DNA of 64,000 bases from contig NZ_CP144906.1 of assembly GCF_036699995.1 (NCBI RefSeq), forward strand, positions 4,096,001-4,160,000, written 5' to 3'. Source of the DNA: Clostridium beijerinckii. Its GTDB lineage: Bacteria > Bacillota > Clostridia > Clostridiales > Clostridiaceae. Every line of letters begins with the position of its first letter. The first letter of the stretch is position 1. Position numbers and translations under genes: made by a program. The notes under the pieces were generated by a model that did not search any database, had not been told where the DNA came from, and saw only the letters and a program-made list of their open reading frames with translations. Below, in pieces: positions 1 to 64,000 of this stretch.

Positions 1-862
1 GCGGCGGATTCAATACCCTTATTAATTCCATATTATCGAAACCTATTATCGATAAATCATCAGGTATATTAATCCCCATCTCATTTATTGCCATTACTGC
101 ACCTAATGTCATTTCATAATTAGTTACATAAACGGCAGTTGGCGGATCATCCATGCTCAACAATTCCTTGAAAAGAGCATATCCACTATCCATTCTGTAA
201 TCTCCGTATTTTATTAAATTCGAATCAATTTTAAATGAATAATCTTCATGCACTCTATAATAACCTTTTAATCTTTGCTCAGCAGTATACATTTCTTGAG
301 GTCCTACAATTACACCTACTCTTTTATGTCCCTTGGTAAATAAAGTTTCTACTGCATTATATGATGAATTTAAATTATCCCCAAGTACTACATCACATTC
401 TATGTCTTTTAAAAGTCTATCAATAAGTATTACTGGTATTCCACTTTCTAATATATCACGTAACTCGTTTACTTCTTTCCCTGATGGTACTAAAACTATT
501 GCATCTACTGATTTATTGACTAAGAATTCTAATTTCTTCTTTTCTAAGTCATAATCTTGCTTATAATCACATATTATAGTTCCGTAACCATCTTTCAAAA
601 GAACATCTTCTATTTTTGAAACAATTGATGTAAAAAACAGATTATTTAAATCTGGTAGAGCTATCCCTACTGTTCTAGTTTTATTAGTCTTTAATCCTCT
701 TGCCATTTCATTAACTGTAAAATTTAATTCTTCAATGGCAGCTTGAATTATTTCTCTATTTTTATCTAAAACATTTCCACCATTTATGTATTTAGATATA
801 GTTGCTATTGATAAGCCTGTTTTTCGAGCTACATCTTTAATTGTCGCACTTATTATAACCAC
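1..862 (-). CDS. LacI-family transcriptional regulator (partial, C-terminus outside window)
   Basis: The minus-strand frame from 862 reads an N-terminal LacI helix-turn-helix (ATIKDVARKTGLSIATISKY), a hinge, then a periplasmic-binding-protein-like sugar domain with the usual TRTVGIALPDLNN entry. About 287 codons are visible; family members are about 330 residues, so roughly 40 are lost past base 1. The start is uncertain. A GTG at 862-860 overlaps the ribosome binding site (AGGGAGGTGG), and an ATA codon a few bases on has better spacing. Family role: DNA-bound repressor or activator that senses a sugar or phosphosugar. An operator-like palindrome just upstream suggests autoregulation. The regulated pathway cannot be told from this window. 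Confidence 0.88.
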   Translation of the reverse strand, partial: MVIISATIKDVARKTGLSIATISKYINGGNVLDKNREIIQAAIEELNFTVNEMARGLKTNKTRTVGIALPDLNNLFFTSIVSKIEDVLLKDGYGTIICDYKQDYDLEKKKLEFLVNKSVDAIVLVPSGKEVNELRDILESGIPVILIDRLLKDIECDVVLGDNLNSSYNAVETLFTKGHKRVGVIVGPQEMYTAEQRLKGYYRVHEDYSFKIDSNLIKYGDYRMDSGYALFKELLSMDDPPTAVYVTNYEMTLGAVMAINEMGINIPDDLSIIGFDNMELIRVLNPP

Positions 863-869
863 CTCCCTA

Positions 870-887
870 AGTGAAACGTTTAGCTTA
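870..887. promoter_or_regulatory. operator-like AAACGTTT palindrome upstream of the LacI gene
   Basis: GTGAAACGTTTAGC lies immediately upstream of the LacI-type gene. A central CG with A/T-rich symmetric flanks is typical of LacI/GalR-family operators and resembles catabolite-responsive elements. Autoregulation is inferred from position. The substring ACGTTTAGCT recurs at about 1201-1210, next to the 3' end of the phytase-like gene. Confidence 0.4.
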
Positions 888-1215
888 ATTCAATATTATA
901 TCTTTCTATTTTATTTGTCAATAGATAATGTCTAATTTTACTAAATAAATTAGTACTAATTTATTTTCTTATATCATTAATTACAAATATCTAAGCCAGT
1001 GTTTAGATTGAGGAATGCACTTCAACCTACTATATCACTTTAGAGTTTCTATATTTCATTTTATTATCATTTAAATTACTGCCTAGTACTTGCCTTTTTA
1101 GCATTCCTCTTTTTGATTCATTCTATTTTTTATTGTACTATTTCTATTTTCTTAACTCCTCATTAAATAATTAAAATATTAGTCATCTAAATAGGATAAT
1201 ACGTTTAGCTCTGTA
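888..1215. other. non-coding gap between LacI gene and phytase-like gene
   Basis: AT-rich sequence holding the promoter region of the LacI gene and the 3' flank of the phytase-like gene. I see no convincing ORF, no strong terminator stem and no RNA gene. Confidence 0.5.
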
Positions 1216-3681
1216 TTAATGTTTAATGTTCTTACTTATAATCTCCATAAAAGTTTCAGGAGGAACGACTCTTACGCTTTTGTTTTCTTTTAGCATGTTT
1301 GTAACTTTCTCTACATTACTTGTCTCTTTTGTCCATACATGAACATAGACAAAGGTGTATGCTTCTGGATTATGGACATTTGTTTGACCTAAGCTGACCC
1401 TGTCATTTATCTTTTTTACTAGCTCTTCTTCGTCTTCAAGTGAATTCCAAAGTAGATCTCTGCAAGACACTAAAGGTTTATTATTAGACCATAAAATTTC
1501 TCCTTTATAATTATCGTGCCTATGATAATCAAGATAAAATAAACCTTTGATATTTGATTTTTTAGTAAACTCATTCCAAAGCTCAATATCATGAAACGCA
1601 GAATCATCTATTATTGATACATAATTTTCATTTACTCTTTTCATATAATTATTTAATAAGTCAACATATGAACTTAATTTATTACGTGGGAATTTGCTTG
1701 GATATATGTATCCATTTCCAGATGGAGCCACAATAAAATTATTCCTTGGATTTTCATTGCTTACGCTTTTATAATATAAATCAAATACAGTAGGACTTAA
1801 ATAATATAACGCTGGAGTCATAGACCAACCTAAAGAAAGTTTGTCTCTATTTTCATAACCAAACCACTTAGGCGAACCATAATTAGTTCCAAGGTTCCAC
1901 TGCTGATTATCTCCATCTGACATTATAAAAGTAACATAGTGAACATTTTCTTCTTTAGGAACTTTTAATGAAGAGTTTTTATTAATATGAGGTTCTTTGA
2001 AAGCACTTAATGTAGTTAAATTATAGGACCAATCTGCTGCAACCATGCTTACACCATATTTTGAAGCTGTACTCACGTTAATAAACTCATCTGGACCCCA
2101 GCCCAAACATGTAGCGTTATTATCCATAGACGAAAACACCTTATCTCTAAGAGCTGTTTTATCTACACTTCCTTCGTAAAATATTAAGGATTTAGTCATT
2201 ATGGCATAATCTCTTAATGCATCAATTCTATCAGGGGAAAGTTCCATTACCATAGAATGATTTAGCCCTTTATTCCACAAATTATCATAGGCCCAATTTT
2301 CATCTGTATTTCTACAATCTCCTTTATTTTCTATACCAAGCTCCTTTATTTTAGGTTCCAGCTTTTCATCAATAACTATAGCGTTTTTAAGGCCTGCTAA
2401 GGAACAAGCATTATTTATTGAAGGATCTTTAGTTTCACCATTATAAAGCACGTACCCTTTTATATAGTCTTTATATATTTTTATTAGCTCCCAAGGATCT
2501 GATATCATTTCATAAGGTACATTATGATTACTTTTTAAATCTTCCAACCATATTTTATAATCAGGCTGAGAAGAATTAAGTGTATATATTTGAAAAGAAC
2601 AATGATTATTAACTAGCCCCTGAAGGCTAGTTGTCATTGTTCTTTCACCAGGTGTCATAGAATCTAAAGAAATCGCATATAAAGATTTAGGAATTATATT
2701 ATTTTTCATATGAACAGAATTTACATTTGATACCTTGATAGCATTAGATTTATCTGTTTCATCTATACTCGAAGCTTTACTATTCCACTCACTCCATTTA
2801 GTATTAAATGAATCTCCGTTAGCTTTGCAATAATCATAAAATTTATTTAAGAATCCCATTCTTTCATTATTATAAAAAGACTTCAATGTAGTATCCTCAA
2901 AATTTGCTAATGCCAATTGTCTTTTAATTATACCATCAGCATTGACATCCTTATAATTATTAATCATGTCGTACATTATCATGAAAGTAGATGTTCTTCC
3001 TATACCCTCTTTGCAATGAAAGTGAAGCCAAGAATCTTTTGGTTTATTTTTTATGAATTCCATAAAATAATCAACCATATCATCAGTAGGTATTCCACCA
3101 TCTCTAACTGTTACTCTTTCATATCCTAAATTTTTTGATTTAGTAAGTTCTTCTTCGCTTTGAACTGTTTTAACATCCATGGTTTGTTTAGAATTATTAT
3201 AAAAAGTTATAGGTTCATTTAACTTGATACTTTTTAAATCCTCTTTTTCTTTAGCTATAACTTGATCTCTTGTAAGTCCTACATTAGCATTATTCTTTGC
3301 ATCTGCCCAGCTAACTGAGAACCCATTTATGAATCCGTGACACTCTTGCCTTAAATCTATTACTGTCGTAGGGAGAGAAGTATCAATTGCCTTTATTAAA
3401 AGATCTATATTATTCCCTGAAAATTGTTGACTGCCAGAAATATTCAGCTTATCTAACCCCTTAAGATCTAAATCTTTATTGTCCTTTACAACTGCTAAAT
3501 CAGTAGTTTTTCGGAAATGCTTTGGTAAAACACTATTATAATTAACTGAATCCAAAATTAGATGTACTCCATTATCCTTATCCGACGGTACCTCAGCTAT
3601 TGCATTGTTATTCACAGCAAATGAGAAAATACTGACTATCAGCAGCATTAAAATTGTAATCCTTTTAAAATTTCTCTTCAT
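1216..3681 (-). CDS. secreted cysteine-phytase-like phosphatase fused to GxGYxYP domain
   Basis: 821 residues, good ribosome binding site (AGGAGGAAC) before the ATG. Residues 1-29 form a signal peptide. Residues about 35-290 match the protein-tyrosine-phosphatase-like inositol phosphatase (cysteine phytase, PhyA) pattern: RQECHGFINGFSVSW near 111-125, a general-acid loop at VRDGGIP (192-198), and the P-loop HCKEGIGRT at 222-230 with Cys223 as nucleophile. Residues about 325-820 look like the GxGYxYP putative glycoside hydrolase family, with GNGYIYP at 655-661 and DGDNQQW near 589-595. Expected location is extracellular or cell-surface; no LPXTG or other anchor is seen at the C-terminus. The phosphatase activity is a strong family inference. 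The role of the C-terminal half is not established. It is transcribed alone. Confidence 0.82.
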   Translation of the reverse strand: MKRNFKRITILMLLIVSIFSFAVNNNAIAEVPSDKDNGVHLILDSVNYNSVLPKHFRKTTDLAVVKDNKDLDLKGLDKLNISGSQQFSGNNIDLLIKAIDTSLPTTVIDLRQECHGFINGFSVSWADAKNNANVGLTRDQVIAKEKEDLKSIKLNEPITFYNNSKQTMDVKTVQSEEELTKSKNLGYERVTVRDGGIPTDDMVDYFMEFIKNKPKDSWLHFHCKEGIGRTSTFMIMYDMINNYKDVNADGIIKRQLALANFEDTTLKSFYNNERMGFLNKFYDYCKANGDSFNTKWSEWNSKASSIDETDKSNAIKVSNVNSVHMKNNIIPKSLYAISLDSMTPGERTMTTSLQGLVNNHCSFQIYTLNSSQPDYKIWLEDLKSNHNVPYEMISDPWELIKIYKDYIKGYVLYNGETKDPSINNACSLAGLKNAIVIDEKLEPKIKELGIENKGDCRNTDENWAYDNLWNKGLNHSMVMELSPDRIDALRDYAIMTKSLIFYEGSVDKTALRDKVFSSMDNNATCLGWGPDEFINVSTASKYGVSMVAADWSYNLTTLSAFKEPHINKNSSLKVPKEENVHYVTFIMSDGDNQQWNLGTNYGSPKWFGYENRDKLSLGWSMTPALYYLSPTVFDLYYKSVSNENPRNNFIVAPSGNGYIYPSKFPRNKLSSYVDLLNNYMKRVNENYVSIIDDSAFHDIELWNEFTKKSNIKGLFYLDYHRHDNYKGEILWSNNKPLVSCRDLLWNSLEDEEELVKKINDRVSLGQTNVHNPEAYTFVYVHVWTKETSNVEKVTNMLKENKSVRVVPPETFMEIISKNIKH

Positions 3682-4207
3682 GTTGTTCCTCCTATATTGT
3701 AGATAATCATTAGTTATAATGATAGTATCCTATAGGAGAATACTTTTTATTCAAAATAATAATTTAAAATTATATAAATTCAAAATGTAATATACTTGTT
3801 CTTTCACCTTGGTCTATACATTGATATTATACGTACTTTATTTGTATTTATCTTGAATCAATACATCACAAAGTTCGTTGTAATTTTATATACTTTTTAT
3901 TCTTCCTCCAAATATAAGATATTAAATCTAAACCATTCATAGTTTCACATTAATAAATGGAACTTTACACCATGTGTAAGTATATCTATAAATTATAGAC
4001 ATTTTGTATAGATAAACAACTTAAGAGTTTGATTTACGTGGTAACTTACCGGAATCATAAATATTTTAATTACAAAAAACTATGAAAATATCGTTGAAGG
4101 TTCTAATCAGCATTCAGCTTATGGTTTATATTGAGTAAATATAAGTTGACATTAGTGATAAATTTCAAGTGCTAAGTTAATAAAGTATAGGAAGGATGAG
4201 GACTAGC
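3682..4207. other. divergent intergenic region
   Basis: Carries promoters for the leftward phytase-like gene and the rightward amidohydrolase. The middle holds a half copy of the large palindromic repeat family (4007-4125). Otherwise no ORF or RNA gene is seen. Confidence 0.5.
4007..4125 (+). repeat. half copy of the giant palindromic repeat (TATAGATAA family)
   Basis: Starts with the family terminus TATAGATAA and continues through ACCGGAATCATAAATATTTT, ACTATGAAAATATCG and TGAAGGTTCTAA. The same succession of boxes occurs in the elements at 26273-26552 and 41546-41650. The matching second arm is missing, so this is a truncated copy. Confidence 0.55.
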
Positions 4208-5200
4208 ATGTGCACAGCAATAACGCTACAATCAAAAAAGATGGAAAATTTTTTTGGAAGAACTATGGATTTTTCCTATGATATTGAGCCAGAACTTTAT
4301 GTTGTACCTAAAAATTATGTATGGAATAATACTCTTAATATGAGTAAAATTTGTGATTATTATAGCTTTATGGGAATTGGACAAGAAGCAGGTGAAATGC
4401 TTGGTTTCTTTGATGGAGTAAATGAAAAAGGATTTGCGGCTGCAGCATTATATTTTGCAGGTTATGCTAAATACAAGACTCATAAGGATTCCATTAGCAA
4501 GCAAGCTGTTTCATCCTTAGATTTTCTTCATTATATTTTAGGAAGATGTGAATCAGTAAAAGATCTTAAAGAAATATTAATGGAAATAGATATTGTAGGT
4601 CTTGAAGATCCAGTAACGCAAACAGTAGCGCCTTTACATTGGATTGCTACAGATAAAAGTGGAGAATGTGTTGTAATTGAACAAACAGAAAGGGGTTTAA
4701 CTTTATACAAAAATTCAATTGGAGTTATGGCCAATAGTCCTGATCTTCAGTGGCACATGACTAATTTACGAAATTACATGAATGTATCTCCAACTCAGAC
4801 TAGTGATGCATGCTGGGGTAACATTCATTTAAGGCCATTTGGTCAGGCAGGAGGAACTATGCAGTTACCTGGAGGCTACACATCTCCAGAACGATTTGTA
4901 AGAACAGCATATCAAAAAACACATATTAAAGCACCTAGTGACAGCTTAGAAGCAATAAATACATGCTTTCATATTATGGAAAGTGTTTCTATTCCAAAAG
5001 GGATAGTAATAACAAATAGAGATACTTATGATTATACAAAATATACTGCCTTTGTTAATACAAATACTTGTGAATATTTCTTTAAAACTTATGATAATCC
5101 TAATATTACAAGGGCAAGCCTTTGTGATAACTATAAAAAGAATACTGAGCTAATCTCTCTAGGAAAGTTACGGCATCCAATTAAATTTGGAGAAATATAG
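4208..5200 (+). CDS. linear amide C-N hydrolase, penicillin V acylase/bile salt hydrolase family
   Basis: 330 residues when started at the ATG at 4208, which places Cys at position 2 and sits 5-6 bases after GGATGAGG. The earlier ATG at 4196 overlaps that binding site. The family is an N-terminal-nucleophile hydrolase that removes Met to expose Cys2. Visible active-site residues are Cys2, Arg18, Asp21 (FFGRTMDF), Asn176 (MANSP) and Arg229 (SPERF), the standard set. Residue 82 is Tyr (ALYFAGYA). Established work on the family associates Tyr82 with penicillin V acylases and Asn82 with bile salt hydrolases, so acylase-like specificity is inferred. No signal peptide, so cytoplasmic. Transcribed alone, with a terminator at 5289-5325. 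Confidence 0.9.
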   Translation: MCTAITLQSKKMENFFGRTMDFSYDIEPELYVVPKNYVWNNTLNMSKICDYYSFMGIGQEAGEMLGFFDGVNEKGFAAAALYFAGYAKYKTHKDSISKQAVSSLDFLHYILGRCESVKDLKEILMEIDIVGLEDPVTQTVAPLHWIATDKSGECVVIEQTERGLTLYKNSIGVMANSPDLQWHMTNLRNYMNVSPTQTSDACWGNIHLRPFGQAGGTMQLPGGYTSPERFVRTAYQKTHIKAPSDSLEAINTCFHIMESVSIPKGIVITNRDTYDYTKYTAFVNTNTCEYFFKTYDNPNITRASLCDNYKKNTELISLGKLRHPIKFGEI

Positions 5201-5288
5201 TATTGATTCTACCATTTAAAATATATAATCTACACTTACAAAGAACACAATATCCATAGATTTGACCGTACTATAATTTTATGAAGAA

Positions 5289-5325
5289 TAAAGAAGTTCA
5301 CCATACAACAATGATGAACTTTTTT
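5289..5325. terminator. bidirectional intrinsic terminator
   Basis: Stem AAGAAGTTCA / TGAACTTTTT with a T-run on the plus side and A-run on the other. It separates the rightward amidohydrolase from the leftward anti-sigma gene. Confidence 0.8.
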
Positions 5326-5417
5326 GAGTGCCTATTATACTCTACTATTAATTTATTTTTACTACCTTTAAATCTACTTATATCTCAGTCAACCTATTTC
5401 TGATAAGAAAAAGTGTA

Positions 5418-6536
5418 TTATTTTTTTAGTTCAATTACTATATCATCTAATGCAAATTCATCGTTCTTAGGGTGATTCTCATCTACAATAGGACTTGTAT
5501 CAACTGATTCTCCCTCTCCATTACCTGATTCTTGATGTACATTATTTGATAAATGCACTTTAGGAGTTATTATTAATTTAGTTGCATTTGGATTTAACTC
5601 CCCAAAATTTGACATAGATTTTCCGGCATATCTTCCTTCACTACCTTCATTTGTTGAAACACTTGTAGCTTTATAGACATTTCCTAAATCATCTTTTACT
5701 TCTTCTATAGGGATATCTACAATAAAGTATTTCTCCTGTAAATCCTTTGAAATTTCTTGAGAATAATTTAACGTAAATGTTGCTGACGTTTTAGAAATAC
5801 TTTCTATATTTAATTGAACTCCATTTTTTTCAGTTGTCTTATTTACCATTTGTTTAACATTATCTAATGCTTTTAAATTAATTTTAAACTTCCAATTTCC
5901 TTTTATTTCTTTAGAATTTTCAGAGCTCATATCTCCTATATCTGTGAAATTTAATTCAAAATTTATGGCTTTTCTTTCTTCATTTATACTAATAGTTTCT
6001 TCACCTACATAAGTATTCTCAGCAACCCTTTTTACTCCAGAACTTCCTCCTGTCCCGCCATCATAATCTTTTATAGTAACTCTCGGTCCATTCATATTAA
6101 AAAATGGATTATCTCCTAAATCTTTATCACTTACTATTTCATAGGTATAAGTTAAGGTTTTTCCATCAAATATTGCTTCTTTTATTGTGACTTTAATGCC
6201 ATTACTTTCTTGCGTAACTCCCATCACATCTGCATATTCCTTATATTTATCATATGCACCTGTTCTACCATTATCTATAAGCCTAAATATGTCTCCAACT
6301 ATGGGAATTTCTGCTGCATAAGATGGATAGGCTACTCCCAAAGTTCCTGCACCTCCAATTAACAAACAACACAAAACTGCTGCCGCTATTCCCTTATTTC
6401 TATATGACTTATTTTTATTTATAGACTTCTTTAAATACTTTTTTACCTTTGCTTTTTCAATATCAGTCGCTTCTATCATTTCCATTTCATCTTCATCTAT
6501 TTCTATATCATTTAGAATTTCATAAATATCTTTCAT
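5418..6536 (-). CDS. DUF4179 transmembrane anti-sigma factor
   Basis: 372 residues. The N-terminal 50 residues are acidic then basic and cytoplasmic. A single membrane segment lies at about 49-73 (GIAAAVLCCLLIGGAGTLG), followed by the DUF4179-type extracytoplasmic domain (YPSYAAEIPIVGDIFRLIDN) and a beta-rich C-terminal domain. Start ATG lies one base after the sigma gene stop; its GGAGGT site is inside the sigma gene, so the two are translationally coupled. By context it binds and holds the adjacent ECF sigma factor at the membrane and releases it on an envelope signal. The signal is unknown. Confidence 0.85.
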   Translation of the reverse strand: MKDIYEILNDIEIDEDEMEMIEATDIEKAKVKKYLKKSINKNKSYRNKGIAAAVLCCLLIGGAGTLGVAYPSYAAEIPIVGDIFRLIDNGRTGAYDKYKEYADVMGVTQESNGIKVTIKEAIFDGKTLTYTYEIVSDKDLGDNPFFNMNGPRVTIKDYDGGTGGSSGVKRVAENTYVGEETISINEERKAINFELNFTDIGDMSSENSKEIKGNWKFKINLKALDNVKQMVNKTTEKNGVQLNIESISKTSATFTLNYSQEISKDLQEKYFIVDIPIEEVKDDLGNVYKATSVSTNEGSEGRYAGKSMSNFGELNPNATKLIITPKVHLSNNVHQESGNGEGESVDTSPIVDENHPKNDEFALDDIVIELKK

Positions 6537-6537
6537 A

Positions 6538-7083
6538 TTACACTACCTCCAAATTTAGCCTAAGTTTTTTCTTACCTCTATAAATTCTATTGTCTAACGC
6601 AGATCTGGTAAGTCCAAACTTTCTAGCAATATCCTCAGACTTTTCCCCTAGAAAGAACTTCATAATAAATATATCTCTATCCATAGGCTCAAGAGTGTTA
6701 ATTAAGTTTATCAATTCATTTCTTTCTTCTAGCTTAATAATTTCTTCTTCCACTAATTCATTTGTGCTTATTTCCTTATCCTCTATGCTTACATTAAAAT
6801 CCTTAACTTCTTTCCTGTAATAATCAATAGCTTTAAATCTTGCTATCTTAAATATCCATTTCTTGAAATCAACTTCTTCACCTGTAAACTTATCTGAATT
6901 ATTCCATACTGAAAAAAACACATCATTTATACACTCCTCAATAATTCCATCCTTGTTAAGTGGCGAAAGTATTTTATATATTGTGGATTTAACTAATGCC
7001 AGATATTTATCTACTATAAACTCTATTGCATCTTCTTTCCTCTTTTTCAGTCTACTGATATAATTTTTTTCGGCACACCTCAT
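6538..7083 (-). CDS. ECF-type RNA polymerase sigma factor
   Basis: 181 residues. Region 2 is visible around VDKYLALVKSTIYKILSPLNKDGIIEECINDVFFSVW and FKKWIFKIARFKAIDYYR, region 4 around MDRDIFIMKFFLGEKSEDIARKFG and NRIYRGKKKLR. Start ATG at 7083 follows GGAG by eight bases. It redirects core RNA polymerase to a regulon that normally includes its own operon. The next gene downstream is its presumed membrane anti-sigma partner. Targets cannot be read from the window. Confidence 0.93.
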   Translation of the reverse strand: MRCAEKNYISRLKKRKEDAIEFIVDKYLALVKSTIYKILSPLNKDGIIEECINDVFFSVWNNSDKFTGEEVDFKKWIFKIARFKAIDYYRKEVKDFNVSIEDKEISTNELVEEEIIKLEERNELINLINTLEPMDRDIFIMKFFLGEKSEDIARKFGLTRSALDNRIYRGKKKLRLNLEVV

Positions 7084-7577
7084 TGAAATTTCTCCAATCC
7101 ATTATTTTCGTAAAAGCTCTTACACTTTATATAACGTAAATAAAAATGTTTTCTCTCATTTTATTTTTATTTGCTTTACATATTTCTATTTTATTACTAT
7201 ATAAAGATTTTCACATTCATTAAATTTATTAAACCTCTTCGTATTAAATCAAATTAAGGACTCATAGTAAAACGGTGCTGCCTTCTCTGAATCTAAGAAA
7301 TACTTTTTACCTAATTGACTCTCCTTTAATATATAAATTTTAGATAACGCAATTCATTTTTTCTAAAATCATTTAGTTTATAGTTCTTGCTTATCCGCTA
7401 AGACCAAATGAATTAAAGCTTTTAGAATTCATATAGATCAACTATAAAATTTTCTTTGTGTCTTTACTTCAACTGTATTGATTATTTGCTGCCCAAAAAA
7501 ATTTTAGGATATTTATGTAATTCATGGAATTAATGCGTATATCATATACGAAAACAAAATGAAGGAGGTAAAAATAT
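7084..7577. other. non-coding region upstream of the sigma gene and DUF1659 gene
   Basis: Divergent promoter region of almost 500 bases, AT-rich. It ends in the strong ribosome binding site GAAGGAGGT of the DUF1659 gene. No additional ORF, RNA gene or clear hairpin was recognised. Confidence 0.5.
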
Positions 7578-7802
7578 ATGGCTGTAACTAAAACTATTGA
7601 CTCTATTTCTCTTAGTATTGAAGTTCAAAAAGGATTAGATAAAACTGGCGATCCAATTTATACTAAGAAAACTTTCTCAGGCATCAAAACAGATGCAACA
7701 CCAGAAAATATCTATGCTGTTGCTGATGCAATTAAAGCTGTTATAGAAGCTAATACTAGAGACTACTTTATAAATGAATCTTCTAGTTTAGCAAATGCTT
7801 AG
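7578..7802 (+). CDS. DUF1659 family small protein
   Basis: 74 residues following GGAGG. The pattern LSIEVQKGLDKTGDPIYTKKTFSGIK, then NIYAVADAIKAVI, is characteristic of DUF1659. In many Clostridia and Bacilli a DUF1659 gene is directly followed by a DUF2922 gene, as here (8063). No signal peptide or membrane segment; biochemical function unknown. Unusually, 260 bases of hairpin-rich DNA separate the two partners. Confidence 0.85.
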   Translation: MAVTKTIDSISLSIEVQKGLDKTGDPIYTKKTFSGIKTDATPENIYAVADAIKAVIEANTRDYFINESSSLANA

Positions 7803-8062
7803 TATCTTATTCTTTAAAAATATTGTGGAAACTCGACTCACATTCGTTCGCTGAGTGCTCACAGAGTAAGCGACCACCATCAAATCATAGATGCTCACAG
7901 AGAAAGTTCTGCACCTATAAATTAAGCAGCTATGCTGCAATTAAGAACTTTTCACTTATAGCCAAATACAAGATTTGGAGCATCACTTTTGAGATGTCTG
8001 CTTAAGTGATTCACACCGAATCATAGATTCGGGTTCTCTACTTAAGATTGGAGGAAAATTAA
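7803..8062. repeat. hairpin-rich insert between DUF1659 and DUF2922 genes
   Basis: Contains consecutive short stem-loops: GCAGC-tat-GCTGC inside AAGTTCT...AGAACTT (about 7902-7952), CCAAATacaagATTTGG (about 7962-7977), ATCACTT...AAGTGAT (about 7980-8010) and CGAATC-atag-ATTCG (about 8015-8030). The start carries CTCGACTCAC...CGTTCGCTGAGT, which recurs in inverted orientation in the 5S-23S spacer near 61405-61440. The 60-codon ORF across it is not credible. Confidence 0.6.
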
Positions 8063-8281
8063 ATGGAATATTCTTTATCTATGACTTTTTTAACTGCGGC
8101 TGGTGAAAAAAGTACTTTAAGTGTTTCTGGTGCTAAGCCAAGTCTTACAAAAGACGAGATTAATGCACTTATGGATACTGTAATTGCTAAAAATGTTTTC
8201 AAAACTAATTCTGGTGATTTAGTTAAGAAATCTGGTGCTCAAGTTACTCAAAGACAAGTTACTAAATTTGATGTAGCTTAA
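8063..8281 (+). CDS. DUF2922 family small protein
   Basis: 72 residues after TTGGAGGAAAA. The pattern MEYSLSMTFLTAAGEKST...SLTKDEINALMDTVIAKNVF...AQVTQRQVTKFDV is typical of DUF2922. Partner of the DUF1659 gene upstream. Function unknown; no export signal. A strong terminator follows the stop codon. Confidence 0.87.
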   Translation: MEYSLSMTFLTAAGEKSTLSVSGAKPSLTKDEINALMDTVIAKNVFKTNSGDLVKKSGAQVTQRQVTKFDVA

Positions 8282-8295
8282 GTTTTAAGTAACCT

Positions 8296-8337
8296 AAAAA
8301 AGGAAGCTTATCTCATAGTGGATAAGCTTCCTTTTTC
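8296..8337 (+). terminator. intrinsic terminator of DUF1659-DUF2922 operon
   Basis: Perfect stem AGGAAGCTTATC / GATAAGCTTCCT with an 8-base loop and T5 tail. Confidence 0.93.
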
Positions 8338-8628
8338 ATTATCTTTATTATCTAATGATTTGATTATTCAAGTTAATACCTTATAAAATTCTATGCTTAA
8401 GATTTCTACGCTCCTGCTGATTCAAATTTTACCAAGATTCTATAAATGCATCTTTCTCTGGTAACACTCATTTTTACATTTTAAATAGTAAACTACCAAT
8501 CTTGTCTTATCCCCTCTTCAGGTTTAATTTTTATTTTTAATATTTCAGAATATATTCTTCTCACTTTCACATAATAAAATTAAGTTTATAATTACATAAT
8601 ATTTTAATTTAGAAAGGTGAGTGATCTA
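8338..8628. other. non-coding gap before the secreted-protein pair
   Basis: AT-rich promoter region of the 8629 gene. No ORF or structured RNA recognised. Confidence 0.4.
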
Positions 8629-8943
8629 ATGAAAAAGTACCCACTGGCATTTTTATTTTTTTTACTATTAATCTTTCATATTTTTACAATCCCTGTTGGA
8701 GCTGAACCCAAAACCTTACATGAAGGATTTTATAAAGCTACAGATTTAAATTTGTCTCATGGCGTTCATACTGTACAAAATACTTCAACCAGTGATTATG
8801 CCTTTATTGCTATTTTCGATTCAAATCAAGTAACTAGGCAATATATGCGATTAGATCCTCAGTCAGACAAGTATATTTTAATACCTTTAGAATCTGAATT
8901 TGAAATAATTGTATCTAGTAAAGGTAGCATTATTATAAACTAG
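8629..8943 (+). CDS. small secreted protein, first of a tandem paralogous pair
   Basis: 104 residues from the ATG at 8629, chosen because AGAAAGGTGA lies directly upstream and an in-frame GTG at 8617 overlaps it. Residues 1-25 form a signal peptide ending near VGA. The mature part is about 80 residues, beta-rich, with conserved boxes GFYKATDLNLS, HTVQN, RLDPQS, FEIIV and GSIIIN. It shares these in order with the next gene. No known family recognised. Probably exported. Confidence 0.75.
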   Translation: MKKYPLAFLFFLLLIFHIFTIPVGAEPKTLHEGFYKATDLNLSHGVHTVQNTSTSDYAFIAIFDSNQVTRQYMRLDPQSDKYILIPLESEFEIIVSSKGSIIIN

Positions 8944-8999
8944 ATAAAATGCTCAATTCATTTTCTTGTTATCTATAAAATCAAAAGGTGGTTATATTT

Positions 9000-9317
9000 A
9001 TGAAAAAATTTATTTATGCATTAGTATTTTTCTTCTTTATTTCTTCTAATATTATAATTTCACCTTGTATGGCTGAAAGTAAAATTCTTAAGCGTGGTTT
9101 CTACAAAGTTGAAGATTTAAATTTATCTCTAGATGCTACACATACAGTTCAAAATAATTCTTTTAATGAGCGGATTTATATATTTATTTTAGATTCTACT
9201 GAAACTCCTGTTCAAGCTATTCGTATATGGCCCCAATCGCAAAAATTCAATTTATTTCCTCTCAAAGCTGGATATAAAATTATAATAACTGGCGATGGTG
9301 AACTAATCATATCATAA
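9000..9317 (+). CDS. small secreted protein, second of a tandem paralogous pair
   Basis: 105 residues from the ATG at 9000 (AAAAGGTGG upstream; an in-frame GTG at 8988 is inside that site). Signal peptide to about residue 25, mature chain with GFYKVEDLNLS, HTVQN, RIWPQSQKF, YKIIITGDGELIIS. Clear duplicate of the preceding gene, which lies 56 bases upstream in the same transcript. Function unknown. The terminator stem begins inside the last codons. Confidence 0.75.
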   Translation: MKKFIYALVFFFFISSNIIISPCMAESKILKRGFYKVEDLNLSLDATHTVQNNSFNERIYIFILDSTETPVQAIRIWPQSQKFNLFPLKAGYKIIITGDGELIIS

Positions 9318-9354
9318 GAGATACTTTTATAGTGTCTCTTATGATACATTTTTT
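9309..9354 (+). terminator. intrinsic terminator overlapping the stop codon
   Basis: Long stem ATCATAAGAGA / TCTCTTATGAT followed by ACATTTTTT; the 5' arm contains the TAA stop of the 9000 gene. Confidence 0.85.
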
Positions 9355-9524
9355 CTTAAAGTATCCTTCATTTCATTCCTCCAACACTTCCCGCAAATAA
9401 AATACTTCCCACAAATAAGTCCATCTCTAAACTCCAAAATTTCTTAATAACTTATCTAGAATCTATATTTTCTAACAAACTTCATATTAACTCACTACTT
9501 ATTATTTTTAGAAAGGCACCCTCA

Positions 9525-9866
9525 TTAATTTCTAGTTCTTTTCTTATTTTTTTTAATAATATCTATAACTACTATCAGTAAATATGTTATTAAAGACAAT
9601 ACTAAATAGACTATTATAGCTGGCATTATGCTGCCCATTTTATACCATTGATTAATAGGCAGTATGATTGATAGTGATAATAACAAAAATCCAATCAACA
9701 TATTATTTATTGATTTGAAAGAAATAATAGTCTGAATAATAAACATTATTGGAAATAAAATATAAATTCCAATTAAAATCCACTTACTATATGGAAAATG
9801 AGAGTCTATGAATATAAATAAAAATGTTAATACACTCGGTAATATAGTTGAAAGCATTTTTTTCAT
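9525..9866 (-). CDS. small four-helix membrane protein
   Basis: 113 residues with four hydrophobic stretches (about 7-21, 28-48, 57-73, 80-103) and a basic tail KKNKKRTRN. No family recognised. It is the last gene of a leftward series that begins with a secreted small protein and an FtsX-type ABC transporter. A role as a self-protection or accessory membrane protein is only a suggestion from context. Confidence 0.6.
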   Translation of the reverse strand: MKKMLSTILPSVLTFLFIFIDSHFPYSKWILIGIYILFPIMFIIQTIISFKSINNMLIGFLLLSLSIILPINQWYKMGSIMPAIIVYLVLSLITYLLIVVIDIIKKNKKRTRN

Positions 9867-9887
9867 AAATTATAACTCCTTTATTTA

Positions 9888-10907
9888 TTATTCCAATATT
9901 AAAATATCTCGTGGAGTTGTATTTCTTATTGGATCAACTGAAAAATTATTTGTATGATCAAGATTACCACAATTGAAAACATCAACTAAACCTATTTGAT
10001 TATTTTCATTTATATCTACACTAAGAGTATATAATTTGTCTTTAGCTATACAAGCGCTTAAAATTACTTTATTATTTAGTTTAGTGTTTTTCATAATATT
10101 TAAATCTTTTCTATTTAATTGTATTATATTTCCATCTAGTGATAAATAGAAAATATATTTATCGCTATAAAGAATTTTTTTGGTATCCATCACACCATCT
10201 CTAATATAATTTCTATATTCAATTTTATTTAAACTACCTTTTTTTGTATCGTAATATAATAAAAAATCTACTTTGTTGTCTACGCCAATAAATAAATTAT
10301 TATCAACTAATGATGTATCATACACTCTCATGTTTTTCATTAATTTAATTTGATCTTTAATTTTTAATTCGTTTTTATCTATAATAAATAGAAATGTATC
10401 TCCTTCTTTATTTTTATCAAATTTATAACCTAATATATAAATATTTTGGTCATCAAAATCACCAGATAGAAGAAGAGAATCTTTTATATCTAGAAATTTC
10501 TCTTCTGAACTAGAGTTCATAAATTTAATTCTATTGTATTCCAAAGAGACATTATATAAAGTTAATTGTTCATTTCCTTTACATTTTATATAACTTCCAC
10601 CTAAATCAGTTTCAGATGATTTAACAGTTCCATTCTTATCAACTTTAAATAATTTATTATCTGATGATGTTGGCAATAGTATAGTCCTGTTCTTATTACA
10701 ATTTGCTATTATATCTCTTGCTGGGATTTGTATATTCCTTTTCTTATTAAAATTCTCATCTAAATATACTATTTCACTATCATTTTGAATAGAATCTGAA
10801 TTTACAATACATATATTGTATGATTCTTTATTTTTTAATATTATGAAACTTGTGCTTAAAATTACAATTATAAATAAGAGACAATATATTCGTTTATTTT
10901 TTCGCAT
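9888..10907 (-). CDS. membrane-anchored extracytoplasmic protein, possible beta-propeller
   Basis: 339 residues. One N-terminal membrane segment (about 7-24, IYCLLFIIVILSTSFIIL) and a long extracytoplasmic part. The latter shows repeating short beta-strand patterns such as KLFKVDKNGTV, DDQNIYILGYKFD, IQLNRKDLNIM and KDKLYTLSVDI, which suggest a WD/NHL-like propeller reporting values. No lipobox. Lies 21 bases upstream of the 9525 gene, same strand, probably co-transcribed. No specific function can be assigned. Confidence 0.6.
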   Translation of the reverse strand: MRKNKRIYCLLFIIVILSTSFIILKNKESYNICIVNSDSIQNDSEIVYLDENFNKKRNIQIPARDIIANCNKNRTILLPTSSDNKLFKVDKNGTVKSSETDLGGSYIKCKGNEQLTLYNVSLEYNRIKFMNSSSEEKFLDIKDSLLLSGDFDDQNIYILGYKFDKNKEGDTFLFIIDKNELKIKDQIKLMKNMRVYDTSLVDNNLFIGVDNKVDFLLYYDTKKGSLNKIEYRNYIRDGVMDTKKILYSDKYIFYLSLDGNIIQLNRKDLNIMKNTKLNNKVILSACIAKDKLYTLSVDINENNQIGLVDVFNCGNLDHTNNFSVDPIRNTTPRDILILE

Positions 10908-11092
10908 TTTTATCTCCTTATGTTAATCTCAAATTAAAATAAACTACATTCACAGTTTAAAATAAAATTACATCAATAATAGACATATTGATATTTAATT
11001 TTTTAAACTATTATGTAGCTTCATTTTAAAAATTATATATACTTGTAAATATCCAAATGTTATTAATTTCCCAAAACAAAATTCTAAAACAA

Positions 11093-11767
11093 TTAGTAAT
11101 TACTTCTCCAGTTTATATCAATTTTATCACTAACTAAATCAGTTGGTAAAACAGCATTTCCACCATCCTTATCTAAATCAATACCTTGTTCTATATATGC
11201 TCTCCAGACTAACTGCGAACAATAAAATGTATCTGTTTTCCATTTATTCAAGAAATTATAGTTGTAACTACTACCTATTTTGCTAGTTGCATAATCCACA
11301 GCTTGCTCAGGATCGGCATTTTTTACTGTAGCACATAAAGCCTTAGTATATCTAGTCTTCCAATCATTTGTATATCTACGAACTCCTCCTGATGTCATAC
11401 TTTCTATCGTAAGATCTGGATTTAAGTCAACCATGCCAGCATGTCCAGTAATAGGACCATTACCAAAAACAGTAGCTGGAGTTACAAGTATATCCCCAGA
11501 ACTTCCAACACTGTTTGGTGCAGCTTCTGAGTCAACACTATTAATAGTATTTATTTCTTTTGATGTTTTAGGAGTTGTTGTAACTTTAAGCTTGTCCCAA
11601 TTTTTAATCAATTCATCAGAATCGTGTTTACTTTTCTCTATTATCTGTTGCATTTCCTTGTTTGTGTTATCTGCAGCAGTATTTTCTTTTGCAAATACTG
11701 TTGATGACATACTAACTACAGCTAGAAGCGTAAAAATAGTATATCTAATAATAAAATTTTTTTTCAT
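11093..11767 (-). CDS. secreted permuted papain-fold (YiiX/NlpC-P60-like) enzyme
   Basis: 224 residues, signal peptide 1-26 (STVFA). A low-complexity linker to about 85 is followed by GDILVTP (91-97), GHAGMV with His109, IESM with Glu122, and FYCSQLVWRAY with Cys183. This His-Glu...Cys order is that of the circularly permuted YiiX/YebB-like branch of NlpC/P60 proteins, which cleave amide or peptide bonds, often in the envelope. Separated from the ABC transporter genes by a terminator, so it is likely a separate transcript. Substrate unknown. Confidence 0.75.
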   Translation of the reverse strand: MKKNFIIRYTIFTLLAVVSMSSTVFAKENTAADNTNKEMQQIIEKSKHDSDELIKNWDKLKVTTTPKTSKEINTINSVDSEAAPNSVGSSGDILVTPATVFGNGPITGHAGMVDLNPDLTIESMTSGGVRRYTNDWKTRYTKALCATVKNADPEQAVDYATSKIGSSYNYNFLNKWKTDTFYCSQLVWRAYIEQGIDLDKDGGNAVLPTDLVSDKIDINWRSNY

Positions 11768-11869
11768 TCATTTTTCCCCCAATTTGATTTTATATATACT
11801 TAATTCAAAATAATAAAATATTACTCCTCCTACGTTATATACATAAATTACTAGACAAATCTAATTTAT

Positions 11870-11921
11870 AAATAAAAATTTGTACTTCTCTTAAATATAA
11901 TTTCTATTTAAAGTACAAATC
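11870..11921 (-). terminator. intrinsic terminator of the FtsX/ABC operon
   Basis: On the minus strand ATTTGTACTTT pairs with GAAGTACAAATTTTT; the T-run follows. Lies just after the ATPase stop. Confidence 0.7.
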
Positions 11922-11945
11922 AGTTTTTTTGCTATAATAAAAAAA

Positions 11946-12626
11946 TCATAATTTAATGCTATCCCATTTTCCATCTTTCATTTTTAAAGTTTTATTGCAA
12001 AAACTTGCAACAAGATTATCATGTGTAACAACTAATATTGTCTTATTATGTTTTTGGTTTAATTCTTGCAATATTTTCATAATTTTAATGCTATTTTCTT
12101 GATCTAATGCACCTGTTGGCTCATCAGCTAGTATAATTTCGCTTTCTTGAGTAAGTGCTCTAGCAATGGCAACTCTTTGCTGCTGCCCTCCTGATAATTG
12201 CCTAATACTTTTATTTTTTAAATTAAATATATCTAATTCATTTAAATACTTTATTGCTTTATTTACTCTTTCTTTTCGTGGAATCCCCCTGAATTTAAGA
12301 GGAAGCATTATATTTTCTAAAACGCTAAGATCTTTTATTAAGGCAAAGTTTTGAAATATAAAAGAAATTTTTTCATTTCTGATTTTAGATAACTGATTAA
12401 GCTTCTTAAAGTCTACTTGAAAATCGTCAATATAATATTCACCTTGGCCTGGGATATCTATACATCCTAATATATTAAGCAATGTGCTTTTACCACAACC
12501 AGAAGGCCCCATGATAGCTATAATATCACCTTTATCCACCTTTAAGCTTATTCCATCTACAGCTACAACTTCGTTATCTCCTTTTCCATAGGTTTTATAT
12601 ATATTTCTTAAATCTAATATACTCAT
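11946..12626 (-). CDS. ABC transporter ATP-binding protein (MacB/LolD type)
   Basis: 226 residues. Walker A GPSGCGKST (about 39-47), Q-loop FIFQNFALI, signature LSGGQQQRVAIARAL, Walker B IILADEPTGALD, H-loop VVTHD. Belongs to the class that powers FtsX-type permeases. Its ATG overlaps the stop of the upstream permease by four bases, so they are coupled. With the two permeases it should form one membrane complex, which by analogy exports or extracts a peptide or lipoprotein, or confers peptide resistance. Confidence 0.93.
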   Translation of the reverse strand: MSILDLRNIYKTYGKGDNEVVAVDGISLKVDKGDIIAIMGPSGCGKSTLLNILGCIDIPGQGEYYIDDFQVDFKKLNQLSKIRNEKISFIFQNFALIKDLSVLENIMLPLKFRGIPRKERVNKAIKYLNELDIFNLKNKSIRQLSGGQQQRVAIARALTQESEIILADEPTGALDQENSIKIMKILQELNQKHNKTILVVTHDNLVASFCNKTLKMKDGKWDSIKL

Positions 12627-13846
12627 TCTGTAAATCCTCCCATCATCTCTTTTGGAGTCAACTTGTTTATTTCATTAAAGCTTATTAACATAATTGAAAC
12701 AATCGTTAATAATAATATCCCCATAGAAATATATAAATTTAATAATAAGTTTTCATTAATAAAAAATGCATAAACACTCCCACAGTTCTTTAAATAAAAT
12801 AAACTTCCTCCTATAATTCCAATAAGTATATTTATAAGAAATTCAGAAAAAAATGTTTTAAATATATCTTTTTTACTAATTCCAAAAGAATAAAGAATTC
12901 CAATCCTATCTACATCTTCGGCTATTTTGTAATTAATTGTAGTAATTATTGATGCAGATGCAATAATGGTAATTATAATTATTCTAAATATTTCATAATA
13001 CTTTTTTGATTTTATTTCTTCCAAAAATTTATCTAAATCGTCACCAAAATCTGAAATAACTATATCATCAGAAATTTTTCTTATATTTGATTCTAATTTA
13101 GTTGAATTATTTTCTTTGTCACCATTGAAAAATATTGTTATAGGTTCATATCCAAAATTTTGAAAGAAGGTTTCTTCACTTAATGGAATAATAAAGGACT
13201 TATTTAATAAAAATGAGCTATCTACACTATTTGTATAATCAAATGCTAATACATCCTTCTTAAATTGCCCTACAATTTTATAAGTTATATTATTAACTAC
13301 ATAGCTAGTGCCCACCTTAACTTTTTTAGCCAAATCATTTCCGACAATCACAGGCACATATTCATCACTTCTAATCCATTCCTCTTTTGAAATCTCCTGA
13401 GTTATATTATTTTGATAATGTTCTATCATTCCATAATTAAATCCAATTGGATGTATCAACTCATCGGTTGTATCTTTTTCTGTAAAATTAGACTCTAGGT
13501 CTTTAGAATTTAATCCCAAAACATCAATTGGAATATCCGTATACAAATCCCTTTGAATAAAACCGTAAGTATAATTATTTTTTGATATTAACTTAAGGCT
13601 TTCCTTTATATCATTTTTATAATCTTCAATATCTTTATTTTCCTTGAGTATCATTTTATAAAATGTCATGAACTTAGAATTATCTATAGAAATTGATCTG
13701 TTGTACCTATTTCTATATGATCTATCAAAGTTAATTAAAGAAACCAAAGAAGCAGCATAAAATATCCATAAGGCTACTTCCAATATAATTAATACATTAA
13801 TTACAAAGTTTCTTTTTATATCAAAAAAGATAAATTTACTTTTCAT
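12623..13846 (-). CDS. FtsX-type ABC transporter permease (second)
   Basis: 407 residues. One membrane segment near 14-36, a large extracytoplasmic domain (about 37-285), then three membrane segments (about 290-395) with the motif YSFGISKKDIFKTFFSEF, as in FtsX/MacB permeases. It starts 5 bases after the first permease stop and overlaps the ATPase gene. The extracytoplasmic part has the MacB-like order but no close family signature I can name. Confidence 0.85.
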   Translation of the reverse strand: MKSKFIFFDIKRNFVINVLIILEVALWIFYAASLVSLINFDRSYRNRYNRSISIDNSKFMTFYKMILKENKDIEDYKNDIKESLKLISKNNYTYGFIQRDLYTDIPIDVLGLNSKDLESNFTEKDTTDELIHPIGFNYGMIEHYQNNITQEISKEEWIRSDEYVPVIVGNDLAKKVKVGTSYVVNNITYKIVGQFKKDVLAFDYTNSVDSSFLLNKSFIIPLSEETFFQNFGYEPITIFFNGDKENNSTKLESNIRKISDDIVISDFGDDLDKFLEEIKSKKYYEIFRIIIITIIASASIITTINYKIAEDVDRIGILYSFGISKKDIFKTFFSEFLINILIGIIGGSLFYLKNCGSVYAFFINENLLLNLYISMGILLLTIVSIMLISFNEINKLTPKEMMGGFTE

Positions 13847-13851
13847 ACTAC

Positions 13852-14952
13852 TTACCTTATTTCTTTCATTATTTTAAATCTAATTACATTAAACAACACT
13901 AGTATAGATACAATTATGGATATTATAAATATTAGCATTGAACTTAATATAATATTTGAAATGTTAACAGCTGAATATTGAGATGGGAAAGATTTCATCA
14001 TAAGATCTATTGTAATTTTTGATAAAGCTAGTCCAGCAATAATTCCAATAGAAGATATTCTTATAAATTTTGCAAAAACCTCTTTAAATACATCAGAGTT
14101 TTTAGCTCCCAATACTTTCATAATAGCAACTTTTTCACGTATATTTTTAGCAAAGAAATATGAAAATAAAAGTAAATTTGCTGCACCAAGTATTATTTGG
14201 TATAAACTATTTTTAAGTTCGTAAACATTTTTGAATAAATAATCTATAACCGAAATCCTCGAAATCTCTTTTTCAGAAGCGTTAGTATTTTTTAGGTTAA
14301 TTTCTTTAATATCTATATTACTTATATTATTCTCATAAAAAATAACATTAGGAACCTTAGTGCTTATAAAATATAGAGATCTTATCGGAATTATACTGCT
14401 GTATTTAAATACTTCAGTGTTTCCAAGAACCCCAATAACCTTATAATCTTCATTAAATATTTTTATATAACGTTCTCCATTTTTCTCTTCAACTAATCTT
14501 TCTAGACCAAAACCTATAATAGCAACTTTTTCATTGCTCATTAACTCTTCTTCAGTTAAGTATCTTCCTTTAATTAAATTTTTACTTTCTATGTCAACCC
14601 CATCAGAGCAAGGCCATATATCATTAATATAAAACTTATTATCAACTTGTATTTGATCTTCAAATGGTTTTAAAATAATCTTCTTATATCCTGCCTCTTG
14701 AACAGCATCTACTATTTCTGATAAGCTTGGATTTTCTTTATCCTCATCTTTATTTACAACTTCAGCTCCATCAACATATTTAGTCTCATGTACTGTATCT
14801 ATTTTTAGATACCTATAATCTTTATTAAATCGGTTCTGTTCTGTAACTTTATTATAATTGGAATATACAATGCTTATTGTTAAACTAAATGCAAAGGTTG
14901 ACACTAAAAAACCAATTATTAAAAATATCTCTATTTTAGTATATTTACTCAT
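13852..14952 (-). CDS. FtsX-type ABC transporter permease (first)
   Basis: 366 residues from the ATG at 14952, which has GGAG six bases upstream; an in-frame ATG at 14964 overlaps this site. One N-terminal membrane segment, an extracytoplasmic domain with IIGFGLERLVEEKNGERYIKIFNEDYKVIGVLG, and three C-terminal membrane segments with VAIMKVLGAKNSDVFKEVFAKF. Together with the following permease and ATPase it makes a two-permease transporter. The gene directly upstream encodes a small secreted protein. Confidence 0.87.
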   Translation of the reverse strand: MSKYTKIEIFLIIGFLVSTFAFSLTISIVYSNYNKVTEQNRFNKDYRYLKIDTVHETKYVDGAEVVNKDEDKENPSLSEIVDAVQEAGYKKIILKPFEDQIQVDNKFYINDIWPCSDGVDIESKNLIKGRYLTEEELMSNEKVAIIGFGLERLVEEKNGERYIKIFNEDYKVIGVLGNTEVFKYSSIIPIRSLYFISTKVPNVIFYENNISNIDIKEINLKNTNASEKEISRISVIDYLFKNVYELKNSLYQIILGAANLLLFSYFFAKNIREKVAIMKVLGAKNSDVFKEVFAKFIRISSIGIIAGLALSKITIDLMMKSFPSQYSAVNISNIILSSMLIFIISIIVSILVLFNVIRFKIMKEIR

Positions 14953-14967
14953 ATATTGCTCCATATG

Positions 14968-15000
14968 AATATTAGTAAAGCACTGAGCTTTACTAATATT
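14968..15000 (-). promoter_or_regulatory. intercistronic stem-loop between secreted protein and transporter genes
   Basis: Perfect 14-bp stem AATATTAGTAAAGC / GCTTTACTAATATT with a 5-base loop and no T-run. Hairpins of this kind commonly protect the upstream mRNA or partly stop transcription, giving more of the first product than of the transporter. Confidence 0.65.
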
Positions 15001-15018
15001 ATTATTTAAATTTTAATT

Positions 15019-15408
15019 TTAGTCTTCAGTTGATAAGTAGCACCATTTCCATTCGTCTTGTGATGCTGTAGTTGTATGTCCACTTCCCCAATATTGAGCG
15101 CTTCTAGCTGTCGCTTTAGTGTAAGCATAATCTTTTCCATTACTACTAGCAGAATTAGTACTTCCTGGAATTGTACTTCCATCTACTGTTGCATATATTT
15201 TCACTTTAACACCTATACCGTTATCACTAAGATTTGTTGTTTTTGCTTGTCCAATATTTTTATTCCCACCAGATAAATGCAATTCTCCTTCTATTTGAGT
15301 ATTTGAAGGCATCCACCAAGTTCTATCATTTGGTTCATCTGCAAATGCTAAAGTGGCAGGAATCAACATACTAAGTCCCAAAAATGCTGCTAATAATTTT
15401 TTTTTCAT
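15019..15408 (-). CDS. small secreted protein upstream of FtsX transporter, bacteriocin-like context
   Basis: 129 residues from the ATG at 15408 (GGGAGATG seven bases upstream; an earlier frame start at 15426 lies before that site). Signal peptide to about residue 23 (ATLAFA). The mature chain is about 106 residues, rich in Ser, Thr, Gly and Asn, with aromatic ends RTWWMPS and DEWKWCYLSTED, one Cys, and beta-type GVKVKIYATVDGS. No family recognised with certainty. Context (small exported protein, hairpin, two FtsX permeases, ATPase) resembles antimicrobial or signalling peptide loci such as those of lactococcin 972-type bacteriocins, but the sequence itself does not show that family's consensus. 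Confidence 0.7.
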   Translation of the reverse strand: MKKKLLAAFLGLSMLIPATLAFADEPNDRTWWMPSNTQIEGELHLSGGNKNIGQAKTTNLSDNGIGVKVKIYATVDGSTIPGSTNSASSNGKDYAYTKATARSAQYWGSGHTTTASQDEWKWCYLSTED

Positions 15409-15426
15409 TAAATATTCATCTCCCAT

Positions 15427-16080
15427 ATTATATGTTTATTGATATATCAATAGTAAATTTAAGTTTAGGTTGTTATTCAAGTACTTGCAATTAAATATTA
15501 ACATAATATCAATCCAAGTAAATAGATTTTCCTCTTAACGTATAAATCCAGGCATTAAACTGAAATTTCCTTCTTATTTCGGCATTCTACATTAAAAATT
15601 ACTTTAATGCATCAAAATATACTTTTTATTCTAATAATATTGAATTTCATACATGTATTAATTTATTCAAACCAAAACATTGTTAAATTTAAAACTACAT
15701 TATATCATTTTATAACAATTAGAGACTCGCTATGTTTAAAACAAATAATCTACTATTATCATATGCCAACAAATTTGATTTTTTACGCTTTGAAACATAA
15801 CCTTTCCATATGGAAATTTAATGCGAAGTAATATAAAATAAATTGTAAATACAAAAATAAACGGTAGTTGGATTTCTCATTCCTAACTACCGTTTTTACT
15901 TTTATGAATCTTTCATGAGCTAATATTCAATAATGTTATTTAATTTAATGACATACTTAATTTGAAAAATGACTTTAAAGAAATGCTAACTCTTCCTCTG
16001 ATTTGATAAGATTAGTTGCAATTTTTACTCCATATAATATATTGCTTTTCTTAACTTGTATTGTTCTTTCCTCATATTAT
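15427..16080. other. non-coding gap between secreted-protein gene and nickel transporter
   Basis: Holds the promoter of the 15408 gene, then AT-rich sequence with a weak 74-codon frame that I do not accept, the terminator at 15857-15898, and near 15975-16075 on the minus strand a 33-codon open stretch ending KSEEELAFL without a plausible start codon, perhaps a gene remnant. Confidence 0.4.
15857..15898 (-). terminator. intrinsic terminator downstream of nickel ECF genes
   Basis: Stem AAACGGTAGTT / AACTACCGTTT with T-rich flanks on both strands; it lies 200 bases after the nikO stop in its direction of transcription. Confidence 0.75.
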
Positions 16081-16099
16081 CTTCAGTATAGCTTAAACA

Positions 16100-16828
16100 T
16101 TATATAATGTTATTGTCATATAAAAACTCACTATCGTTCATTATCTCATCATAATCACCATCTCTAATAATTGCATGATTACTTGAAAAAACAATTGCTC
16201 TTTTAAATACCCCTTTTACATATTCAAAGTCATGGGTAGAACATAAAATAGTTTTTCCTGCATTATTTATAGCTATCATGAATTCTTTTAAAAATCTCTT
16301 AGTTTTAGGATCAAGTCCATTCATTGGTTCATCAAATATATAAACGTCTGGATTTAAAACTACTACGGTAGCTATAGAAACCTTTTTCTTTTCTCCACCG
16401 CTCAAATGATATGGCTGTCTATCTCTTAATTCTTCAATTTTTAGTAATTTTAAAGTGTCTTCTACCCTTTTTCTAACTTCTTCTTCATCCATTCCCATCT
16501 GTCTTGGGCCAAATGCAATTTCATCATATACATTTGAACAAAATAGCTGTACATCTGAATTTTGAAAAACAAAACCTATTTTTTTATGAAAAGCCTTTGA
16601 GAACTCTTCATTTTGCATTTTTTTATTATTAATTTCTTCACCTTCAAATAAATAACTTCCACTATCAGCAATTATTAATCCATTGATTAATTTCATTAAT
16701 GTAGACTTCCCACTTCCATTTACACCTATTAAAGCAATGGCTTCACCTGCATCAATATGTAAGTTTACATTTTTTAGTGCGGTAACTTCAGCATCATATG
16801 AATAATTCGCATCTTTTATATCAATCAT
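16100..16828 (-). CDS. nikO: nickel/cobalt ECF transporter ATPase
   Basis: 242 residues from the ATG at 16828, four bases after the CbiQ-type stop and preceded by AGGTTG; a TTG at 16846 would overlap the upstream gene. Walker A GVNGSGKST, Q-loop VFQNSDVQLF, signature LSGGEKKKVSIA, Walker B VYIFDEPMNGLD, H-loop CSTHD: the CbiO/NikO class of energy-coupling-factor ATPases. Powers uptake through NikMN and NikQ. Nickel is preferred because the upstream membrane component begins MHIPDNYLSP and HypB precedes it; cobalt cannot be excluded. Confidence 0.9.
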   Translation of the reverse strand: MIDIKDANYSYDAEVTALKNVNLHIDAGEAIALIGVNGSGKSTLMKLINGLIIADSGSYLFEGEEINNKKMQNEEFSKAFHKKIGFVFQNSDVQLFCSNVYDEIAFGPRQMGMDEEEVRKRVEDTLKLLKIEELRDRQPYHLSGGEKKKVSIATVVVLNPDVYIFDEPMNGLDPKTKRFLKEFMIAINNAGKTILCSTHDFEYVKGVFKRAIVFSSNHAIIRDGDYDEIMNDSEFLYDNNII

Positions 16829-16832
16829 TAAA

Positions 16833-17627
16833 TCACAACCTATCAAAATAAAAATATGTTAACACAAAAATTATGGTAAGAATAAAACAAATATAATCAA
16901 ATAGCTTAAATTTAAATTTCGTATATACTTTATATGTCCCTGTAAATCCTCTAGATTCCATTGCTCCATACATCTCTTCTGCCATCTCTTTAGACTTTAT
17001 AAACATAGTTCCTACGACTCCAGAAAGTGCAGTACTTTTATGATTGTTTTTGCCTACAGACCTTAATTTAAGAGCATAAACCATATTTAATGAAAATTCG
17101 CCTAAAATTATAATATATTTTATAGTAATATCAAGTACCAAAATAAATATATCTGGTATTCTAAATATTTTTAAAGTAATTATTAATTCATTCCACTGGG
17201 TAGTACAAGTTAATATACTGACAGAAGCAACTGAAACTAATACTTTTAATGTGATCATTAAGGTATTATTACTATACCCTAAAAAAATAGCTGGTAACAA
17301 AATAATAAACGTAAAAATTGCCGCCGCCATACTTGCTTTGACAACATATTTTATTTCTTTTATACTTAAAAGATTTATTATCACAAGCATAAACACAGTT
17401 GTAATTACAATAAAGTGAAAATTTCTGCTTAAGGAAACAAAAATAATTAGTATGAGCGTTGATATTAATTTAGTTAATGGGTTAATTCCAAATTTAGAGT
17501 TTCTTATTTTAGTTTGCTGCCTAAACATAGCAAGCACATTAAATATTGACAGAATGCTCTTATCTATAAAAGAATTCTTGTCTTTTAGCGGTGTATAATT
17601 GTCTTTTTTTAAAAGCCATTCTGGCAT
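16833..17627 (-). CDS. nikQ: ECF transporter T component (CbiQ/NikQ family)
   Basis: 264 residues with about five membrane helices and the two coupling-helix motifs typical of the family, visible around ALKLRSVGK and GAMESRGFTG (the Ala-x-x-x-Gly-x-type coupling signatures). Starts 129 bases after nikMN, with a hairpin in the gap, and is followed four bases on by the ATPase. It transmits ATP-driven movement to the metal-binding component. Confidence 0.9.
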   Translation of the reverse strand: MPEWLLKKDNYTPLKDKNSFIDKSILSIFNVLAMFRQQTKIRNSKFGINPLTKLISTLILIIFVSLSRNFHFIVITTVFMLVIINLLSIKEIKYVVKASMAAAIFTFIILLPAIFLGYSNNTLMITLKVLVSVASVSILTCTTQWNELIITLKIFRIPDIFILVLDITIKYIIILGEFSLNMVYALKLRSVGKNNHKSTALSGVVGTMFIKSKEMAEEMYGAMESRGFTGTYKVYTKFKFKLFDYICFILTIIFVLTYFYFDRL

Positions 17628-17663
17628 TAATAACTTCCTTTCTTATAACGTATATTAGGCACA

Positions 17664-17702
17664 TTTAAAAGAGAACCCAAATATAAAATTTGGACTCTCA
17701 CT
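17664..17702 (-). terminator. hairpin between nikMN and nikQ (attenuator or repeat)
   Basis: GAGAGTCCAAAT-tttat-ATTTGGGTTCTC followed by TTTTAAATG on the minus strand. The 5' half GTGAGAGTCCAAATTTTATA is repeated exactly in the 5S-23S spacer near 61373-61395, so this is a dispersed hairpin. Here it could lower expression of nikQ and nikO relative to nikMN. Confidence 0.6.
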
Positions 17703-17755
17703 TTTGTTTTGCTACATATTGCTGAATTGATCGAGTAAGCCAGCATAGTTTCACT

Positions 17756-18745
17756 TTATACTTTTGTTGTCTTTTTCATACTTGCTATTATTCTAAATAC
17801 TAACAATAGTATTGCAACACCTGCAACTGCAGATAAAATATATCCAAAATTATCTGGAAGACCTGCAACAGAATAATCTGGCATTAATGCATTAAAGCTA
17901 AATCCATTTTCCATACCTTTAGGTATAAATCCTAACGCATTACCACCTGTTACTACAGAACTTATTTCATCAGTTCCCCATTCTCCCCAAGCTGTACCTG
18001 TAGCTAATAACCCTAATGGTGAGAGGCATATTAGTGCTATTATTAATCCATATACAGGCTTTGATTTTGTAGTAGCTCCCTCATAAATAATTCCTGGTGA
18101 AACCTTTTTTATAAAGCTTAATACGCCAACAGTTATAATTCCTTCTAATACTCCTGCAACTACAAGATGTGGAATAAGCATTGAAGGTATAGTAATTGAT
18201 AAAGGATAAGGACAATATAGCGGTATACCTGCTGCATCTTTAAAAAGTAATGGCTGTACTCCGAATTCTATTGCTGCACATAAAGCGGCCAAATTTATTC
18301 CAATATACGATGCAATAAATGTCCCAATATATTCTCCTTTCTCTGTCTTAAATTTCTCTTTTAAAAACTTATAAATATAATAACCTACAAATGGTATGAC
18401 GAATGCCATATTAAAGCAATTGGCTCCAAAGGCTAAAATACCTCCATCATTAAATAGTAATGCTTGAAGCAAAAGTGCTATCGTCACTGAAATACATGCC
18501 GCCTCAGGGCCTAAAAGAATTGCAATTAAAGTTCCTCCTACAGCATGTCCAGTGGTTCCGCCTGGTAACGGAACATTGAACATCATTGTTAAAAATGATA
18601 GTGATGCACCTACTCCCATAAGCGGCAATTTCTTTTTAGTTACCTCTTTATTTACTTTTTTTACAGCTCTTGTCCAAACTGGAATCATTGCCGCACCCAT
18701 AACTGCGCAGGTAGCTGGGCTTAGATAATTGTCTGGAATATGCAT
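17756..18745 (-). CDS. nikMN: nickel ECF transporter substrate-binding membrane protein (NikM-NikN fusion)
   Basis: 329 residues from the ATG at 18745, which follows AAAGGAGGAATTAAA; the 28 codons upstream in frame lack a site. The N-terminus MHIPDNYLSPATCAVMGA is the metal-binding start of CbiM/NikM (Met1, His2 bind the ion) and matches the NikM type (MHIPDGYLSP in family members) rather than CbiM (MHIMEGYLPP). Six or more helices follow, with GHAVGGTLIAILLGP. The C-terminal 100 residues (MPDYSVAGL..., last helix) correspond to NikN, fused. Confidence 0.88.
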   Translation of the reverse strand: MHIPDNYLSPATCAVMGAAMIPVWTRAVKKVNKEVTKKKLPLMGVGASLSFLTMMFNVPLPGGTTGHAVGGTLIAILLGPEAACISVTIALLLQALLFNDGGILAFGANCFNMAFVIPFVGYYIYKFLKEKFKTEKGEYIGTFIASYIGINLAALCAAIEFGVQPLLFKDAAGIPLYCPYPLSITIPSMLIPHLVVAGVLEGIITVGVLSFIKKVSPGIIYEGATTKSKPVYGLIIALICLSPLGLLATGTAWGEWGTDEISSVVTGGNALGFIPKGMENGFSFNALMPDYSVAGLPDNFGYILSAVAGVAILLLVFRIIASMKKTTKV

Positions 18746-18825
18746 TTTAATTCCTCCTTTAAAGCATGTTAAAATAATTAGACTTGCTATTTCCTCAATA
18801 TACCCAATTTTTAATAAAAACAAAA

Positions 18826-18873
18826 CCACAAAAACTGATTACAAATAAAGCAATCAACCTTCGTGGTTATTAA
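18826..18873 (-). terminator. stem-loop with T-run between hypB and nikMN
   Basis: AACCACGAAGGTTGATT...AATCAGTTTTTGTGGTT followed by TTGTTTTTATT on the minus strand. It may end the hypB transcript or act as an attenuator in the nikMN leader. I could not recognise a NiCo riboswitch consensus around it. Confidence 0.55.
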
Positions 18874-18895
18874 TAATCCAAATTAATCTATTAAT

Positions 18896-18986
18896 TTATA
18901 TATGTTGCAATTCACAATTACAGCTAAAATTCTTTTAATATTTTTAGAATTACGCTGAAGAATTATTTTTGCCATATATATTGTGT
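18896..18986 (+). repeat. MITE-like 90-bp palindromic repeat, copy 1
   Basis: Begins TATATATGTTGCAATTCACA, has an internal AATTCTTTTAATATTTTTAG/AATT palindrome, ends GCCATATATA. Near-identical copies lie at 23192-23290 (inverted) and 54176-54290. No coding capacity. Confidence 0.75.
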
Positions 18987-18989
18987 AAA

Positions 18990-19031
18990 AACTGTATACC
19001 CTCGTAGTATACAATTTTATGATACTATACA
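18990..19031. promoter_or_regulatory. GTATAC inverted repeats in the hypB-nikMN gap
   Basis: GTATAC-CCTCGTA-GTATAC is followed by AATTTTATGATACTATAC, giving overlapping inverted repeats. Position upstream of nikMN suggests an operator. NikR operators in Proteobacteria are GTATGA-N16-TCATAC, so only partial similarity; the regulator is unknown. Confidence 0.4.
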
Positions 19032-19054
19032 ATTCCAAAATTGTAAATATTAAA

Positions 19055-19714
19055 TTACCTTTGAATTCTTGTTTTTATTTTTTCTTCTATATATGTAACA
19101 AACGAATTTAACCCTTGTCCAGTTCTCGATGATATTCTAAAGGTGGCTGCCAATGGATTTAATTCTTTAACATTTTCTTCTACCTTATTGTCATCAAAGT
19201 CAAAGTATTCCATCATATCATACTTACTTAATACAACTGCATCAGCTTTAGAAAATAGTAATGGATATTTTTCAACCTTATCATCCCCTTCTGGAATACT
19301 TAAAACAGCAATTTTAAAATCTTCACCAAGTTCAAACTCAGCAGGACATACAAGATTACCAATATTCTCAATAAAAATCAAATCAATTTCATCTAAATCA
19401 AAGTATCCTAAGATATTATAAATTGCCTTTGATTCTATATGGCACTCTCCTTCTGTATTAAGCTGAATAACAGAAATTCCAAGTGAATCAATTTTTTCAG
19501 CATCTACTTGTCCCGCAATATCGCCTTCAACTACAGCAATATTAAATTTATCCTTTAATTGTTTTATTAACTCTATAATCAAACTTGTTTTGCCTGTCCC
19601 TGGTGAACCCATCACATTTACTAAATATACATTTTTACTTCTTAAAATTTCTTTAATATCATTGTTGAAATTTTCGTTTAATTCTAGCAGCTGTTTTACA
19701 ACTTTAATTTTCAT
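19055..19714 (-). CDS. hypB: hydrogenase nickel incorporation GTPase HypB
   Basis: 219 residues. Walker A GSPGTGKT (36-43), EGDIAGQVDAEKI, GECHIESKAI (the Cys-His metal site region of HypB), ENIGNLVCPAEFELGE, VVLSKYD (G4-like) and SSRTGQGL. No N-terminal His-rich storage segment. It is a GTP-dependent nickel metallochaperone for [NiFe]-hydrogenase maturation. HypA and hydrogenase structural genes are not in the window. Position upstream of the ECF genes supports nickel as their substrate. Confidence 0.92.
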   Translation of the reverse strand: MKIKVVKQLLELNENFNNDIKEILRSKNVYLVNVMGSPGTGKTSLIIELIKQLKDKFNIAVVEGDIAGQVDAEKIDSLGISVIQLNTEGECHIESKAIYNILGYFDLDEIDLIFIENIGNLVCPAEFELGEDFKIAVLSIPEGDDKVEKYPLLFSKADAVVLSKYDMMEYFDFDDNKVEENVKELNPLAATFRISSRTGQGLNSFVTYIEEKIKTRIQR

Positions 19715-19949
19715 TTATTCACCTCATATCTGCAATTTTTTAATAACTTTATTATTTTGTGTTTCCAATAATCATATGAAATCTCTTTTCTTTATTCTAT
19801 AATAATATATGTTAAGAATAAAATCACAGATTAATTTCGGTCAATTTAGAATTATATAGTCTTTTTATGAAATATGTGACCACCAATCACTTAATATTAC
19901 TAAAAAGCACTTGACTTGTAGTTAACTTCAAGGTATAGAATAATATCAG

Positions 19950-19980
19950 AAACTATAAATAAAAATCTTATTTATAGTTT
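19950..19980. promoter_or_regulatory. 13-bp perfect inverted repeat in hypB/DUF3842 divergent promoter region
   Basis: AAACTATAAATAA-AAATC-TTATTTATAGTTT, 5-base loop, no T-run. An operator for the divergent genes or an mRNA hairpin in the DUF3842 leader. Confidence 0.45.
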
Positions 19981-20055
19981 AGCACTAATTTATTTATACA
20001 TTAACTACTTTTATTAAATTATATCTTAATCATAGCGAAAGGAATGATCATTAAT

Positions 20056-20478
20056 ATGAAAATTGCAGTAATAGATGCACAAGGTGCAGGCCTTGGTCAA
20101 AACATCATAAAGAGGATTCGCAAAGAAATAGATAATGATGTTTATATTATTGCACTTGGTACCAACTCATTTGCTACCTCAAAGATGGTACAAGCTGGTG
20201 CAAATGTTGGTATAAGCGGTGAAAGGGCGATCAGTTCATTTTGCAAGACAACTAAAATAGATAGTATAATAGGACCAATCGGAATAATCTGTAGTGGAGG
20301 TATAAACGGAGAAATTACTACTATGATTTCCAATGCAATATTTAATATGGATTGTACTAAATACATACTTCCATTACAAAAACATGGCATTTATATTCCT
20401 GGAACTAGAAATCTACAAATTAAAGATATAATTGAAGAAATTGTACTTGATATAAAAAATAATATAGAAAAATTCTAA
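20056..20478 (+). CDS. DUF3842 family protein
   Basis: 140 residues from the ATG at 20056; the ATG at 20044 directly abuts AAAGGA and is too close. The sequence MKIAVIDAQGAGLGQNIIKRI, then ALGTNSFATSKMVQAGAN, GPIGIICSGGINGEIT and LPLQKHGIYIPGTRNL is characteristic of DUF3842, a small Rossmann-like cytoplasmic family of unknown function. Divergent from hypB. No further context for its role. Confidence 0.87.
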   Translation: MKIAVIDAQGAGLGQNIIKRIRKEIDNDVYIIALGTNSFATSKMVQAGANVGISGERAISSFCKTTKIDSIIGPIGIICSGGINGEITTMISNAIFNMDCTKYILPLQKHGIYIPGTRNLQIKDIIEEIVLDIKNNIEKF

Positions 20479-20572
20479 TCTAGTATTAATAGATTAAGAT
20501 TAATTTATTAACACGCCTATAATTAATATCCAATAAATATATTCTTGCTTTTATATCATTAAACTATATTTT

Positions 20573-21045
20573 TCACCAAATAAATGGAATAATCCTTTTA
20601 TTATTATTCTTATATTCTTTATAATGTGTCTTGAAGTTATTTTCTAATATCTTTTCTTCAATCTTAATTCTATATCCATAAATGACAGCAATAATTGTTA
20701 TAGTTGCAATAGTTCCAATGATTCTTCTAAGAACTAATGCTATTCCAATTAAAGATAGTATACTTCCGCTATATGCAGGGTGCCTAATGTATCTATATGG
20801 ACCTGTTTAAATTATTTTTTGCTTTAAATCCACTTGCACTGATACGGTGAAAGATCTTCCAAGTGTCAATACTGAATACAACCTCAATATAATTCCAACA
20901 ATGATAACTGCACAGCCTATCCAAAACATTATTTCAGGTAATATCATTAAATAATTTTTTCTACAAAAATGATTCAAAAATATTATAGTTATAGTACCAA
21001 TTACTAGTACTAAGCAATATCCCCTATTCCTTTTTTCTTATTCAA
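20573..21045 (-). pseudogene. isoprenylcysteine carboxyl methyltransferase (ICMT)-family gene, disrupted
   Basis: Minus-strand reading gives GCAVIIVGIILRLYSVLTLG, FTVSVQVDLKQKII, an in-frame TAA, then TGPYRYIRHPAYSGSILSL...YKEYKNNNKRIIPFIW. The GPYRYIRHPxYxG and R-P-x-x motifs are those of membrane-bound ICMT-like methyltransferases. AAA to TAA by one base explains the stop (about 20809). Near the 5' end a six-A run after AAG would need a seventh A to join the presumed start (TTGAATAAGAAA) to the frame. So it carries at least a nonsense and probably a frameshift lesion. Function would be S-adenosylmethionine-dependent methylation at the membrane. Confidence 0.75.
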
Positions 21046-21084
21046 ATCCTTTCTGTTTATAATGAAGTATGACTGAAAATAAAT

Positions 21085-21144
21085 AGACAGTATATTGACT
21101 ACATTGGAATAATATGCTATTGTAATTTTAGACAGTATATTGTC
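21085..21144. promoter_or_regulatory. duplicated GACAGTATATTG operator in MarR promoter
   Basis: AGACAGTATATTGAC at about 21085 and the full palindrome GACAGTATATTGTC at 21131-21144, just before AGGAGGAG. Two copies 46 bases apart in front of a MarR gene indicate probable autoregulation. Confidence 0.6.
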
Positions 21145-21165
21145 CAACTAAGGAGGAGATATTTT

Positions 21166-21714
21166 ATGGATAACTATAAAGCGCTTTTTTTAATACAACA
21201 AATATATGCAACTCTGTTTTCTCTCACTAATAAAATTCAAATTAAGGGTGATGAATATTGTGAACCTTTAACTAGCAGACAGCTTATGGCGATGGTTGCT
21301 ATTATTCATTTACCTGAAAATGAAACAACTCTAAATAATATTGCTAAAAAATTAGGTACAACAAAACAGAGTGTAAAACAATTGATTACTAATTTAGAGA
21401 ACAAAGGATATGTCCTTACTGTGCCAAGCCAATATGATAAACGTGCAGTTAATGTAAAGATTACTAAAGCTGGAACAGATGCCATGATGATAGGTGCCGA
21501 AAAATCGATGGAGTTCTTTGGGATGCTTTCTAAAGGCTTTTCCATTGAAGAAATGGAAATCTTATGGACGTTATTAAAGAAATTATATAGATTTGATGGC
21601 GAAGAACAAGACGGTTTTGAAGAAGAAGCTGAATTTGACATGGGTGAAGATACACTTGAAATACAAAAGAGAGCATTAAATGAATTTGATAGAGCGAGAA
21701 ATGAAGGAAAATAA
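21166..21714 (+). CDS. MarR-family transcriptional regulator
   Basis: 182 residues after AAGGAGGAGATATTTT. Winged helix-turn-helix at about 60-110 (LNNIAKKLGTTKQSVKQLITNLENKGYV, then KRAVNVKITKAG) as in MarR. The C-terminal extension of about 40 acidic residues is longer than usual. Next gene in the same transcript (26 bases on) is a serine hydrolase, so it may respond to a beta-lactam-like or other small molecule; that is inference. Upstream is the broken methyltransferase gene. Confidence 0.9.
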   Translation: MDNYKALFLIQQIYATLFSLTNKIQIKGDEYCEPLTSRQLMAMVAIIHLPENETTLNNIAKKLGTTKQSVKQLITNLENKGYVLTVPSQYDKRAVNVKITKAGTDAMMIGAEKSMEFFGMLSKGFSIEEMEILWTLLKKLYRFDGEEQDGFEEEAEFDMGEDTLEIQKRALNEFDRARNEGK

Positions 21715-21740
21715 AAAATAAATAAAGGCGGTACAATATT

Positions 21741-23185
21741 ATGAATGATATTCTATCTAATAACTCTCAAGATCTTAATGACTTTTTATCTGAGTATATG
21801 AATAAGTGGAAAATTCCTGGAATGGCTGTAGGTATTATTAAAGATGATGAAATAATATATTGCAATGGGTTAGGACTGCGCGATGTCAACAAAAATTTAA
21901 ATGTAACAAAAGACACTTTATTTGCTATAGGTTCTGCAAGTAAATCTTTTACCTCACTATCAATAGGTATATTAGTGGATGAAGGTAAGCTAGATCTTGA
22001 TACTCCTATAAAAAATACATGCCTAGTTTTGAAATGCAAAATAAATATGCTGAAGAACATCTTACATTAAGAGACATGCTTTGTCATCGTTCTGGATTAC
22101 CTAGACATGATATTTTATGGTATACAAATCCTTCTTTAAGCAGAAAAGAATTGGTAGATAAAATTAAGCACTTAGAATTTAGTAAAGATTTCAGAGAAAC
22201 ATGGCAATATAATAATTTGATGTATGCCACAGCTGGCTACCTTGTTGAACTAGTTACAGGAATGACCTGGGAAGAATTCGTGAAATTAAGAATTCTTGAG
22301 CCTCTTGGTATGAACAGCACAAATTTCTCAGTAGAAGCTTTAAAAGAGTATTCTGATTACAGTAAGCCATATGCGCAAAAAGGCGAGGAAATTAATCAAA
22401 TAGACTTTAGAAAACTAGATTCTGTTGCTCCTGCTGGTTCTATGAATTCAAGTTTGACTGATATGCTAAAATGGCTTAGCCTTCATTTAAATAAAGGTAA
22501 AGTAAACGGAAAACAGATTATATCTGAAAAAACTATAAATGAGTTACATTCACCTCAGCTCCCTTGTGAGCTAATTCCTTTAAAATTTGATGAATTACAA
22601 TTTTCATCTTATGCCTTAGGCTGGTTTGTTGAAGCCTATAGAGGAAGAAAACATGTTAACCATGGTGGAAATATAGATGGATTTTGCTCCTATACAAGCT
22701 TTCTTCCAGACGAGAATATTGGCGTAGTTATTCTTACTAATTTAAATAATCCTGTCTGTGCACTGCCTATAGCATACCATATATACGACAAGCTTTTAGG
22801 CCATGAACATAGTGATTTTTGTGAAAAACTAGAGGATGAAGCTGAAAAGATGATGAAAGCAATGGAAGATGCTACTAAGCCTAAAATAGACTCAAAAAAA
22901 GATAACTCAACTCCATCTCACTCCCTTGAAGAGTATACTGGCATATATGAAAATCCAGGATATGGTTCTTTAAAAATCGAAGTAAAAGATAATATCTTAA
23001 AATTAATTTATACTAATATAGACTATACACTTAATCATAAATGCTATGACATTTTTACCATGACAATAATGGAATATTACTTGATTGATGTGACCTTTAA
23101 TTATGATAGCACAGGAAATATTAAAAGTGTTTCAATACCTTTTGAGGAGACTGTAAAAGAAATTTTGTTCATGAAATGTAAATAA
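21741..23185 (+). pseudogene. beta-lactamase-fold serine hydrolase, frameshifted
   Basis: Two frames make one protein. The first (21741-22070) has SxxK as SASK at 65-68. The second, read from about 22019, has QYNNLMYATAG (Y-x-N), NHGGNIDGF (H/K-x-G) and a C-terminal DUF3471-like domain (EEYTGIYENPGYGSLKIE). The switch is at the six-A run near 22008-22014; a seventh A would give DTPIKKYMPSFEMQNKY and restore about 480 residues. This is the class C beta-lactamase/D-aminopeptidase (penicillin-binding) family. The first half alone lacks most of the active site. Real mutation, phase variation or sequencing error cannot be told apart here. Confidence 0.85.
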
Positions 23186-23191
23186 TAATAA

Positions 23192-23290
23192 TATATATAT
23201 TGCAAAAATAATTCTTCATCATAATTCTAAAAATATTGTAAGAATTTTAGCTGTAATTGTGAATTGTGCATTGCAACACATATAATAATA
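23192..23290 (-). repeat. MITE-like 90-bp palindromic repeat, copy 2 (inverted)
   Basis: Reads as the reverse of the 18896 copy: TTGCAAAAATAATTCTTC..., AATTCTAAAAATATTGTAAG, TTTTAGCTGTAATTGTGAAT, TTGCAACACATAT. Lies just after the hydrolase stop codon. Confidence 0.75.
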
Positions 23291-23492
23291 CAGAATTGCA
23301 TTTATAGATCTTCTTTATTTGCAATTCTCTTTTATAAGTTCAGTACATTCTTCTACAGCCTTCTACAGCAATAATATCTGCTCTAAAATCTACTAAAAAA
23401 ACATTGTGAAACTCTATTTTTTTAGCAGTGAAATTTTCAACCTATAGATACTCTTTATTTATTAACAAATACTGATCATGTGTTTTTAATAT
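23291..23492. other. non-coding gap before DUF445 gene 3' end
   Basis: AT-rich, no ORF; a partial repeat TTCTACAGCCTTCTACAGC is seen near 23350-23370. Nothing else recognised. Confidence 0.35.
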
Positions 23493-24734
23493 TTACAAAA
23501 CTCTAATTATCCCTAATACCAGACCAACGCAAAAACCACAAATAGCACCATTTATCCTTATCCACTGCAAGTCATCGCCTACACGCTCTTCAATCAATTT
23601 TATAAGGGTTTCAGTATCCAATCTTTCAATATTATCTCTAACTAATCTGCCTATATTTTCATGATTGGAATTTATGTAACCTGATACACGTTCCTGTATC
23701 TGCTGCTCTAATTTATTTATTAAATTAATATCTTCTGATATACTGTCTATTAAATTATTTAGCATTGGGAGTATATTATCCCTTATGTAATCTTCTTTAA
23801 CATAACCTAATATTGTATTTTTTAATTCATCTAATATTTTTATTGTAAAGTTATTTAGTTCAACATTACTACCTAATCTCATTTTATATTCATCTATTTT
23901 TTGTATAACTTCTTCATTGTTACTTATGTTTCTTATATTGCTCTGCATTAATTCAAGCAGTGTAATTCTACTGGTATTATCATGTTTTTTTAAATCCTTT
24001 AATATTACAACGACTAAATCTTGAGCTATTTTTCCTACTTTATCTTTTCCTAAAACATTTAAGACTGTATTTAATGAATATTGCATTATTCCACTTATCT
24101 TTAGTTTATTTATAGAATTGAATACTATATTTCCAAGTTCATTCTTTACTTTATCTTGCTTTACTATCTCTTCAAGCTTAATAAGTAAATTATCTAAAAT
24201 TTTCTCTTCATAATTATTTCTTAAGAATATGCCAATTAATTTTTCAAGAAAGTTTTTAGAATCTAATGTATTCAAATATTTTTGAATTAGTTTAAGTAAA
24301 GATAAAGAAACTTTTTCTATAGGAATATGCTCTATGACACGTTTAATAACATACATTCCTGCTTCTATTCCTTGCTTAGAACATATAATTTTTTTGCATA
24401 TATTTAATATTTTTTTTACTACTTCTAATTCATGTACTTTATTTATAATACTTGATTTATTGAGCAAATTGTTTTCAACTATTGATACTAACCCTTCTGT
24501 TATTCTTTTACGATTTCTAGGCAGAAGTGCAGTATGTGGAATTGGAATTCCTAATGGATACCGAAAAAGTGCCACTACTGCAAACCAATCTGAAAATCCA
24601 CCTACCACTCCAGCTTCAAATCCACTTTGCAATATAGTTATTATAGGTGTATTTTGTGGAAACAAAGTAATTATAAAACCTATAAACATAATGACTAATA
24701 AAATTAAGGCTCTTTGATTAGTTTTCATTTTCAT
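23493..24734 (-). CDS. DUF445 family membrane-associated protein
   Basis: 413 residues from the ATG at 24734, preceded by GGAGGCTATAAT; upstream in-frame codons to 24797 have no such site. Membrane segment at about 8-28, [36 protein letters not shown]-type motif (about 38-75), which defines DUF445, a long helical middle, and a C-terminal membrane segment ([20 protein letters not shown]) after [10 protein letters not shown]. DUF445 proteins are widespread in Firmicutes with no settled role. Lies 75 bases downstream of apbE on the same strand. Confidence 0.88.
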   Translation of the reverse strand: [413 protein letters not shown]

Positions 24735-24809
24735 ATTATAGCCTCCTATATTGTCAGTATGTAAACATATTGTAAAATTTATACTAGACTGAGGCATAAT
24801 AAAAAAAAA

Positions 24810-25856
24810 TTAATTGGCAAATTTAAATTCTGGATCTAATTTATCTAATTTTATATTCCAACTTGAAGATTTGTAAATATTATAATCAGAAGTTATTGCC
24901 ATGCACGAAACACCTTGCAAACTGTCTATAAATTTCAAACCATTATCTACACCTGCTATAAAAACAGTTTTGGTTAAAATATCAGCAAGCATATTGCTAT
25001 CAGGAATACTGCTGTCTACGACTATAGTTACACTCATTACACCATTATCTGTTGGATATCCTGTGCTTGGGTTTAATATGTGATGATACCTCTTACCATC
25101 CTTTATAAAATATCTTTCATAATCTCCAGAAGTAGAAAGTGCTTGTTCTGATAAATTAATTATGCCTACATAATCTTGATCGCTATCTTTTCTAGGATGC
25201 TTAACTCCAACATTCCATGGTGTTCCATCTGGCTTTTTACCAACTGTATATATAGAACTACCTCCAAGACTTATAATCCCGCCTTTAATATCGTAGTTTT
25301 TATAAATTTTCAACACTTCATCTGCAGCAAATCCTTTAGCTATTCCACCTAAATCTATTGCCATACCTTCTTTTAGTAACTTAATACTATTATTTTCCTC
25401 ATTTATACTGATATCATTATATCCAACTAGCGGTAGTTTTGATTTAATCTCTTCATCTGTAGGTATTCTTTCGTTATCAGTTCCTATTCCCCAAAGATTT
25501 ACAAGTGGGCCTACAGTTATGTCAAATACACCATTACTCAATTTAGAATACTTAACTGCGATTTCAACCATTTTAATAATCTCCGGATGTACTTGTACAT
25601 ATTCTTTACCTGCAGCTTGATTAATTTTACTTATATCACTGTTATCTATAGTCACACTTGCCATTTGCTCAATCTCATCTAATCTTGAAAGAGATGCTTC
25701 TATAGCTTCATTAGCTTTTGGACCATATGCTTTAAGCTGAAAAACTGTATCCATTTTCAATGCTGTTTTAGTAATAATCTCCTGATTCTTTGAACACCCT
25801 GAAAAAATAAGAATACATAGTATGCATGTCATTAACATAGATATTTTTTTAATCAC
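24810..25856 (-). CDS. apbE: FAD:protein FMN transferase (ApbE), lipoprotein
   Basis: 348 residues, GTG start with GAGGG eight bases upstream. Lipobox IFSGC at about 17-21 puts it on the outer membrane face. ApbE motifs: MDTVFQLKAYGP, FDITVGPLVNLWGIG, AIDLGGIAKGFAADEV, GGSSIYTVGKKPDG, HHILNPSTGYPTDNGVMSVTIV. It transfers FMN from FAD to Thr of exported flavoproteins such as Rnf/Nqr subunits. No such partner lies in the window. DUF445 follows in the same direction. Confidence 0.94.
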   Translation of the reverse strand: MIKKISMLMTCILCILIFSGCSKNQEIITKTALKMDTVFQLKAYGPKANEAIEASLSRLDEIEQMASVTIDNSDISKINQAAGKEYVQVHPEIIKMVEIAVKYSKLSNGVFDITVGPLVNLWGIGTDNERIPTDEEIKSKLPLVGYNDISINEENNSIKLLKEGMAIDLGGIAKGFAADEVLKIYKNYDIKGGIISLGGSSIYTVGKKPDGTPWNVGVKHPRKDSDQDYVGIINLSEQALSTSGDYERYFIKDGKRYHHILNPSTGYPTDNGVMSVTIVVDSSIPDSNMLADILTKTVFIAGVDNGLKFIDSLQGVSCMAITSDYNIYKSSSWNIKLDKLDPEFKFAN

Positions 25857-25976
25857 TTTAATCGCCCTCGTAATTCAATTTAATAAATTTATTAACCTAC
25901 CAAACATTTTACATCATTTTAGAGTCATTTTATAGAATTTTTTCCAATAAAGTAATATTTTCTATTTAGCATTTTA
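25857..25976. other. promoter region of apbE
   Basis: AT-rich leader between apbE and the first giant palindrome. No ORF seen. Confidence 0.35.
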
Positions 25977-26272
25977 TAGATAAACAGTATATAACTTAGA
26001 CTTATGCGCATACCTCACCGAAATGAATAATATACTTTTGTTCCAGTTTCTAGGTAATTCTGATGGGTGATTCTAAGGCTATAAAGTTGCACCCAAAGTG
26101 CTAGCCTCAAAGAACAAGCTCTGAACTAGCACATTTGGAACAACTTATAGCCAAAGAATCACATCCATCAAAATTACCAATGAAACATTCCACAAAAATA
26201 TATTACCCATTTCTAGTTGGGATATATTTCATAGTATAAATCTAACTTATAATTGGCTTATCTATATAGATG
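25977..26272. repeat. giant palindromic repeat, copy A1 (about 295 bp)
   Basis: Begins TATAGATAAAC and ends TTATCTATATA. Its two halves pair over about 200 bases (for example GTAATTCTGATGGGTGATTC with GAATCACATCCATCAAAATT), closing on GTGCTAG/CTAGCAC and an apical AGAACAAGCTCT loop. A nearly identical copy is inverted at 44533-44826. No credible ORF; non-autonomous, MITE-like or structured RNA. Confidence 0.85.
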
Positions 26273-26552
26273 AACATATTAACAAATTTACTAAAACTTT
26301 AAGCTCATATATTCACTAGAAATCATAAATATATTTGTGGAGAAAACATTTGAAAATGAGCTGTTAAAGGTTCTTAGCTGTAGGTTGTTCCATTTTAGCT
26401 TGTCAAACTGAAAGTTGGAGCATGCTAAAGTGGATACAACCTGCTGCTTAGAACCTTCAGCGATATTTTCATAGCTTTTCGGAATCAAAATATTTATGAT
26501 TTTGGTGAGTTATACGCATAAGTATATATTATAGTTGGGTTATCTATATATT
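26273..26552. repeat. giant palindromic repeat, copy B1 (about 280 bp)
   Basis: Adjacent to A1. Arms pair through AATCATAAATAT, GAAAAT, AAGGTTCT, GTTGT and TTTAGC, closing on a CTTGTC...GGAGCATGC head. Right end AGTTGGGTTATCTATATA matches the A-type terminus TATAGATAACCCAACT. Related truncated copies at 4007-4125 and 41546-41650, and a relative at 54330-54515. Confidence 0.8.
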
Positions 26553-26636
26553 TACAAGGTTTATTGCTAAAACTTACTATGAATAGTATAATCTTTTTAT
26601 GTCAAATACTTTAATTATAATAAATGCAAACTATAG

Positions 26637-26835
26637 TCTGCATTTAAGTAATAAGGGAATGGAGTGAAATTCTTCAACTACCCCAGTAACCGTGAAACTG
26701 ACGAAATCAAAGACACAATCAAAAATAACAAGTCCAACCTGTTATTTTTTGATTGTGTCTAACATGCCACTGAGAAATTGGGAAGGCTTGAAATTAGGAT
26801 GAAGTTAAGTCGGGATACCTTGTTTTATACACCGA
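26637..26835 (+). ncRNA. cobalamin riboswitch aptamer upstream of btuFCD-like genes
   Basis: Ordered conserved boxes AAGGGAAT, GTGAAATTC, ACTACCCC, GTAACCGTGA, GCCACTG, GGGAAGGC and AAGTCGGGATACCT correspond to the cobalamin riboswitch core (GGGAA, GGTGAAAnTCC, CCC, CACTG, AGnCAGGAnACC). A variable arm is enlarged by a 20-bp hairpin (26711-26760). Binding of a cobalamin in the leader should repress the importer genes that begin at 27164. Confidence 0.9.
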
Positions 26836-27163
26836 TAATATCCTCTGAGGGTGGGATATTAGGCACATGAAAATAAATTTCAAGTACAACGCCACCATGA
26901 ATATTTTTCACCAGATAAGAGAGTAAATTGATCTCATAGCAGGTCTATTAGGTCAGTCTACTTCCGAAGGATAGTTGAAAATAATCTGGTAAATGAACTT
27001 GTTATTTTTTGAATGTGACTTAAGTAATCATGCGTTTTATGAAAATAAGACTTTTAAGTTTTATTCTGATTTTTATAGGCATGTTTATTATGCTTCTATG
27101 CATACTCTCGATGGGTATGCTTTTTTTGTTACCCTTAAATACACTATATTTTAGGAGGGCATC
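26836..27163 (+). promoter_or_regulatory. expression platform / additional RNA fold of the btuF leader
   Basis: Between aptamer and ATG are AATATCC...GGATATT (about 26847-26868), a domain closed by ACCAGAT (about 26919) and ATCTGGT (26983-26990) containing CTACTTCCGAAGGATAG, then GTTATTTTTTGAATGTGACT at 27001-27020. That last arm repeats, with two mismatches, the right arm inside the aptamer (26741-26760) and can pair with the same left arm (26711-26732). The hairpin TGCATACTCTCGATGGGTATGCTTTTTTTG near 27098-27130 has a T-run and looks like the controllable terminator. Confidence 0.6.
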
Positions 27164-28078
27164 ATGAAACTAAAAAATAAATTTTTATCACTCTTTTTAA
27201 TAATTATATTAGCTATGAGTACACTTTTCGGTTGTGGTAATAAGACTGCAACAATGACAGATAGAGAAGGTAACAGCTTTAAGCTTCCTGAAAAAGTAAA
27301 TACTATAATATCTACAGCGCCATCAAATACCGAAATATTAGTTGGGCTAGGACTTTCAGATAAGTTAGTAGCTATAGACAAATATTCGTCAGATGTGGAT
27401 GGTATTAATAAAGATTTACCTAAAATTGACTTTAAGAATCCAGATGCTGAAACTCTTGTGAGTTTAAAGCCTGACATAATAATAGCTTCAGGACATAATA
27501 AAACTGGGAGTGAAGACCCCTTTGCAGCTGTTAAAGAAGCTGGAATTCCTGTTGTATACATACCTACAAGTTCAAGCATAGAGGACCTTTATAAAGATAT
27601 TGACTTTATATCAAAAATCACTGGTACTGAGAAAAAAGGTGATGAGATGACAGCTAATTTAAAGGATGAAATAAGTTCAATAAAGAAAATTGGAGATACT
27701 ATTACTGATAAGAAAAATGTATATTTTGAAATAGGGTCAACTTCAGGTTTATATAGTTTTGGTAATAATACATTTTTAAATGAAATGATTGAAATTGTAG
27801 GCGCCAAAAATATCTTTGCTAATGAAAATTCGTGGATATCTCCAAGTCCTGAAGCTGTAGTAAAGGCTAATCCTGATGTAATACTTACAAATGAACCTAT
27901 AAGTAATGCTATCGATAATATAAAAACTCGTGATGGTTTTCAAGAAGTTACTGCAGTTAAAAACAATAAAGTCTTTGCTATTGATAATAATTCCTCTTCC
28001 AGACCATCACAAAATATACTGAAAGCACTTAAACAAATAGCAAAAGCTATTTATCCTGAGGAATATGCAAATGTATAA
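27164..28078 (+). CDS. btuF: vitamin B12 ABC transporter substrate-binding lipoprotein (BtuF-like)
   Basis: 304 residues after AGGAGGGCATC. Lipobox TLFGC at about 20-24. The chain has VNTIISTAPSNTEILVGLGL, LKPDIIIAS, GIPVVYIP, WISPSPEAVVKANPDVILT and a C-terminal QIAKAIYPEEY, as in class III (TroA-fold) binding proteins for cobalamin or siderophores. Cobalamin is preferred because of the riboswitch. Acts outside the membrane and delivers to the permease whose gene overlaps its end. Confidence 0.88.
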   Translation: MKLKNKFLSLFLIIILAMSTLFGCGNKTATMTDREGNSFKLPEKVNTIISTAPSNTEILVGLGLSDKLVAIDKYSSDVDGINKDLPKIDFKNPDAETLVSLKPDIIIASGHNKTGSEDPFAAVKEAGIPVVYIPTSSSIEDLYKDIDFISKITGTEKKGDEMTANLKDEISSIKKIGDTITDKKNVYFEIGSTSGLYSFGNNTFLNEMIEIVGAKNIFANENSWISPSPEAVVKANPDVILTNEPISNAIDNIKTRDGFQEVTAVKNNKVFAIDNNSSSRPSQNILKALKQIAKAIYPEEYANV

Positions 28079-29093
28079 AAAAATTATCATATTATTAATA
28101 CCCTTAACATTTTTAATTTTATGTATCGGAACTTCTATTGGAAGTTCTGATACCAGCTTAATCCATATTGCATCGATAATTGGATATAAAGTTTTAAGAA
28201 TTCCACTACTTAAAGAGATTAACCCTAATGATGTGGCGATAATTTGGAATTTAAGATTACCTAGAGTGTTTTTAGCCTTTCTTGTAGGTGCTTCCTTATC
28301 AGTTAGTGGTGCTGTGGTTCAATCATTACTTAGAAATCCACTCGCTTCACCCTATACCTTAGGAGTATCTTCTGGTGCTTCTCTTGGAGTTGGATTTCTT
28401 ATAATATCTGGTTTTTCAATGCCTATACTCGGCAGGCTTACTCTTCCTTTAACAGGCTTTTTATGTGGGCTTTTGACTGTATTTATTATCATAAAATTTG
28501 CCTACAAAGTTGATAACAGCATGTCAACTTCAACTATAATTTTATCTGGTATGGTTTTTTCTTTATTTTGCAGTGCAATACTTACAACTGTAACAGCCTT
28601 ATATAGTGAAGATATAAAAAGCATAGCTCTTTGGGAAATGGGTTCTTTCTCTATGAAGGGATGGTCATATGTACAAATGGGAATACCCTTCTTTATAATT
28701 GGAATAATTGGTGTCATGCGCTACTGCACTGAAATGGATATATTATCTTTTGGTGAAGATCAAGCAAAATCAGTTGGAGTAGATGTTAATACCATAAAGA
28801 CTAGACTTCTTATTTTCTCTGCTATATTAACGGGTTCTGCTGTAGCCTTAAGTGGAATTATTGGTTTTGTGGATTTAATAATTCCTCACTTAGTAAGAAG
28901 AATCATTGGAGCAAAGCATAAATATGTGATTCCTGTATGCATAGTTTTAGGCGGCTGCTTTATGGTGATTACTGATCTAGTAGCAAGAATAATTATAATA
29001 CCATCAGAATTGCCAGTTGGTGCTATTACTGCTCTGATTGGAGCTCCATTTTTTGCATACATATATTTTAATAAGGCACATGAAAGAAAATAA
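28071..29093 (+). CDS. btuC: vitamin B12 ABC transporter permease (BtuC/FecCD family)
   Basis: 340 residues from the ATG at 28071, which has GAGGA eight bases before; an ATG at 28065 is too close. It overlaps the btuF end by eight bases. About ten helices with the family hallmarks RLPRVFLAFLVGASLSVSGAVVQSLLRNPLASPYTLGVSSGASLG and GIIGFVDLIIPHLVR. Forms a dimeric channel with the next ATPase. Confidence 0.92.
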   Translation: MYKKIIILLIPLTFLILCIGTSIGSSDTSLIHIASIIGYKVLRIPLLKEINPNDVAIIWNLRLPRVFLAFLVGASLSVSGAVVQSLLRNPLASPYTLGVSSGASLGVGFLIISGFSMPILGRLTLPLTGFLCGLLTVFIIIKFAYKVDNSMSTSTIILSGMVFSLFCSAILTTVTALYSEDIKSIALWEMGSFSMKGWSYVQMGIPFFIIGIIGVMRYCTEMDILSFGEDQAKSVGVDVNTIKTRLLIFSAILTGSAVALSGIIGFVDLIIPHLVRRIIGAKHKYVIPVCIVLGGCFMVITDLVARIIIIPSELPVGAITALIGAPFFAYIYFNKAHERK

Positions 29094-29115
29094 TAAATCA
29101 AAGTAGGTGATGATT

Positions 29116-29871
29116 TTGTTAGAACTTAAGAATTTTTCTTGTGGATATGACAAAATAGATATCATAAAGAATATAACCTTTAAAGCTAAAAGAGGAGAAA
29201 TTCTTTGCATAGTTGGTCCAAATGGATGCGGAAAAAGTACGCTTTTAAAAGCTATAGGCAGACTCATTGAATATAAAGGAACACTAACATTTGATTCAAA
29301 GGATATAAAAAATTTACCTGTGAAGGAATTTGCAAAACACGTTGCACTTATGACTCAAAGCAACAATGTTTACTTTCCTTACACAGTTTATGAAACTGTT
29401 GCTTTAGGCAGATATGCTTATTTGAAAGGGGCTTTATCCTCTTTAAGTAAAGAAGATGATTTAACCGTAATGAAAGCTATAAAAAGTGTTGGCCTTATAG
29501 ATTTAAAAGATAAACTTATAAGTGAATTATCTGGCGGCCAGCTTCAAAGGGTCTTCATAGCAAAAGCCTTTGCCCAAGATCCAGAAATTATTTTATTAGA
29601 TGAACCAACAAATCATCTTGATTTAAAATATCAAATTGAGATCCTAGAATATTTAAACCTTTGGGCAAAAGAAAATAATAAAATTGTAATAGCTGTATTA
29701 CATGATTTAAATTTATCTAACTTATTTGGTGAGAAAATTATATTACTAAGCCATGGCGAAATAGTCAGCCAAGGTACACCTAAAGAAGTATTTCTAGAAG
29801 ATAACTTAAAAAATGTATATAATATAGACGTGAAAAATTTCATGATTAGTGCTTTAAAGCAGTGGCAATAA
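29116..29871 (+). CDS. btuD: vitamin B12 ABC transporter ATPase (BtuD-like)
   Basis: About 252 residues. A TTG at 29116 lies six bases after AGGTG and gives the usual MLELKN start; an ATG at 29110 abuts the site. Walker A GPNGCGKST, Q-loop LMTQSNNVYFPYTVYETV, signature LSGGQLQRVFIAKAF, Walker B IILLDEPTNHLD, H-loop VLHDLN. Third gene of the riboswitch-controlled importer. A terminator follows at 30054. Confidence 0.92.
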   Translation: MLELKNFSCGYDKIDIIKNITFKAKRGEILCIVGPNGCGKSTLLKAIGRLIEYKGTLTFDSKDIKNLPVKEFAKHVALMTQSNNVYFPYTVYETVALGRYAYLKGALSSLSKEDDLTVMKAIKSVGLIDLKDKLISELSGGQLQRVFIAKAFAQDPEIILLDEPTNHLDLKYQIEILEYLNLWAKENNKIVIAVLHDLNLSNLFGEKIILLSHGEIVSQGTPKEVFLEDNLKNVYNIDVKNFMISALKQWQ

Positions 29872-30261
29872 CATATATCGATAAAAGAAGTGACTTAATT
29901 GAATACTTATTTTCTAATTAGAGCGAATATAATTAGACCAGTACTCCATTTTCGATCCATTTAATGTTGGAATATGATATTTTCATTGCGTATTATTTAA
30001 GATGTTTAACATATAATATAAATATCCTGAAAATATTAATTATCACATACATATACGCCCCTTTATTGGGGCATTTTTATGCTAAATATTAGTATTGAGG
30101 ATTTAAAGCTACTTCAAGTGTTCCGTATAAGATTCGGAACGTTTCTGGTGGTATGGCTTTTATCACCATACTTAATGAATACCTTATAATGAAACAATCT
30201 ATACGCTTTCAATCAAACTCATTACAATATGTTTTAAATCCAATTCAATATTGTTATAAAA
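29872..30261. other. non-coding region downstream of btuD
   Basis: Contains the terminator at 30054-30078 and then two short hairpins: GTTCCG-tataagatt-CGGAAC (about 30119-30141) and TGGTG...CACCA (about 30147-30170). No ORF. Confidence 0.45.
30054..30078 (+). terminator. intrinsic terminator of btuFCD operon
   Basis: GCCCC-tttatt-GGGGC then ATTTTTAT. The surrounding 48 bases (ACATATACGCCCC...CTAAATATTAG) recur at about 31213-31262 with a mutated stem. Confidence 0.82.
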
Positions 30262-30732
30262 TTATAATTCTACAAATCCAATTTTTTTATAAAGATTTAC
30301 AGCATCTACATTTTCAGGGTGCACATATAAGATTAAATCATCGTATCCTAAATTCATTAATACATTTATACTTTTTTTCAAAAGATTACTTGCCATCCCC
30401 TGTTTCAAATATTTCTTAACTGTAAATAATTCTGAAACAAATGGTTTACCTTTAAATAAACTAATAAGAACTACAGCAGCAATTTCTCCATTTTGTTTAA
30501 TTTGAAATGAAGCATCTGGAATAAATCTGCCAAAAGTACTTTCAACAATACTACAAATCTCCTTATTTAACTCTTCTATTGTTTCACCATTGAAGTCTAC
30601 TGTATCTTTAAATGCGTCTAACATAGAAACTGATAATCCATCTATATCATCAGAATCTATCTTATCAAATGTATAAATTCCTTTTAGTTCTTGTGGTGCA
30701 AGTTTGCAAATCATGCCTATTCTTTCACTCAT
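30262..30732 (-). CDS. GNAT-family N-acetyltransferase
   Basis: 156 residues, start preceded by TTAGGAGAATAATAT. C-terminal half has the acetyl-CoA fold: EIAAVVLISLFKGKPFVSELFTVKKYLKQGMASNLLKKSI (motif A K-Q-G-M-A), then ILYVHPENVDAVNLYKKIGFVEL (motif B). The N-terminal 60 residues are less conserved. Acetyl acceptor unknown. Transcribed alone between btuD and the AraC regulator. Confidence 0.85.
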   Translation of the reverse strand: MSERIGMICKLAPQELKGIYTFDKIDSDDIDGLSVSMLDAFKDTVDFNGETIEELNKEICSIVESTFGRFIPDASFQIKQNGEIAAVVLISLFKGKPFVSELFTVKKYLKQGMASNLLKKSINVLMNLGYDDLILYVHPENVDAVNLYKKIGFVEL

Positions 30733-30809
30733 ATATTATTCTCCTAATTTTTTTCTTATTTTGTCCTATATGAAACTTATATTGTAAATTATAATATATT
30801 TTCTAATAT

Positions 30810-31019
30810 CACATTATTGAATTTTCAAAGAAGCTTTTTTATAATTACTTAGCCAAATCTACATATTATAGTTTAAATTTGCCACCATCCTGACACATTG
30901 GGCTATTATAATAATATTATAAAGATAATAAAAACTTTTTTTCATAAATTTTTCCCCCTATAAATATATAAAACAAAGAGCAACATTCATATCCTCGTTA
31001 TGACATGTTGCTCTTTATT
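30810..31019. repeat. intergenic repeat block, copy 1, with terminator
   Basis: About 160 bases (ATTATTGAATTTTCAAAGAA..., TTATAATTACTTAG, AATTTGCCAC, TATAAAGATAATAAA, TTTCCCCCTATAAATATA) match 32395-32551. It continues into AAAGAGCAACAT...ATGTTGCTCTTTATTT (30974-31019), an intrinsic-terminator stem that recurs at 34366-34412 after the IS. This copy is the uninterrupted version of the IS target site. Confidence 0.8.
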
Positions 31020-31165
31020 TGGTTCAAGCAAATTATCAATTTGAGTTGCCGTATTAGGATACGATGCTATTCCTATTGAAATTGTAATTTTTATAAATTT
31101 ATACTTGCTCATCCAACAAATTTAATATTTCTAAAATCCCCCATTATTCAATTCTCAAAGTGTAT
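31020..31165 (-). pseudogene. remnant of a GGDEF-protein gene
   Basis: 31022-31097 reproduces the stretch of the 35887 gene around ITISIGIASYPNTTTQVDNLLE (35965-36040). It then jumps directly to sequence matching that gene's upstream flank (37005-37075: TTTATACTTGCT, ATCCAACAAATTTAATATTT, AAAATCCCCCATTAT). So a former GGDEF gene copy has lost nearly all of its coding region by an internal deletion. Confidence 0.75.
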
Positions 31166-31212
31166 TTTTATAATTTTCTAAGTTAATTCTATAGATATTT
31201 ACTAAAAATTAG

Positions 31213-31262
31213 CTGACACATGTATACGCCCCTTTATTGAGGCATTTTTACGCTAAATATTA
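31213..31262 (+). repeat. second copy of the btuD terminator segment
   Basis: TATACGCCCCTTTATTGAGG then CATTTTTACGCTAAATATTA duplicates 30046-30093; one stem base is changed (GGGG to GAGG). Confidence 0.6.
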
Positions 31263-31277
31263 GAATTGTGCATAAAG

Positions 31278-31316
31278 AAATATCACAAAATTCATTTCTG
31301 AAATAATGTGATATTT
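31278..31316 (-). terminator. terminator downstream of AraC/GyrI gene
   Basis: AAATATCAC / GTGATATTT stem, 31 bases after the stop of the leftward AraC gene. Confidence 0.7.
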
Positions 31317-31347
31317 CCACTTACTTATTTATTTTTATCTATCTATA

Positions 31348-32223
31348 CTAGTGCTTTTTTACAACCGGTATCCAAATTTCACTTTTAAATGTTGGTGAAG
31401 TTACATCTTTATTCTCATTCCATAAAATTTCTGGTCCTTGTGTTTGTTCATAGTTTGAAGATGGAAACCATTCAGAATAAATGCGTCCCCAAACGTTTTG
31501 CAATGTATCTGGAAATGGTCCTACAGCTTCAAATACTGCCCATGTTGATGCAGCAACTTCAAGTTTTGATAAATTATTGGGACACTCTTTTGTTGTTGCA
31601 ACACCTATATAATGGTCAAGTTCTCCTTTCTCCTCCATTCGTCCTTCTGAAAAATTTAAAGATGCACTTATTAACCCTCTTGGTTCTGTATTAGATAACT
31701 CTTTCAATTCATTAATATTTTCAACAGTTAGGCTTTGCCACATCTTAGCAATCTCTGGATTTACTCCATTAAAAATTATAGGAACCCTTTTTTCTATTCC
31801 AATTATATAAAATGCTTCTTTCTCCTCAATTCTATAGTTCATTTCATTTCCTCCTTCAATTGATAATCGAAAAGTCATTCGTGGATAGGCTTTTAATGAT
31901 TTTCCATTATACCGAGCCTCTGATGGTGTTATCCCATGTAAACTTTGAAACGCTCTTGTGAACGAATCTGCTGACTTGTATCCATATTTAACAGCTAAAT
32001 CAATTATTCTTACATTTCTATCATTAAGTTCAAAAGCTGCTAAGGTAAGACGTCTTCTACGAATGTACTCTGATAACGAAACACCCGCAAGAAAAGAAAA
32101 CATTCTTTGAAAATGATATTCTGAACAAAATGCCAGTCTTGCTACTTCTTTAAAATCAATTATTCCATCAAGATTTTCTTCAATATAATTTAATGCTTCA
32201 TTCATTTTTTTTAACGAATCCAT
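31348..32223 (-). CDS. AraC-family regulator with GyrI-like effector-binding domain
   Basis: 291 residues, start after AAAGGAGAGTTACTAA. Residues 1-110 carry two AraC helix-turn-helices ([51 protein letters not shown]). Residues about 125-290 form the GyrI-like small-molecule-binding domain ([44 protein letters not shown]). Proteins of this build (Rob, BltR-like) sense drugs or hydrophobic compounds and activate efflux or modification genes. No obvious target lies next to it; the GNAT gene downstream is 600 bases away. Confidence 0.9.
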
Positions 32224-32394
32224 TTAGTAACTCTCCTTTCATCAATAGAATATCAGAAATTACATTTATCCATCCGACTATTCTTGCACAATTATGTAGG
32301 ATTAATTACAACTAGGTATATAAAATAAACATATGCTAGTATTCATTATCCTAAAATATTATTAATCATATATGTATAATTAATTCTATATTTA

Positions 32395-32551
32395 ACATTA
32401 TTCAATTTCCAAAGAAACTTTTTATAATTACTTAGTTAAGTCTACATATTGTAGTTTAAATTTGCCACTATACTGACATATTAGATTATTATAATAAGAT
32501 TATAAAGATAATAAAGCTTTTTTTCATATAATTTTCCCCCTATAAATATAA
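32395..32551. repeat. intergenic repeat block, copy 2, interrupted by the IS
   Basis: Matches 30810-30968 at most positions up to CCCCTATAAATATAA. The continuation (AAATATAAAACAAAGAG...) is found right of the IS at 34356, so the IS landed within this repeat. Confidence 0.82.
32544..32551. repeat. 8-bp target site duplication, left (AAATATAA)
   Basis: AAATATAA directly precedes GGTACTGTC and is repeated at 34356-34363 directly after the right end. Eight bases is the duplication length made by IS6-family elements. Confidence 0.88.
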
Positions 32552-32701
32552 GGTACTGTCAAAGTTTTTTATCTAACTAAGGCAGCAACCCTTTAATTTT
32601 TCTTATTTTTTATATAAATAACTTGCCACCCCCAAAAAGTTAAGATATTTTATACTTGCAAAACAAAAACACTGAACTAAAAAAGGAGGCAAGCTATTAC
32701 C

Positions 32702-34135
32702 ATGATTAATAAGTTTCTTCTTGAAACTGTAATTTATCTTATTGAAATTATAAAGTATCTCATGACTTTGCTGGTTGGCAAAAACTTGCTTAAAAGCATT
32801 TCGGACGAACCTGTTAAGAAAGAATACCGAAAGCTTCAAGTAGATGATCAACCAATCTTTGATGTTCCCGAAAAACTTAACTATAAGCTTCTAATAGCTG
32901 AATATGAGTTTAAGCACGGCAAAGAATTTGCTCCTGTGAAACCTCGCAAAAACAAAGCGTTAGCTCCTAAGGATGTTATCTGTCCTAAGTGTGGTGCTCC
33001 ACATACCTATCTTTACGATAATAACGGAGGCCGAGGACAATATCTTTGCAAAGTCTGTGATACCACATTCAATCCTAAAAATTACTATCAGAAATCCATA
33101 GTGTTAAGATGTCCTCACTGCAGTAAAACACTTGAAAGAATCAAGGCGCGTAAGGATTTCTACGTTTATAAGTGTAAGAATGATAATTGCTCTTTTTACC
33201 AAAATAATCTTAAATCAATGACAAAATCTGAAAAACAAGATTTTAAGAAGAATCCTGGTAAGTTCAAAGTTAGATACATATTTAGAGATTTCACTTTTGA
33301 CTTTAAGCCACTTTCTAAAGAAAGTCCGGTAAAATCAAAGGTTTCTCTTCCAAACATTATGATTTCTTCTTACACCTTAGGACTCATTCTAACTTACTAC
33401 GTTAACTACGGTTTATCTTCCAGAAAGACAGCTGCATTGCTTAAAGATATTCATGATATTAAAATATCTCATCAAGCAATTTTAAACTATGTTAATGCCG
33501 TTTCAATTGTAGTTAAGCCATTTATAGATAACTACGATTATAAACTTTCTGACTCTTTCTGCGGCGATGAAACCTACATAAAAGTTAACGGTAAGTGGAA
33601 CTATATTTTCTTCTTTTTTGATGCTGTTAAAAAGATTATTCTATCTTACAGAGTATCACCACATAGAGATACCGAAACGGCTGTAAAAGCCATCGATGAT
33701 GTTCTAAGTAAGTTAAAAGAAATACCTGAAGATCTTAATCTTATAACTGATGGTAACCCTATATATCTTCTTGCACAGCACTTCTTTGCAAGCCATAGTA
33801 TAAAATTCGATGTTACTCAAGTTATAGGCTTAACCAATAAAGATGAAGTTTCAAAAGAATATAGGCCATTGAAGCAAATTATTGAACGTCTTAACCGAAC
33901 CTTTAAAGGCAATTATAGAGCTACTACTGGCTTCGGAAGTCCTAACGGGTCGGTTGCATTTGTAACTATGTTTGTGGCATACTTTAACTTTCTAAGACCA
34001 CATTCTGCCCTTGAAGGCAAAACTCCTGTAATCCTTGAAGAGTTAGAGTCAATGTCCAACATGCCTACTAGATGGTGCAAATTTATTGAACTATCTCAAG
34101 ACTTTGTTCTAAATAACTGTACAATAACTGCCTAA
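32702..34135 (+). CDS. IS6-like DDE transposase with N-terminal zinc ribbons
   Basis: 477 residues after AAAGGAGGCAAGCTATTACC. Two zinc-ribbon motifs precede the catalytic part: CPKCGAPH...CKVCDTTF (about 98-122) and CPHCSKTL...CKNDNC (about 135-162). The DDE domain shows GDETYIKVNGKW (Asp), LITDGNPIY (Asp) and IIERLNRTFKGNYR (Glu), followed by FNFLRPHSALEGKTP, the IS240/IS6 pattern. It is roughly twice the length of classical IS6 transposases (about 230 residues) because of the N-terminal extension. Acts on the element's ends, normally by replicative transposition. Confidence 0.92.
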   Translation: MINKFLLETVIYLIEIIKYLMTLLVGKNLLKSISDEPVKKEYRKLQVDDQPIFDVPEKLNYKLLIAEYEFKHGKEFAPVKPRKNKALAPKDVICPKCGAPHTYLYDNNGGRGQYLCKVCDTTFNPKNYYQKSIVLRCPHCSKTLERIKARKDFYVYKCKNDNCSFYQNNLKSMTKSEKQDFKKNPGKFKVRYIFRDFTFDFKPLSKESPVKSKVSLPNIMISSYTLGLILTYYVNYGLSSRKTAALLKDIHDIKISHQAILNYVNAVSIVVKPFIDNYDYKLSDSFCGDETYIKVNGKWNYIFFFFDAVKKIILSYRVSPHRDTETAVKAIDDVLSKLKEIPEDLNLITDGNPIYLLAQHFFASHSIKFDVTQVIGLTNKDEVSKEYRPLKQIIERLNRTFKGNYRATTGFGSPNGSVAFVTMFVAYFNFLRPHSALEGKTPVILEELESMSNMPTRWCKFIELSQDFVLNNCTITA

Positions 34136-34161
34136 TGATCTAAAGCAGTTGGTGAAACGCA

Positions 34162-34287
34162 CCCTTGACACGCCCACAAAGATAAATGGTAAAATATCTC
34201 AATAGGCGGGTCTATTAGTCATGTTCAAAATTATCATTCACCCGTCCTTAACTGCCTAAGACCATTTATCTTTAGGTGTGTCAAGGG
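34162..34287 (+). repeat. long stem-loop in the 3' tail of the IS
   Basis: CCCTTGACAC (from 34162) with AAAGATAAATGGT pairs with ACCATTTATCTTT (from 34261) and GTGTCAAGGG, enclosing a second stem GGCGGGT...ACCCGTC. The identical structure is in copy 2 (about 59168-59293). It may fold as RNA downstream of the transposase gene. Confidence 0.8.
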
Positions 34288-34365
34288 CAACTAGCAAACA
34301 TAATTTAACATTAAATGGTAGTTGGATTGATTTTTCATATATTTTTTACACTACCAAATATAAAA

Positions 34366-34412
34366 CAAAGAGTAACATTCATATCCCCGTTATGACATGT
34401 TGCTCTTTATTT
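34366..34412. terminator. terminator (continuation of interrupted repeat copy 2)
   Basis: AAAGAGTAACAT...ATGTTGCTCTTTATTT, equivalent to 30974-31019. Downstream in the leftward direction of the 34550 gene. Confidence 0.72.
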
Positions 34413-34549
34413 CATTTCAAATAATTATTACGTTCACACATAATTTAGTGACATTAATTATCTAAAAATCACAAATTCAATTCTCCCATGCAGTTCAATT
34501 TCATAGTCTATCATCTATAGGTTGTTAATTTATAACGTCACAAATCAGC

Positions 34550-35518
34550 TTATTTATATAACTTTAAATTATCTCCTTGATTTTCAATCCACAAACTTAA
34601 AAGCTCTTTTAGATCATCAACCTTTTCTTTATCTGTAGCACTTTCATTAGGTTTAAGTTTTTCAACAACTTTAAACTCGAAAGCACTTTCTCCATAAGCT
34701 GCCCAATCTTCCTTTAATTTTTTAGATTTAGTTCTCCCCAAATTCAGCTGAAATTTGATTGATTCAAATGGTTTATATAAATTAGTACATATATCTACGA
34801 AAGAATATCCATTAACTGTATTATATATTTGAATTATTCCCATTTCTATTTCTTGTTGTTTATAATTATTTATTATCTCTTTTTTACTCATTTTATCCAT
34901 AATAACTTCCTCACATTTCTTATAATATTTACTTCCATCATCATTTCTTCCCAAGTATCCATAATCTACTAAGTATCGTCGTATTATCGCATCATCTTCG
35001 TAAATAGGCTTGATAATTCTTTTTACTTCAGCTTCCGTATACTCTTTATTTGGTTCAAACAAATTAGCAAACCTTGGTAATAATGCTTTTCTTTTCTCCT
35101 CTTTAGCTGGAAAGTTTCTAAGTTTTGGATTGGCCATTTTACTATTCCCATCGTCAGCTAACTCTATAGCTGCTAAAAAAGCTCTTGCTTGTCTTGCCCT
35201 TTCTCTTAGCGCAAATCTCATATTTCTTACTGTTGATTCTGCACATCCAAGCTTAATTCCAATTTCTTTATTACTATACTTGTTTGACACCATTTCCAAA
35301 AGCTCTTTCTGAATTTCAGTAAGTCCAGTATATTTCTTATCAAGCATCAGTATTCTGTCCATAGGGCTCCCATGCTCTGCTGTATGAGTGCTTATGTCAC
35401 TACTATTTTTACCTGTATATTTCCCGCATATCAAACAAAGAAATTCTGCTTTTTTGCTATCCCATATGTAACCCCTTTTAAAGTCGTCAATAGTTGCATC
35501 GCGAATAAACTCTTTCAT
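34550..35518 (-). CDS. zinc-finger/HTH-DUF2087-degenerate GIY-YIG regulator
   Basis: 322 residues from the ATG at 35518 (AAGGAGAAGAAA upstream; the frame's first ATG at 35551 lies inside a palindrome and lacks a site). Order: CLICGKYTGKNSSDISTHTAEH (possible Cys2-His2 zinc motif, about 25-47); a LuxR-type helix-turn-helix (LTEIQKELLEMVSNKYSNKEIGIKLGCAESTVRNMRF, about 63-102); DUF2087 (DAIIRRYLVDYGYLGRNDDGSKYY); and a C-terminal GIY-YIG-like fold (MGIIQIYNTVNGYSFVDI...AYGESAFEFKVVEKL). In the last part the catalytic Tyr of GIY and the YIG triad are changed to GII and FVD, so nuclease activity is unlikely. Probably a DNA-binding regulator, perhaps autoregulated. Confidence 0.78.
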   Translation of the reverse strand: MKEFIRDATIDDFKRGYIWDSKKAEFLCLICGKYTGKNSSDISTHTAEHGSPMDRILMLDKKYTGLTEIQKELLEMVSNKYSNKEIGIKLGCAESTVRNMRFALRERARQARAFLAAIELADDGNSKMANPKLRNFPAKEEKRKALLPRFANLFEPNKEYTEAEVKRIIKPIYEDDAIIRRYLVDYGYLGRNDDGSKYYKKCEEVIMDKMSKKEIINNYKQQEIEMGIIQIYNTVNGYSFVDICTNLYKPFESIKFQLNLGRTKSKKLKEDWAAYGESAFEFKVVEKLKPNESATDKEKVDDLKELLSLWIENQGDNLKLYK

Positions 35519-35530
35519 TTTCTTCTCCTT

Positions 35531-35549
35531 GTCTATTAATTCAATAGAC
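35531..35549. promoter_or_regulatory. perfect palindrome in leader of the DUF2087 gene
   Basis: GTCTATT-AATTC-AATAGAC, 12 bases upstream of the start codon. Candidate operator for autoregulation. Confidence 0.5.
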
Positions 35550-35551
35550 AT

Positions 35552-35886
35552 TTTATCATTTTAATATATATGTGTCAATTTTACTACTTAAAATTGGTTA
35601 ATAAAATATCTTATAAATATTTCATTAACCAACTTTCAAAGAATATTCTATAGTTTAACTACATCATGCTAACTCATAGTCAGCACTATTATATTAAAAA
35701 TTATATATTTAAAGGATTTATTGTCACTGTTATTATTAAATTTAAAATGCATAGGAGTTCGTAAAGAGAAATATGATGAATCTTGCATAAAGAAGCTTCT
35801 AGCGCTAGTGTTGTAGTGACTTAACATCAAATAAATAAAAAAAGAGCTGACTATCTATTATCTATCAGCTCTTCCTTAGGTATTTT
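35552..35886. other. non-coding region between DUF2087 regulator and GGDEF gene
   Basis: Promoter of the DUF2087 gene, then AT-rich sequence, then terminator AAGAGCTGA...TCAGCTCTT (about 35842-35873) for the GGDEF gene. No ORF. Confidence 0.45.
35840..35878 (-). terminator. terminator of GGDEF gene
   Basis: AAGAGCTGA / TCAGCTCTT, T-run on the minus strand. The same structure with flanks recurs at 37325-37362. Confidence 0.75.
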
Positions 35887-36984
35887 TTATATTTTATGTT
35901 CTTCATTATTAAATAAAACCACTTTATTTCTTCCAGTATTTTTGGCTTGATATAGCGCTGTGTCAGCCATTTCAAGCAAATTATCAACTTGAGTTGTCGT
36001 ATTAGGATATGATGCTATTCCGATTGAAATTGTAATTTTTATAAATTTGTTATCTGAAATGTAAAAATCATTATCTTCAACCTTCTCCCTTAGTCTTTCT
36101 GCAATCTTGACAGCTTTAGAGTCTGAACAATCTAATAATATTATAGAAAACTCTTCCCCTCCCATTCTAGATACAACATCATAAGCCCTGCATGTATCAA
36201 GAAGGATTAAGGCTAAACTCTTTAAAATAGTGTCTCCTGCATTATGCCCATAAGTATCATTTATTTTCTTAAAAAAATCAATATCTATAAATAACATAGA
36301 TAACTCTTCTTTTTTTCGTACAGCCCTCTGAGAAATATTATTGAAACTATTGTCAAATTCTCTTACATTATTTAAGCCAGTCAAATAATCTTTTGTTGCC
36401 TCATTTCTTAACTTTTGATAAATTCTAACTGTTTCAAATATGTAGTCTGCGTATTTAATTGAAATATACGATACTATTAAATATCCAGAAAAGTATAGAC
36501 TCACTGCTTGAAAAACGAATTTAACATTTTGAGGCATTGTAAATGATGAAATAACTGATGCTATAACAAAGAAGATCATGGAATAAATATATTTACGTTT
36601 TTTTGATATTTTCAATAAAGAAATAATTCCAAATCCGATCCCCATAACTAAAGCAATTGCTGATCCAATTAGTGATATATCAGACACTCCCAAAATTAAA
36701 GATCTAAAAATAGCTATCAGAATGGAAGCAATAATTGAAGAGAAAAATCCACTATAAATGGCGGAAAATAAAATTGGTATGTACCTAAAATCAATAAAGG
36801 TATCTGGTGTAATATGTACACTGTTTATCATCAGTATCACACCTAATATCCCGCTATAAAGTCCCCATAAAAACTTACTTTTTAGCGACAGATCTTCAAA
36901 AATTCTTTTATTTCTAAGAATATGCTGAGCAATACTCATAAACGCTATTAAAATACATGCATTTTGAAAAAACTCAAGAACCAT
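35887..36984 (-). CDS. membrane diguanylate cyclase (GGDEF)
   Basis: 365 residues. Six or so membrane segments in residues 5-185 (5TM/LYT-like sensor region), then a GGDEF domain about 190-360: LTGLNNVREFD, LFIDIDFFKKINDTYGHNAGD, RMGGEEFSIIL and ITISIGIASYP. The active site is GGEEF. RAYD five residues before it is an intact inhibitory site (R-x-x-D), so feedback by cyclic di-GMP is expected. It makes cyclic di-GMP from two GTP and likely responds to a membrane or ligand signal. Sequence around it contains remnants of lost paralogues. Confidence 0.92.
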   Translation of the reverse strand: MVLEFFQNACILIAFMSIAQHILRNKRIFEDLSLKSKFLWGLYSGILGVILMINSVHITPDTFIDFRYIPILFSAIYSGFFSSIIASILIAIFRSLILGVSDISLIGSAIALVMGIGFGIISLLKISKKRKYIYSMIFFVIASVISSFTMPQNVKFVFQAVSLYFSGYLIVSYISIKYADYIFETVRIYQKLRNEATKDYLTGLNNVREFDNSFNNISQRAVRKKEELSMLFIDIDFFKKINDTYGHNAGDTILKSLALILLDTCRAYDVVSRMGGEEFSIILLDCSDSKAVKIAERLREKVEDNDFYISDNKFIKITISIGIASYPNTTTQVDNLLEMADTALYQAKNTGRNKVVLFNNEEHKI

Positions 36985-37289
36985 AATTTATAACCCCTTT
37001 TTCATAAATTTATACTTGCTTATCCAACAAATTTAATATTTCTAAAATCCCCCATTATCTAATTACACATTGATAATTTATATATCAATCCCACAAAAGT
37101 TAATATTTGCAGAACAAAACTTGTCCGTTTGTACTAATAACAAGTTAAGTATTTCTTCTTATCCCTGTATATTAATCCCAACGAACATACTTTAGTATTA
37201 TAGCATATTTTACAAATATCACATTATACGATTTTCAAAGAGTATTTCTTATTTACTATGCCAAATCTTCCATATAAAGGTTTCTATCT
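36985..37289. other. upstream region of GGDEF gene
   Basis: Includes TTTATACTTGCTTATCCAAC and AAAATCCCCCATTAT, shared with the remnant at 31097-31165, and at 37205-37260 sequence resembling the repeat block at 30790-30850 (AAATATCACATTATA, TTTTCAAAGA). No ORF. Confidence 0.5.
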
Positions 37290-37395
37290 CTAATGTCATA
37301 GTAGCTGAGCATCAAATAAATTAATAAAAGAGCTGACTATGTATTATTTATCAGCTCTTCATTAAGTATTTTTTATATTTTATGTTTCTAATGGT
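37290..37395 (-). pseudogene. 3'-end remnant of another GGDEF gene
   Basis: ATCAAATAAATT, AAGAGCTGACTATGTATTAT, TCAGCTCTTC and GTATTTTTTATATTTTATGT duplicate the end and terminator of the 35887 gene (35815-35900). No GGDEF coding sequence is left upstream of it. Confidence 0.7.
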
Positions 37396-37468
37396 TTGAT
37401 CCAGCTTATAGTGAAGAAACAGGAATGCTAATATCTTCCATATAAAACCCTCAAATGCATGAAAAATA

Positions 37469-37786
37469 TTACTTTTTCTTATCTTTTTCTATTTTGTGTC
37501 TCTCTACAAACCTTCCCATTAGGAATGCAATTACTCCAACTCCAATACCTGTCTGTACACAGAAAAGCAGACTTTCTACCTCGCCTGGCAATTCTCCACC
37601 TATCCAAGTTTCCATGACTGGCTTAAACCAAGGCTCGTACTCAGTACCTGTAATTTCAGAAACTACTTTACTTCCAGCATCATCAGAGCCACCAAATTCA
37701 GCGCCTCTTAATGTGAATAATGGAATAACAGCAATTAATGCCGCAATGATTAGTAGAATTATAACTGTTTTTTTAGTCTTTGACAT
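37469..37786 (-). CDS. cbiN: cobalt ECF transporter accessory protein CbiN
   Basis: 105 residues. Two membrane segments (about 5-25, 70-92) flanking an extracytoplasmic loop with GAEFGGSDDAGSKVVSEITGTEYEPWF, the CbiN signature. Its ATG shares one base with the stop of cbiM. CbiN helps load the ion into CbiM. Last gene of the riboswitch-controlled cbiQ-O-M-N series. Confidence 0.93.
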   Translation of the reverse strand: MSKTKKTVIILLIIAALIAVIPLFTLRGAEFGGSDDAGSKVVSEITGTEYEPWFKPVMETWIGGELPGEVESLLFCVQTGIGVGVIAFLMGRFVERHKIEKDKKK

Positions 37787-38538
37787 TAATTTTCTCCTCC
37801 CTTCACTAATCCAAGACCTGTCAATTCAGATTTTGCATATGTTTCAAGGCCAATTATAATTACAACTGTCAAAATACCTTCAATAATTGCAAGTGGAACT
37901 TGAGTTGGAGCAAATACTGCAAGGAATTTAGCTGCCGATACCATAAAACCGCCGTTTTCCGATGGATATGCAAGTGCAAGCTGAAAACTTGTTACACAAT
38001 AAGTGAATAAATCTCCAATTGATGCAGCCAAGAAAATGCCTACATATTTATTAACTTTTAAAGCCTTACATAATCTATATATTCCATAGGAAACAAATGG
38101 CCCTGCAATAGCCATAGAAAATGTATTAGCCCCAAGAGTAGTGATTCCCCCATGAGCAAGCAGTATTGCCTGGAAAATAAGTACAATGATTCCTAAGATA
38201 CTAACAGCGCTTGGCCCAAACAATATTGCACCAAGTCCAGTACCAGTCATATGTGAACAACTTCCTGTTACTGACGGTATCTTTAATGATGAAAGTACAA
38301 AAACAAATGCTCCCGCCATAGCCAAAATGGTAATTGATCTACGATTTTTAGCCAATGTCTTCTTAATTGATAAATAGCCTATGGCTATGAATGGAACGCA
38401 AATAACACCCCATATAATGCAAAATTGTGGTGGAAGATACCCTTCCATAATGTGCATTGCATTTGCTGCTGGAGCTACTCCAAAAATCAAAGCAAATGCT
38501 GCCGCTAGAGCGACAATTCTCTTTTCTTTCTTATTCAT
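37786..38538 (-). CDS. cbiM: cobalt ECF transporter substrate-binding protein CbiM
   Basis: 250 residues from the ATG at 38538, preceded by GGGGGAG. Unlike the nickel type at 17756, it has an N-terminal signal peptide (VAPAANA) before MHIMEGYLPP, the cobalt-type metal-binding start; cleavage would free Met-His. Then six helices with SVTGSCSHMTGTGLGAILFGP and ANTFSMAIAGPFVSYGIY. Takes up Co2+ for cobalamin synthesis with CbiN, Q and O. Confidence 0.94.
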   Translation of the reverse strand: MNKKEKRIVALAAAFALIFGVAPAANAMHIMEGYLPPQFCIIWGVICVPFIAIGYLSIKKTLAKNRRSITILAMAGAFVFVLSSLKIPSVTGSCSHMTGTGLGAILFGPSAVSILGIIVLIFQAILLAHGGITTLGANTFSMAIAGPFVSYGIYRLCKALKVNKYVGIFLAASIGDLFTYCVTSFQLALAYPSENGGFMVSAAKFLAVFAPTQVPLAIIEGILTVVIIIGLETYAKSELTGLGLVKGGEN

Positions 38539-38599
38539 TTTTCTCCCCCTCAATAAAACTTTAATATTTCTAATATTAAAGTCTAAATAATAAAATAAT

Positions 38600-38772
38600 A
38601 TAAATTCCTATTTGTAATATGGCTGCTTTTTTTATATGCAAAATGATCTTATTTGCAGTAAAGTTCCGTATTGTAGCATAGCTACTCTTTTCGTAAGTGC
38701 ATAGCTGCTTTTTATATATGTGAAATGATCTTATTTGCAGCATAGCTGCTTTACATATATGTGTGAAAATTT
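38600..38772. repeat. tandem AGCATAGCT repeat array between cbiM and cbiO
   Basis: At least three imperfect units of the form ATGATCTTATTTGCAG-CATAGCTGCTTT-TATATATG, each able to form a GCAGC/GCTGC or GTAGC/GCTAC hairpin. Same unit family as 39645-39876. Not CRISPR: units are contiguous with no unique spacers. Confidence 0.75.
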
Positions 38773-39600
38773 CTATTTTTGCAGCATTTCTTTAAATTCT
38801 TTTATACTTTTAGGATATGATTTTATGTCCTTTAAAATATTTTTTTCTATAAGTGATTCGTAAACTTCTAACAACGTTGGTTGCTTTAAATTTGCTTGTT
38901 TCAAAATTTCCTTGTTTTGAAAAATCTCTATAGGTGATCCATCTGCAATAATCTTTCCATCATTAAAAACAAGAACTCTTTCAGCCCATCTATATGTAAA
39001 ATCCACATCATGTGTAGATATCAACATTGTCTTTCCCTCTGCCCCAAGTTTTAATAGAACTTCTTCTAACATCATCGCATTTAATGGATCTAGTGCTGCT
39101 GTTGGTTCATCAAAAATTATAATTTCCGACTTCATCGCAATAATGTCAGCAATACTTACACGCTTCTTTTCCCCACCACTTAAATAATGAGGTGGACGAT
39201 CCTTTAAATGAGAAATATTCATATATTCTAGTGCTTCATCCACCCGTTTTAATACTTCTTCTTTGGGAAGTTTCAAATTCATAGGTCCAAATCCAACTTC
39301 TGCTCTAACTGTGGATGCAATAATTTGATTATCAGCATCCTGAAACACTATCCCTATATTTTTTCTAAGTTCCTTTAAATTCTTTTTATTTATAACAGTA
39401 TCTCTATAAATAATTTTTCCTTGTTCTGGGGTAAGTACCCCATCTACATTTAAGAAAAATGTGGATTTTCCTGAGCCGTTAGAACCAATGACAGCTATTT
39501 TCTCACCTTCATAAATATCTACATTTACCCCATTTAATGCAGACTTTCCATTTCCGTAAGCATAATGGAGATCTTCAATTTTTAATATTAACTTTCTCAT
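38773..39600 (-). CDS. cbiO: cobalt ECF transporter ATPase CbiO
   Basis: 275 residues. Walker A GSNGSGKST, Q-loop VFQDADNQII, signature LSGGEKKRVSIA, Walker B IIIFDEPTAALD, H-loop STHD. The extended C-terminal tail of about 50 residues is common in single-subunit CbiO. Gap of 334 bases to cbiQ and 234 to cbiM, both filled with tandem repeats, which is unusual inside an operon. Confidence 0.94.
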   Translation of the reverse strand: MRKLILKIEDLHYAYGNGKSALNGVNVDIYEGEKIAVIGSNGSGKSTFFLNVDGVLTPEQGKIIYRDTVINKKNLKELRKNIGIVFQDADNQIIASTVRAEVGFGPMNLKLPKEEVLKRVDEALEYMNISHLKDRPPHYLSGGEKKRVSIADIIAMKSEIIIFDEPTAALDPLNAMMLEEVLLKLGAEGKTMLISTHDVDFTYRWAERVLVFNDGKIIADGSPIEIFQNKEILKQANLKQPTLLEVYESLIEKNILKDIKSYPKSIKEFKEMLQK

Positions 39601-39934
39601 AATCGTTCCTTTCTAAGCACATGAAAATACATAGCAAATTTAAAACTCTTATTGTATGCAACATAACCTATCTTTCTAACAAAATGTTCTTATATACAAC
39701 ATAACTACGCTTTCTAGATAAATGATCTTATGTGTAACATAACTATCTTTTCTAAGAAAATGATTCTATTTGCAGCATAACTACCGTTTTTTAAAGAATG
39801 TTCTTATATGTAGCATAGCTACCTTTTTCTAAGATAAATGATCTTATATGTAGCATAGCTACTTTTTCTAAGGTGTATATTTTTCATTGAGCTAGGCAAG
39901 GATGCAAGTGGATTTGTTATTTTTTAAATGTGCC
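39601..39934. repeat. tandem 38-40 bp repeat array between cbiO and cbiQ
   Basis: About six units of ATGATCTTATATGTAGCATA-GCTACTTTTTCTAAG (starts near 39645, 39684, 39722, 39760, 39798, 39838), each with a GTAGC-at-GCTAC hairpin core. Followed by GTTATTTTTTAAATGTGCCT (about 39916-39935), an arm also seen in the btuF riboswitch leader. Confidence 0.82.
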
Positions 39935-40843
39935 TCACCTTGTAAAATACCAAAGTAAAACCAAAAAGATTATGAATACTGCTGCTAAGACAATCTGCAT
40001 AACTTCTACATTTTTCTCTTCCTCTAAAAATACAAGTTCCCCATCATAACATCGTGATTCCATTGCATCATAATAAGCATTTGCTTTCCTAAGTGAAATG
40101 ATAAGCATATTACTTGCAATACTCCCAAATGTATAGCATGAAGTTTTAAAATCACAATAACCTTGACGTGATTTTGCTGAGCTTTTCATTTTTGTAAATA
40201 CATCCATTAAGATAAATATATAACGATAAATAAGACTCATTAATTCTACAATAAGCTTTGGTACATGCGCCTTTCTAAGTACATAAATAATCTCAGAAGT
40301 TGGGGTAGATAAGGTCATCATCTGTAGAGCACTGATTGCTGCAAAAATTTTCAAAATTAGAAATATCATTTTTTTAAGCTGAACAGTTGAAGTAAAAACG
40401 TAGCAAAACCCAAGATATAAATTGTACTGCCCTATTGGTTGTTTTGAAAAATCAATAGCAATAGTAAAAGTGCTAAGTAAAATAAAAGTAATTGGAATTG
40501 CTAATATTGACAGGTATTCATCTACCGAAATTTTTCCTTTAATAACTGTAATATAAGCCATTGCAATTATCACTGTAGCAGATACATATAGATTGTTAAA
40601 TACGATGCAAAGAACAAGCGTCAAAACTGATAAATACACTTTAAATTCAGCATTCCAATGTCTGATCTTTGAAGCATAAGCATAAAAATCAATTGAATAT
40701 CCTTCTCCATGTTTATGTCCAATTTTATGATTATGATGATGAACTCTCTCCCTATGAGCATTCATATTTTGATGTTTCCATATAAATACGAATAAAAAGA
40801 CAACCACCAGAAACACAGCACATAAAATAATTATTTTTTCCAT
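39935..40843 (-). CDS. cbiQ: cobalt ECF transporter T component CbiQ with His-rich N-terminal segment
   Basis: 302 residues. First helix at 5-22, then a cytoplasmic or surface segment H-x5-H-x4-HHH-x-H-x3-H-x-H (His24, 30, 35, 36, 37, 39, 43, 45), then about five helices with the CbiQ coupling motifs SAKSRQGYCD and DAMESRCYDG. The extra helix and His cluster are not part of the usual CbiQ (about 225-265 residues) and could bind metal ions. First gene after the cobalamin riboswitch. Confidence 0.9.
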   Translation of the reverse strand: MEKIIILCAVFLVVVFLFVFIWKHQNMNAHRERVHHHNHKIGHKHGEGYSIDFYAYASKIRHWNAEFKVYLSVLTLVLCIVFNNLYVSATVIIAMAYITVIKGKISVDEYLSILAIPITFILLSTFTIAIDFSKQPIGQYNLYLGFCYVFTSTVQLKKMIFLILKIFAAISALQMMTLSTPTSEIIYVLRKAHVPKLIVELMSLIYRYIFILMDVFTKMKSSAKSRQGYCDFKTSCYTFGSIASNMLIISLRKANAYYDAMESRCYDGELVFLEEEKNVEVMQIVLAAVFIIFLVLLWYFTR

Positions 40844-41269
40844 ACCTCATCTCCTTCCATTTTCTATCTATATTTACTTATATACAAATTGACAATTAAA
40901 GTTTGCTAGTTATATATGCGTACTATGCCATAATATGTGCTTTATTATAGCTTGTCTTTAATTCTTATATAGTTTTTATGCAAAATAAAAAGCCCTTCTA
41001 ACATAAGTGTTAAAAAGACATAATAATAAAACATATTTATTCATATAAAATATGTAAATAAATTTTCATTAAAACGCCCCCTCTATCACTCGTAGAGTTT
41101 AGTCACATTAAAAAGATAACAACTCAGTATGATAGCTTATTTACTATCATACTTTATCATCACATGCACATAATAATCCTCTATGAGATGCATCTATCTT
41201 GTCATCTGACGAAAAGTTAAAATATGCATCGCATCTTAGACTTGCTATTTTCTTTAATGTGCCTTTTGG
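40844..41269 (-). promoter_or_regulatory. leader and expression platform of the cbi operon
   Basis: Between aptamer and cbiQ, minus-strand RNA would contain AGTATGATAG-taaataag-CTATCATACT (about 41133-41160), a perfect 10-bp stem, then GTTGTTATCTTTTTAATGTG, and CTCTA...TAGAG before a G-rich stretch (about 41078-41100). Either could be the regulated terminator. The remainder is the promoter-distal leader; no ORF. Confidence 0.55.
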
Positions 41270-41412
41270 TGCAAAACATAGGCAGGTCTTCTGACTTAAG
41301 AATCATCATTTAAATACGCCTTCCCTATCTTTAAGTGGCATCCAATGTATTTAAACTCCTCTAATACAGCTACGGGATAGTTTAGGAATTTCACCTAATT
41401 CCCTTTTAATTA
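41270..41412 (-). ncRNA. cobalamin riboswitch aptamer upstream of cbiQOMN
   Basis: Reading the minus strand: AAAAGGGAATTAGGTGAAAT, TTCC, CTATCCCGTAGCTGT, GGATGCCACT, GATAGGGAAGGC, AAGTCAGAAGACCTGCCTAT. All core boxes of the cobalamin riboswitch are present in order and spacing, including the AGTCAGAAGACCTGCC tail. Cobalt uptake is expected to fall when cobalamin is abundant. Confidence 0.95.
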
Positions 41413-41545
41413 ATCAAAAATCACTTTAAAAATTTAATTAAGTAATTTTAGTTAAACCTATATTTTATTTATAAAATTTTGCTAATTTGCATTTATATTC
41501 TTAACCATAACATTTTTAGTAAAAAAAATCAATCCAATTTTCTAC

Positions 41546-41650
41546 TGTATAGATAACCCAACTATAATATATCCTTATGCTTATAACTCACCGAAATCAT
41601 AAATATTTTGATTCCGAAAAACTATGAAAATATGAACTTAAAGACTGGCT
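41546..41650 (+). repeat. half copy of the giant palindromic repeat
   Basis: TATAGATAACCCAACTATAA, TTATGCTTATAACTCACCG, AATCATAAATATTTTGATTC and AACTATGAAAATATGAAC match in inverted orientation the right part of the element at 26273-26552. The second arm is not evident. A 60-codon frame across it is rejected. Confidence 0.7.
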
Positions 41651-41850
41651 CGCCAAAATAGGAATATATGTAGAATGGTTATCTACTATTATTAAACTTT
41701 TGTATACACTCATAACAGAAATGCATATATTTTTGTAACCTAAATAGCCATAATATTCAGAAAATGTTTGAAGATGCATCTTATATATAAAGCATAAAAT
41801 AAAAATTTTATCAAATAATATTATAGAAATTAAATTAAGGGGTGATTAAT

Positions 41851-42009
41851 ATGAAACATAACGAAAGCATTGGATGTTCTGTAACAGAGTGCAAATATCA
41901 TTGTAAAGATGACGATTACTGTACTTTAGACCAAATTAAAGTAGGTACTCATGAATCTAGAGCTAAAACTGTAGAATGTACTGATTGTCAGTCTTTCGAA
42001 TTACACTAA
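41851..42009 (+). CDS. DUF1540 small Cys-rich protein
   Basis: 52 residues, start after TTAAGGGGTGATTAAT. Six Cys in the DUF1540 arrangement: IGCSVTECKYHC, YCTLDQIKVGTHE, VECTDCQSFEL. Such proteins are thought to bind zinc and are common in Clostridia; function unknown. Transcribed alone with its own terminator at 42083. Confidence 0.9.
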   Translation: MKHNESIGCSVTECKYHCKDDDYCTLDQIKVGTHESRAKTVECTDCQSFELH

Positions 42010-42082
42010 TAAAGAATCTATATTTTGACTAAAACTTTATTTTTAATTTAAGAGAATAATAATATTATTAAATTCTTACTGA

Positions 42083-42128
42083 AAATAGAGATAGTATTTC
42101 TGGGTGTTCTGCTATCTCTATTTTTTGA
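42083..42128 (+). terminator. intrinsic terminator after DUF1540 gene
   Basis: AAATAGAGATAG / CTATCTCTATTTTTT. Confidence 0.88.
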
Positions 42129-42189
42129 TATGTAATTTTTTTGCAATGAATTTCTATTATTTTATCATACTACTATAAAAAGTTCTATA

Positions 42190-42339
42190 TTATCTATCAA
42201 TCAATTCTTTCTTAACATATTCATTAATAGTATATTCTTCACCTTCAAATATCTCTGTTAAATGCAATATTATTTCCTGTTCTTCTTCTGGAAGGTCTCT
42301 TATTGTATCTTTGATTGTATCTATCGTTACATCTTTCAT
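42190..42339 (-). CDS. small acidic hypothetical protein
   Basis: 49 residues (MKDVTIDTIKDTIRDLPEEE...), start preceded by AAGGTGGTGATT, stop at 42190. It contains EIFEGEEYTINEYVKKELI; the short stretch IFEGEE recurs in the small ORF at 47331-47441. Strong ribosome binding site and sensible amino-acid use support it. No family recognised; a short antitoxin-like or regulatory peptide is possible but unproven. Confidence 0.6.
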   Translation of the reverse strand: MKDVTIDTIKDTIRDLPEEEQEIILHLTEIFEGEEYTINEYVKKELIDR

Positions 42340-42956
42340 AAAATAAAATCACCACCTTGATGTTATTATGAGATATTATATTACATAAATCCCAAATAAT
42401 CCATAGTATAAATATTGGAAATTTACTAATGCTATAAATGCTAATCTTTTATAGCTTGGCAGGTTGCATAAAGACAGTGAATTAATTACTAGTTTACTGT
42501 CTTTTGTTCTTTTTTTAGGCCTTATTTAATATAATGATAATAGCTGGATATCTTTTGTGTCATATATACCTAAGGGATTATATATCATATTGTATAATCC
42601 CTCCTCATAAAAGACTTACTAAACATAGATTTGTTAATTATATATACTGCATAATAAACTAAGCTTCCTATATTAATTTATTATCTTTTATATTTTGTAA
42701 CATCTCTCATACTCTACAATATATTAATTAATATAATCAACATTTTCTCAATGCACATTATTTCTTAAAAGAAATAAACAGAAAATATTATCACCTTTCA
42801 TGTTTATTTTTTATATAAAAAGCAGTAGTTGGTGACCTCCTGACTACTGCTTTTGTAAATAGAAAACAGAATTTATAAGTAAAATATATACAAGATCAGC
42901 AAATGCAAACTACGTCTACTCACTACAATATTATATTTATATCTAAGTAACGCCCA
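42340..42956. other. non-coding region with two terminator-like stems
   Basis: 42470-42507: AAAGACAGT...ACTGTCTTT then GTTCTTTTTT on the plus strand, with no plus-strand gene upstream. 42817-42857: AAAAGCAGTAGT / ACTACTGCTTTT, terminator for the leftward 42957 gene. Rest is AT-rich without ORFs. Confidence 0.5.
42817..42857 (-). terminator. intrinsic terminator of the 42957-43795 gene pair
   Basis: AAAAGCAGTAGT stem with ACTACTGCTTTT. Two similar GCAGTAGT stems lie after the aldo/keto reductase gene (48186, 48259). Confidence 0.78.
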
Positions 42957-43283
42957 TTACATATCATTTAATTTGCTATCACAACAATAGAGTTGCACTT
43001 CCCATCCTTCTAAGGGCGGATCTACTACATAATTTTCGTCAACATAACTTCTTATAAATTGCGCTGCTCTCTTCTCGGCATATTTTGCATTTAACACATT
43101 ACCGTTATCATCCATTTCAATTACGTTAGCAAAGATTGCATATGCTTGTTCCATAGCACTTGGTTCTTCAAATATACACGAATAATCAATCCCCTCCAAT
43201 AACGGATAACCTACAGTTCCATTTGCAATCCAAAATGAGAAAGTTCTTAATGCACCACTAAATGAATGACTTAATTTTTTCAA
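42957..43283 (-). CDS. DUF7677-like small cytoplasmic protein
   Basis: 108 residues from the TTG at 43283, which lies seven bases after AAGGAGG; an ATG at 43310 precedes that site. Sequence LSHSFSGALRTFSFWIANGTVGYPLLEGIDYSCIFEEPSAMEQAY, AAQFIRSY and PPLEGWEVQLY. I believe this is the DUF7677 type, of unknown function; the assignment is from memory of similar proteins and is moderate. Follows the GNAT gene in the same transcript. Confidence 0.65.
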   Translation of the reverse strand: MKKLSHSFSGALRTFSFWIANGTVGYPLLEGIDYSCIFEEPSAMEQAYAIFANVIEMDDNGNVLNAKYAEKRAAQFIRSYVDENYVVDPPLEGWEVQLYCCDSKLNDM

Positions 43284-43309
43284 ACAAATACCTCCTTCCT
43301 TATACATCA

Positions 43310-43795
43310 TCAGCCTTTGCCATCAATATCAGGCAATAATATATTGGCGTAAAAGCCATTGTCCACTATTTTTATATTTGCATTGTATTTTTCCCAGATT
43401 CTTTTAGAAGCAATATTTTCTTCATTAATTTTAGCACTTAAATATCTTATTCCTTTTCCTTTAGCATAGTCTAATATTTTAGAGAAAACCTTGCTTGTAT
43501 ATCCATTTTTCCAATAATAACTTCCAATCCAGTACCCCACTTGAGCCTTGCTTTCTTTTAGATTTTGATGACTCAATGAAATTGTTCCTATAGCTCTACC
43601 ATTTAGTACTATCGCAAATATTTCTGAATTGGTACTTGTAGCCCATTTATTATTATGATTAATAAATTCTTCTTTAGATATATTATGATCACTTGTTCCT
43701 AGCTCAGCTTGTAGCTTTTCATCATTGTTTAGTATTTCTAAAAGCTGAATTGCAAAATCATCGTCTATTTTTTTAAATACTATATTATCTGTCAT
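43310..43795 (-). CDS. GNAT-family N-acetyltransferase (RimJ/RimL-like)
   Basis: 161 residues. IFAIVLNGRAIGTISL (strand pair), QVGYWIGSYYWKNGYTSKVFSKILDYAKGKGI (motif A region), LSAKINEENIASKRIWEKY (motif B) define the fold. Ribosome binding site is weak. Acetylates an unknown amine, perhaps a protein N-terminus or small molecule. The next gene starts at its end. Confidence 0.82.
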   Translation of the reverse strand: MTDNIVFKKIDDDFAIQLLEILNNDEKLQAELGTSDHNISKEEFINHNNKWATSTNSEIFAIVLNGRAIGTISLSHQNLKESKAQVGYWIGSYYWKNGYTSKVFSKILDYAKGKGIRYLSAKINEENIASKRIWEKYNANIKIVDNGFYANILLPDIDGKG

Positions 43796-44266
43796 AATCT
43801 AATATCTGCCTGCTTTCATTGTATTGTTCTAATTTAAACCTTTCAGAGAATTAATTCAGGTAAATCAAACTCTTAATTTAAATAAAAATATACAAAGTTC
43901 ATTTACAACACATATAATTTATTTTTTAGCAAGAACATAAAACTATGCTAACACCAATAACATTCCACCACTTACCATCCATATTTGATATTGTGGCTAT
44001 TATTCTTAGTTTATCACCTAAGAATTTAAAGTGAACATAAAACCATACCAGCCTCGAACCCGCATTTTTCAAGCATATTCTGAAGAATATATATTCTTCT
44101 ATGGTAATATTCTAAAGAATGTATATTCTTTAGAATAAATATGGTAAAGAATATTAGAATATTCTCTTCCTAAAAACTTAATATCAATTAAGATATTTTG
44201 CTTCAAAATTAATTCCGCGTGTCAGCATAAGCGATGATGAATTATACTATTTCTTATTCATAATCC
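43796..44266. other. non-coding region with nested palindromes
   Basis: At 44109-44136 ATTCTAAAGAAT-gtat-ATTCTTTAGAAT is perfect. It is preceded by TTCTGAAGAATATATATTCTTC (about 44088) and followed by GAATATTAGAATATTC (about 44148-44165). No ORF; may be terminators or a regulator-binding cluster. Confidence 0.55.
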
Positions 44267-44476
44267 TCACTCATTTTTTCTCGATTTTTCTTTCGATAAA
44301 AGATATATATTGAATAAAATTCCTAGAGCTCCAATAACTCCTGATAGAATATAAATCAAACCGCTTGTTTTTTCCCATATGATGATTGAACTAATTATTA
44401 TACATATAAATACACCCCATAAAACTGAAACGACTATGTTTATAATACTATTGTTCAAAGAATTTTTGTTAGACAC
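44267..44476 (-). CDS. two-helix small membrane protein
   Basis: 69 residues with membrane segments about 10-30 and 38-60 and a charged tail KEKSRKNE; GAGAGGATG ribosome binding site upstream of the ATG. No family recognised. Transcribed alone, bordered on the right by a giant palindromic repeat. Confidence 0.55.
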   Translation of the reverse strand: MSNKNSLNNSIINIVVSVLWGVFICIIISSIIIWEKTSGLIYILSGVIGALGILFNIYLLSKEKSRKNE

Positions 44477-44532
44477 AATAAGTCATCCTCTCCAAAATAA
44501 TAGGATTGTCTAAAATTATTATGGTGCCAATA

Positions 44533-44826
44533 TATAGATAAGCCAATTATAAGTTAGATTTATACTATGAAATATATCCCAACTAGAAATGGGTAATATA
44601 CTTTTGTGGAATGTTTCATTGGTAATTTTGATGGATGTGATTCTTTGGCTATAAGTTGTTCAAAATGTGCTAGTTCAAAGCTTGTTCTTTGAGGCTAGCA
44701 CTTTGGGTGCAACTTTATAGACTTAGAATCACCCATCAGAATTACCTAGAAACTGGAACAAAAGTATATTATTCATTTCGGCGAGTTATATGCATAAGTT
44801 CAGGTCTTAGTTGGGTTATCTATACC
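44533..44826. repeat. giant palindromic repeat, copy A2 (inverted relative to A1)
   Basis: TATAGATAAGCCAATTATAA at the left, AGTTGGGTTATCTATA at the right. Internally AAGTTGTTCAAAATGTGCTA, AGCTTGTTCTTTGAGGCTAG, CACTTTGGGTGCAACTTTAT: nearly identical to A1 read on the other strand, including both halves of the stem. A further partial B-type arm follows at about 44830-44910 (AAATTCTCATAGTCC). Confidence 0.87.
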
Positions 44827-45008
44827 AAAATCATTAATATAAGTGTGACATTGTTTATAGGGCCAGCAATGAGAACCTAACTTATGCTACTCTCCTCCGA
44901 AATTCTCATAGTCCTATTTGCTCCATCTGACTTATGAAATTTTCACTGTAATGATTTAAATTAGAGCATGCCAGTATTTTTGCATGCCCTAAATATCTGG
45001 TTGCTTTT

Positions 45009-45599
45009 TCATATTTCAAATCCCGTCTTGTCCTCTTCTGTAATTTCTCTGATTACTTTACATGGTACACCTGCAGCAATTACATTGGCTGGAATGCTTT
45101 TTGTAATAACACTGCCAGAGCCTATAATTGTATTATCTCCAATTGTTACCCCTTGATTTATATTAACGCCTGCCCCAATCCATACATTATTGCCTATCTT
45201 TACAGGTTTTGCATAACAACCTCCTGCTACTCGTTCTTTTGCATACGTTGCATGATTAGATGTATAAATTCCAACTCTTGGACCAAACAAAACATTATCG
45301 CCTATGTTTATCCCTCCACCATCTAACATTACACAATCGAAATTGGCATAAAAATTATCTCCAATTGTAATATTAAAACCAAATTCACATCGAAATGTTG
45401 GTTCAAAGTGGACTCCTCTTCCAATACCTTTCAGTAACCTTTTTAATATTTCTTCTCTTTCATGCTGAGGCTTACCAAAACTATTATTATATTCATTTGT
45501 AAGAAATACAGTTTTTTCTCTTGCCTCAATCAATTCTGTTGTCAAATCATTATACATTTTACCAGATAAAATTAATTGTCTCTGTTCTTCTAAATTCAT
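45009..45599 (-). CDS. sugar O-acetyltransferase (maltose/galactoside type)
   Basis: 196 residues from the ATG at 45599, three bases after TTGGAGGGGATT's core site; the frame's earlier TTG is inside it. Left-handed beta-helix hexapeptide repeats are visible: FNITIGDNFYANFDCVMLDGGGINIGDNVLFGPRVGIYTSNH, KIGNNVWIGAGVNINQGVTIGDNTIIGSGSVITKSIPANVIAAGVPCKVIREI. His in TSNHA is the catalytic base of the LacA/Maa family. Transfers acetyl from acetyl-CoA to a sugar hydroxyl. Transcribed alone. Confidence 0.93.
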   Translation of the reverse strand: MNLEEQRQLILSGKMYNDLTTELIEAREKTVFLTNEYNNSFGKPQHEREEILKRLLKGIGRGVHFEPTFRCEFGFNITIGDNFYANFDCVMLDGGGINIGDNVLFGPRVGIYTSNHATYAKERVAGGCYAKPVKIGNNVWIGAGVNINQGVTIGDNTIIGSGSVITKSIPANVIAAGVPCKVIREITEEDKTGFEI

Positions 45600-45700
45600 A
45601 ATCCCCTCCAACCATACTTTATATATAAATAATCTTTGCTTGCCAATGCATTACCATTATAATCAAATTATATCATATATTGTTTATTTTTTATCATCCC

Positions 45701-45778
45701 TTGACGTTAATAATCAATTTGAGCTATACTAATTATGCAAAATGGACTGGTGGCAGCTAAAGCTGCTGCCTTTTTATT
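45701..45778 (+). ncRNA. candidate very short transcription unit (promoter plus terminator)
   Basis: TTGACG (45701-45706), 18-base spacer, TATACT (45725-45730), then about 20 bases later GGCAGC-taaa-GCTGCTGCC and TTTTTATT. This reads as a sigma-A promoter whose transcript ends after about 40 nucleotides. There is no gene on this strand nearby. The stem could alternatively terminate unrelated plus-strand transcription. Confidence 0.45.
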
Positions 45779-45875
45779 CTTTAAGAAATTATAATAGTAT
45801 CAATTTTTTTGATATTGTGCCATTTGTGAATATAACTTATATAGCCATCTCTTCAAATGAGTTTGAAAAGAACTA

Positions 45876-45922
45876 AAAAAATAAAAGGTAAACTAAGTAT
45901 TTCTACTTAATCTACCTTTATT
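45876..45922 (-). terminator. intrinsic terminator of ymaF-like gene
   Basis: On the minus strand AAAGGTAGATTAAGT...ACTTAGTTTACCTTTTATTTTTT. An identical 45-base segment lies at 46632-46678. Confidence 0.82.
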
Positions 45923-45989
45923 GGTATTTTCTTATAATATAATAGATATGAGTATAACTTCATCAATAATTTAATATTTTTCAATTATA

Positions 45990-46094
45990 TAATCTATATA
46001 TGTTGCGATTAAATTTCTACCTTCTAGTCTTAATTAAATGCTTGGCTTACTAGAGTTTAAAATTTAAATTTATTATTGCAACATATATATTGTA
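45990..46094. repeat. degenerate MITE-like palindromic repeat
   Basis: Ends TATATATGTTGCGATTAAAT and ATTATTGCAACATATATA are inverted repeats of the 18896 family; the interior differs. Confidence 0.6.
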
Positions 46095-46123
46095 AATATT
46101 ACTTTAAATATTATTTTCTGACC

Positions 46124-46537
46124 TTAACATTTTTTATCTTCTGGTACATTAGTAGGATCTTCAATTAGAGTAGTGAAAAAATAATCATGCTGATGTCCAT
46201 CTGCAACAGTTGTTCTGCCCTTTACTAAATGGATGTGTTTTCCACCTGGAAGATAAATAGCTGGGCCAGTAGTGTCACAAATCTCATGAAAATGATCTCC
46301 AAAAGTATCTGTAAGCTCGGCTACTTTATGAATATGAGTTTTCCCATATTTAATTGGAGGACCAGTAACGCCAGCAACACGATGATTGTGCAATTCACCT
46401 TCATCATCTTCTTCATAATCTGTACTTGATTCAAATTCATGATTATGATTTTTTATCTTATAATACTTTTCATCATATTCTTTTTTATCGTTATAATCAC
46501 ATTTATTTTTATCGTAATTATAATAATTGTTTCCCAT
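46124..46537 (-). CDS. YmaF family His-rich protein
   Basis: 137 residues from the ATG at 46537, which follows GAAGGAGAAAAGAAA. The N-terminal 40 residues are rich in Tyr, Asn, Lys and Asp. Then come three repeats of the YmaF pattern: HNHEFESSTDY, HNHRVAGVTGPPI...THIHKV, DHFHEICDTTGPAI and KHIHLVKG...DGHQHDYFF. Paired His are spaced as if to bind a metal. Small cytoplasmic or spore-associated family of unknown function in Firmicutes. Flanked by two identical terminators. Confidence 0.85.
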   Translation of the reverse strand: MGNNYYNYDKNKCDYNDKKEYDEKYYKIKNHNHEFESSTDYEEDDEGELHNHRVAGVTGPPIKYGKTHIHKVAELTDTFGDHFHEICDTTGPAIYLPGGKHIHLVKGRTTVADGHQHDYFFTTLIEDPTNVPEDKKC

Positions 46538-46631
46538 TTTCTTTTCTCCTTCGTTATTCATCATGATTTATTAAATTAATAGTTTCCTAATTTTATATTA
46601 TGCTAATTCACATAATTTGCTATTAATTTTA

Positions 46632-46678
46632 CAAAAAAATAAAAGGTAAACTAAGTATTTCTACTTAATCTACCTTTA
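46632..46678 (-). terminator. intrinsic terminator, duplicate of 45876-45922
   Basis: Same 45-base segment (AAAGGTAAACTAAGTATTTC then TACTTAATCTACCTTTA); downstream of the leftward gene at 46808-47308. Confidence 0.8.
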
Positions 46679-46807
46679 AACTAATTAAATGAGGCTATCA
46701 CCTATATTATTTCCAGCTTGTCTATTTTTTTAGTAGATGTATTACTACAGCCTCATTATAAATAAAACTCATCAAGCCTCTCTTGAATTATATCTCAAAT
46801 GTTATTC

Positions 46808-47308
46808 TTAATTATCAAATAATAAGCTAGCTAAATGCTTTGCTTGCTTCTCACCAAGCTTAAGCCCTTTGACACAATACAGACAGTAAGCGACCACTTT
46901 ATCAGTAGTAATATTTTAGCAATGTTCACGCATCAACCTCTCTTGCTCCTCGCTTGTGCTAGGAATAAATTTTCCCTCTGCATTTTCAACAAATCGTTTC
47001 GGTGCCAACTTCAAATTTCGTTTTGGCGCTGGTGCATACAAAGATACTCCGCAAAACTGCGTTTTTTCATAGTTCTCATCTTGCTCCACAATGTTTACAT
47101 TCATTTTCTTCAATAACCCATGGACAGCATCTTGCTCTGAACGGTTATCATAAGAGCGCCAACAATCTTGTAATGTCATTTTTTCATGTGAATAATCTAG
47201 GAACTTAAATTCTTCATCATTCAAAATAAGTTCCCAAAGTGAAATCATCTTCACTTCCTTCATAGTTTCCTGAAAAATATCTGCACAATTATGACAAACA
47301 TATACCAT
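46808..47308 (-). pseudogene. zinc-ribbon hypothetical protein split by an in-frame stop
   Basis: ATG at 47308 follows GCGGAGAG. The frame reads 130 residues (MVYVCHNCADIFQETMKEV ... STSEEQERLMREHC) to TAA at 46916, then stays open for 35 codons, NITTDKVVAYCLYCVKGLKL...LASLLFDN, to TAA at 46808. The continuation carries YCLYC, a likely partner of the N-terminal CHNC for one zinc site, so a sense codon (such as GAA) probably became TAA. Whether the 130-residue product is functional is unknown. Family not recognised. Confidence 0.6.
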
Positions 47309-47330
47309 TGTACTCTCCGCAGTAAACTTC

Positions 47331-47441
47331 TTATAATGTGGAGTAGCTCTCCAACGTGGCTGGATCTATAATAATATTTTCTTCACCTTCAAATATATCC
47401 ATTCCATTAAAGAAATCTTGATAATATTTTTTATTATTCAT
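47331..47441 (-). CDS. very small ORF sharing the IFEGEE motif
   Basis: 36 codons, MNNKKYYQDFFNGMDIFEGEENIIIDPATLESYSTL, immediately upstream of the zinc-ribbon gene. The IFEGEE stretch is shared with the 49-residue protein at 42190. Ribosome binding site is weak. Could be a truncated gene. Confidence 0.35.
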   Translation of the reverse strand: MNNKKYYQDFFNGMDIFEGEENIIIDPATLESYSTL

Positions 47442-47497
47442 GTATATTATTCCAAAATTATGTTAATAATTAAAATACGTTTCCTATTTTCAATAAA

Positions 47498-47551
47498 TAA
47501 AGAGATAGCTTTATTATCATTCACATGATCTTCTGCTATCTCTTATTTTTG
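47498..47551. terminator. bidirectional terminator after the Cys-rich gene
   Basis: AAGAGATAGC / GCTATCTCTT with T-runs on both sides, 38 bases downstream of the 47589 stop. Confidence 0.78.
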
Positions 47552-47588
47552 TTATTTAGTAAATTTACTAAACAATAAATATATTATT

Positions 47589-47876
47589 CTAACGGCAATT
47601 AATATTTCTTATACAATCTAAAGCTTTTTGCTTTGTATTTTCGCATGCTTCCTTTGCTCCCTGCTCGTATCCTTTACAGTATCCATCTTCACGTCCAGCT
47701 TCTACACCATCACAATACCCTTTATTGCGTCCTTGATTATACGCATCTTCCAATGCATCTTTTCCAGGGTAATCCATCCTTGGACAGCACTCGGCATCGT
47801 CGCTAAGAGTTCCTTCACAATTAATGGTATACATGATTCCAAGGTCATCACAGTCACAGCATTCTTTGTTACTCAT
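47589..47876 (-). CDS. Cys-rich hypothetical protein
   Basis: 95 residues from the ATG at 47876, after CGGAGGAGAAAAAA. N-terminal Cys cluster NKECCDCDDLG, then ECCPRMDYPG, and a Gly/Tyr/Glu segment with repeated GYC and E-x-G units (NKGYCDGVEAGREDGYCKGYEQGAKEACENT). Ten Cys in all. Resembles spore-coat-type Cys-rich proteins in composition only; no family assigned. Transcribed alone. Confidence 0.65.
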   Translation of the reverse strand: MSNKECCDCDDLGIMYTINCEGTLSDDAECCPRMDYPGKDALEDAYNQGRNKGYCDGVEAGREDGYCKGYEQGAKEACENTKQKALDCIRNINCR

Positions 47877-48303
47877 TTTTTTCTCCTCCGTAATCAATAA
47901 TAAAATTAAATATTTCTATTTAATGGTGTTAATTCATTTATATATTTTTTTTTCATAGCGCACATCATACTATCATTAAGTTATAGTACATAAGAATATC
48001 TTCACAATTCTATACTATGTATTAATTTAAGATTTGCCATAAAAGAAATAATGAAAATATCAATTATCTTACTAATTTTTATCACATTTTTATTGCCGGA
48101 TAATATACTAATGGAGTGGATATATTTTCATTATTAATTCTTAATCTCATACTAATGTATGATAGAATATTGTGTTTCCTAAAAGACAAAAGCAGTAGTT
48201 AGGGCCTTCCTCTCTACTGCTTTACTAAGTTTTATCACGAGAAGTAATATATAAACATAAAAATAAGCAGTAGTCAGGTTGTTCCTTTCTACCGCTTATT
48301 TTA
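47877..48303. other. non-coding region with two GCAGTAG terminators
   Basis: AT-rich promoter region of the Cys-rich gene, then stems AAAGCAGTAG...CTACTGCTTT (48188-48222) and AATAAGCAGTAG...CTACCGCTTATT (48262-48300). The second directly follows the aldo/keto reductase stop. Confidence 0.55.
48259..48303 (-). terminator. terminator of aldo/keto reductase gene
   Basis: AATAAGCGGTAG...CTACTGCTTATT on the minus strand starting at the stop codon; a backup stem lies at 48186-48224. Confidence 0.75.
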
Positions 48304-49146
48304 TTAGAATTCTTCGTAAACTCTAGGGTCTTGATTAGTTGTACGACCATCTTCACGAGAAAGTCCAGAAATGATTTTCATTTCATCTTCTGATAATTCA
48401 AAATCAAAAATATTTAGATTATCTAATTGATGCTCTTTTGATGATGCTTTTGGAAGTGGAATAGCCCCTAATTGTATATGCCAACGTAAAATTACTTGTG
48501 AAATAGATTTTTTATGTGTTTCAGCAATTCCAGCAATTTTCTCATCTTGTAGCATACTATTACCTCTTCCAAGAGGACTCCAAGATTCTGTAAGTATACC
48601 ATGTTCTTTGTTACAAGCACGTTGCTCTTCTTGATTAAAATAAGGATGAAGCTCAATTTGATTAATACTAGGAGTTACTCCAGTTTCCTTTATTAAAGTT
48701 ATTAAGTGTTCAGGCATAAAATTGCAAACACCTATTGATCTAATTAAGCCTCTTTTCTTTAATTCAATCATTGCCTGCCAAGCTTCAACATATAAATTAA
48801 TTCTTGGATTAGGCCAATGAATAAGATATAAATCATAATAATCTAATCCAGCTCTAAATAATGATTCTTCAACTGTATTAATAGCTTCTTTATATGAGTG
48901 ATGACGACCAGGTAATTTAGAAGTAATTATAAGCTTTTCTCTTGAAACAGAGCATTTCCTTACTGCTTCTCCAACTGCGCCTTCATTTTCATAATTAAAT
49001 GCTGAATCAATTAATCTGTACCCTAAATCAATTGCCTCTTTAATCCTATTAGCTCCGTCTATACCATTTAGACTGTATGTCCCAAAACCAATGCTTGGCA
49101 CTTTAAGCCCATCATTTAATGAATATTCTGTAATGTTCTCTACCAT
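48304..49146 (-). CDS. aldo/keto reductase
   Basis: 280 residues; catalytic tetrad Asp47, Tyr52, Lys77, His110 (LIDSAFNYENE, ITSKLPG, YLIHWPNP). NADPH-binding region near PLPKASSKEHQLDNLNIFDFELSEDEM. Cytoplasmic NADPH-dependent reduction of aldehydes or ketones, similar to the 2,5-diketo-gluconate reductase/YtbE group. Start after AAAGGAGATTGATAATTT. Two direct AACGTTTACT repeats in its promoter suggest control by a specific regulator. Confidence 0.94.
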   Translation of the reverse strand: MVENITEYSLNDGLKVPSIGFGTYSLNGIDGANRIKEAIDLGYRLIDSAFNYENEGAVGEAVRKCSVSREKLIITSKLPGRHHSYKEAINTVEESLFRAGLDYYDLYLIHWPNPRINLYVEAWQAMIELKKRGLIRSIGVCNFMPEHLITLIKETGVTPSINQIELHPYFNQEEQRACNKEHGILTESWSPLGRGNSMLQDEKIAGIAETHKKSISQVILRWHIQLGAIPLPKASSKEHQLDNLNIFDFELSEDEMKIISGLSREDGRTTNQDPRVYEEF

Positions 49147-49196
49147 AAATTATCAATCTCCTTTATGTTTCCAATATTCTCATAAAATTTAATAAC

Positions 49197-49229
49197 AACG
49201 TTTACTATTACTTTATTTTAACGTTTACT
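49197..49229. promoter_or_regulatory. duplicated AACGTTTACT boxes upstream of aldo/keto reductase
   Basis: AACGTTTACT at 49197-49206 and 49220-49229, 23 bases apart, about two helical turns, same face. Likely operator pair; regulator not identified. Confidence 0.5.
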
Positions 49230-49342
49230 TTATTATAGCATATCTTTGCTTTTTTACAAAAAAACGGAGGGCACAAAATTATTTTCACGCCCTTAAAACT
49301 ATTATATATTAAGATATCCTCTGATAAAATATCTTTATTTAA

Positions 49343-49527
49343 TTATTTCCATATCAAGCGTAATACTTTACAAGCACAGAACGCAATAAATCCTGCTATA
49401 ATTGATACGATTATAACCTTAAAAACATTACCGCTTAATCCAATTTTATCAGTTAATGAAAATCCTATTCCTGTGCCAAAAAAGCCACCAATAGCTCCTC
49501 CTATTCCTCCAATATATCTTTCTTTTC
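49343..49527 (-). pseudogene. small Gly-rich two-helix membrane ORF, start not found
   Basis: The minus frame reads YIGGIGGAIGGFFGTGIGFS LTDKIGLSG, then VFKVIIVSIIAGFIAFCACK and a stop at 49343. Hydrophobic composition is coherent, but the only ATG nearby (MKRKIYW) is in another frame, so a frameshift or a non-standard start is required. Lies directly after the 49540 gene on the same strand. Confidence 0.35.
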
Positions 49528-49539
49528 ATTCTTTCAAAC

Positions 49540-50016
49540 TCAATCATTTCTTTCTATAATCTTCATATTATCTTTTAAATTAGTTTTGTCTACTTCAACT
49601 AACATAACCCATTTCCATGTACCATCAAAACCTTCTATTCCATCAACTTGCGCTACTGATGATTTTTTTAAGTTTACTGTTAAAGTATCATTGCCTACAT
49701 TTATACTTTCAACACTATATCCTTGTACTGAACTAGTTTGAGAAGGTATTTGTAAGTATAAAATTGCCATTTCCTTATCAGGTGATTTCATTGGAATTTC
49801 TCTTGGTGTAAAATATCTATCTTTAAACCTTTGAAACTCTTCATTAGTCAACATTAGAATCGTATCTTGCTGAATAGTTTGTTCTTCATCAGTTTTACTA
49901 AATCCAATTACATTGGAATAAAATTCTTTAAATGCAACATTTTTATTGGTTGAGCATGCAATCAAAGATTGAAATATAATTATTGTAGTAAGGATTAAAA
50001 GAAAGACTCTTTTCAT
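49540..50016 (-). CDS. lipoprotein, possible PrcB-like domain
   Basis: 158 residues, start after GAGAGGAGGTATAAT. Lipobox SLIAC at about 17-21. The C-terminal half (AILYLQIPSQTSSVQGYSVESINVGNDTLTVNLKKSS) resembles the PrcB C-terminal beta domain found in secreted protease-complex subunits; similarity judged by pattern only. Located 45 bases downstream of the YcxB-like gene on the same strand. Confidence 0.6.
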   Translation of the reverse strand: MKRVFLLILTTIIIFQSLIACSTNKNVAFKEFYSNVIGFSKTDEEQTIQQDTILMLTNEEFQRFKDRYFTPREIPMKSPDKEMAILYLQIPSQTSSVQGYSVESINVGNDTLTVNLKKSSVAQVDGIEGFDGTWKWVMLVEVDKTNLKDNMKIIERND

Positions 50017-50061
50017 ATTATACCTCCTCTCAAAATTTAAAAGGTTTTATAAAATTTAAAG

Positions 50062-50595
50062 CTAAACAGAATCAGGATAACTATATTTTAATTCTAAATT
50101 TGTATTATTAATAATAGTATCTAAAAACAGCTTCTTATCCTCCATTGAAGAAAGCGACGATAGAGGTATTACTAAACTTTCACCATTCATTGTAGGTATA
50201 AAAATATATTCTTCTAATAAATACAAACCTTTTATAGAATTCCAATTATGAATTTTCTCTGAAAATCTAGTATTAGTTTTTATTCCTTTTTCTATAAGGT
50301 TTAAATGTGTTGCTTCAAATGTATCTGTTAATTTATCTGTTCCATATATTCTTAGAAGTTTTCTTCTTAATGATCTGTCAAATATCTTTTTTCTAGAAAA
50401 GAAGAATATAATGTACATAATAATAATAGTTTCAATATATAAAATACTTCTAAGTAAAAGTATCAATCCAAGCAGTATAAAAGAAACAAGTCCAACATAT
50501 GCACGAATTTGTTTTTTATAAATTTTTGTGTTAACAATATACTTCATATTAAAATTTATTAACTCATCCCTTGAAATTTTAAACTCTATCTCCAT
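50062..50595 (-). CDS. YcxB-like membrane protein
   Basis: 177 residues from the ATG at 50595 after AATAGGAGGTATT. Pattern: IEFKISRDELINFNMKYIVNTK, two helices (about 36-72), RKIFDRSLRRKLLRIYG, FEATHLNLIEKGIKTNTRFSEKIHNWNSIKGLYLLEEYIFI, VIPLSSL. This is the YcxB/PH-like membrane family of unknown function. Followed by a lipoprotein gene. Confidence 0.75.
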   Translation of the reverse strand: MEIEFKISRDELINFNMKYIVNTKIYKKQIRAYVGLVSFILLGLILLLRSILYIETIIIMYIIFFFSRKKIFDRSLRRKLLRIYGTDKLTDTFEATHLNLIEKGIKTNTRFSEKIHNWNSIKGLYLLEEYIFIPTMNGESLVIPLSSLSSMEDKKLFLDTIINNTNLELKYSYPDSV

Positions 50596-50639
50596 AATAC
50601 CTCCTATTTTGTAGTTTATTCTAATCTTAAAGAGAAGCA

Positions 50640-50853
50640 TTTATTGCTACTATTTAAAAATATGTTAATATCTAAGCAACTATAAACTTTTCTTCATTTT
50701 TATATAGGTTGCTTTACCGTATTTTCCACTTAATGTTCATATTATAAAAATATCACTTACACAAAATACATTAGCAATACATCATCTCAATTTTCATTAA
50801 GTACACATTTTAAGAATATTGCGAATTATTAGAACTTCAATTCTACTAATTAA
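50640..50853. other. non-coding gap
   Basis: AT-rich promoter region of the YcxB-like gene. Nothing else recognised. Confidence 0.3.
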
Positions 50854-51339
50854 TTACATAAATGTTGGGTCCGCCCCATACCACGTTTGCACATCATTTT
50901 CATCAGTACAATCATTAATCCAAGCTATTCCAAAAACAAGTTCATGAGATTCAGTTGTTGATAATATGCTGTATCCTATTCCGTTTTCTAAATACCTACT
51001 GTCATAATCATAGTTACCAATTCTTTCTCCAGTATCAAAGTAACCAGTATCGCATTCTATTCCGATTGATAACTTTACCTTTCCTTGATAAAAAGCTTGG
51101 CATTCCAGTCTTTCTCCTGATTCAGGATAACATTTAACTTTGCTGTATTCCACGTCATCAATTACGCAACAAATCAAATGTGGTAAATTATCACTTTCAT
51201 ATTCTACTGCTATTCTATATCTGCCATCAACATTAGGAAATATAACTGAATCATTATCCAATTTTACAGCATTATATTCTATCTCAATATCATCGATATA
51301 TATTTTAATAAAACCTAATGGTGTCTTCAAATTATTCAT
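50854..51339 (-). CDS. hypothetical cytoplasmic beta-rich protein
   Basis: 161 residues from the ATG at 51339 (GAGGTGATGTTA upstream; the earlier ATG at 51348 is within that site). Alternating strand pattern, acidic, with GYFDTGERIGNYDYD and ESHELVFGIAWINDCTDENDVQTWYGADPTF near the end. No signal peptide or helix bundle. Family not recognised. Its upstream flank belongs to a duplicated segment shared with the GH25 lysozyme 3' region. Confidence 0.6.
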   Translation of the reverse strand: MNNLKTPLGFIKIYIDDIEIEYNAVKLDNDSVIFPNVDGRYRIAVEYESDNLPHLICCVIDDVEYSKVKCYPESGERLECQAFYQGKVKLSIGIECDTGYFDTGERIGNYDYDSRYLENGIGYSILSTTESHELVFGIAWINDCTDENDVQTWYGADPTFM

Positions 51340-51364
51340 TAACATCACCTCACATGATTCGTAT

Positions 51365-51660
51365 TTATTTACTATTCTGAACCAAATTTCTGTTCCATAT
51401 AATGATTATTATAACATATATTTCAAAACACCACACAAGCCACTCATATAATAGCTCCCCCACAATTCTTTTACTAGAAATATAGCAGAAAAGTACAAAA
51501 AAAAAATAGAGGTCACAAGATTACTCTCATGCCCTTTAAACTATTTTATATCATAAAACCAACTTTCTAACGTATCTTTTAATTCTAAACATTTGCTCAT
51601 AGGCAAATTTTGAGTTTCAACCCAAATTCCATTTTCATTTGAATTAGGTGTACATTTCTT
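51365..51660 (-). pseudogene. duplicated 3' end of the GH25 lysozyme gene with its flank
   Basis: 51538-51655 matches the last codons of the 52444 gene (TCCTAACGTATCTTTTAATT region; SNENGIWVETQNLPMSKCLELKDTL...). 51380-51530 matches its downstream flank (TATAATGATTATTATAACAT; AATAGAGGGC versus AATAGAGGTC). The copy ends abruptly where the lysozyme frame would continue. The 51668 gene lies between the two copies. Confidence 0.78.
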
Positions 51661-51667
51661 TTAATTT

Positions 51668-52234
51668 CTAAAAATCATATTTAAAATTCTTCTTTACAAA
51701 ATCAGCCATGGGGCTATCCTTATCTTTTCGTATATAATCTAAATCATCATCATAGAAATATAAATATGCTATACTCTTTTTTTCATCAGATGTTCCAATC
51801 ATACCAAATGACTTTGGATATCTTGCTTCATAATTATCATTTCCCTCTACAACTTTAAAATCATAATTGTTTATTGAGAATTCATATTCAGGAATATAAT
51901 ATTTACTTTTATCAAAATCAGAAACAACTTTATGGTCTAAAAACTTATACTTTTCTGTTAATTTTTCTTTTTCTTTTTCATATGTTTCTTCATCATAGTT
52001 AACAACAAGCGTTATTGCATCTGTCTCAAATAATATTATTGAAAAATGATTATATTTATATGATATATCTTTATATTTAGGTAAATCCTCAATAGCAGGC
52101 ATAAAGTTTTTCGCATTTGTATCAATCTTAGTTCCGCTATTAAGATACCTATTAATGTTTGTTGTATTTGACTTACTAAATCCAATAAAAATTAGTATTA
52201 AAACACTAATGATTATAAAAAAATATTTTTTCAT
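51668..52234 (-). CDS. hypothetical exported protein
   Basis: 188 residues. N-terminal membrane or signal segment (about 4-20, FFIIISVLILIFIGF), no lipobox Cys. Extracytoplasmic acidic domain with ITLVVNYDEETYEKEKEKL, YEFSINNYDFKVVEG, PKSFGMIGTSDEKKSIAYLYFYDDDLDY. Family not recognised. It sits between a duplicated 3' segment and the lysozyme gene, so it may be cargo of that duplication. Confidence 0.6.
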   Translation of the reverse strand: MKKYFFIIISVLILIFIGFSKSNTTNINRYLNSGTKIDTNAKNFMPAIEDLPKYKDISYKYNHFSIILFETDAITLVVNYDEETYEKEKEKLTEKYKFLDHKVVSDFDKSKYYIPEYEFSINNYDFKVVEGNDNYEARYPKSFGMIGTSDEKKSIAYLYFYDDDLDYIRKDKDSPMADFVKKNFKYDF

Positions 52235-52443
52235 TTTTAATCATTACCCCTAAAATGTATTTAATGCACATTTAATTACTATTCTAAACCAAATCTCCAT
52301 TCCATATAATGATTATTATAACATATATTTCAAGATACCACATAAACTGCTCCTATAATAACTCTCTACAATTCTGTTACTAAGGACATATTAGAAAAGT
52401 ACAAAAAAATAGAGGGCATAAGATTGCTCTCATGCCCTTTAAA

Positions 52444-53229
52444 CTATTTTATATCACAAAACCAACTTCCTAACGTATCTTTTAATTCTAAACATTTGCT
52501 CATAGGCAAATTTTGAGTTTCAACCCAGATTCCATTTTCATTTGAATTAGCATAGATACGAATATCTTCAAAATATTCTTGCACATATTCCATGTCAACT
52601 CCAGCAAAACTTCCATCCCCTCTATATCCAATTGGAAGATAATTAGTTCTTACATATCCATTAGTTTTATTTAGTATTCCATCATTAAACTCATTCATAT
52701 CGCAATCAGTATCTATACCATTTACACATCCTGTTTCCGAATATTGGTGCCCCACTCTATTAGCAAAGAAATTAGAATTTAATTTCCATGGAGTATTATT
52801 ATAATTCGCCTCCCATAACGGATAGCCAGCAATTCTATCATCCAGGTTATCTGTAAAACTAGTATAAGTATAAATACCAATTTGCATCTTTGATATCTCT
52901 TTAAATTTAGCAATAAATCGTAATACAAAGTCCATTAATCCATCAAAATTACTTTCCACATCTAACATTGGAATTAGATCATTTGCTTTATCCTTTATAG
53001 CATTATAAAAACTATTAGCCTGAGTTTCTGGCTCACTAGTCCCAACTAAGAAATGATAAAATCCAGTTTTTAATCCTTCGCAATGTGCATTGGAATAATT
53101 AACCTCTAAACAGCGATCTTTGAATGTTGTACCTTCTGTAGCTTTAATGTAAACAGCTTCTATTCCTGAATATTTCACCTGTCCAAAATTTATGCTTCCA
53201 TTATGATTACTTACGTCTATACCTTTCAT
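52444..53229 (-). CDS. GH25 lysozyme (phage-type endolysin)
   Basis: 261 residues from the ATG at 53229 (AAAGGATGGTATAT upstream). The 81 codons upstream in frame cross a hairpin and are not coding. GH25 features: KGIDVSNHNGSINFGQVKYSG, VYIKATEGTTFKD, GFYHFLVG, IPMLDVES, IGIYTYTSF, PLWEANYN, HQYSETGCVNGIDTDCDMNEF. Asp and Glu in DVS and LDVE are the catalytic acids. A C-terminal segment of about 60 residues (IGYRGDGSFAGVDMEYVQEYF...) may bind the wall. No signal peptide, as in endolysins needing a holin; no holin gene was seen. Confidence 0.92.
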   Translation of the reverse strand: MKGIDVSNHNGSINFGQVKYSGIEAVYIKATEGTTFKDRCLEVNYSNAHCEGLKTGFYHFLVGTSEPETQANSFYNAIKDKANDLIPMLDVESNFDGLMDFVLRFIAKFKEISKMQIGIYTYTSFTDNLDDRIAGYPLWEANYNNTPWKLNSNFFANRVGHQYSETGCVNGIDTDCDMNEFNDGILNKTNGYVRTNYLPIGYRGDGSFAGVDMEYVQEYFEDIRIYANSNENGIWVETQNLPMSKCLELKDTLGSWFCDIK

Positions 53230-53680
53230 ATATACCATCCTTTCTACTACACTCCCTTTATTATTTATTTTTATATAATAAAAACACTTACTTTTTGATA
53301 TGCTCCCTTTATAATAGTCAGTTAAAATAATAAACTTGACAGTATGAAGGGAACATATCATTTCCGTAAGTGTTTTTAGTTCATCTATTATTATAGATGA
53401 TTTCAGTACTAATTTTTTATAGATATTATTTACGATTTCTAAAATTTTTCTATTACTTTTATTTTGCTCCAAGTGAATAATCTGTTAATTTGGAAATAAT
53501 ATCTTCAAAAACTCAAAGAGTCTACAATAAAATGCTGTAGACTTTTTGGGGTATTTTATATACATAAATATGGCTATTGATTATAATATTATTATATATG
53601 TTGCGATTCACAATGCACATTCCCTTTGAATTTTTCAATTTTACAACAAATATTTCCGAGGAAATATATTTCCAAAATCA
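53230..53680. other. non-coding region upstream of the lysozyme
   Basis: Holds a long imperfect stem at 53280-53378 (AAACACTTAC...GTAAGTGTTT with inner GATATG/CATATC and TCCCTT/AAGGGA), and at about 53590-53655 a degenerate MITE-type end (TATATATGTTGCGATTCACA). No ORF. Confidence 0.6.
53280..53378. repeat. long interrupted hairpin in lysozyme leader
   Basis: AAAAACACTTAC, GATATG, TCCCTT on the left pair with AAGGGA, CATATC, GTAAGTGTTTTT on the right, with small interior loops and a 35-base apical region. Confidence 0.7.
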
Positions 53681-54094
53681 TTATGATATATACTTTTCCA
53701 TCTTAGTGGCTGCCTGCTTTTCTAGCTGCTTGATCCTTTGATAAGATAGCTTTAATTTTTCCTGAACAACATAATATTTTCTATGTTCTATATGAACAAT
53801 TTTTATAATGTCACTTTCTTCTTCAGTCAATATAGTAAGCGCATTTTCTATCCTTTTTAATTCTCTTTTCTTATTTGATTGCTCCCTATATAAAGCTTCT
53901 TTTCTTTCCATTAACTTTTCTGCTTGCTGTTCCACACTTGAAGTAATCTTATAAGTTTTTCCTGTTCTTTCTCCCATCTCTATTCCACTTATCCCTATGA
54001 TTTCTTCCTCAAGCTCCTGAACTCTTATTTCTATATCTTGTATGTCTGCTAAAATTTCTCTATATCTTCTTACTTTATCTATTGTACTGTTCAT
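53681..54094 (-). CDS. phage late-gene transcriptional regulator (ArpU/DUF1492-like)
   Basis: 137 residues from the ATG at 54094 after AGGGGTGGTTAAT. N-terminal coiled coil (VRRYREILADIQDIEIRVQELEEEI). C-terminal sigma-region-4-like helix-turn-helix (LTILTEEESDIIKIVHIEHRKYYVVQEKLKLSYQRIKQLEKQAATKM). Proteins of this build activate late genes or control packaging in Firmicute phages. The lysozyme downstream would be the remaining target in this remnant. Confidence 0.8.
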   Translation of the reverse strand: MNSTIDKVRRYREILADIQDIEIRVQELEEEIIGISGIEMGERTGKTYKITSSVEQQAEKLMERKEALYREQSNKKRELKRIENALTILTEEESDIIKIVHIEHRKYYVVQEKLKLSYQRIKQLEKQAATKMEKYIS

Positions 54095-54175
54095 ATTAAC
54101 CACCCCTAGTTTCTAAATTTCTAAAAATAAACAAAATTCATTTTGTATATAATAGGTCTCCACATTGAAAATTTG

Positions 54176-54290
54176 ATATATATATGTTGCAATTCACATT
54201 TCACAATTCACAATTACAGCTAAAATTCTTTTAATATTTTTAGAATTATGCTGAAGAATTATTTTGGCAATATATATATCATAAACAGAG
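54176..54290 (+). repeat. MITE-like palindromic repeat, copy 3
   Basis: TATATATGTTGCAATTCACA then CAATTACAGCTAAAATTCTT, AATATTTTTAGAATTATGCT, ATTTTGGCAATATATATA: same as 18896-18986 with a short internal duplication (CACATTTCACAATTCAC). Confidence 0.8.
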
Positions 54291-54329
54291 AAATTTGGTA
54301 CATGTTTGTAACCTCAAAGTTCATACTAT

Positions 54330-54515
54330 TAAGTAGGCATTTTAAAATAAGCTGCTTAGATTCTTAATGAGAAGTTGTTCCACTTACTGCTTGTCACATT
54401 GAAAGTGGAACATGCAGTAATAAGTGCAACCTTCAATTTAGAACATTTCAGCGAAATTTTCATAGTCCTATAGAACAAATATGTATTCAATTTCTACTGA
54501 GATTTATATAAATTT
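54330..54515. repeat. B-type giant palindrome relative
   Basis: GTTGTTCCACTTACTGCTTG, TCACATTGAAAGTGGAACAT, GCAGTAATAAGTGCAACC form the head. Flanked by TTCTTAATGAG and CATTTCAGCGAAATTTTCAT. Same conserved head (GTTGT, CTTGTC, CATGC, GCAAC) as 26273-26552 with compensating stem changes. Confidence 0.72.
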
Positions 54516-54876
54516 GATTTTGAACATTATATTATTTCAACATGTATAGCTAGATGAATTTAGCTCAAAAGAAATGGGGAATGATGCCACAATTTTGGTT
54601 ATTAAAAACCATTACAATGATGCATTTATATGTTATGATTTAATTGTAATCATTCCCAATTCCTTGTTTGCAGAGTGATATATTCATATATATCACTCCT
54701 CCTTACTCATTAGCCTTCTTACTCACTAATCTTCCAAAGTTTCCTTATACCTCTCCGCAAAATAGATCTCAATTTAATCAATTTTTATATTTACACTATG
54801 ATTTATCATTTTCTACTGGTATGAAGTTTGCATCTAACCTAAACATTAATAAATAAAATCACCATGTAAGTCTCTT
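54516..54876. other. non-coding region
   Basis: AT-rich; GGGAATGATGCCACAATTTT...TGTAATCATTCCCAATTCC (about 54578-54664) is a partial long inverted repeat. A 62-codon frame on the plus strand lacks a binding site and is rejected. Confidence 0.4.
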
Positions 54877-55533
54877 TTATAGACTATTAAGTTCAGCTCT
54901 AAGCCACTTTAATTTATTCTTTATCAATTCTATTTCTATTCTTAAATTATCTATTCCATCTAAGCATGTAAAATAAGCATTTTCTGCTACATCTCTTTGA
55001 AGTCTTAATTCTGCAACCTCTTTATTTCCTTTGACTAATTCCATTATTAAGGTAGCTGGATATTTATCTTCCCTAAGTTTTAATATTTCTTCGGCTTGTT
55101 TTACTTTATATTCTTTCTCTGCTTGAGCCTTTTTAAGCCCCAAAGTTTTTAATTGTGTATTACTCCTGTTTAATGCTATGATGCATGTATTTAATCTTTG
55201 TATAATTCCTTTTGAATCCATATTATTTCTCCCCTCAACTTTATTAATTAAAACTTTATTCTTGATATTTTCATCATTTTTACTTGTTTCATTATTTTCA
55301 TAATTTAATGCATTAATTTCTTTTATTAGAGCAAAATCATTTTCGCACTCTAAATCTTTGTTTTCATCTTCATATCTACATTCATCTTTCAAAACCTCTC
55401 CCCCCATCAACTCAGCACTTTTCTTCTTTAAGATTTTATTTATCTTATCTCCAAATTCAGCATGTTTTTTAAAAATTATTTTTCCTGGCATATTGCTGCT
55501 TTTTAAGCATATGCACCAATGTATATTGGACAT
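54877..55533 (-). CDS. phage-associated coiled-coil protein, possible two starts
   Basis: 218 residues, ATG at 55533 after GAGGTGAGAAT. N-terminal 100 residues are variable and charged. From Met105 (55221) a second site GAGGGGAGAAATAAT precedes an in-frame ATG, and the following 114 residues form a compact helical protein (NTCIIALNRSNTQLKTLGLKKAQAEKEYKVKQAEEILKLREDKYPATLIMELVKGNKEVAELRLQRD). This C-terminal part resembles small phage proteins of unknown function found near replication genes. Both forms may be made. Lies five bases after dnaC. Confidence 0.65.
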   Translation of the reverse strand: MSNIHWCICLKSSNMPGKIIFKKHAEFGDKINKILKKKSAELMGGEVLKDECRYEDENKDLECENDFALIKEINALNYENNETSKNDENIKNKVLINKVEGRNNMDSKGIIQRLNTCIIALNRSNTQLKTLGLKKAQAEKEYKVKQAEEILKLREDKYPATLIMELVKGNKEVAELRLQRDVAENAYFTCLDGIDNLRIEIELIKNKLKWLRAELNSL

Positions 55534-55537
55534 ATTC

Positions 55538-56320
55538 TCACCTCAGTCTATAATTATTTTCTGTGCCTTGAATCTCAACTATAAAATCCTTGGTCATTTC
55601 ATATATTCTACTTCCTATTGCTTCATCAAAATTTAGCAGTCTTTCAACTGTGAACTCACTTGAAACAATAACTGGCAAGTGATTAAAATACCTATAATTT
55701 ATCAGTTCAAACATTATATTTACATCTGTTTCATTAACTTTTCCTTTATATAAATCATCAATTAATAGAATTTCAGAGGTTTGATATTTGCTTAAGGTCT
55801 TTTTATAATATTCTTTGTCTAGGATATTTTGTTTAAGACTTGTAATTACATCTCTGTAAGGCATGTAAACAACTTTTATATTATTTTTCAAAAAGTTATT
55901 TGCAAGAGCTAAGGCAATATGAGTCTTTCCGCTTCCTGGATTACCACAAAGTAGAATTGAATTTTTCCTATTTGATCTTATCTCATCAAAACTCATGTAA
56001 TACTCTGTTGCAATAAATTTCATTTTTTTAGAAGTTCTTGACCATTCTTCAAAATTGCTAAAGGTCTTTTCTAAATTTTCTGGGTTTATCCCACTATTCT
56101 TCCATAACCTTTTGACATTTTCAATCTCTAAGCACGAACATGGTGTCATCAGTGGCTGTGCATGAAACTGAGCTTTTATAATATAACCTGTATCTTTACA
56201 TTTTTCACATTTAAAATGGCCTGTCTCTTGCGCAGCCTGCACCTTCTTTTGGTTTCCGTTCTGGGATTTTGATATTGAATTTTCTCTCACCTGATTTAAT
56301 ATTCTTTGAAGTGCGTCCAT
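55538..56320 (-). CDS. phage DnaC-like helicase loader ATPase
   Basis: 260 residues, ATG at 56320 after GAAGGAGGAAAAG. Zinc motif CEKCKDTG...CSC (about 38-62), Walker A CGNPGSGKTH (about 124-133), Walker B ILLIDDLY, then sensor-like VIVSSEFTVERLL and GSRIYEMTKDFIVEIQG. DnaC/IstB-type AAA+ loader that delivers helicase to the phage origin. It overlaps the upstream replication gene by 110 bases, much more than usual. Confidence 0.92.
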   Translation of the reverse strand: MDALQRILNQVRENSISKSQNGNQKKVQAAQETGHFKCEKCKDTGYIIKAQFHAQPLMTPCSCLEIENVKRLWKNSGINPENLEKTFSNFEEWSRTSKKMKFIATEYYMSFDEIRSNRKNSILLCGNPGSGKTHIALALANNFLKNNIKVVYMPYRDVITSLKQNILDKEYYKKTLSKYQTSEILLIDDLYKGKVNETDVNIMFELINYRYFNHLPVIVSSEFTVERLLNFDEAIGSRIYEMTKDFIVEIQGTENNYRLR

Positions 56321-56999
56321 AAATATACTTTTCCTCCTTCAATGGATATAATCCCTGCCAACAATGCTCTATGCTGTTTTCTAAAATTTTAATTTGTATT
56401 TCTTCGTCTTGAGATAAATCTTTTAGTTTATTCAATAATATTTTTAATCCCTTATCTGTTATTGGCTTTTTAATTCTTTCTCTCATTTTTATAAATTCTA
56501 ATATACTTTCAATTAGCAGCTTATTTTCGGTAAATTCTTCTACAAACACATTATTCTTATGATTATTATAGTTTTTATTATTCTTGTTAGTTGTTAGCTC
56601 TTTGTCAGCTGTTTGTGAGATACTTGTTAATTCACTGTTAGAATGCCTGCTATTTTTCTCTTGCTTTCCTTGGTAAAGTTCCCAGTTTACTATCTTTATA
56701 AGTCTTCCAGTCGTTGTTACCTCTTGTGTTAAAAAATCATATCTTTCAAATTTTTTAAGGGCAGTTCTTACATTTTGAAGTGATATACCATCACCACTTT
56801 TCTTAACTATTCCCTCTAATGAAGTTACAAATTGACCTGCTTCTGCTTTAAACTTTGTTCCTTTCCATTCCCACTCTCTTTTTTCATGATTTGCCATACT
56901 TAGAATCGTAATCAATATAACCTTCTGCTCTAAAGTTGAATTTAACCAAATAGCCTTTTCAAATAAAACTCTATGAATCTTAAACCAGCCCTCGCTCAT
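56211..56999 (-). CDS. phage replication initiation protein (replisome organiser-like)
   Basis: 262 residues, ATG at 56999 after ATAGGAGTTGATAAG. N-terminal winged-helix domain (GWFKIHRVLFEKAIWLNSTLEQKVILITILSMANH, LQNVRTALKKFERYDFLTQEVTTTGRLIKIVNWELYQG), a Ser/Asn/Lys linker, and a helical C-terminal domain with IKKPITDKGLKILLNKLKDLS...HCWQGLYPLKEE. Architecture fits origin-binding replisome organisers that work with the next gene, the helicase loader. Its last 36 codons overlap dnaC. Confidence 0.82.
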   Translation of the reverse strand: MSEGWFKIHRVLFEKAIWLNSTLEQKVILITILSMANHEKREWEWKGTKFKAEAGQFVTSLEGIVKKSGDGISLQNVRTALKKFERYDFLTQEVTTTGRLIKIVNWELYQGKQEKNSRHSNSELTSISQTADKELTTNKNNKNYNNHKNNVFVEEFTENKLLIESILEFIKMRERIKKPITDKGLKILLNKLKDLSQDEEIQIKILENSIEHCWQGLYPLKEEKYIYGRTSKNIKSGERKFNIKIPERKPKEGAGCARDRPF

Positions 57000-57043
57000 C
57001 TTATCAACTCCTATACCATCTTATAGCTTTCGTATTTTATATA

Positions 57044-57292
57044 TCATCTTACATCTACTTCTCTTCCCTTATCACACATCCAAAAGGAATCATATTCATA
57101 TGTGGCACATTTTAAACCTTCTAACTCTTCGTTATCTTCCTCGTAATCAAAGCTCTTTAATTCAATAGAATCTGCTCTGCATACTCCATCTTTATAATTT
57201 TTACAGGTTCTCCAGTTACACTTAATTAACAATTTGAATTCCCCCTGACATAAAATATCTATCTCGATAACTTTTGTTTTTCGCCTCTTCAT
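57044..57292 (-). CDS. phage-associated Cys-containing hypothetical protein
   Basis: 82 residues. Basic start MKRRKTKVIEID, then CNWRTCKNYKDGVCRADSIELKSFD (three Cys spaced like a small zinc site, reminiscent of DUF1540-type fragments) and CATYEYDSFWMCDKG. Ribosome binding site weak. Between the Xre regulator and the replication gene on the same strand. Confidence 0.6.
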   Translation of the reverse strand: MKRRKTKVIEIDILCQGEFKLLIKCNWRTCKNYKDGVCRADSIELKSFDYEEDNEELEGLKCATYEYDSFWMCDKGREVDVR

Positions 57293-57327
57293 AATGCACT
57301 CATAAATTTTTATGCATCTTTTATTGT

Positions 57328-57534
57328 CTACCCTGTTATCTTTAAATCTCTAAATATGTCATCTGTTGAGCATTTATAAATATCTGCAAGTCTTTTTATC
57401 AGTGCTGGCGATGGTCTTGTCCATCCTTGCTCTAACTTATAAAATGTACTTTTACTTATTTTTAATGCTTCTATAACCTCCTCACTATCAAGACCAGAGT
57501 TTAATCTCCTTAATCTTATTGGTGTTAATTTCAT
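57328..57534 (-). CDS. phage-type Xre/HTH regulator
   Basis: 68 residues from the ATG at 57534 after GGGGGAGAAT. Whole chain is an Xre-type helix-turn-helix: IRLRRLNSGLDSEEVIEALKISKSTFYKLEQGWTRPSPALIKRLADIYKCSTDDIF. Cro-like size. The IS begins 23 bases upstream of its start, so its native promoter and any divergent repressor have been lost or displaced. Confidence 0.88.
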   Translation of the reverse strand: MKLTPIRLRRLNSGLDSEEVIEALKISKSTFYKLEQGWTRPSPALIKRLADIYKCSTDDIFRDLKITG

Positions 57535-57557
57535 ATATTCTCCCCCATTCAATCGAC

Positions 57558-59361
57558 GGTACTGTCAAAGTTTTTTATCTAACTAAGGCAGCAACCCTTT
57601 AATTTTTCTTATTTTTTATATAAATAACTTGCCACCCCCAAAAAGTTAAGATATTTTATACTTGCAAAACAAAAACACTGAACTAAAAAAGGAGGCAAGC
57701 TATTACCATGATTAATAAGTTTCTTCTTGAAACTGTAATTTATCTTATTGAAATTATAAAGTATCTCATGACTTTGCTGGTTGGCAAAAACTTGCTTAAA
57801 AGCATTTCGGACGAACCTGTTAAGAAAGAATACCGAAAGCTTCAAGTAGATGATCAACCAATCTTTGATGTTCCCGAAAAACTTAACTATAAGCTTCTAA
57901 TAGCTGAATATGAGTTTAAGCACGGCAAAGAATTTGCTCCTGTGAAACCTCGCAAAAACAAAGCGTTAGCTCCTAAGGATGTTATCTGTCCTAAGTGTGG
58001 TGCTCCACATACCTATCTTTACGATAATAACGGAGGCCGAGGACAATATCTTTGCAAAGTCTGTGATACCACATTCAATCCTAAAAATTACTATCAGAAA
58101 TCCATAGTGTTAAGATGTCCTCACTGCAGTAAAACACTTGAAAGAATCAAGGCGCGTAAGGATTTCTACGTTTATAAGTGTAAGAATGATAATTGCTCTT
58201 TTTACCAAAATAATCTTAAATCAATGACAAAATCTGAAAAACAAGATTTTAAGAAGAATCCTGGTAAGTTCAAAGTTAGATACATATTTAGAGATTTCAC
58301 TTTTGACTTTAAGCCACTTTCTAAAGAAAGTCCGGTAAAATCAAAGGTTTCTCTTCCAAACATTATGATTTCTTCTTACACCTTAGGACTCATTCTAACT
58401 TACTACGTTAACTACGGTTTATCTTCCAGAAAGACAGCTGCATTGCTTAAAGATATTCATGATATTAAAATATCTCATCAAGCAATTTTAAACTATGTTA
58501 ATGCCGTTTCAATTGTAGTTAAGCCATTTATAGATAACTACGATTATAAACTTTCTGACTCTTTCTGCGGCGATGAAACCTACATAAAAGTTAACGGTAA
58601 GTGGAACTATATTTTCTTCTTTTTTGATGCTGTTAAAAAGATTATTCTATCTTACAGAGTATCACCACATAGAGATACCGAAACGGCTGTAAAAGCCATC
58701 GATGATGTTCTAAGTAAGTTAAAAGAAATACCTGAAGATCTTAATCTTATAACTGATGGTAACCCTATATATCTTCTTGCACAGCACTTCTTTGCAAGCC
58801 ATAGTATAAAATTCGATGTTACTCAAGTTATAGGCTTAACCAATAAAGATGAAGTTTCAAAAGAATATAGGCCATTGAAGCAAATTATTGAACGTCTTAA
58901 CCGAACCTTTAAAGGCAATTATAGAGCTACTACTGGCTTCGGAAGTCCTAACGGGTCGGTTGCATTTGTAACTATGTTTGTGGCATACTTTAACTTTCTA
59001 AGACCACATTCTGCCCTTGAAGGCAAAACTCCTGTAATCCTTGAAGAGTTAGAGTCAATGTCCAACATGCCTACTAGATGGTGCAAATTTATTGAACTAT
59101 CTCAAGACTTTGTTCTAAATAACTGTACAATAACTGCCTAATGATCTAAAGCAGTTGGTGAAACGCACCCTTGACACGCCCACAAAGATAAATGGTAAAA
59201 TATCTCAATAGGCGGGTCTATTAGTCATGTTCAAAATTATCATTCACCCGTCCTTAACTGCCTAAGACCATTTATCTTTAGGTGTGTCAAGGGCAACTAG
59301 CAAACATAATTTAACATTAAATGGTAGTTGGATTGATTTTTCATATATTTTTTACACTACC
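57558..59361 (+). mobile_element. IS6/IS240-like insertion sequence, copy 2 (1804 bp)
   Basis: Same ends, length and orientation as the 32552 copy; every stretch compared is identical. Flanks are CAATCGAC on the left and TAAATTTA on the right: no target duplication. This indicates that one flank has been replaced by deletion or recombination after insertion. Confidence 0.92.
57708..59141 (+). CDS. IS6-like DDE transposase, second copy
   Basis: 477 residues, identical in sequence to the product of the gene at 32702: zinc ribbons CPKCGAPH and CPHCSKTL, catalytic GDETYIKV, ITDGNPIY, IIERLNRTFK. Intact, so both copies could supply transposase. The gene reads outward from the prophage remnant into the region before the rRNA operon. 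Confidence 0.92.
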   Translation: MINKFLLETVIYLIEIIKYLMTLLVGKNLLKSISDEPVKKEYRKLQVDDQPIFDVPEKLNYKLLIAEYEFKHGKEFAPVKPRKNKALAPKDVICPKCGAPHTYLYDNNGGRGQYLCKVCDTTFNPKNYYQKSIVLRCPHCSKTLERIKARKDFYVYKCKNDNCSFYQNNLKSMTKSEKQDFKKNPGKFKVRYIFRDFTFDFKPLSKESPVKSKVSLPNIMISSYTLGLILTYYVNYGLSSRKTAALLKDIHDIKISHQAILNYVNAVSIVVKPFIDNYDYKLSDSFCGDETYIKVNGKWNYIFFFFDAVKKIILSYRVSPHRDTETAVKAIDDVLSKLKEIPEDLNLITDGNPIYLLAQHFFASHSIKFDVTQVIGLTNKDEVSKEYRPLKQIIERLNRTFKGNYRATTGFGSPNGSVAFVTMFVAYFNFLRPHSALEGKTPVILEELESMSNMPTRWCKFIELSQDFVLNNCTITA

Positions 59362-60017
59362 TAAATTTATCTTTCGTAAATGTGCTTAATTAAGCTTATC
59401 AACACTCTTTTAGTCCTTCTTCCCTCCTCCTATAAATCAAAGTAACTTTTTATCTGTACTTCTAAGGAATTGTACTGATAAACAGATTTGATTAATTTTA
59501 TTATAATTCTATATAACAAAAAACTATTCAAACGAATAGTCATGGAATATTGCTTTATCTCGTTTCATTTAGTAAATAATATACATATTCCTATAAATTT
59601 ATCACCTATAGGGTTGCATACCATAATTTCTTATAGTTTTTCTTCATCTTTTAACATAATTATATCATAGTGCCATATGCCGTACAATTCATAACATACA
59701 AGGATTGTATTCCTTATATAGGTTTTATATGAATATTATTCATATAAATACATTACTATCAAAATAATTTCATAAACTTCAAAGTAGCTTGTTAATTTTT
59801 TTCATCAGAATACATTAAATTTTCTATGACTATTAAAATTTTTTCTATCATACTTTATTGATACTTTCACCCTCGTCACCACTCCCTAATATGTGAAAAA
59901 GAGAGTCACCTCATTTTATTGCAAAATAAAAACAGGTGATTTGATTAAAACCACCTGCTTTTATGTTAAATATCGGCAATAATAAGCCAATTATATTTAA
60001 TTTTAAATACTTTATTA
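59362..60017. other. non-coding region right of the IS
   Basis: AT-rich, no acceptable ORF. At 59927-59964 AAAACAGGTG...CACCTGCTTTT is a terminator-like stem. No integrase, tRNA or attachment site was recognised. Confidence 0.45.
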
Positions 60018-60090
60018 CTAATTTTTCCCCTTTGATATCATAGGAATCCAAATATCACTCTTATATTCTTGCAAAGAACTATCTTCTTAT
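60018..60090 (-). pseudogene. C-terminal fragment of a GyrI-like/effector-binding protein
   Basis: Minus frame reads EDSSLQEYKSDIWIPMISKG and stop, preceded by TAA. It resembles the end of the AraC/GyrI protein at 31348 ([12 protein letters not shown]). No more of the gene is left. Confidence 0.45.
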
Positions 60091-60137
60091 GTATACAATC
60101 GAGTTCCAGCATGTTAATATTGATTTTCGAAATACGT

Positions 60138-60380
60138 TTAATTTGTAACATTCATCTCTGTGAATGATTCTAAAACATAATTAGTATTATCTATAGTTGT
60201 GACAATTAACTTATCAGTTGAGCTTTTAACTTTAGCAACAGTACCTGTTAGTATAGATAAACAATCCTCCACTAAAATCGGAATATCATTCACTACTACC
60301 AACTCCATATTATCACACTTTTCCTTCATCCAATTATTTAAGATAGATTCTCCTTCAGATGAATTACAACCTGCCTCCAT
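60138..60380 (-). CDS. small hypothetical protein
   Basis: 80 residues from the ATG at 60380 after GAGAGGAGAATATTTA. Acidic N-terminus (MEAGCNSSEGESILNNWMKEKCD) and a beta-rich second half (MELVVVNDIPILVEDCLSILTGTVAKVKSSTDKLIVTTIDNTNYVLESFTEM), which looks like a compact Sm/SH3-type barrel. No family recognised. Transcribed alone. Confidence 0.6.
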   Translation of the reverse strand: MEAGCNSSEGESILNNWMKEKCDNMELVVVNDIPILVEDCLSILTGTVAKVKSSTDKLIVTTIDNTNYVLESFTEMNVTN

Positions 60381-60398
60381 TAAATATTCTCCTCTCAT

Positions 60399-61043
60399 AT
60401 CCTTTTAAATATATCTTATTTTTTGAATCTTCATTTAGTCTTTATTATTTAATTATCGTACAATAATATTATTGTTTTAATATTATTATCAGAATATTTT
60501 TGATAAATTTCAATAATAAAACTTTTACACCTAATTATTTGACACTATTTTAACATATTACTTCATATGTTACAAGAAAATTAAATTGATAATATATATT
60601 CTATATATGTAAATAAGTAACATAGAAAAACTCAACTTAATAAGATTATTTCTTATTAACGACTTTCTTCCCGCTTGTTCTAGATTATATACAACATAAA
60701 AACTAAATTAAAGCAATAAAAGCTAGGTTCATGCATTCTTTTATAACATATGAAATAAGCTTATCGTTTATTATTAAATTTATTTACTAATTGAAACTCA
60801 TATTTCTTTACTTTATAACCTGAGAAATGAACAAACAAGTATTAAGTTCAATATAGCTGCTTCAACTGCTGTATGTTTAATGAATAGTAGATAACTAACT
60901 CAATGCCATATTAAGTTAATAAAATGGTTGAACAATTATGGTTATTATTTAAGAGATTTCAAATTGTACATGAATCATAAATTTATTTGAAATCAATATA
61001 TAAAAACTTCCTTATTACCAATTTAATTAGTATATTTAATAAG
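60399..61043. other. non-coding region before the rRNA terminator
   Basis: AT-rich; promoter of the 60380 gene at its left edge. No ORF, tRNA or convincing hairpin seen. Confidence 0.45.
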
Positions 61044-61076
61044 ACAAAAAAAGATAGCTATTACAGCTATCTTTAA
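61044..61076 (-). terminator. intrinsic terminator of the rRNA operon
   Basis: On the minus strand AAAGATAGCT-gtaat-AGCTATCTTTTTTTG, just after 5S rRNA. Confidence 0.92.
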
Positions 61077-61081
61077 TACTT

Positions 61082-61198
61082 ACCTCGCAACGTCCTACTC
61101 TGCCACACAGTCTCCCATGCAGTACCATCGGCGCTATAGACCTTAACTTTCCTGTTCGGAATGGGAAGGAGTGTTACCTCTATGCCATCATCACGAGA
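61082..61198 (-). rRNA. rrf: 5S ribosomal RNA
   Basis: Minus strand reads GTGATGATGGCATAGAGG, CACTCCTTCCCATTCCGAAC, GATGGTACTGCATGGGAGAC and AGTAGGACGTTGCGAGG, the complete 5S sequence of about 117 bases. Last gene of the rRNA operon. Confidence 0.97.
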
Positions 61199-61472
61199 TG
61201 CATGTTTTTCCCAAATCTTCGATTTGGTTGAAAAACAGCACACCAACGAACGTATGTGAGTTAGTGTTTCCTTAGAAAAAAATAACCCAAGTTCATCGCT
61301 TATACTATTTTTTCAGCAATTATATTAAATAATTACTACTTAAAAGAACCTTGTTCTTTCAAAATTGCACATAAGTGAGAGTCCAAATTTTATATTTGGA
61401 TACTCGAACTTACTCAGCGAACGCCAGTGAGTCGAGCTTCCTCTATTAATGTATATTACAACTTGATTATAT
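61199..61472 (-). other. 23S-5S rRNA spacer
   Basis: Contains stems CCAAAT-cttcg-ATTTGG with flanks, GTGAGAGTCCAAATTTTATA (also at 17664-17702), CTCGACTCACTGGCGTTCGC (related to the insert at 7803), and the usual TTGAAAGAACAAGG-type processing region. No tRNA gene. Confidence 0.8.

Positions 61473-64000
<2,528 letters not shown>

What the first reader, a model, noticed from the sequence alone, without database searches (positions are those of the whole stretch)
25977..26552. Family of giant (about 280-300 bp) palindromic elements with a conserved head
Seen: A1 (25977-26272) and A2 (44533-44826, inverted) are near-identical and self-complementary over about 200 bases. B1 (26273-26552) and a relative at 54330-54515 share the layout but differ in stem sequence while keeping pairing. 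All share termini TATAGATAA and a head with GTTGT ... CTTGT(C/T) ... GCAAC. Halves lie at 4007-4125 and 41546-41650. Changed stems with kept pairing suggest selection on structure, as in a structured RNA or a transposon needing folded ends, rather than simple decay. No ORF. I know of no named family with this head; that may be a limit of memory.
Basis: partly seen in the sequence, partly recalled or inferred. Interest (0 to 1): 0.7.

Follow-up and report, generated by a model that had tools for sequence, protein, structure and literature searches.

The report
Giant hairpin transposon relatives in Clostridium
The window carries several copies of a large family of roughly 290-480-base hairpin elements, probably moved by a known type of bacterial transposase, whose folded shape has been kept while the sequence of the stems changed; this suggests that a mobile element carries a shaped RNA or DNA with a job of its own.

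Summary
A1, B1, A2 and the 54.4-kb copy belong to one superfamily with at least 127 places in this 5.55-Mb Clostridium genome. Complete copies run from TATAGATAA to TTATCTATA, insert at TA (one clean empty site) and match no Rfam family at gathering score.

Across 35 copies from 10 subfamilies, 42 of 59 pairs changed on both sides with pairing kept; covariation score 0.60 against 0.21 (shuffled) and 0.08-0.13 (slid). Sixteen unpaired core columns are at least 90% identical.

The likely mover is in a relative: an IS630-family (DDE_3) transposase whose right end is 94% identical over 34 nt to a hairpin 5' end, lying directly between an A and a B copy. The window's own genome has no match to it at E 1e-10.

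So these are IS630-type MITEs, like pneumococcal RUP, but larger, modular (hairpins nested in hairpins) and shape-conserved. G-U pairs exceed A-C mismatches on one strand, but that evidence is moderate and absent in two subfamilies. Found in 19 of 68 genus genomes and in none of 48 other genera sampled. New variant of a known kind; the fold's function is open.

The parts
25975..26266 (-). Element A1 (A type, 292 nt), 3' end on the left
   Evidence: Ends TATAGATAA/TTATCTATA exact; head found by CM at 26066-26162, 75.2 bits; fold z -10.9
26265..26548 (+). Element B1 (B type, 284 nt, 5' end about 28 nt short), abutting A1 5' end to 5' end
   Evidence: CM head 26367-26458, 82.6 bits
44533..44824 (+). 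Element A2 (A type, 292 nt)
   Evidence: CM head 44637-44733, 69.3 bits
54332..54470 (+). C-type copy: head and inner stem, terminal repeats not recognisable
   Evidence: CM head 54357-54448, 50.5 bits
4007..4112 (-). Truncated B-type element: 3' arm only
   Evidence: 86% identity to positions 207-313 of a complete copy
41548..41633 (-). Truncated B-type element: 3' arm only; relative G002 has a complete 287-nt element of another subfamily at the corresponding place
   Evidence: 95% identity; block ends 41596/41676 against 42869/43097 in G002
61372..61444 (+). Fragment of the family between the 5S and 23S rRNA genes
   Evidence: 89% identity over 73 nt; rRNA positions
7827..7892 (-). Weak fragment of the family
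   Evidence: 76% identity over 66 nt, 53.6 bits
29925..29935 (.). Empty target site: G002 holds a B-type element here, flanked by a duplicated TA
   Evidence: Empty GCGAATATAATTAG; filled GCGAATATA[TAGATA...ATCTA]TAATTA
54795..54810 (.). Second unoccupied site: G002 holds a 292-nt A-type element here; right junction carries 14 extra nt, so not perfectly clean

Best explanation
These are non-autonomous DNA transposons (MITEs) that an IS630-family transposase recognises by their TATAGATAA-type ends and inserts at TA dinucleotides (target and shared ends shown; mobilisation in trans inferred). Unlike ordinary MITEs, the whole body between the ends is a conserved shape: a long interrupted stem with a near-invariant head (GTTGTTCCA ... 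GCTTGT ... GGnGCAAC) and conserved internal loops. Stems drift by paired changes and tolerate added hairpin domains at fixed points. The most likely reason is selection, acting along the chain of copies that keep transposing, on the folded form of one strand. Transcribed RNA is the best guess: a compact hairpin that limits harm to the neighbouring gene or is bound or cut by a host factor. Individual copies then decay with little selection (inferred). The confidence given is for the transposon part; for selection on one strand's fold I would say about 0.5.
For: TA target duplication and symmetric TAGATA...ATCTA ends at a clean empty site. In 102 complete copies no direct repeat beyond TATA exceeds shuffled flanks (TATA is exact at both ends in 77 of 102). 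G002 has an IS630 transposase (NF033545, 107 bits for the second frame, 80 bits, below the cut-off of 100, for the first; DDE_3, 95 bits) with ends TATAGATATCCAAA.../...TTTGTTTATCTATA, the right end 94% identical over 34 nt to a hairpin 5' end, directly between an A and a B copy. G003 has three partial relatives (residues 96-190, 80-81% aa), cut by contig ends, with 87.5-90.6% end matches over 32 nt; two of the three have hairpin sequence abutting. Covariation: 42/59 pairs, score 0.599, 0/500 shuffles reach it. The + strand folds more stably than its complement in 54 of 54 own-genome copies folded (65 loci considered, 6 without both ends and 5 outside 230-360 nt left out). On a structure chosen without G-U pairs (33 pairs and two 1x1 mismatches), parsimony over 102 copies gives WC->GU 9 and WC->AC 2 on internal branches (p 0.065), 43 and 23 on terminal ones (p 0.019).
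Against: Strand asymmetry is not uniform: consensus G-U counts on + and - strand are 11:2, 8:2, 5:1, 7:2, 7:3 in five groups but 1:3 and 5:6 in two. Singleton changes 52 GU to 38 AC, p 0.17; columns with variants 66 to 45, p 0.057. Internal branches show 73 complete double changes against 22 one-sided changes from a WC pair (9 GU, 2 AC, 11 other): few intermediates, which also fits template-directed correction of a palindrome. No transcript data. The own genome holds no copy of the matching transposase (0 matches at E 1e-10). Seven of 17 element-bearing genomes show no DDE_3 match, although one of these seven, G021, has fragments related to the transposase.
Confidence: 0.8

Rival explanations
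1. The pairing is kept by mutation, not selection: hairpin-templated correction or arm-to-arm conversion makes the palindrome self-healing in an otherwise ordinary IS630 MITE.
For: 73 double changes on internal branches with few half-changed intermediates; G002 carries other subfamily content at the A1-B1 and 41.5-kb sites, which suggests exchange or replacement.
Against: Self-healing should erase mismatches, yet 16 unpaired core columns are at least 90% identical over 35 copies and an internal loop is seen in all ten groups. It predicts no G-U/A-C bias, but 43:23 and 9:2 are seen.
Confidence: 0.3
2. The fold acts as DNA: a cruciform or single-stranded hairpin aids transposition, excision or target choice.
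For: Both strands fold strongly; a G-T over A-C preference would also arise in single-stranded DNA, so one search does not separate RNA from ssDNA.
Against: A TA duplication fits ordinary double-strand DDE transposition (recalled knowledge). The G002 IS has no such hairpin body that I could see in its 1.2 kb. Orientation relative to the replication fork is not clearly biased (73 of 127 against it, counted; origin at dnaA).
Confidence: 0.2
3. It is a cellular structured RNA family that merely came to be flanked by IS ends.
For: Near-invariant head over 10 subfamilies.
Against: Copy numbers differ widely between genomes (1 to 3 in three genomes, 127 places in the own one) and a site is empty in a 97%-identical pair; flanking gene orientation and distance vary; no Rfam match at gathering score.
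Confidence: 0.07
4. Chance or low-complexity palindromes of an AT-rich genome.
For: AT-rich sequence folds easily.
Against: 0 of 200 shuffles fold as well; 127 places match one model; no match in 48 other genera of the order sample.
Confidence: 0.005

Closest known systems
RUP (Streptococcus pneumoniae), proposed to be moved by IS630-Spn1
   Same: Non-coding, intergenic, 108 copies, TA target, ends like those of an IS630-family IS, transcripts would fold (PMC2229807 and PMC3049150, passages read)
   Different: RUP is a simple 107-bp element; here about 290-480 nt, 10 subfamilies, covarying stems, a near-invariant head and nested hairpin domains
Correia/NEMIS elements (Neisseria)
   Same: TA at the ends, TIRs, hairpin transcripts; a ~155-bp form with a 50-bp internal insert (PMC2229807, passages read); evidence that RNase III cuts their transcripts (PMC3049150, passage read)
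   Different: About half the size or less; no body-wide covariation mentioned in the passages I read; sequences were not compared here
BOX elements (Streptococcus)
   Same: Modular: a variable number of internal boxB modules that fold largely apart from the rest of the RNA; over-represented between convergent genes (PMC3049150, passages and section 6 read)
   Different: BOX ends are compared with ISSpn2, not IS630; boxB modules are in tandem, here different hairpins are nested at an apex or set in one arm
IS630-family IS (NCBIfam NF033545, Pfam DDE_3)
   Same: Similar ends; found touching the hairpins in G002 and in two of three G003 loci
   Different: Codes for a transposase; no hairpin body seen

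Membership tests
IS630-mobilised MITE | Non-coding, with terminal inverted repeats | tested here: met
   TATAGATAA/TTATCTATA with at most 1 mismatch per end in 102 complete copies, which were selected by that rule; no ORF of 80 aa inside the window copies
IS630-mobilised MITE | TA target-site duplication | tested here: met
   One clean empty/filled pair (window 29.93 kb); a second pair agrees on the left but has 14 extra nt on the right; no longer duplication in 102 copies
IS630-mobilised MITE | Ends match an IS630-family IS | tested here: met
   G002 IS right end 94% over 34 nt; three G003 relatives 87.5-90.6% over 32 nt; of 28 DDE_3 loci scanned only the G002 one showed both such ends, several being cut by contig ends
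IS630-mobilised MITE | Transposition in trans by that transposase | not testable with these tools
   Needs a transposition or binding assay
RUP | 107-bp element of Streptococcus | tested here: not met
   About 290-480 nt; in the sampled order found only in one Clostridium genus; streptococci not searched
BOX | boxA-boxB-boxC architecture with tandem boxB | tested here: not met
   Modules here are nested hairpins at fixed apex or arm points
IS200/IS605 REP-type (single-strand) elements | No target-site duplication | tested here: not met
   TA duplication. That this defines the family is recalled knowledge
Known structured RNA (Rfam 15) | Match to a covariance model at gathering score | tested here: not met
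   None over the elements; all 7 weak matches (E 0.047 and up, mostly microRNA-type hairpins) lie below gathering score
Structure-conserved nucleic acid | Covariation above shuffled and slid controls | tested here: met
   the shuffle control does not remove relatedness of copies, the slid control keeps it, but the structure came from the same alignment, which favours it

The most novel reading that the evidence does not exclude
A mobile, shape-conserved RNA: an IS630-borne ~300-nt RNA hairpin, with a near-invariant head that binds a host factor, that evolves like a structured ncRNA (compensatory stems, gain of nested hairpin domains) and spreads as a DNA transposon to over a hundred places per genome, its 3' end next to genes.
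Probability: 0.35. Interest if true: 0.78.

Novelty: new variant of a known kind. Interest (0 to 1): 0.52.

Why it matters
MITE hairpins are usually treated as the remains of IS ends. A MITE family with body-wide covariation, a near-invariant head and modular domain gain offers a natural data set, over a hundred copies in one genome, for asking whether a transposon's RNA or DNA shape is itself selected. It is also a repeat family, apparently undescribed in the library I could search, that fills intergenic DNA in Clostridium species such as C. beijerinckii and could confuse operon, terminator and sRNA prediction there.

Tried and rejected
Known RNA family: no Rfam match at gathering score. Plasmid or phage origin: B1 finds nothing in either collection in distant mode; A1 was not tried there. 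The own genome's only DDE_3 match (two adjoining rows, 5539815-5540241, with stops; about 35% identical to the G002 protein) was considered as the mover and set aside: no matching ends. Of 28 DDE_3 loci scanned for ends (L235-L261 and L113) only the G002 one showed both; several are cut by contig ends and could not be judged. A2 as a test of target duplication was set aside: G002 has a larger deletion there. The large + over - energy difference was first taken as strong proof of RNA selection. On closer look a few fixed G-U positions, some shared by descent, carry part of it, and the strand-neutral tests are weaker, so it is reported as moderate. A replication-fork orientation bias is not clear (73 against 54). 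Module hits flanked by hairpin sequence on both sides: M1 40 of 41, M1b 29 of 29, M2 13 of 13, M3 25 of 32, M4 13 of 16, M5 25 of 36; hits with no hairpin sequence beside them: 1, 0, 0, 1, 3, 6. The loci were fetched for hairpins, so this is biased, and M4/M5-type modules may occur alone. Seven hits of the genome contigs pattern scan in unrelated taxa (L133, L144, L147, L152, L164, L172, L191) gave no match to the head model, while the six Clostridium or Bacillota loci given beside them all did: the seven are chance.

Rows dropped: of 104 candidate complete copies, one of impossible length was removed (103 left), and one palindromic copy seen on both strands was dropped (102 left), but not. 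One module-bearing row (L224) was left out of the head model. In one search copies without a gene call on both sides were left out (87 of 102 kept).

Full report
What is there. The window is bases 4,096,001-4,160,000 of a 5.55-Mb single-contig genome. A1 and B1 lie end to end between an ApbE-family gene and, behind a cobalamin riboswitch, genes for a periplasmic-binding-protein/FecCD/ABC transporter. A DNA search with A1 gives 82 match rows in the own genome, with B1 105 rows, with the 54.3-kb copy 45 rows (many copies give several rows). A covariance model of the 94-position head gives 141 rows, 127 places after merging the two strands of one place. This is a lower bound, since 150 of 3453 candidates were scored.

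Anatomy. Complete copies run TATAGATAA...TTATCTATA. I define + as the strand in which the arm carrying the optional ~20-nt module is 5'; A1 is then -, B1 and A2 +. From 234 loci held at the time I collected 103 complete copies with at most one mismatch per end (102 after removing one palindrome seen on both strands). They fall into 11 similarity groups, 10 after that removal. An alignment of 35 representatives of the 10 groups has 25 invariant columns, among them GTTGTTC, GCT-G and AAC of the head. The terminal 8 + 8 columns average 97% identity, the paired core 73%, the unpaired core 71%.

Covariation. RNAalifold on the 35 copies gives 59 pairs; 41 have at least one copy with both sides changed and the pair kept (42 by the counting tool). 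The score is 0.599 against 0.209 +/- 0.008 in shuffles and 0.08-0.13 when one arm is slid by 1-3 columns; 95.3% of cells pair, against 40-45% when slid. Sixteen unpaired core columns are at least 90% identical, so some mismatches and loops are kept as well as stems.

Modules. A-type copies may carry a ~50-nt hairpin at the apex, and a second hairpin of the same pattern nested inside the first. Two of the 11 long-head own-genome copies printed carry a ~78-nt module in one arm. A ~20-nt module sits at the same arm position in A and B types. A B-type copy of about 466 nt in G002 has two further modules.

Mobility. Relative G002 is about 97% identical around A1-B1. At window 29.93 kb it has an insertion absent from the window: empty GCGAATATAATTAG, filled GCGAATATA[TAGATA...ATCTA]TAATTA, that is, a TA duplication. 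At 54.80 kb it has a 292-nt A-type copy, left junction as expected, right junction with 14 extra nt. In 102 complete copies no direct repeat of 1-8 nt beyond TATA is commoner than in shuffled flanks. At the A1-B1 site G002 has the same left junction but a B copy (-) followed by an A copy (+), the reverse order of the window; G003 has no element there but other sequence.

The mover. The only DDE_3 match in the own genome is a broken, distant one without matching ends. Among 68 genus genomes DDE_3 occurs in 14, of which 10 are among the 17 that carry A1-like elements (counted by me; genome size is a confounder). One, in G002, has ends TATAGATATCCAAACTAATAAATACACTTATG... and ...AATAAGTCTAATTCTAAATTTGTTTATCTATA and lies directly between an A copy and a B copy whose 5' ends face it. 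It is IS630 family. Its right end is 94% identical over 34 nt to a hairpin 5' end. G003 holds three partial relatives cut by contig ends (80-81% aa over residues 96-190) with end matches of 87.5-90.6% over 32 nt; two of the three have hairpin sequence abutting. Remoter relatives at 46-67% aa are in G021 and G022, also element-positive, without clear ends.

Which strand. The + strand folds more stably than its complement in 54 of 54 own-genome copies folded and in 7 of 7 subfamily alignments. Because a fold chosen with G-U pairs favours such a result, I repeated the count on structures chosen without G-U pairs. Columns with variants: 66 GU to 45 AC, p 0.057. Parsimony over 102 copies: internal branches 9 to 2 (p 0.065), terminal branches 43 to 23 (p 0.019). 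Singletons within groups, counted on the ordinary fold: 52 to 38, p 0.17. Consensus folds show the bias in five groups and not in two. I read this as moderate evidence for selection on one strand's fold; it does not separate RNA from single-stranded DNA.

Position. In the 87 of 102 copies with a gene call on both sides, the 3' end is nearer to a gene in 73 (median 33 against 286 bp, sign test p 9e-11); in the own genome alone 30 of 38 (p 0.0005). The bias is weaker, 23 of 32 (p 0.02), where no element-like sequence lies in either flank. Element-like sequence lies within 350 bp of the 5' end in 54 and of the 3' end in 9 of 102. Genes 3' of the element are antisense to it in 59 of 87, but only 21 of 38 in the own genome (all). 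Genes were simple ORFs of 100 codons or more, not annotations, and copies in related genomes may share insertions. None of the 127 places lies in the 1.32 Mb around dnaA (dnaA at coordinate 1), a pattern noticed after the fact.

Range. A1 DNA matches 17 of 68 genus genomes. The head model matches 17 of 194 genomes drawn from the order, all in the same genus and none in the 48 other genera (stricter filters were used there); it adds G017 and G067, making 19 of 68 in the genus by either method. Seven pattern hits in unrelated taxa do not match the model. No match of B1 in the plasmid or phage collections.

Judgement. What it is: IS630-type MITEs, confidence about 0.8. What it works like: RUP or Correia elements in mobility, BOX elements in modularity. 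What is new: size, body-wide covariation, near-invariant head, nested modules. I saw no description of it in nine paper searches; most papers of subscription journals are not in that library, so absence from print is not shown. For PMC3049150 I saw passages and section 6; for PMC2229807, PMC2864571 and PMC2965389, passages only; all others, listings only.

Noticed in passing
G000:C1, whole genome: None of 127 element places lies in the 1.32 Mb flanking dnaA (first 955 kb and last 364 kb), 24% of the genome. Post hoc, but the DNA searches list none there either.
   Followed up: partly
window 25975-26548 and G002 L106: At the same site two relatives carry the A-B pair in opposite order and orientation; at 41.5 kb a half element of one subfamily faces a complete element of another. 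Sites seem to be refilled or exchanged.
   Followed up: partly
102 complete copies: Second elements gather on the 5' side (54 of 102) and hardly on the 3' side (9 of 102); the 3' end lies close to genes. No mechanism found.
   Followed up: partly
window 32702-34135 and 57708-59141: Two 477-aa ORFs with a DDE_Tnp_IS240/rve domain and a zinc ribbon, giving identical Pfam scores; probably two copies of one transposase.
   Followed up: no
window 40870 region; G002 L107: A sequence of about 107 nt (TTGCAATTCACAATGCACAATGCACATTTCACAATTTACAATTACAGCTAAAATTC...) inserted in G002; similar text stands at window 54200-54290. Looks like another small repeat family.
   Followed up: no
5' flanks of several copies, L086: A recurring end TATAGGGTTCC...CAATGAGA..C..AACTTATG, also seen beside a C-type copy, suggests a related family with a different terminal repeat.
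   Followed up: no
window 26615-26836 (+) and 41267-41443 (-): Two cobalamin riboswitches, the first just downstream of A1-B1.
   Followed up: no
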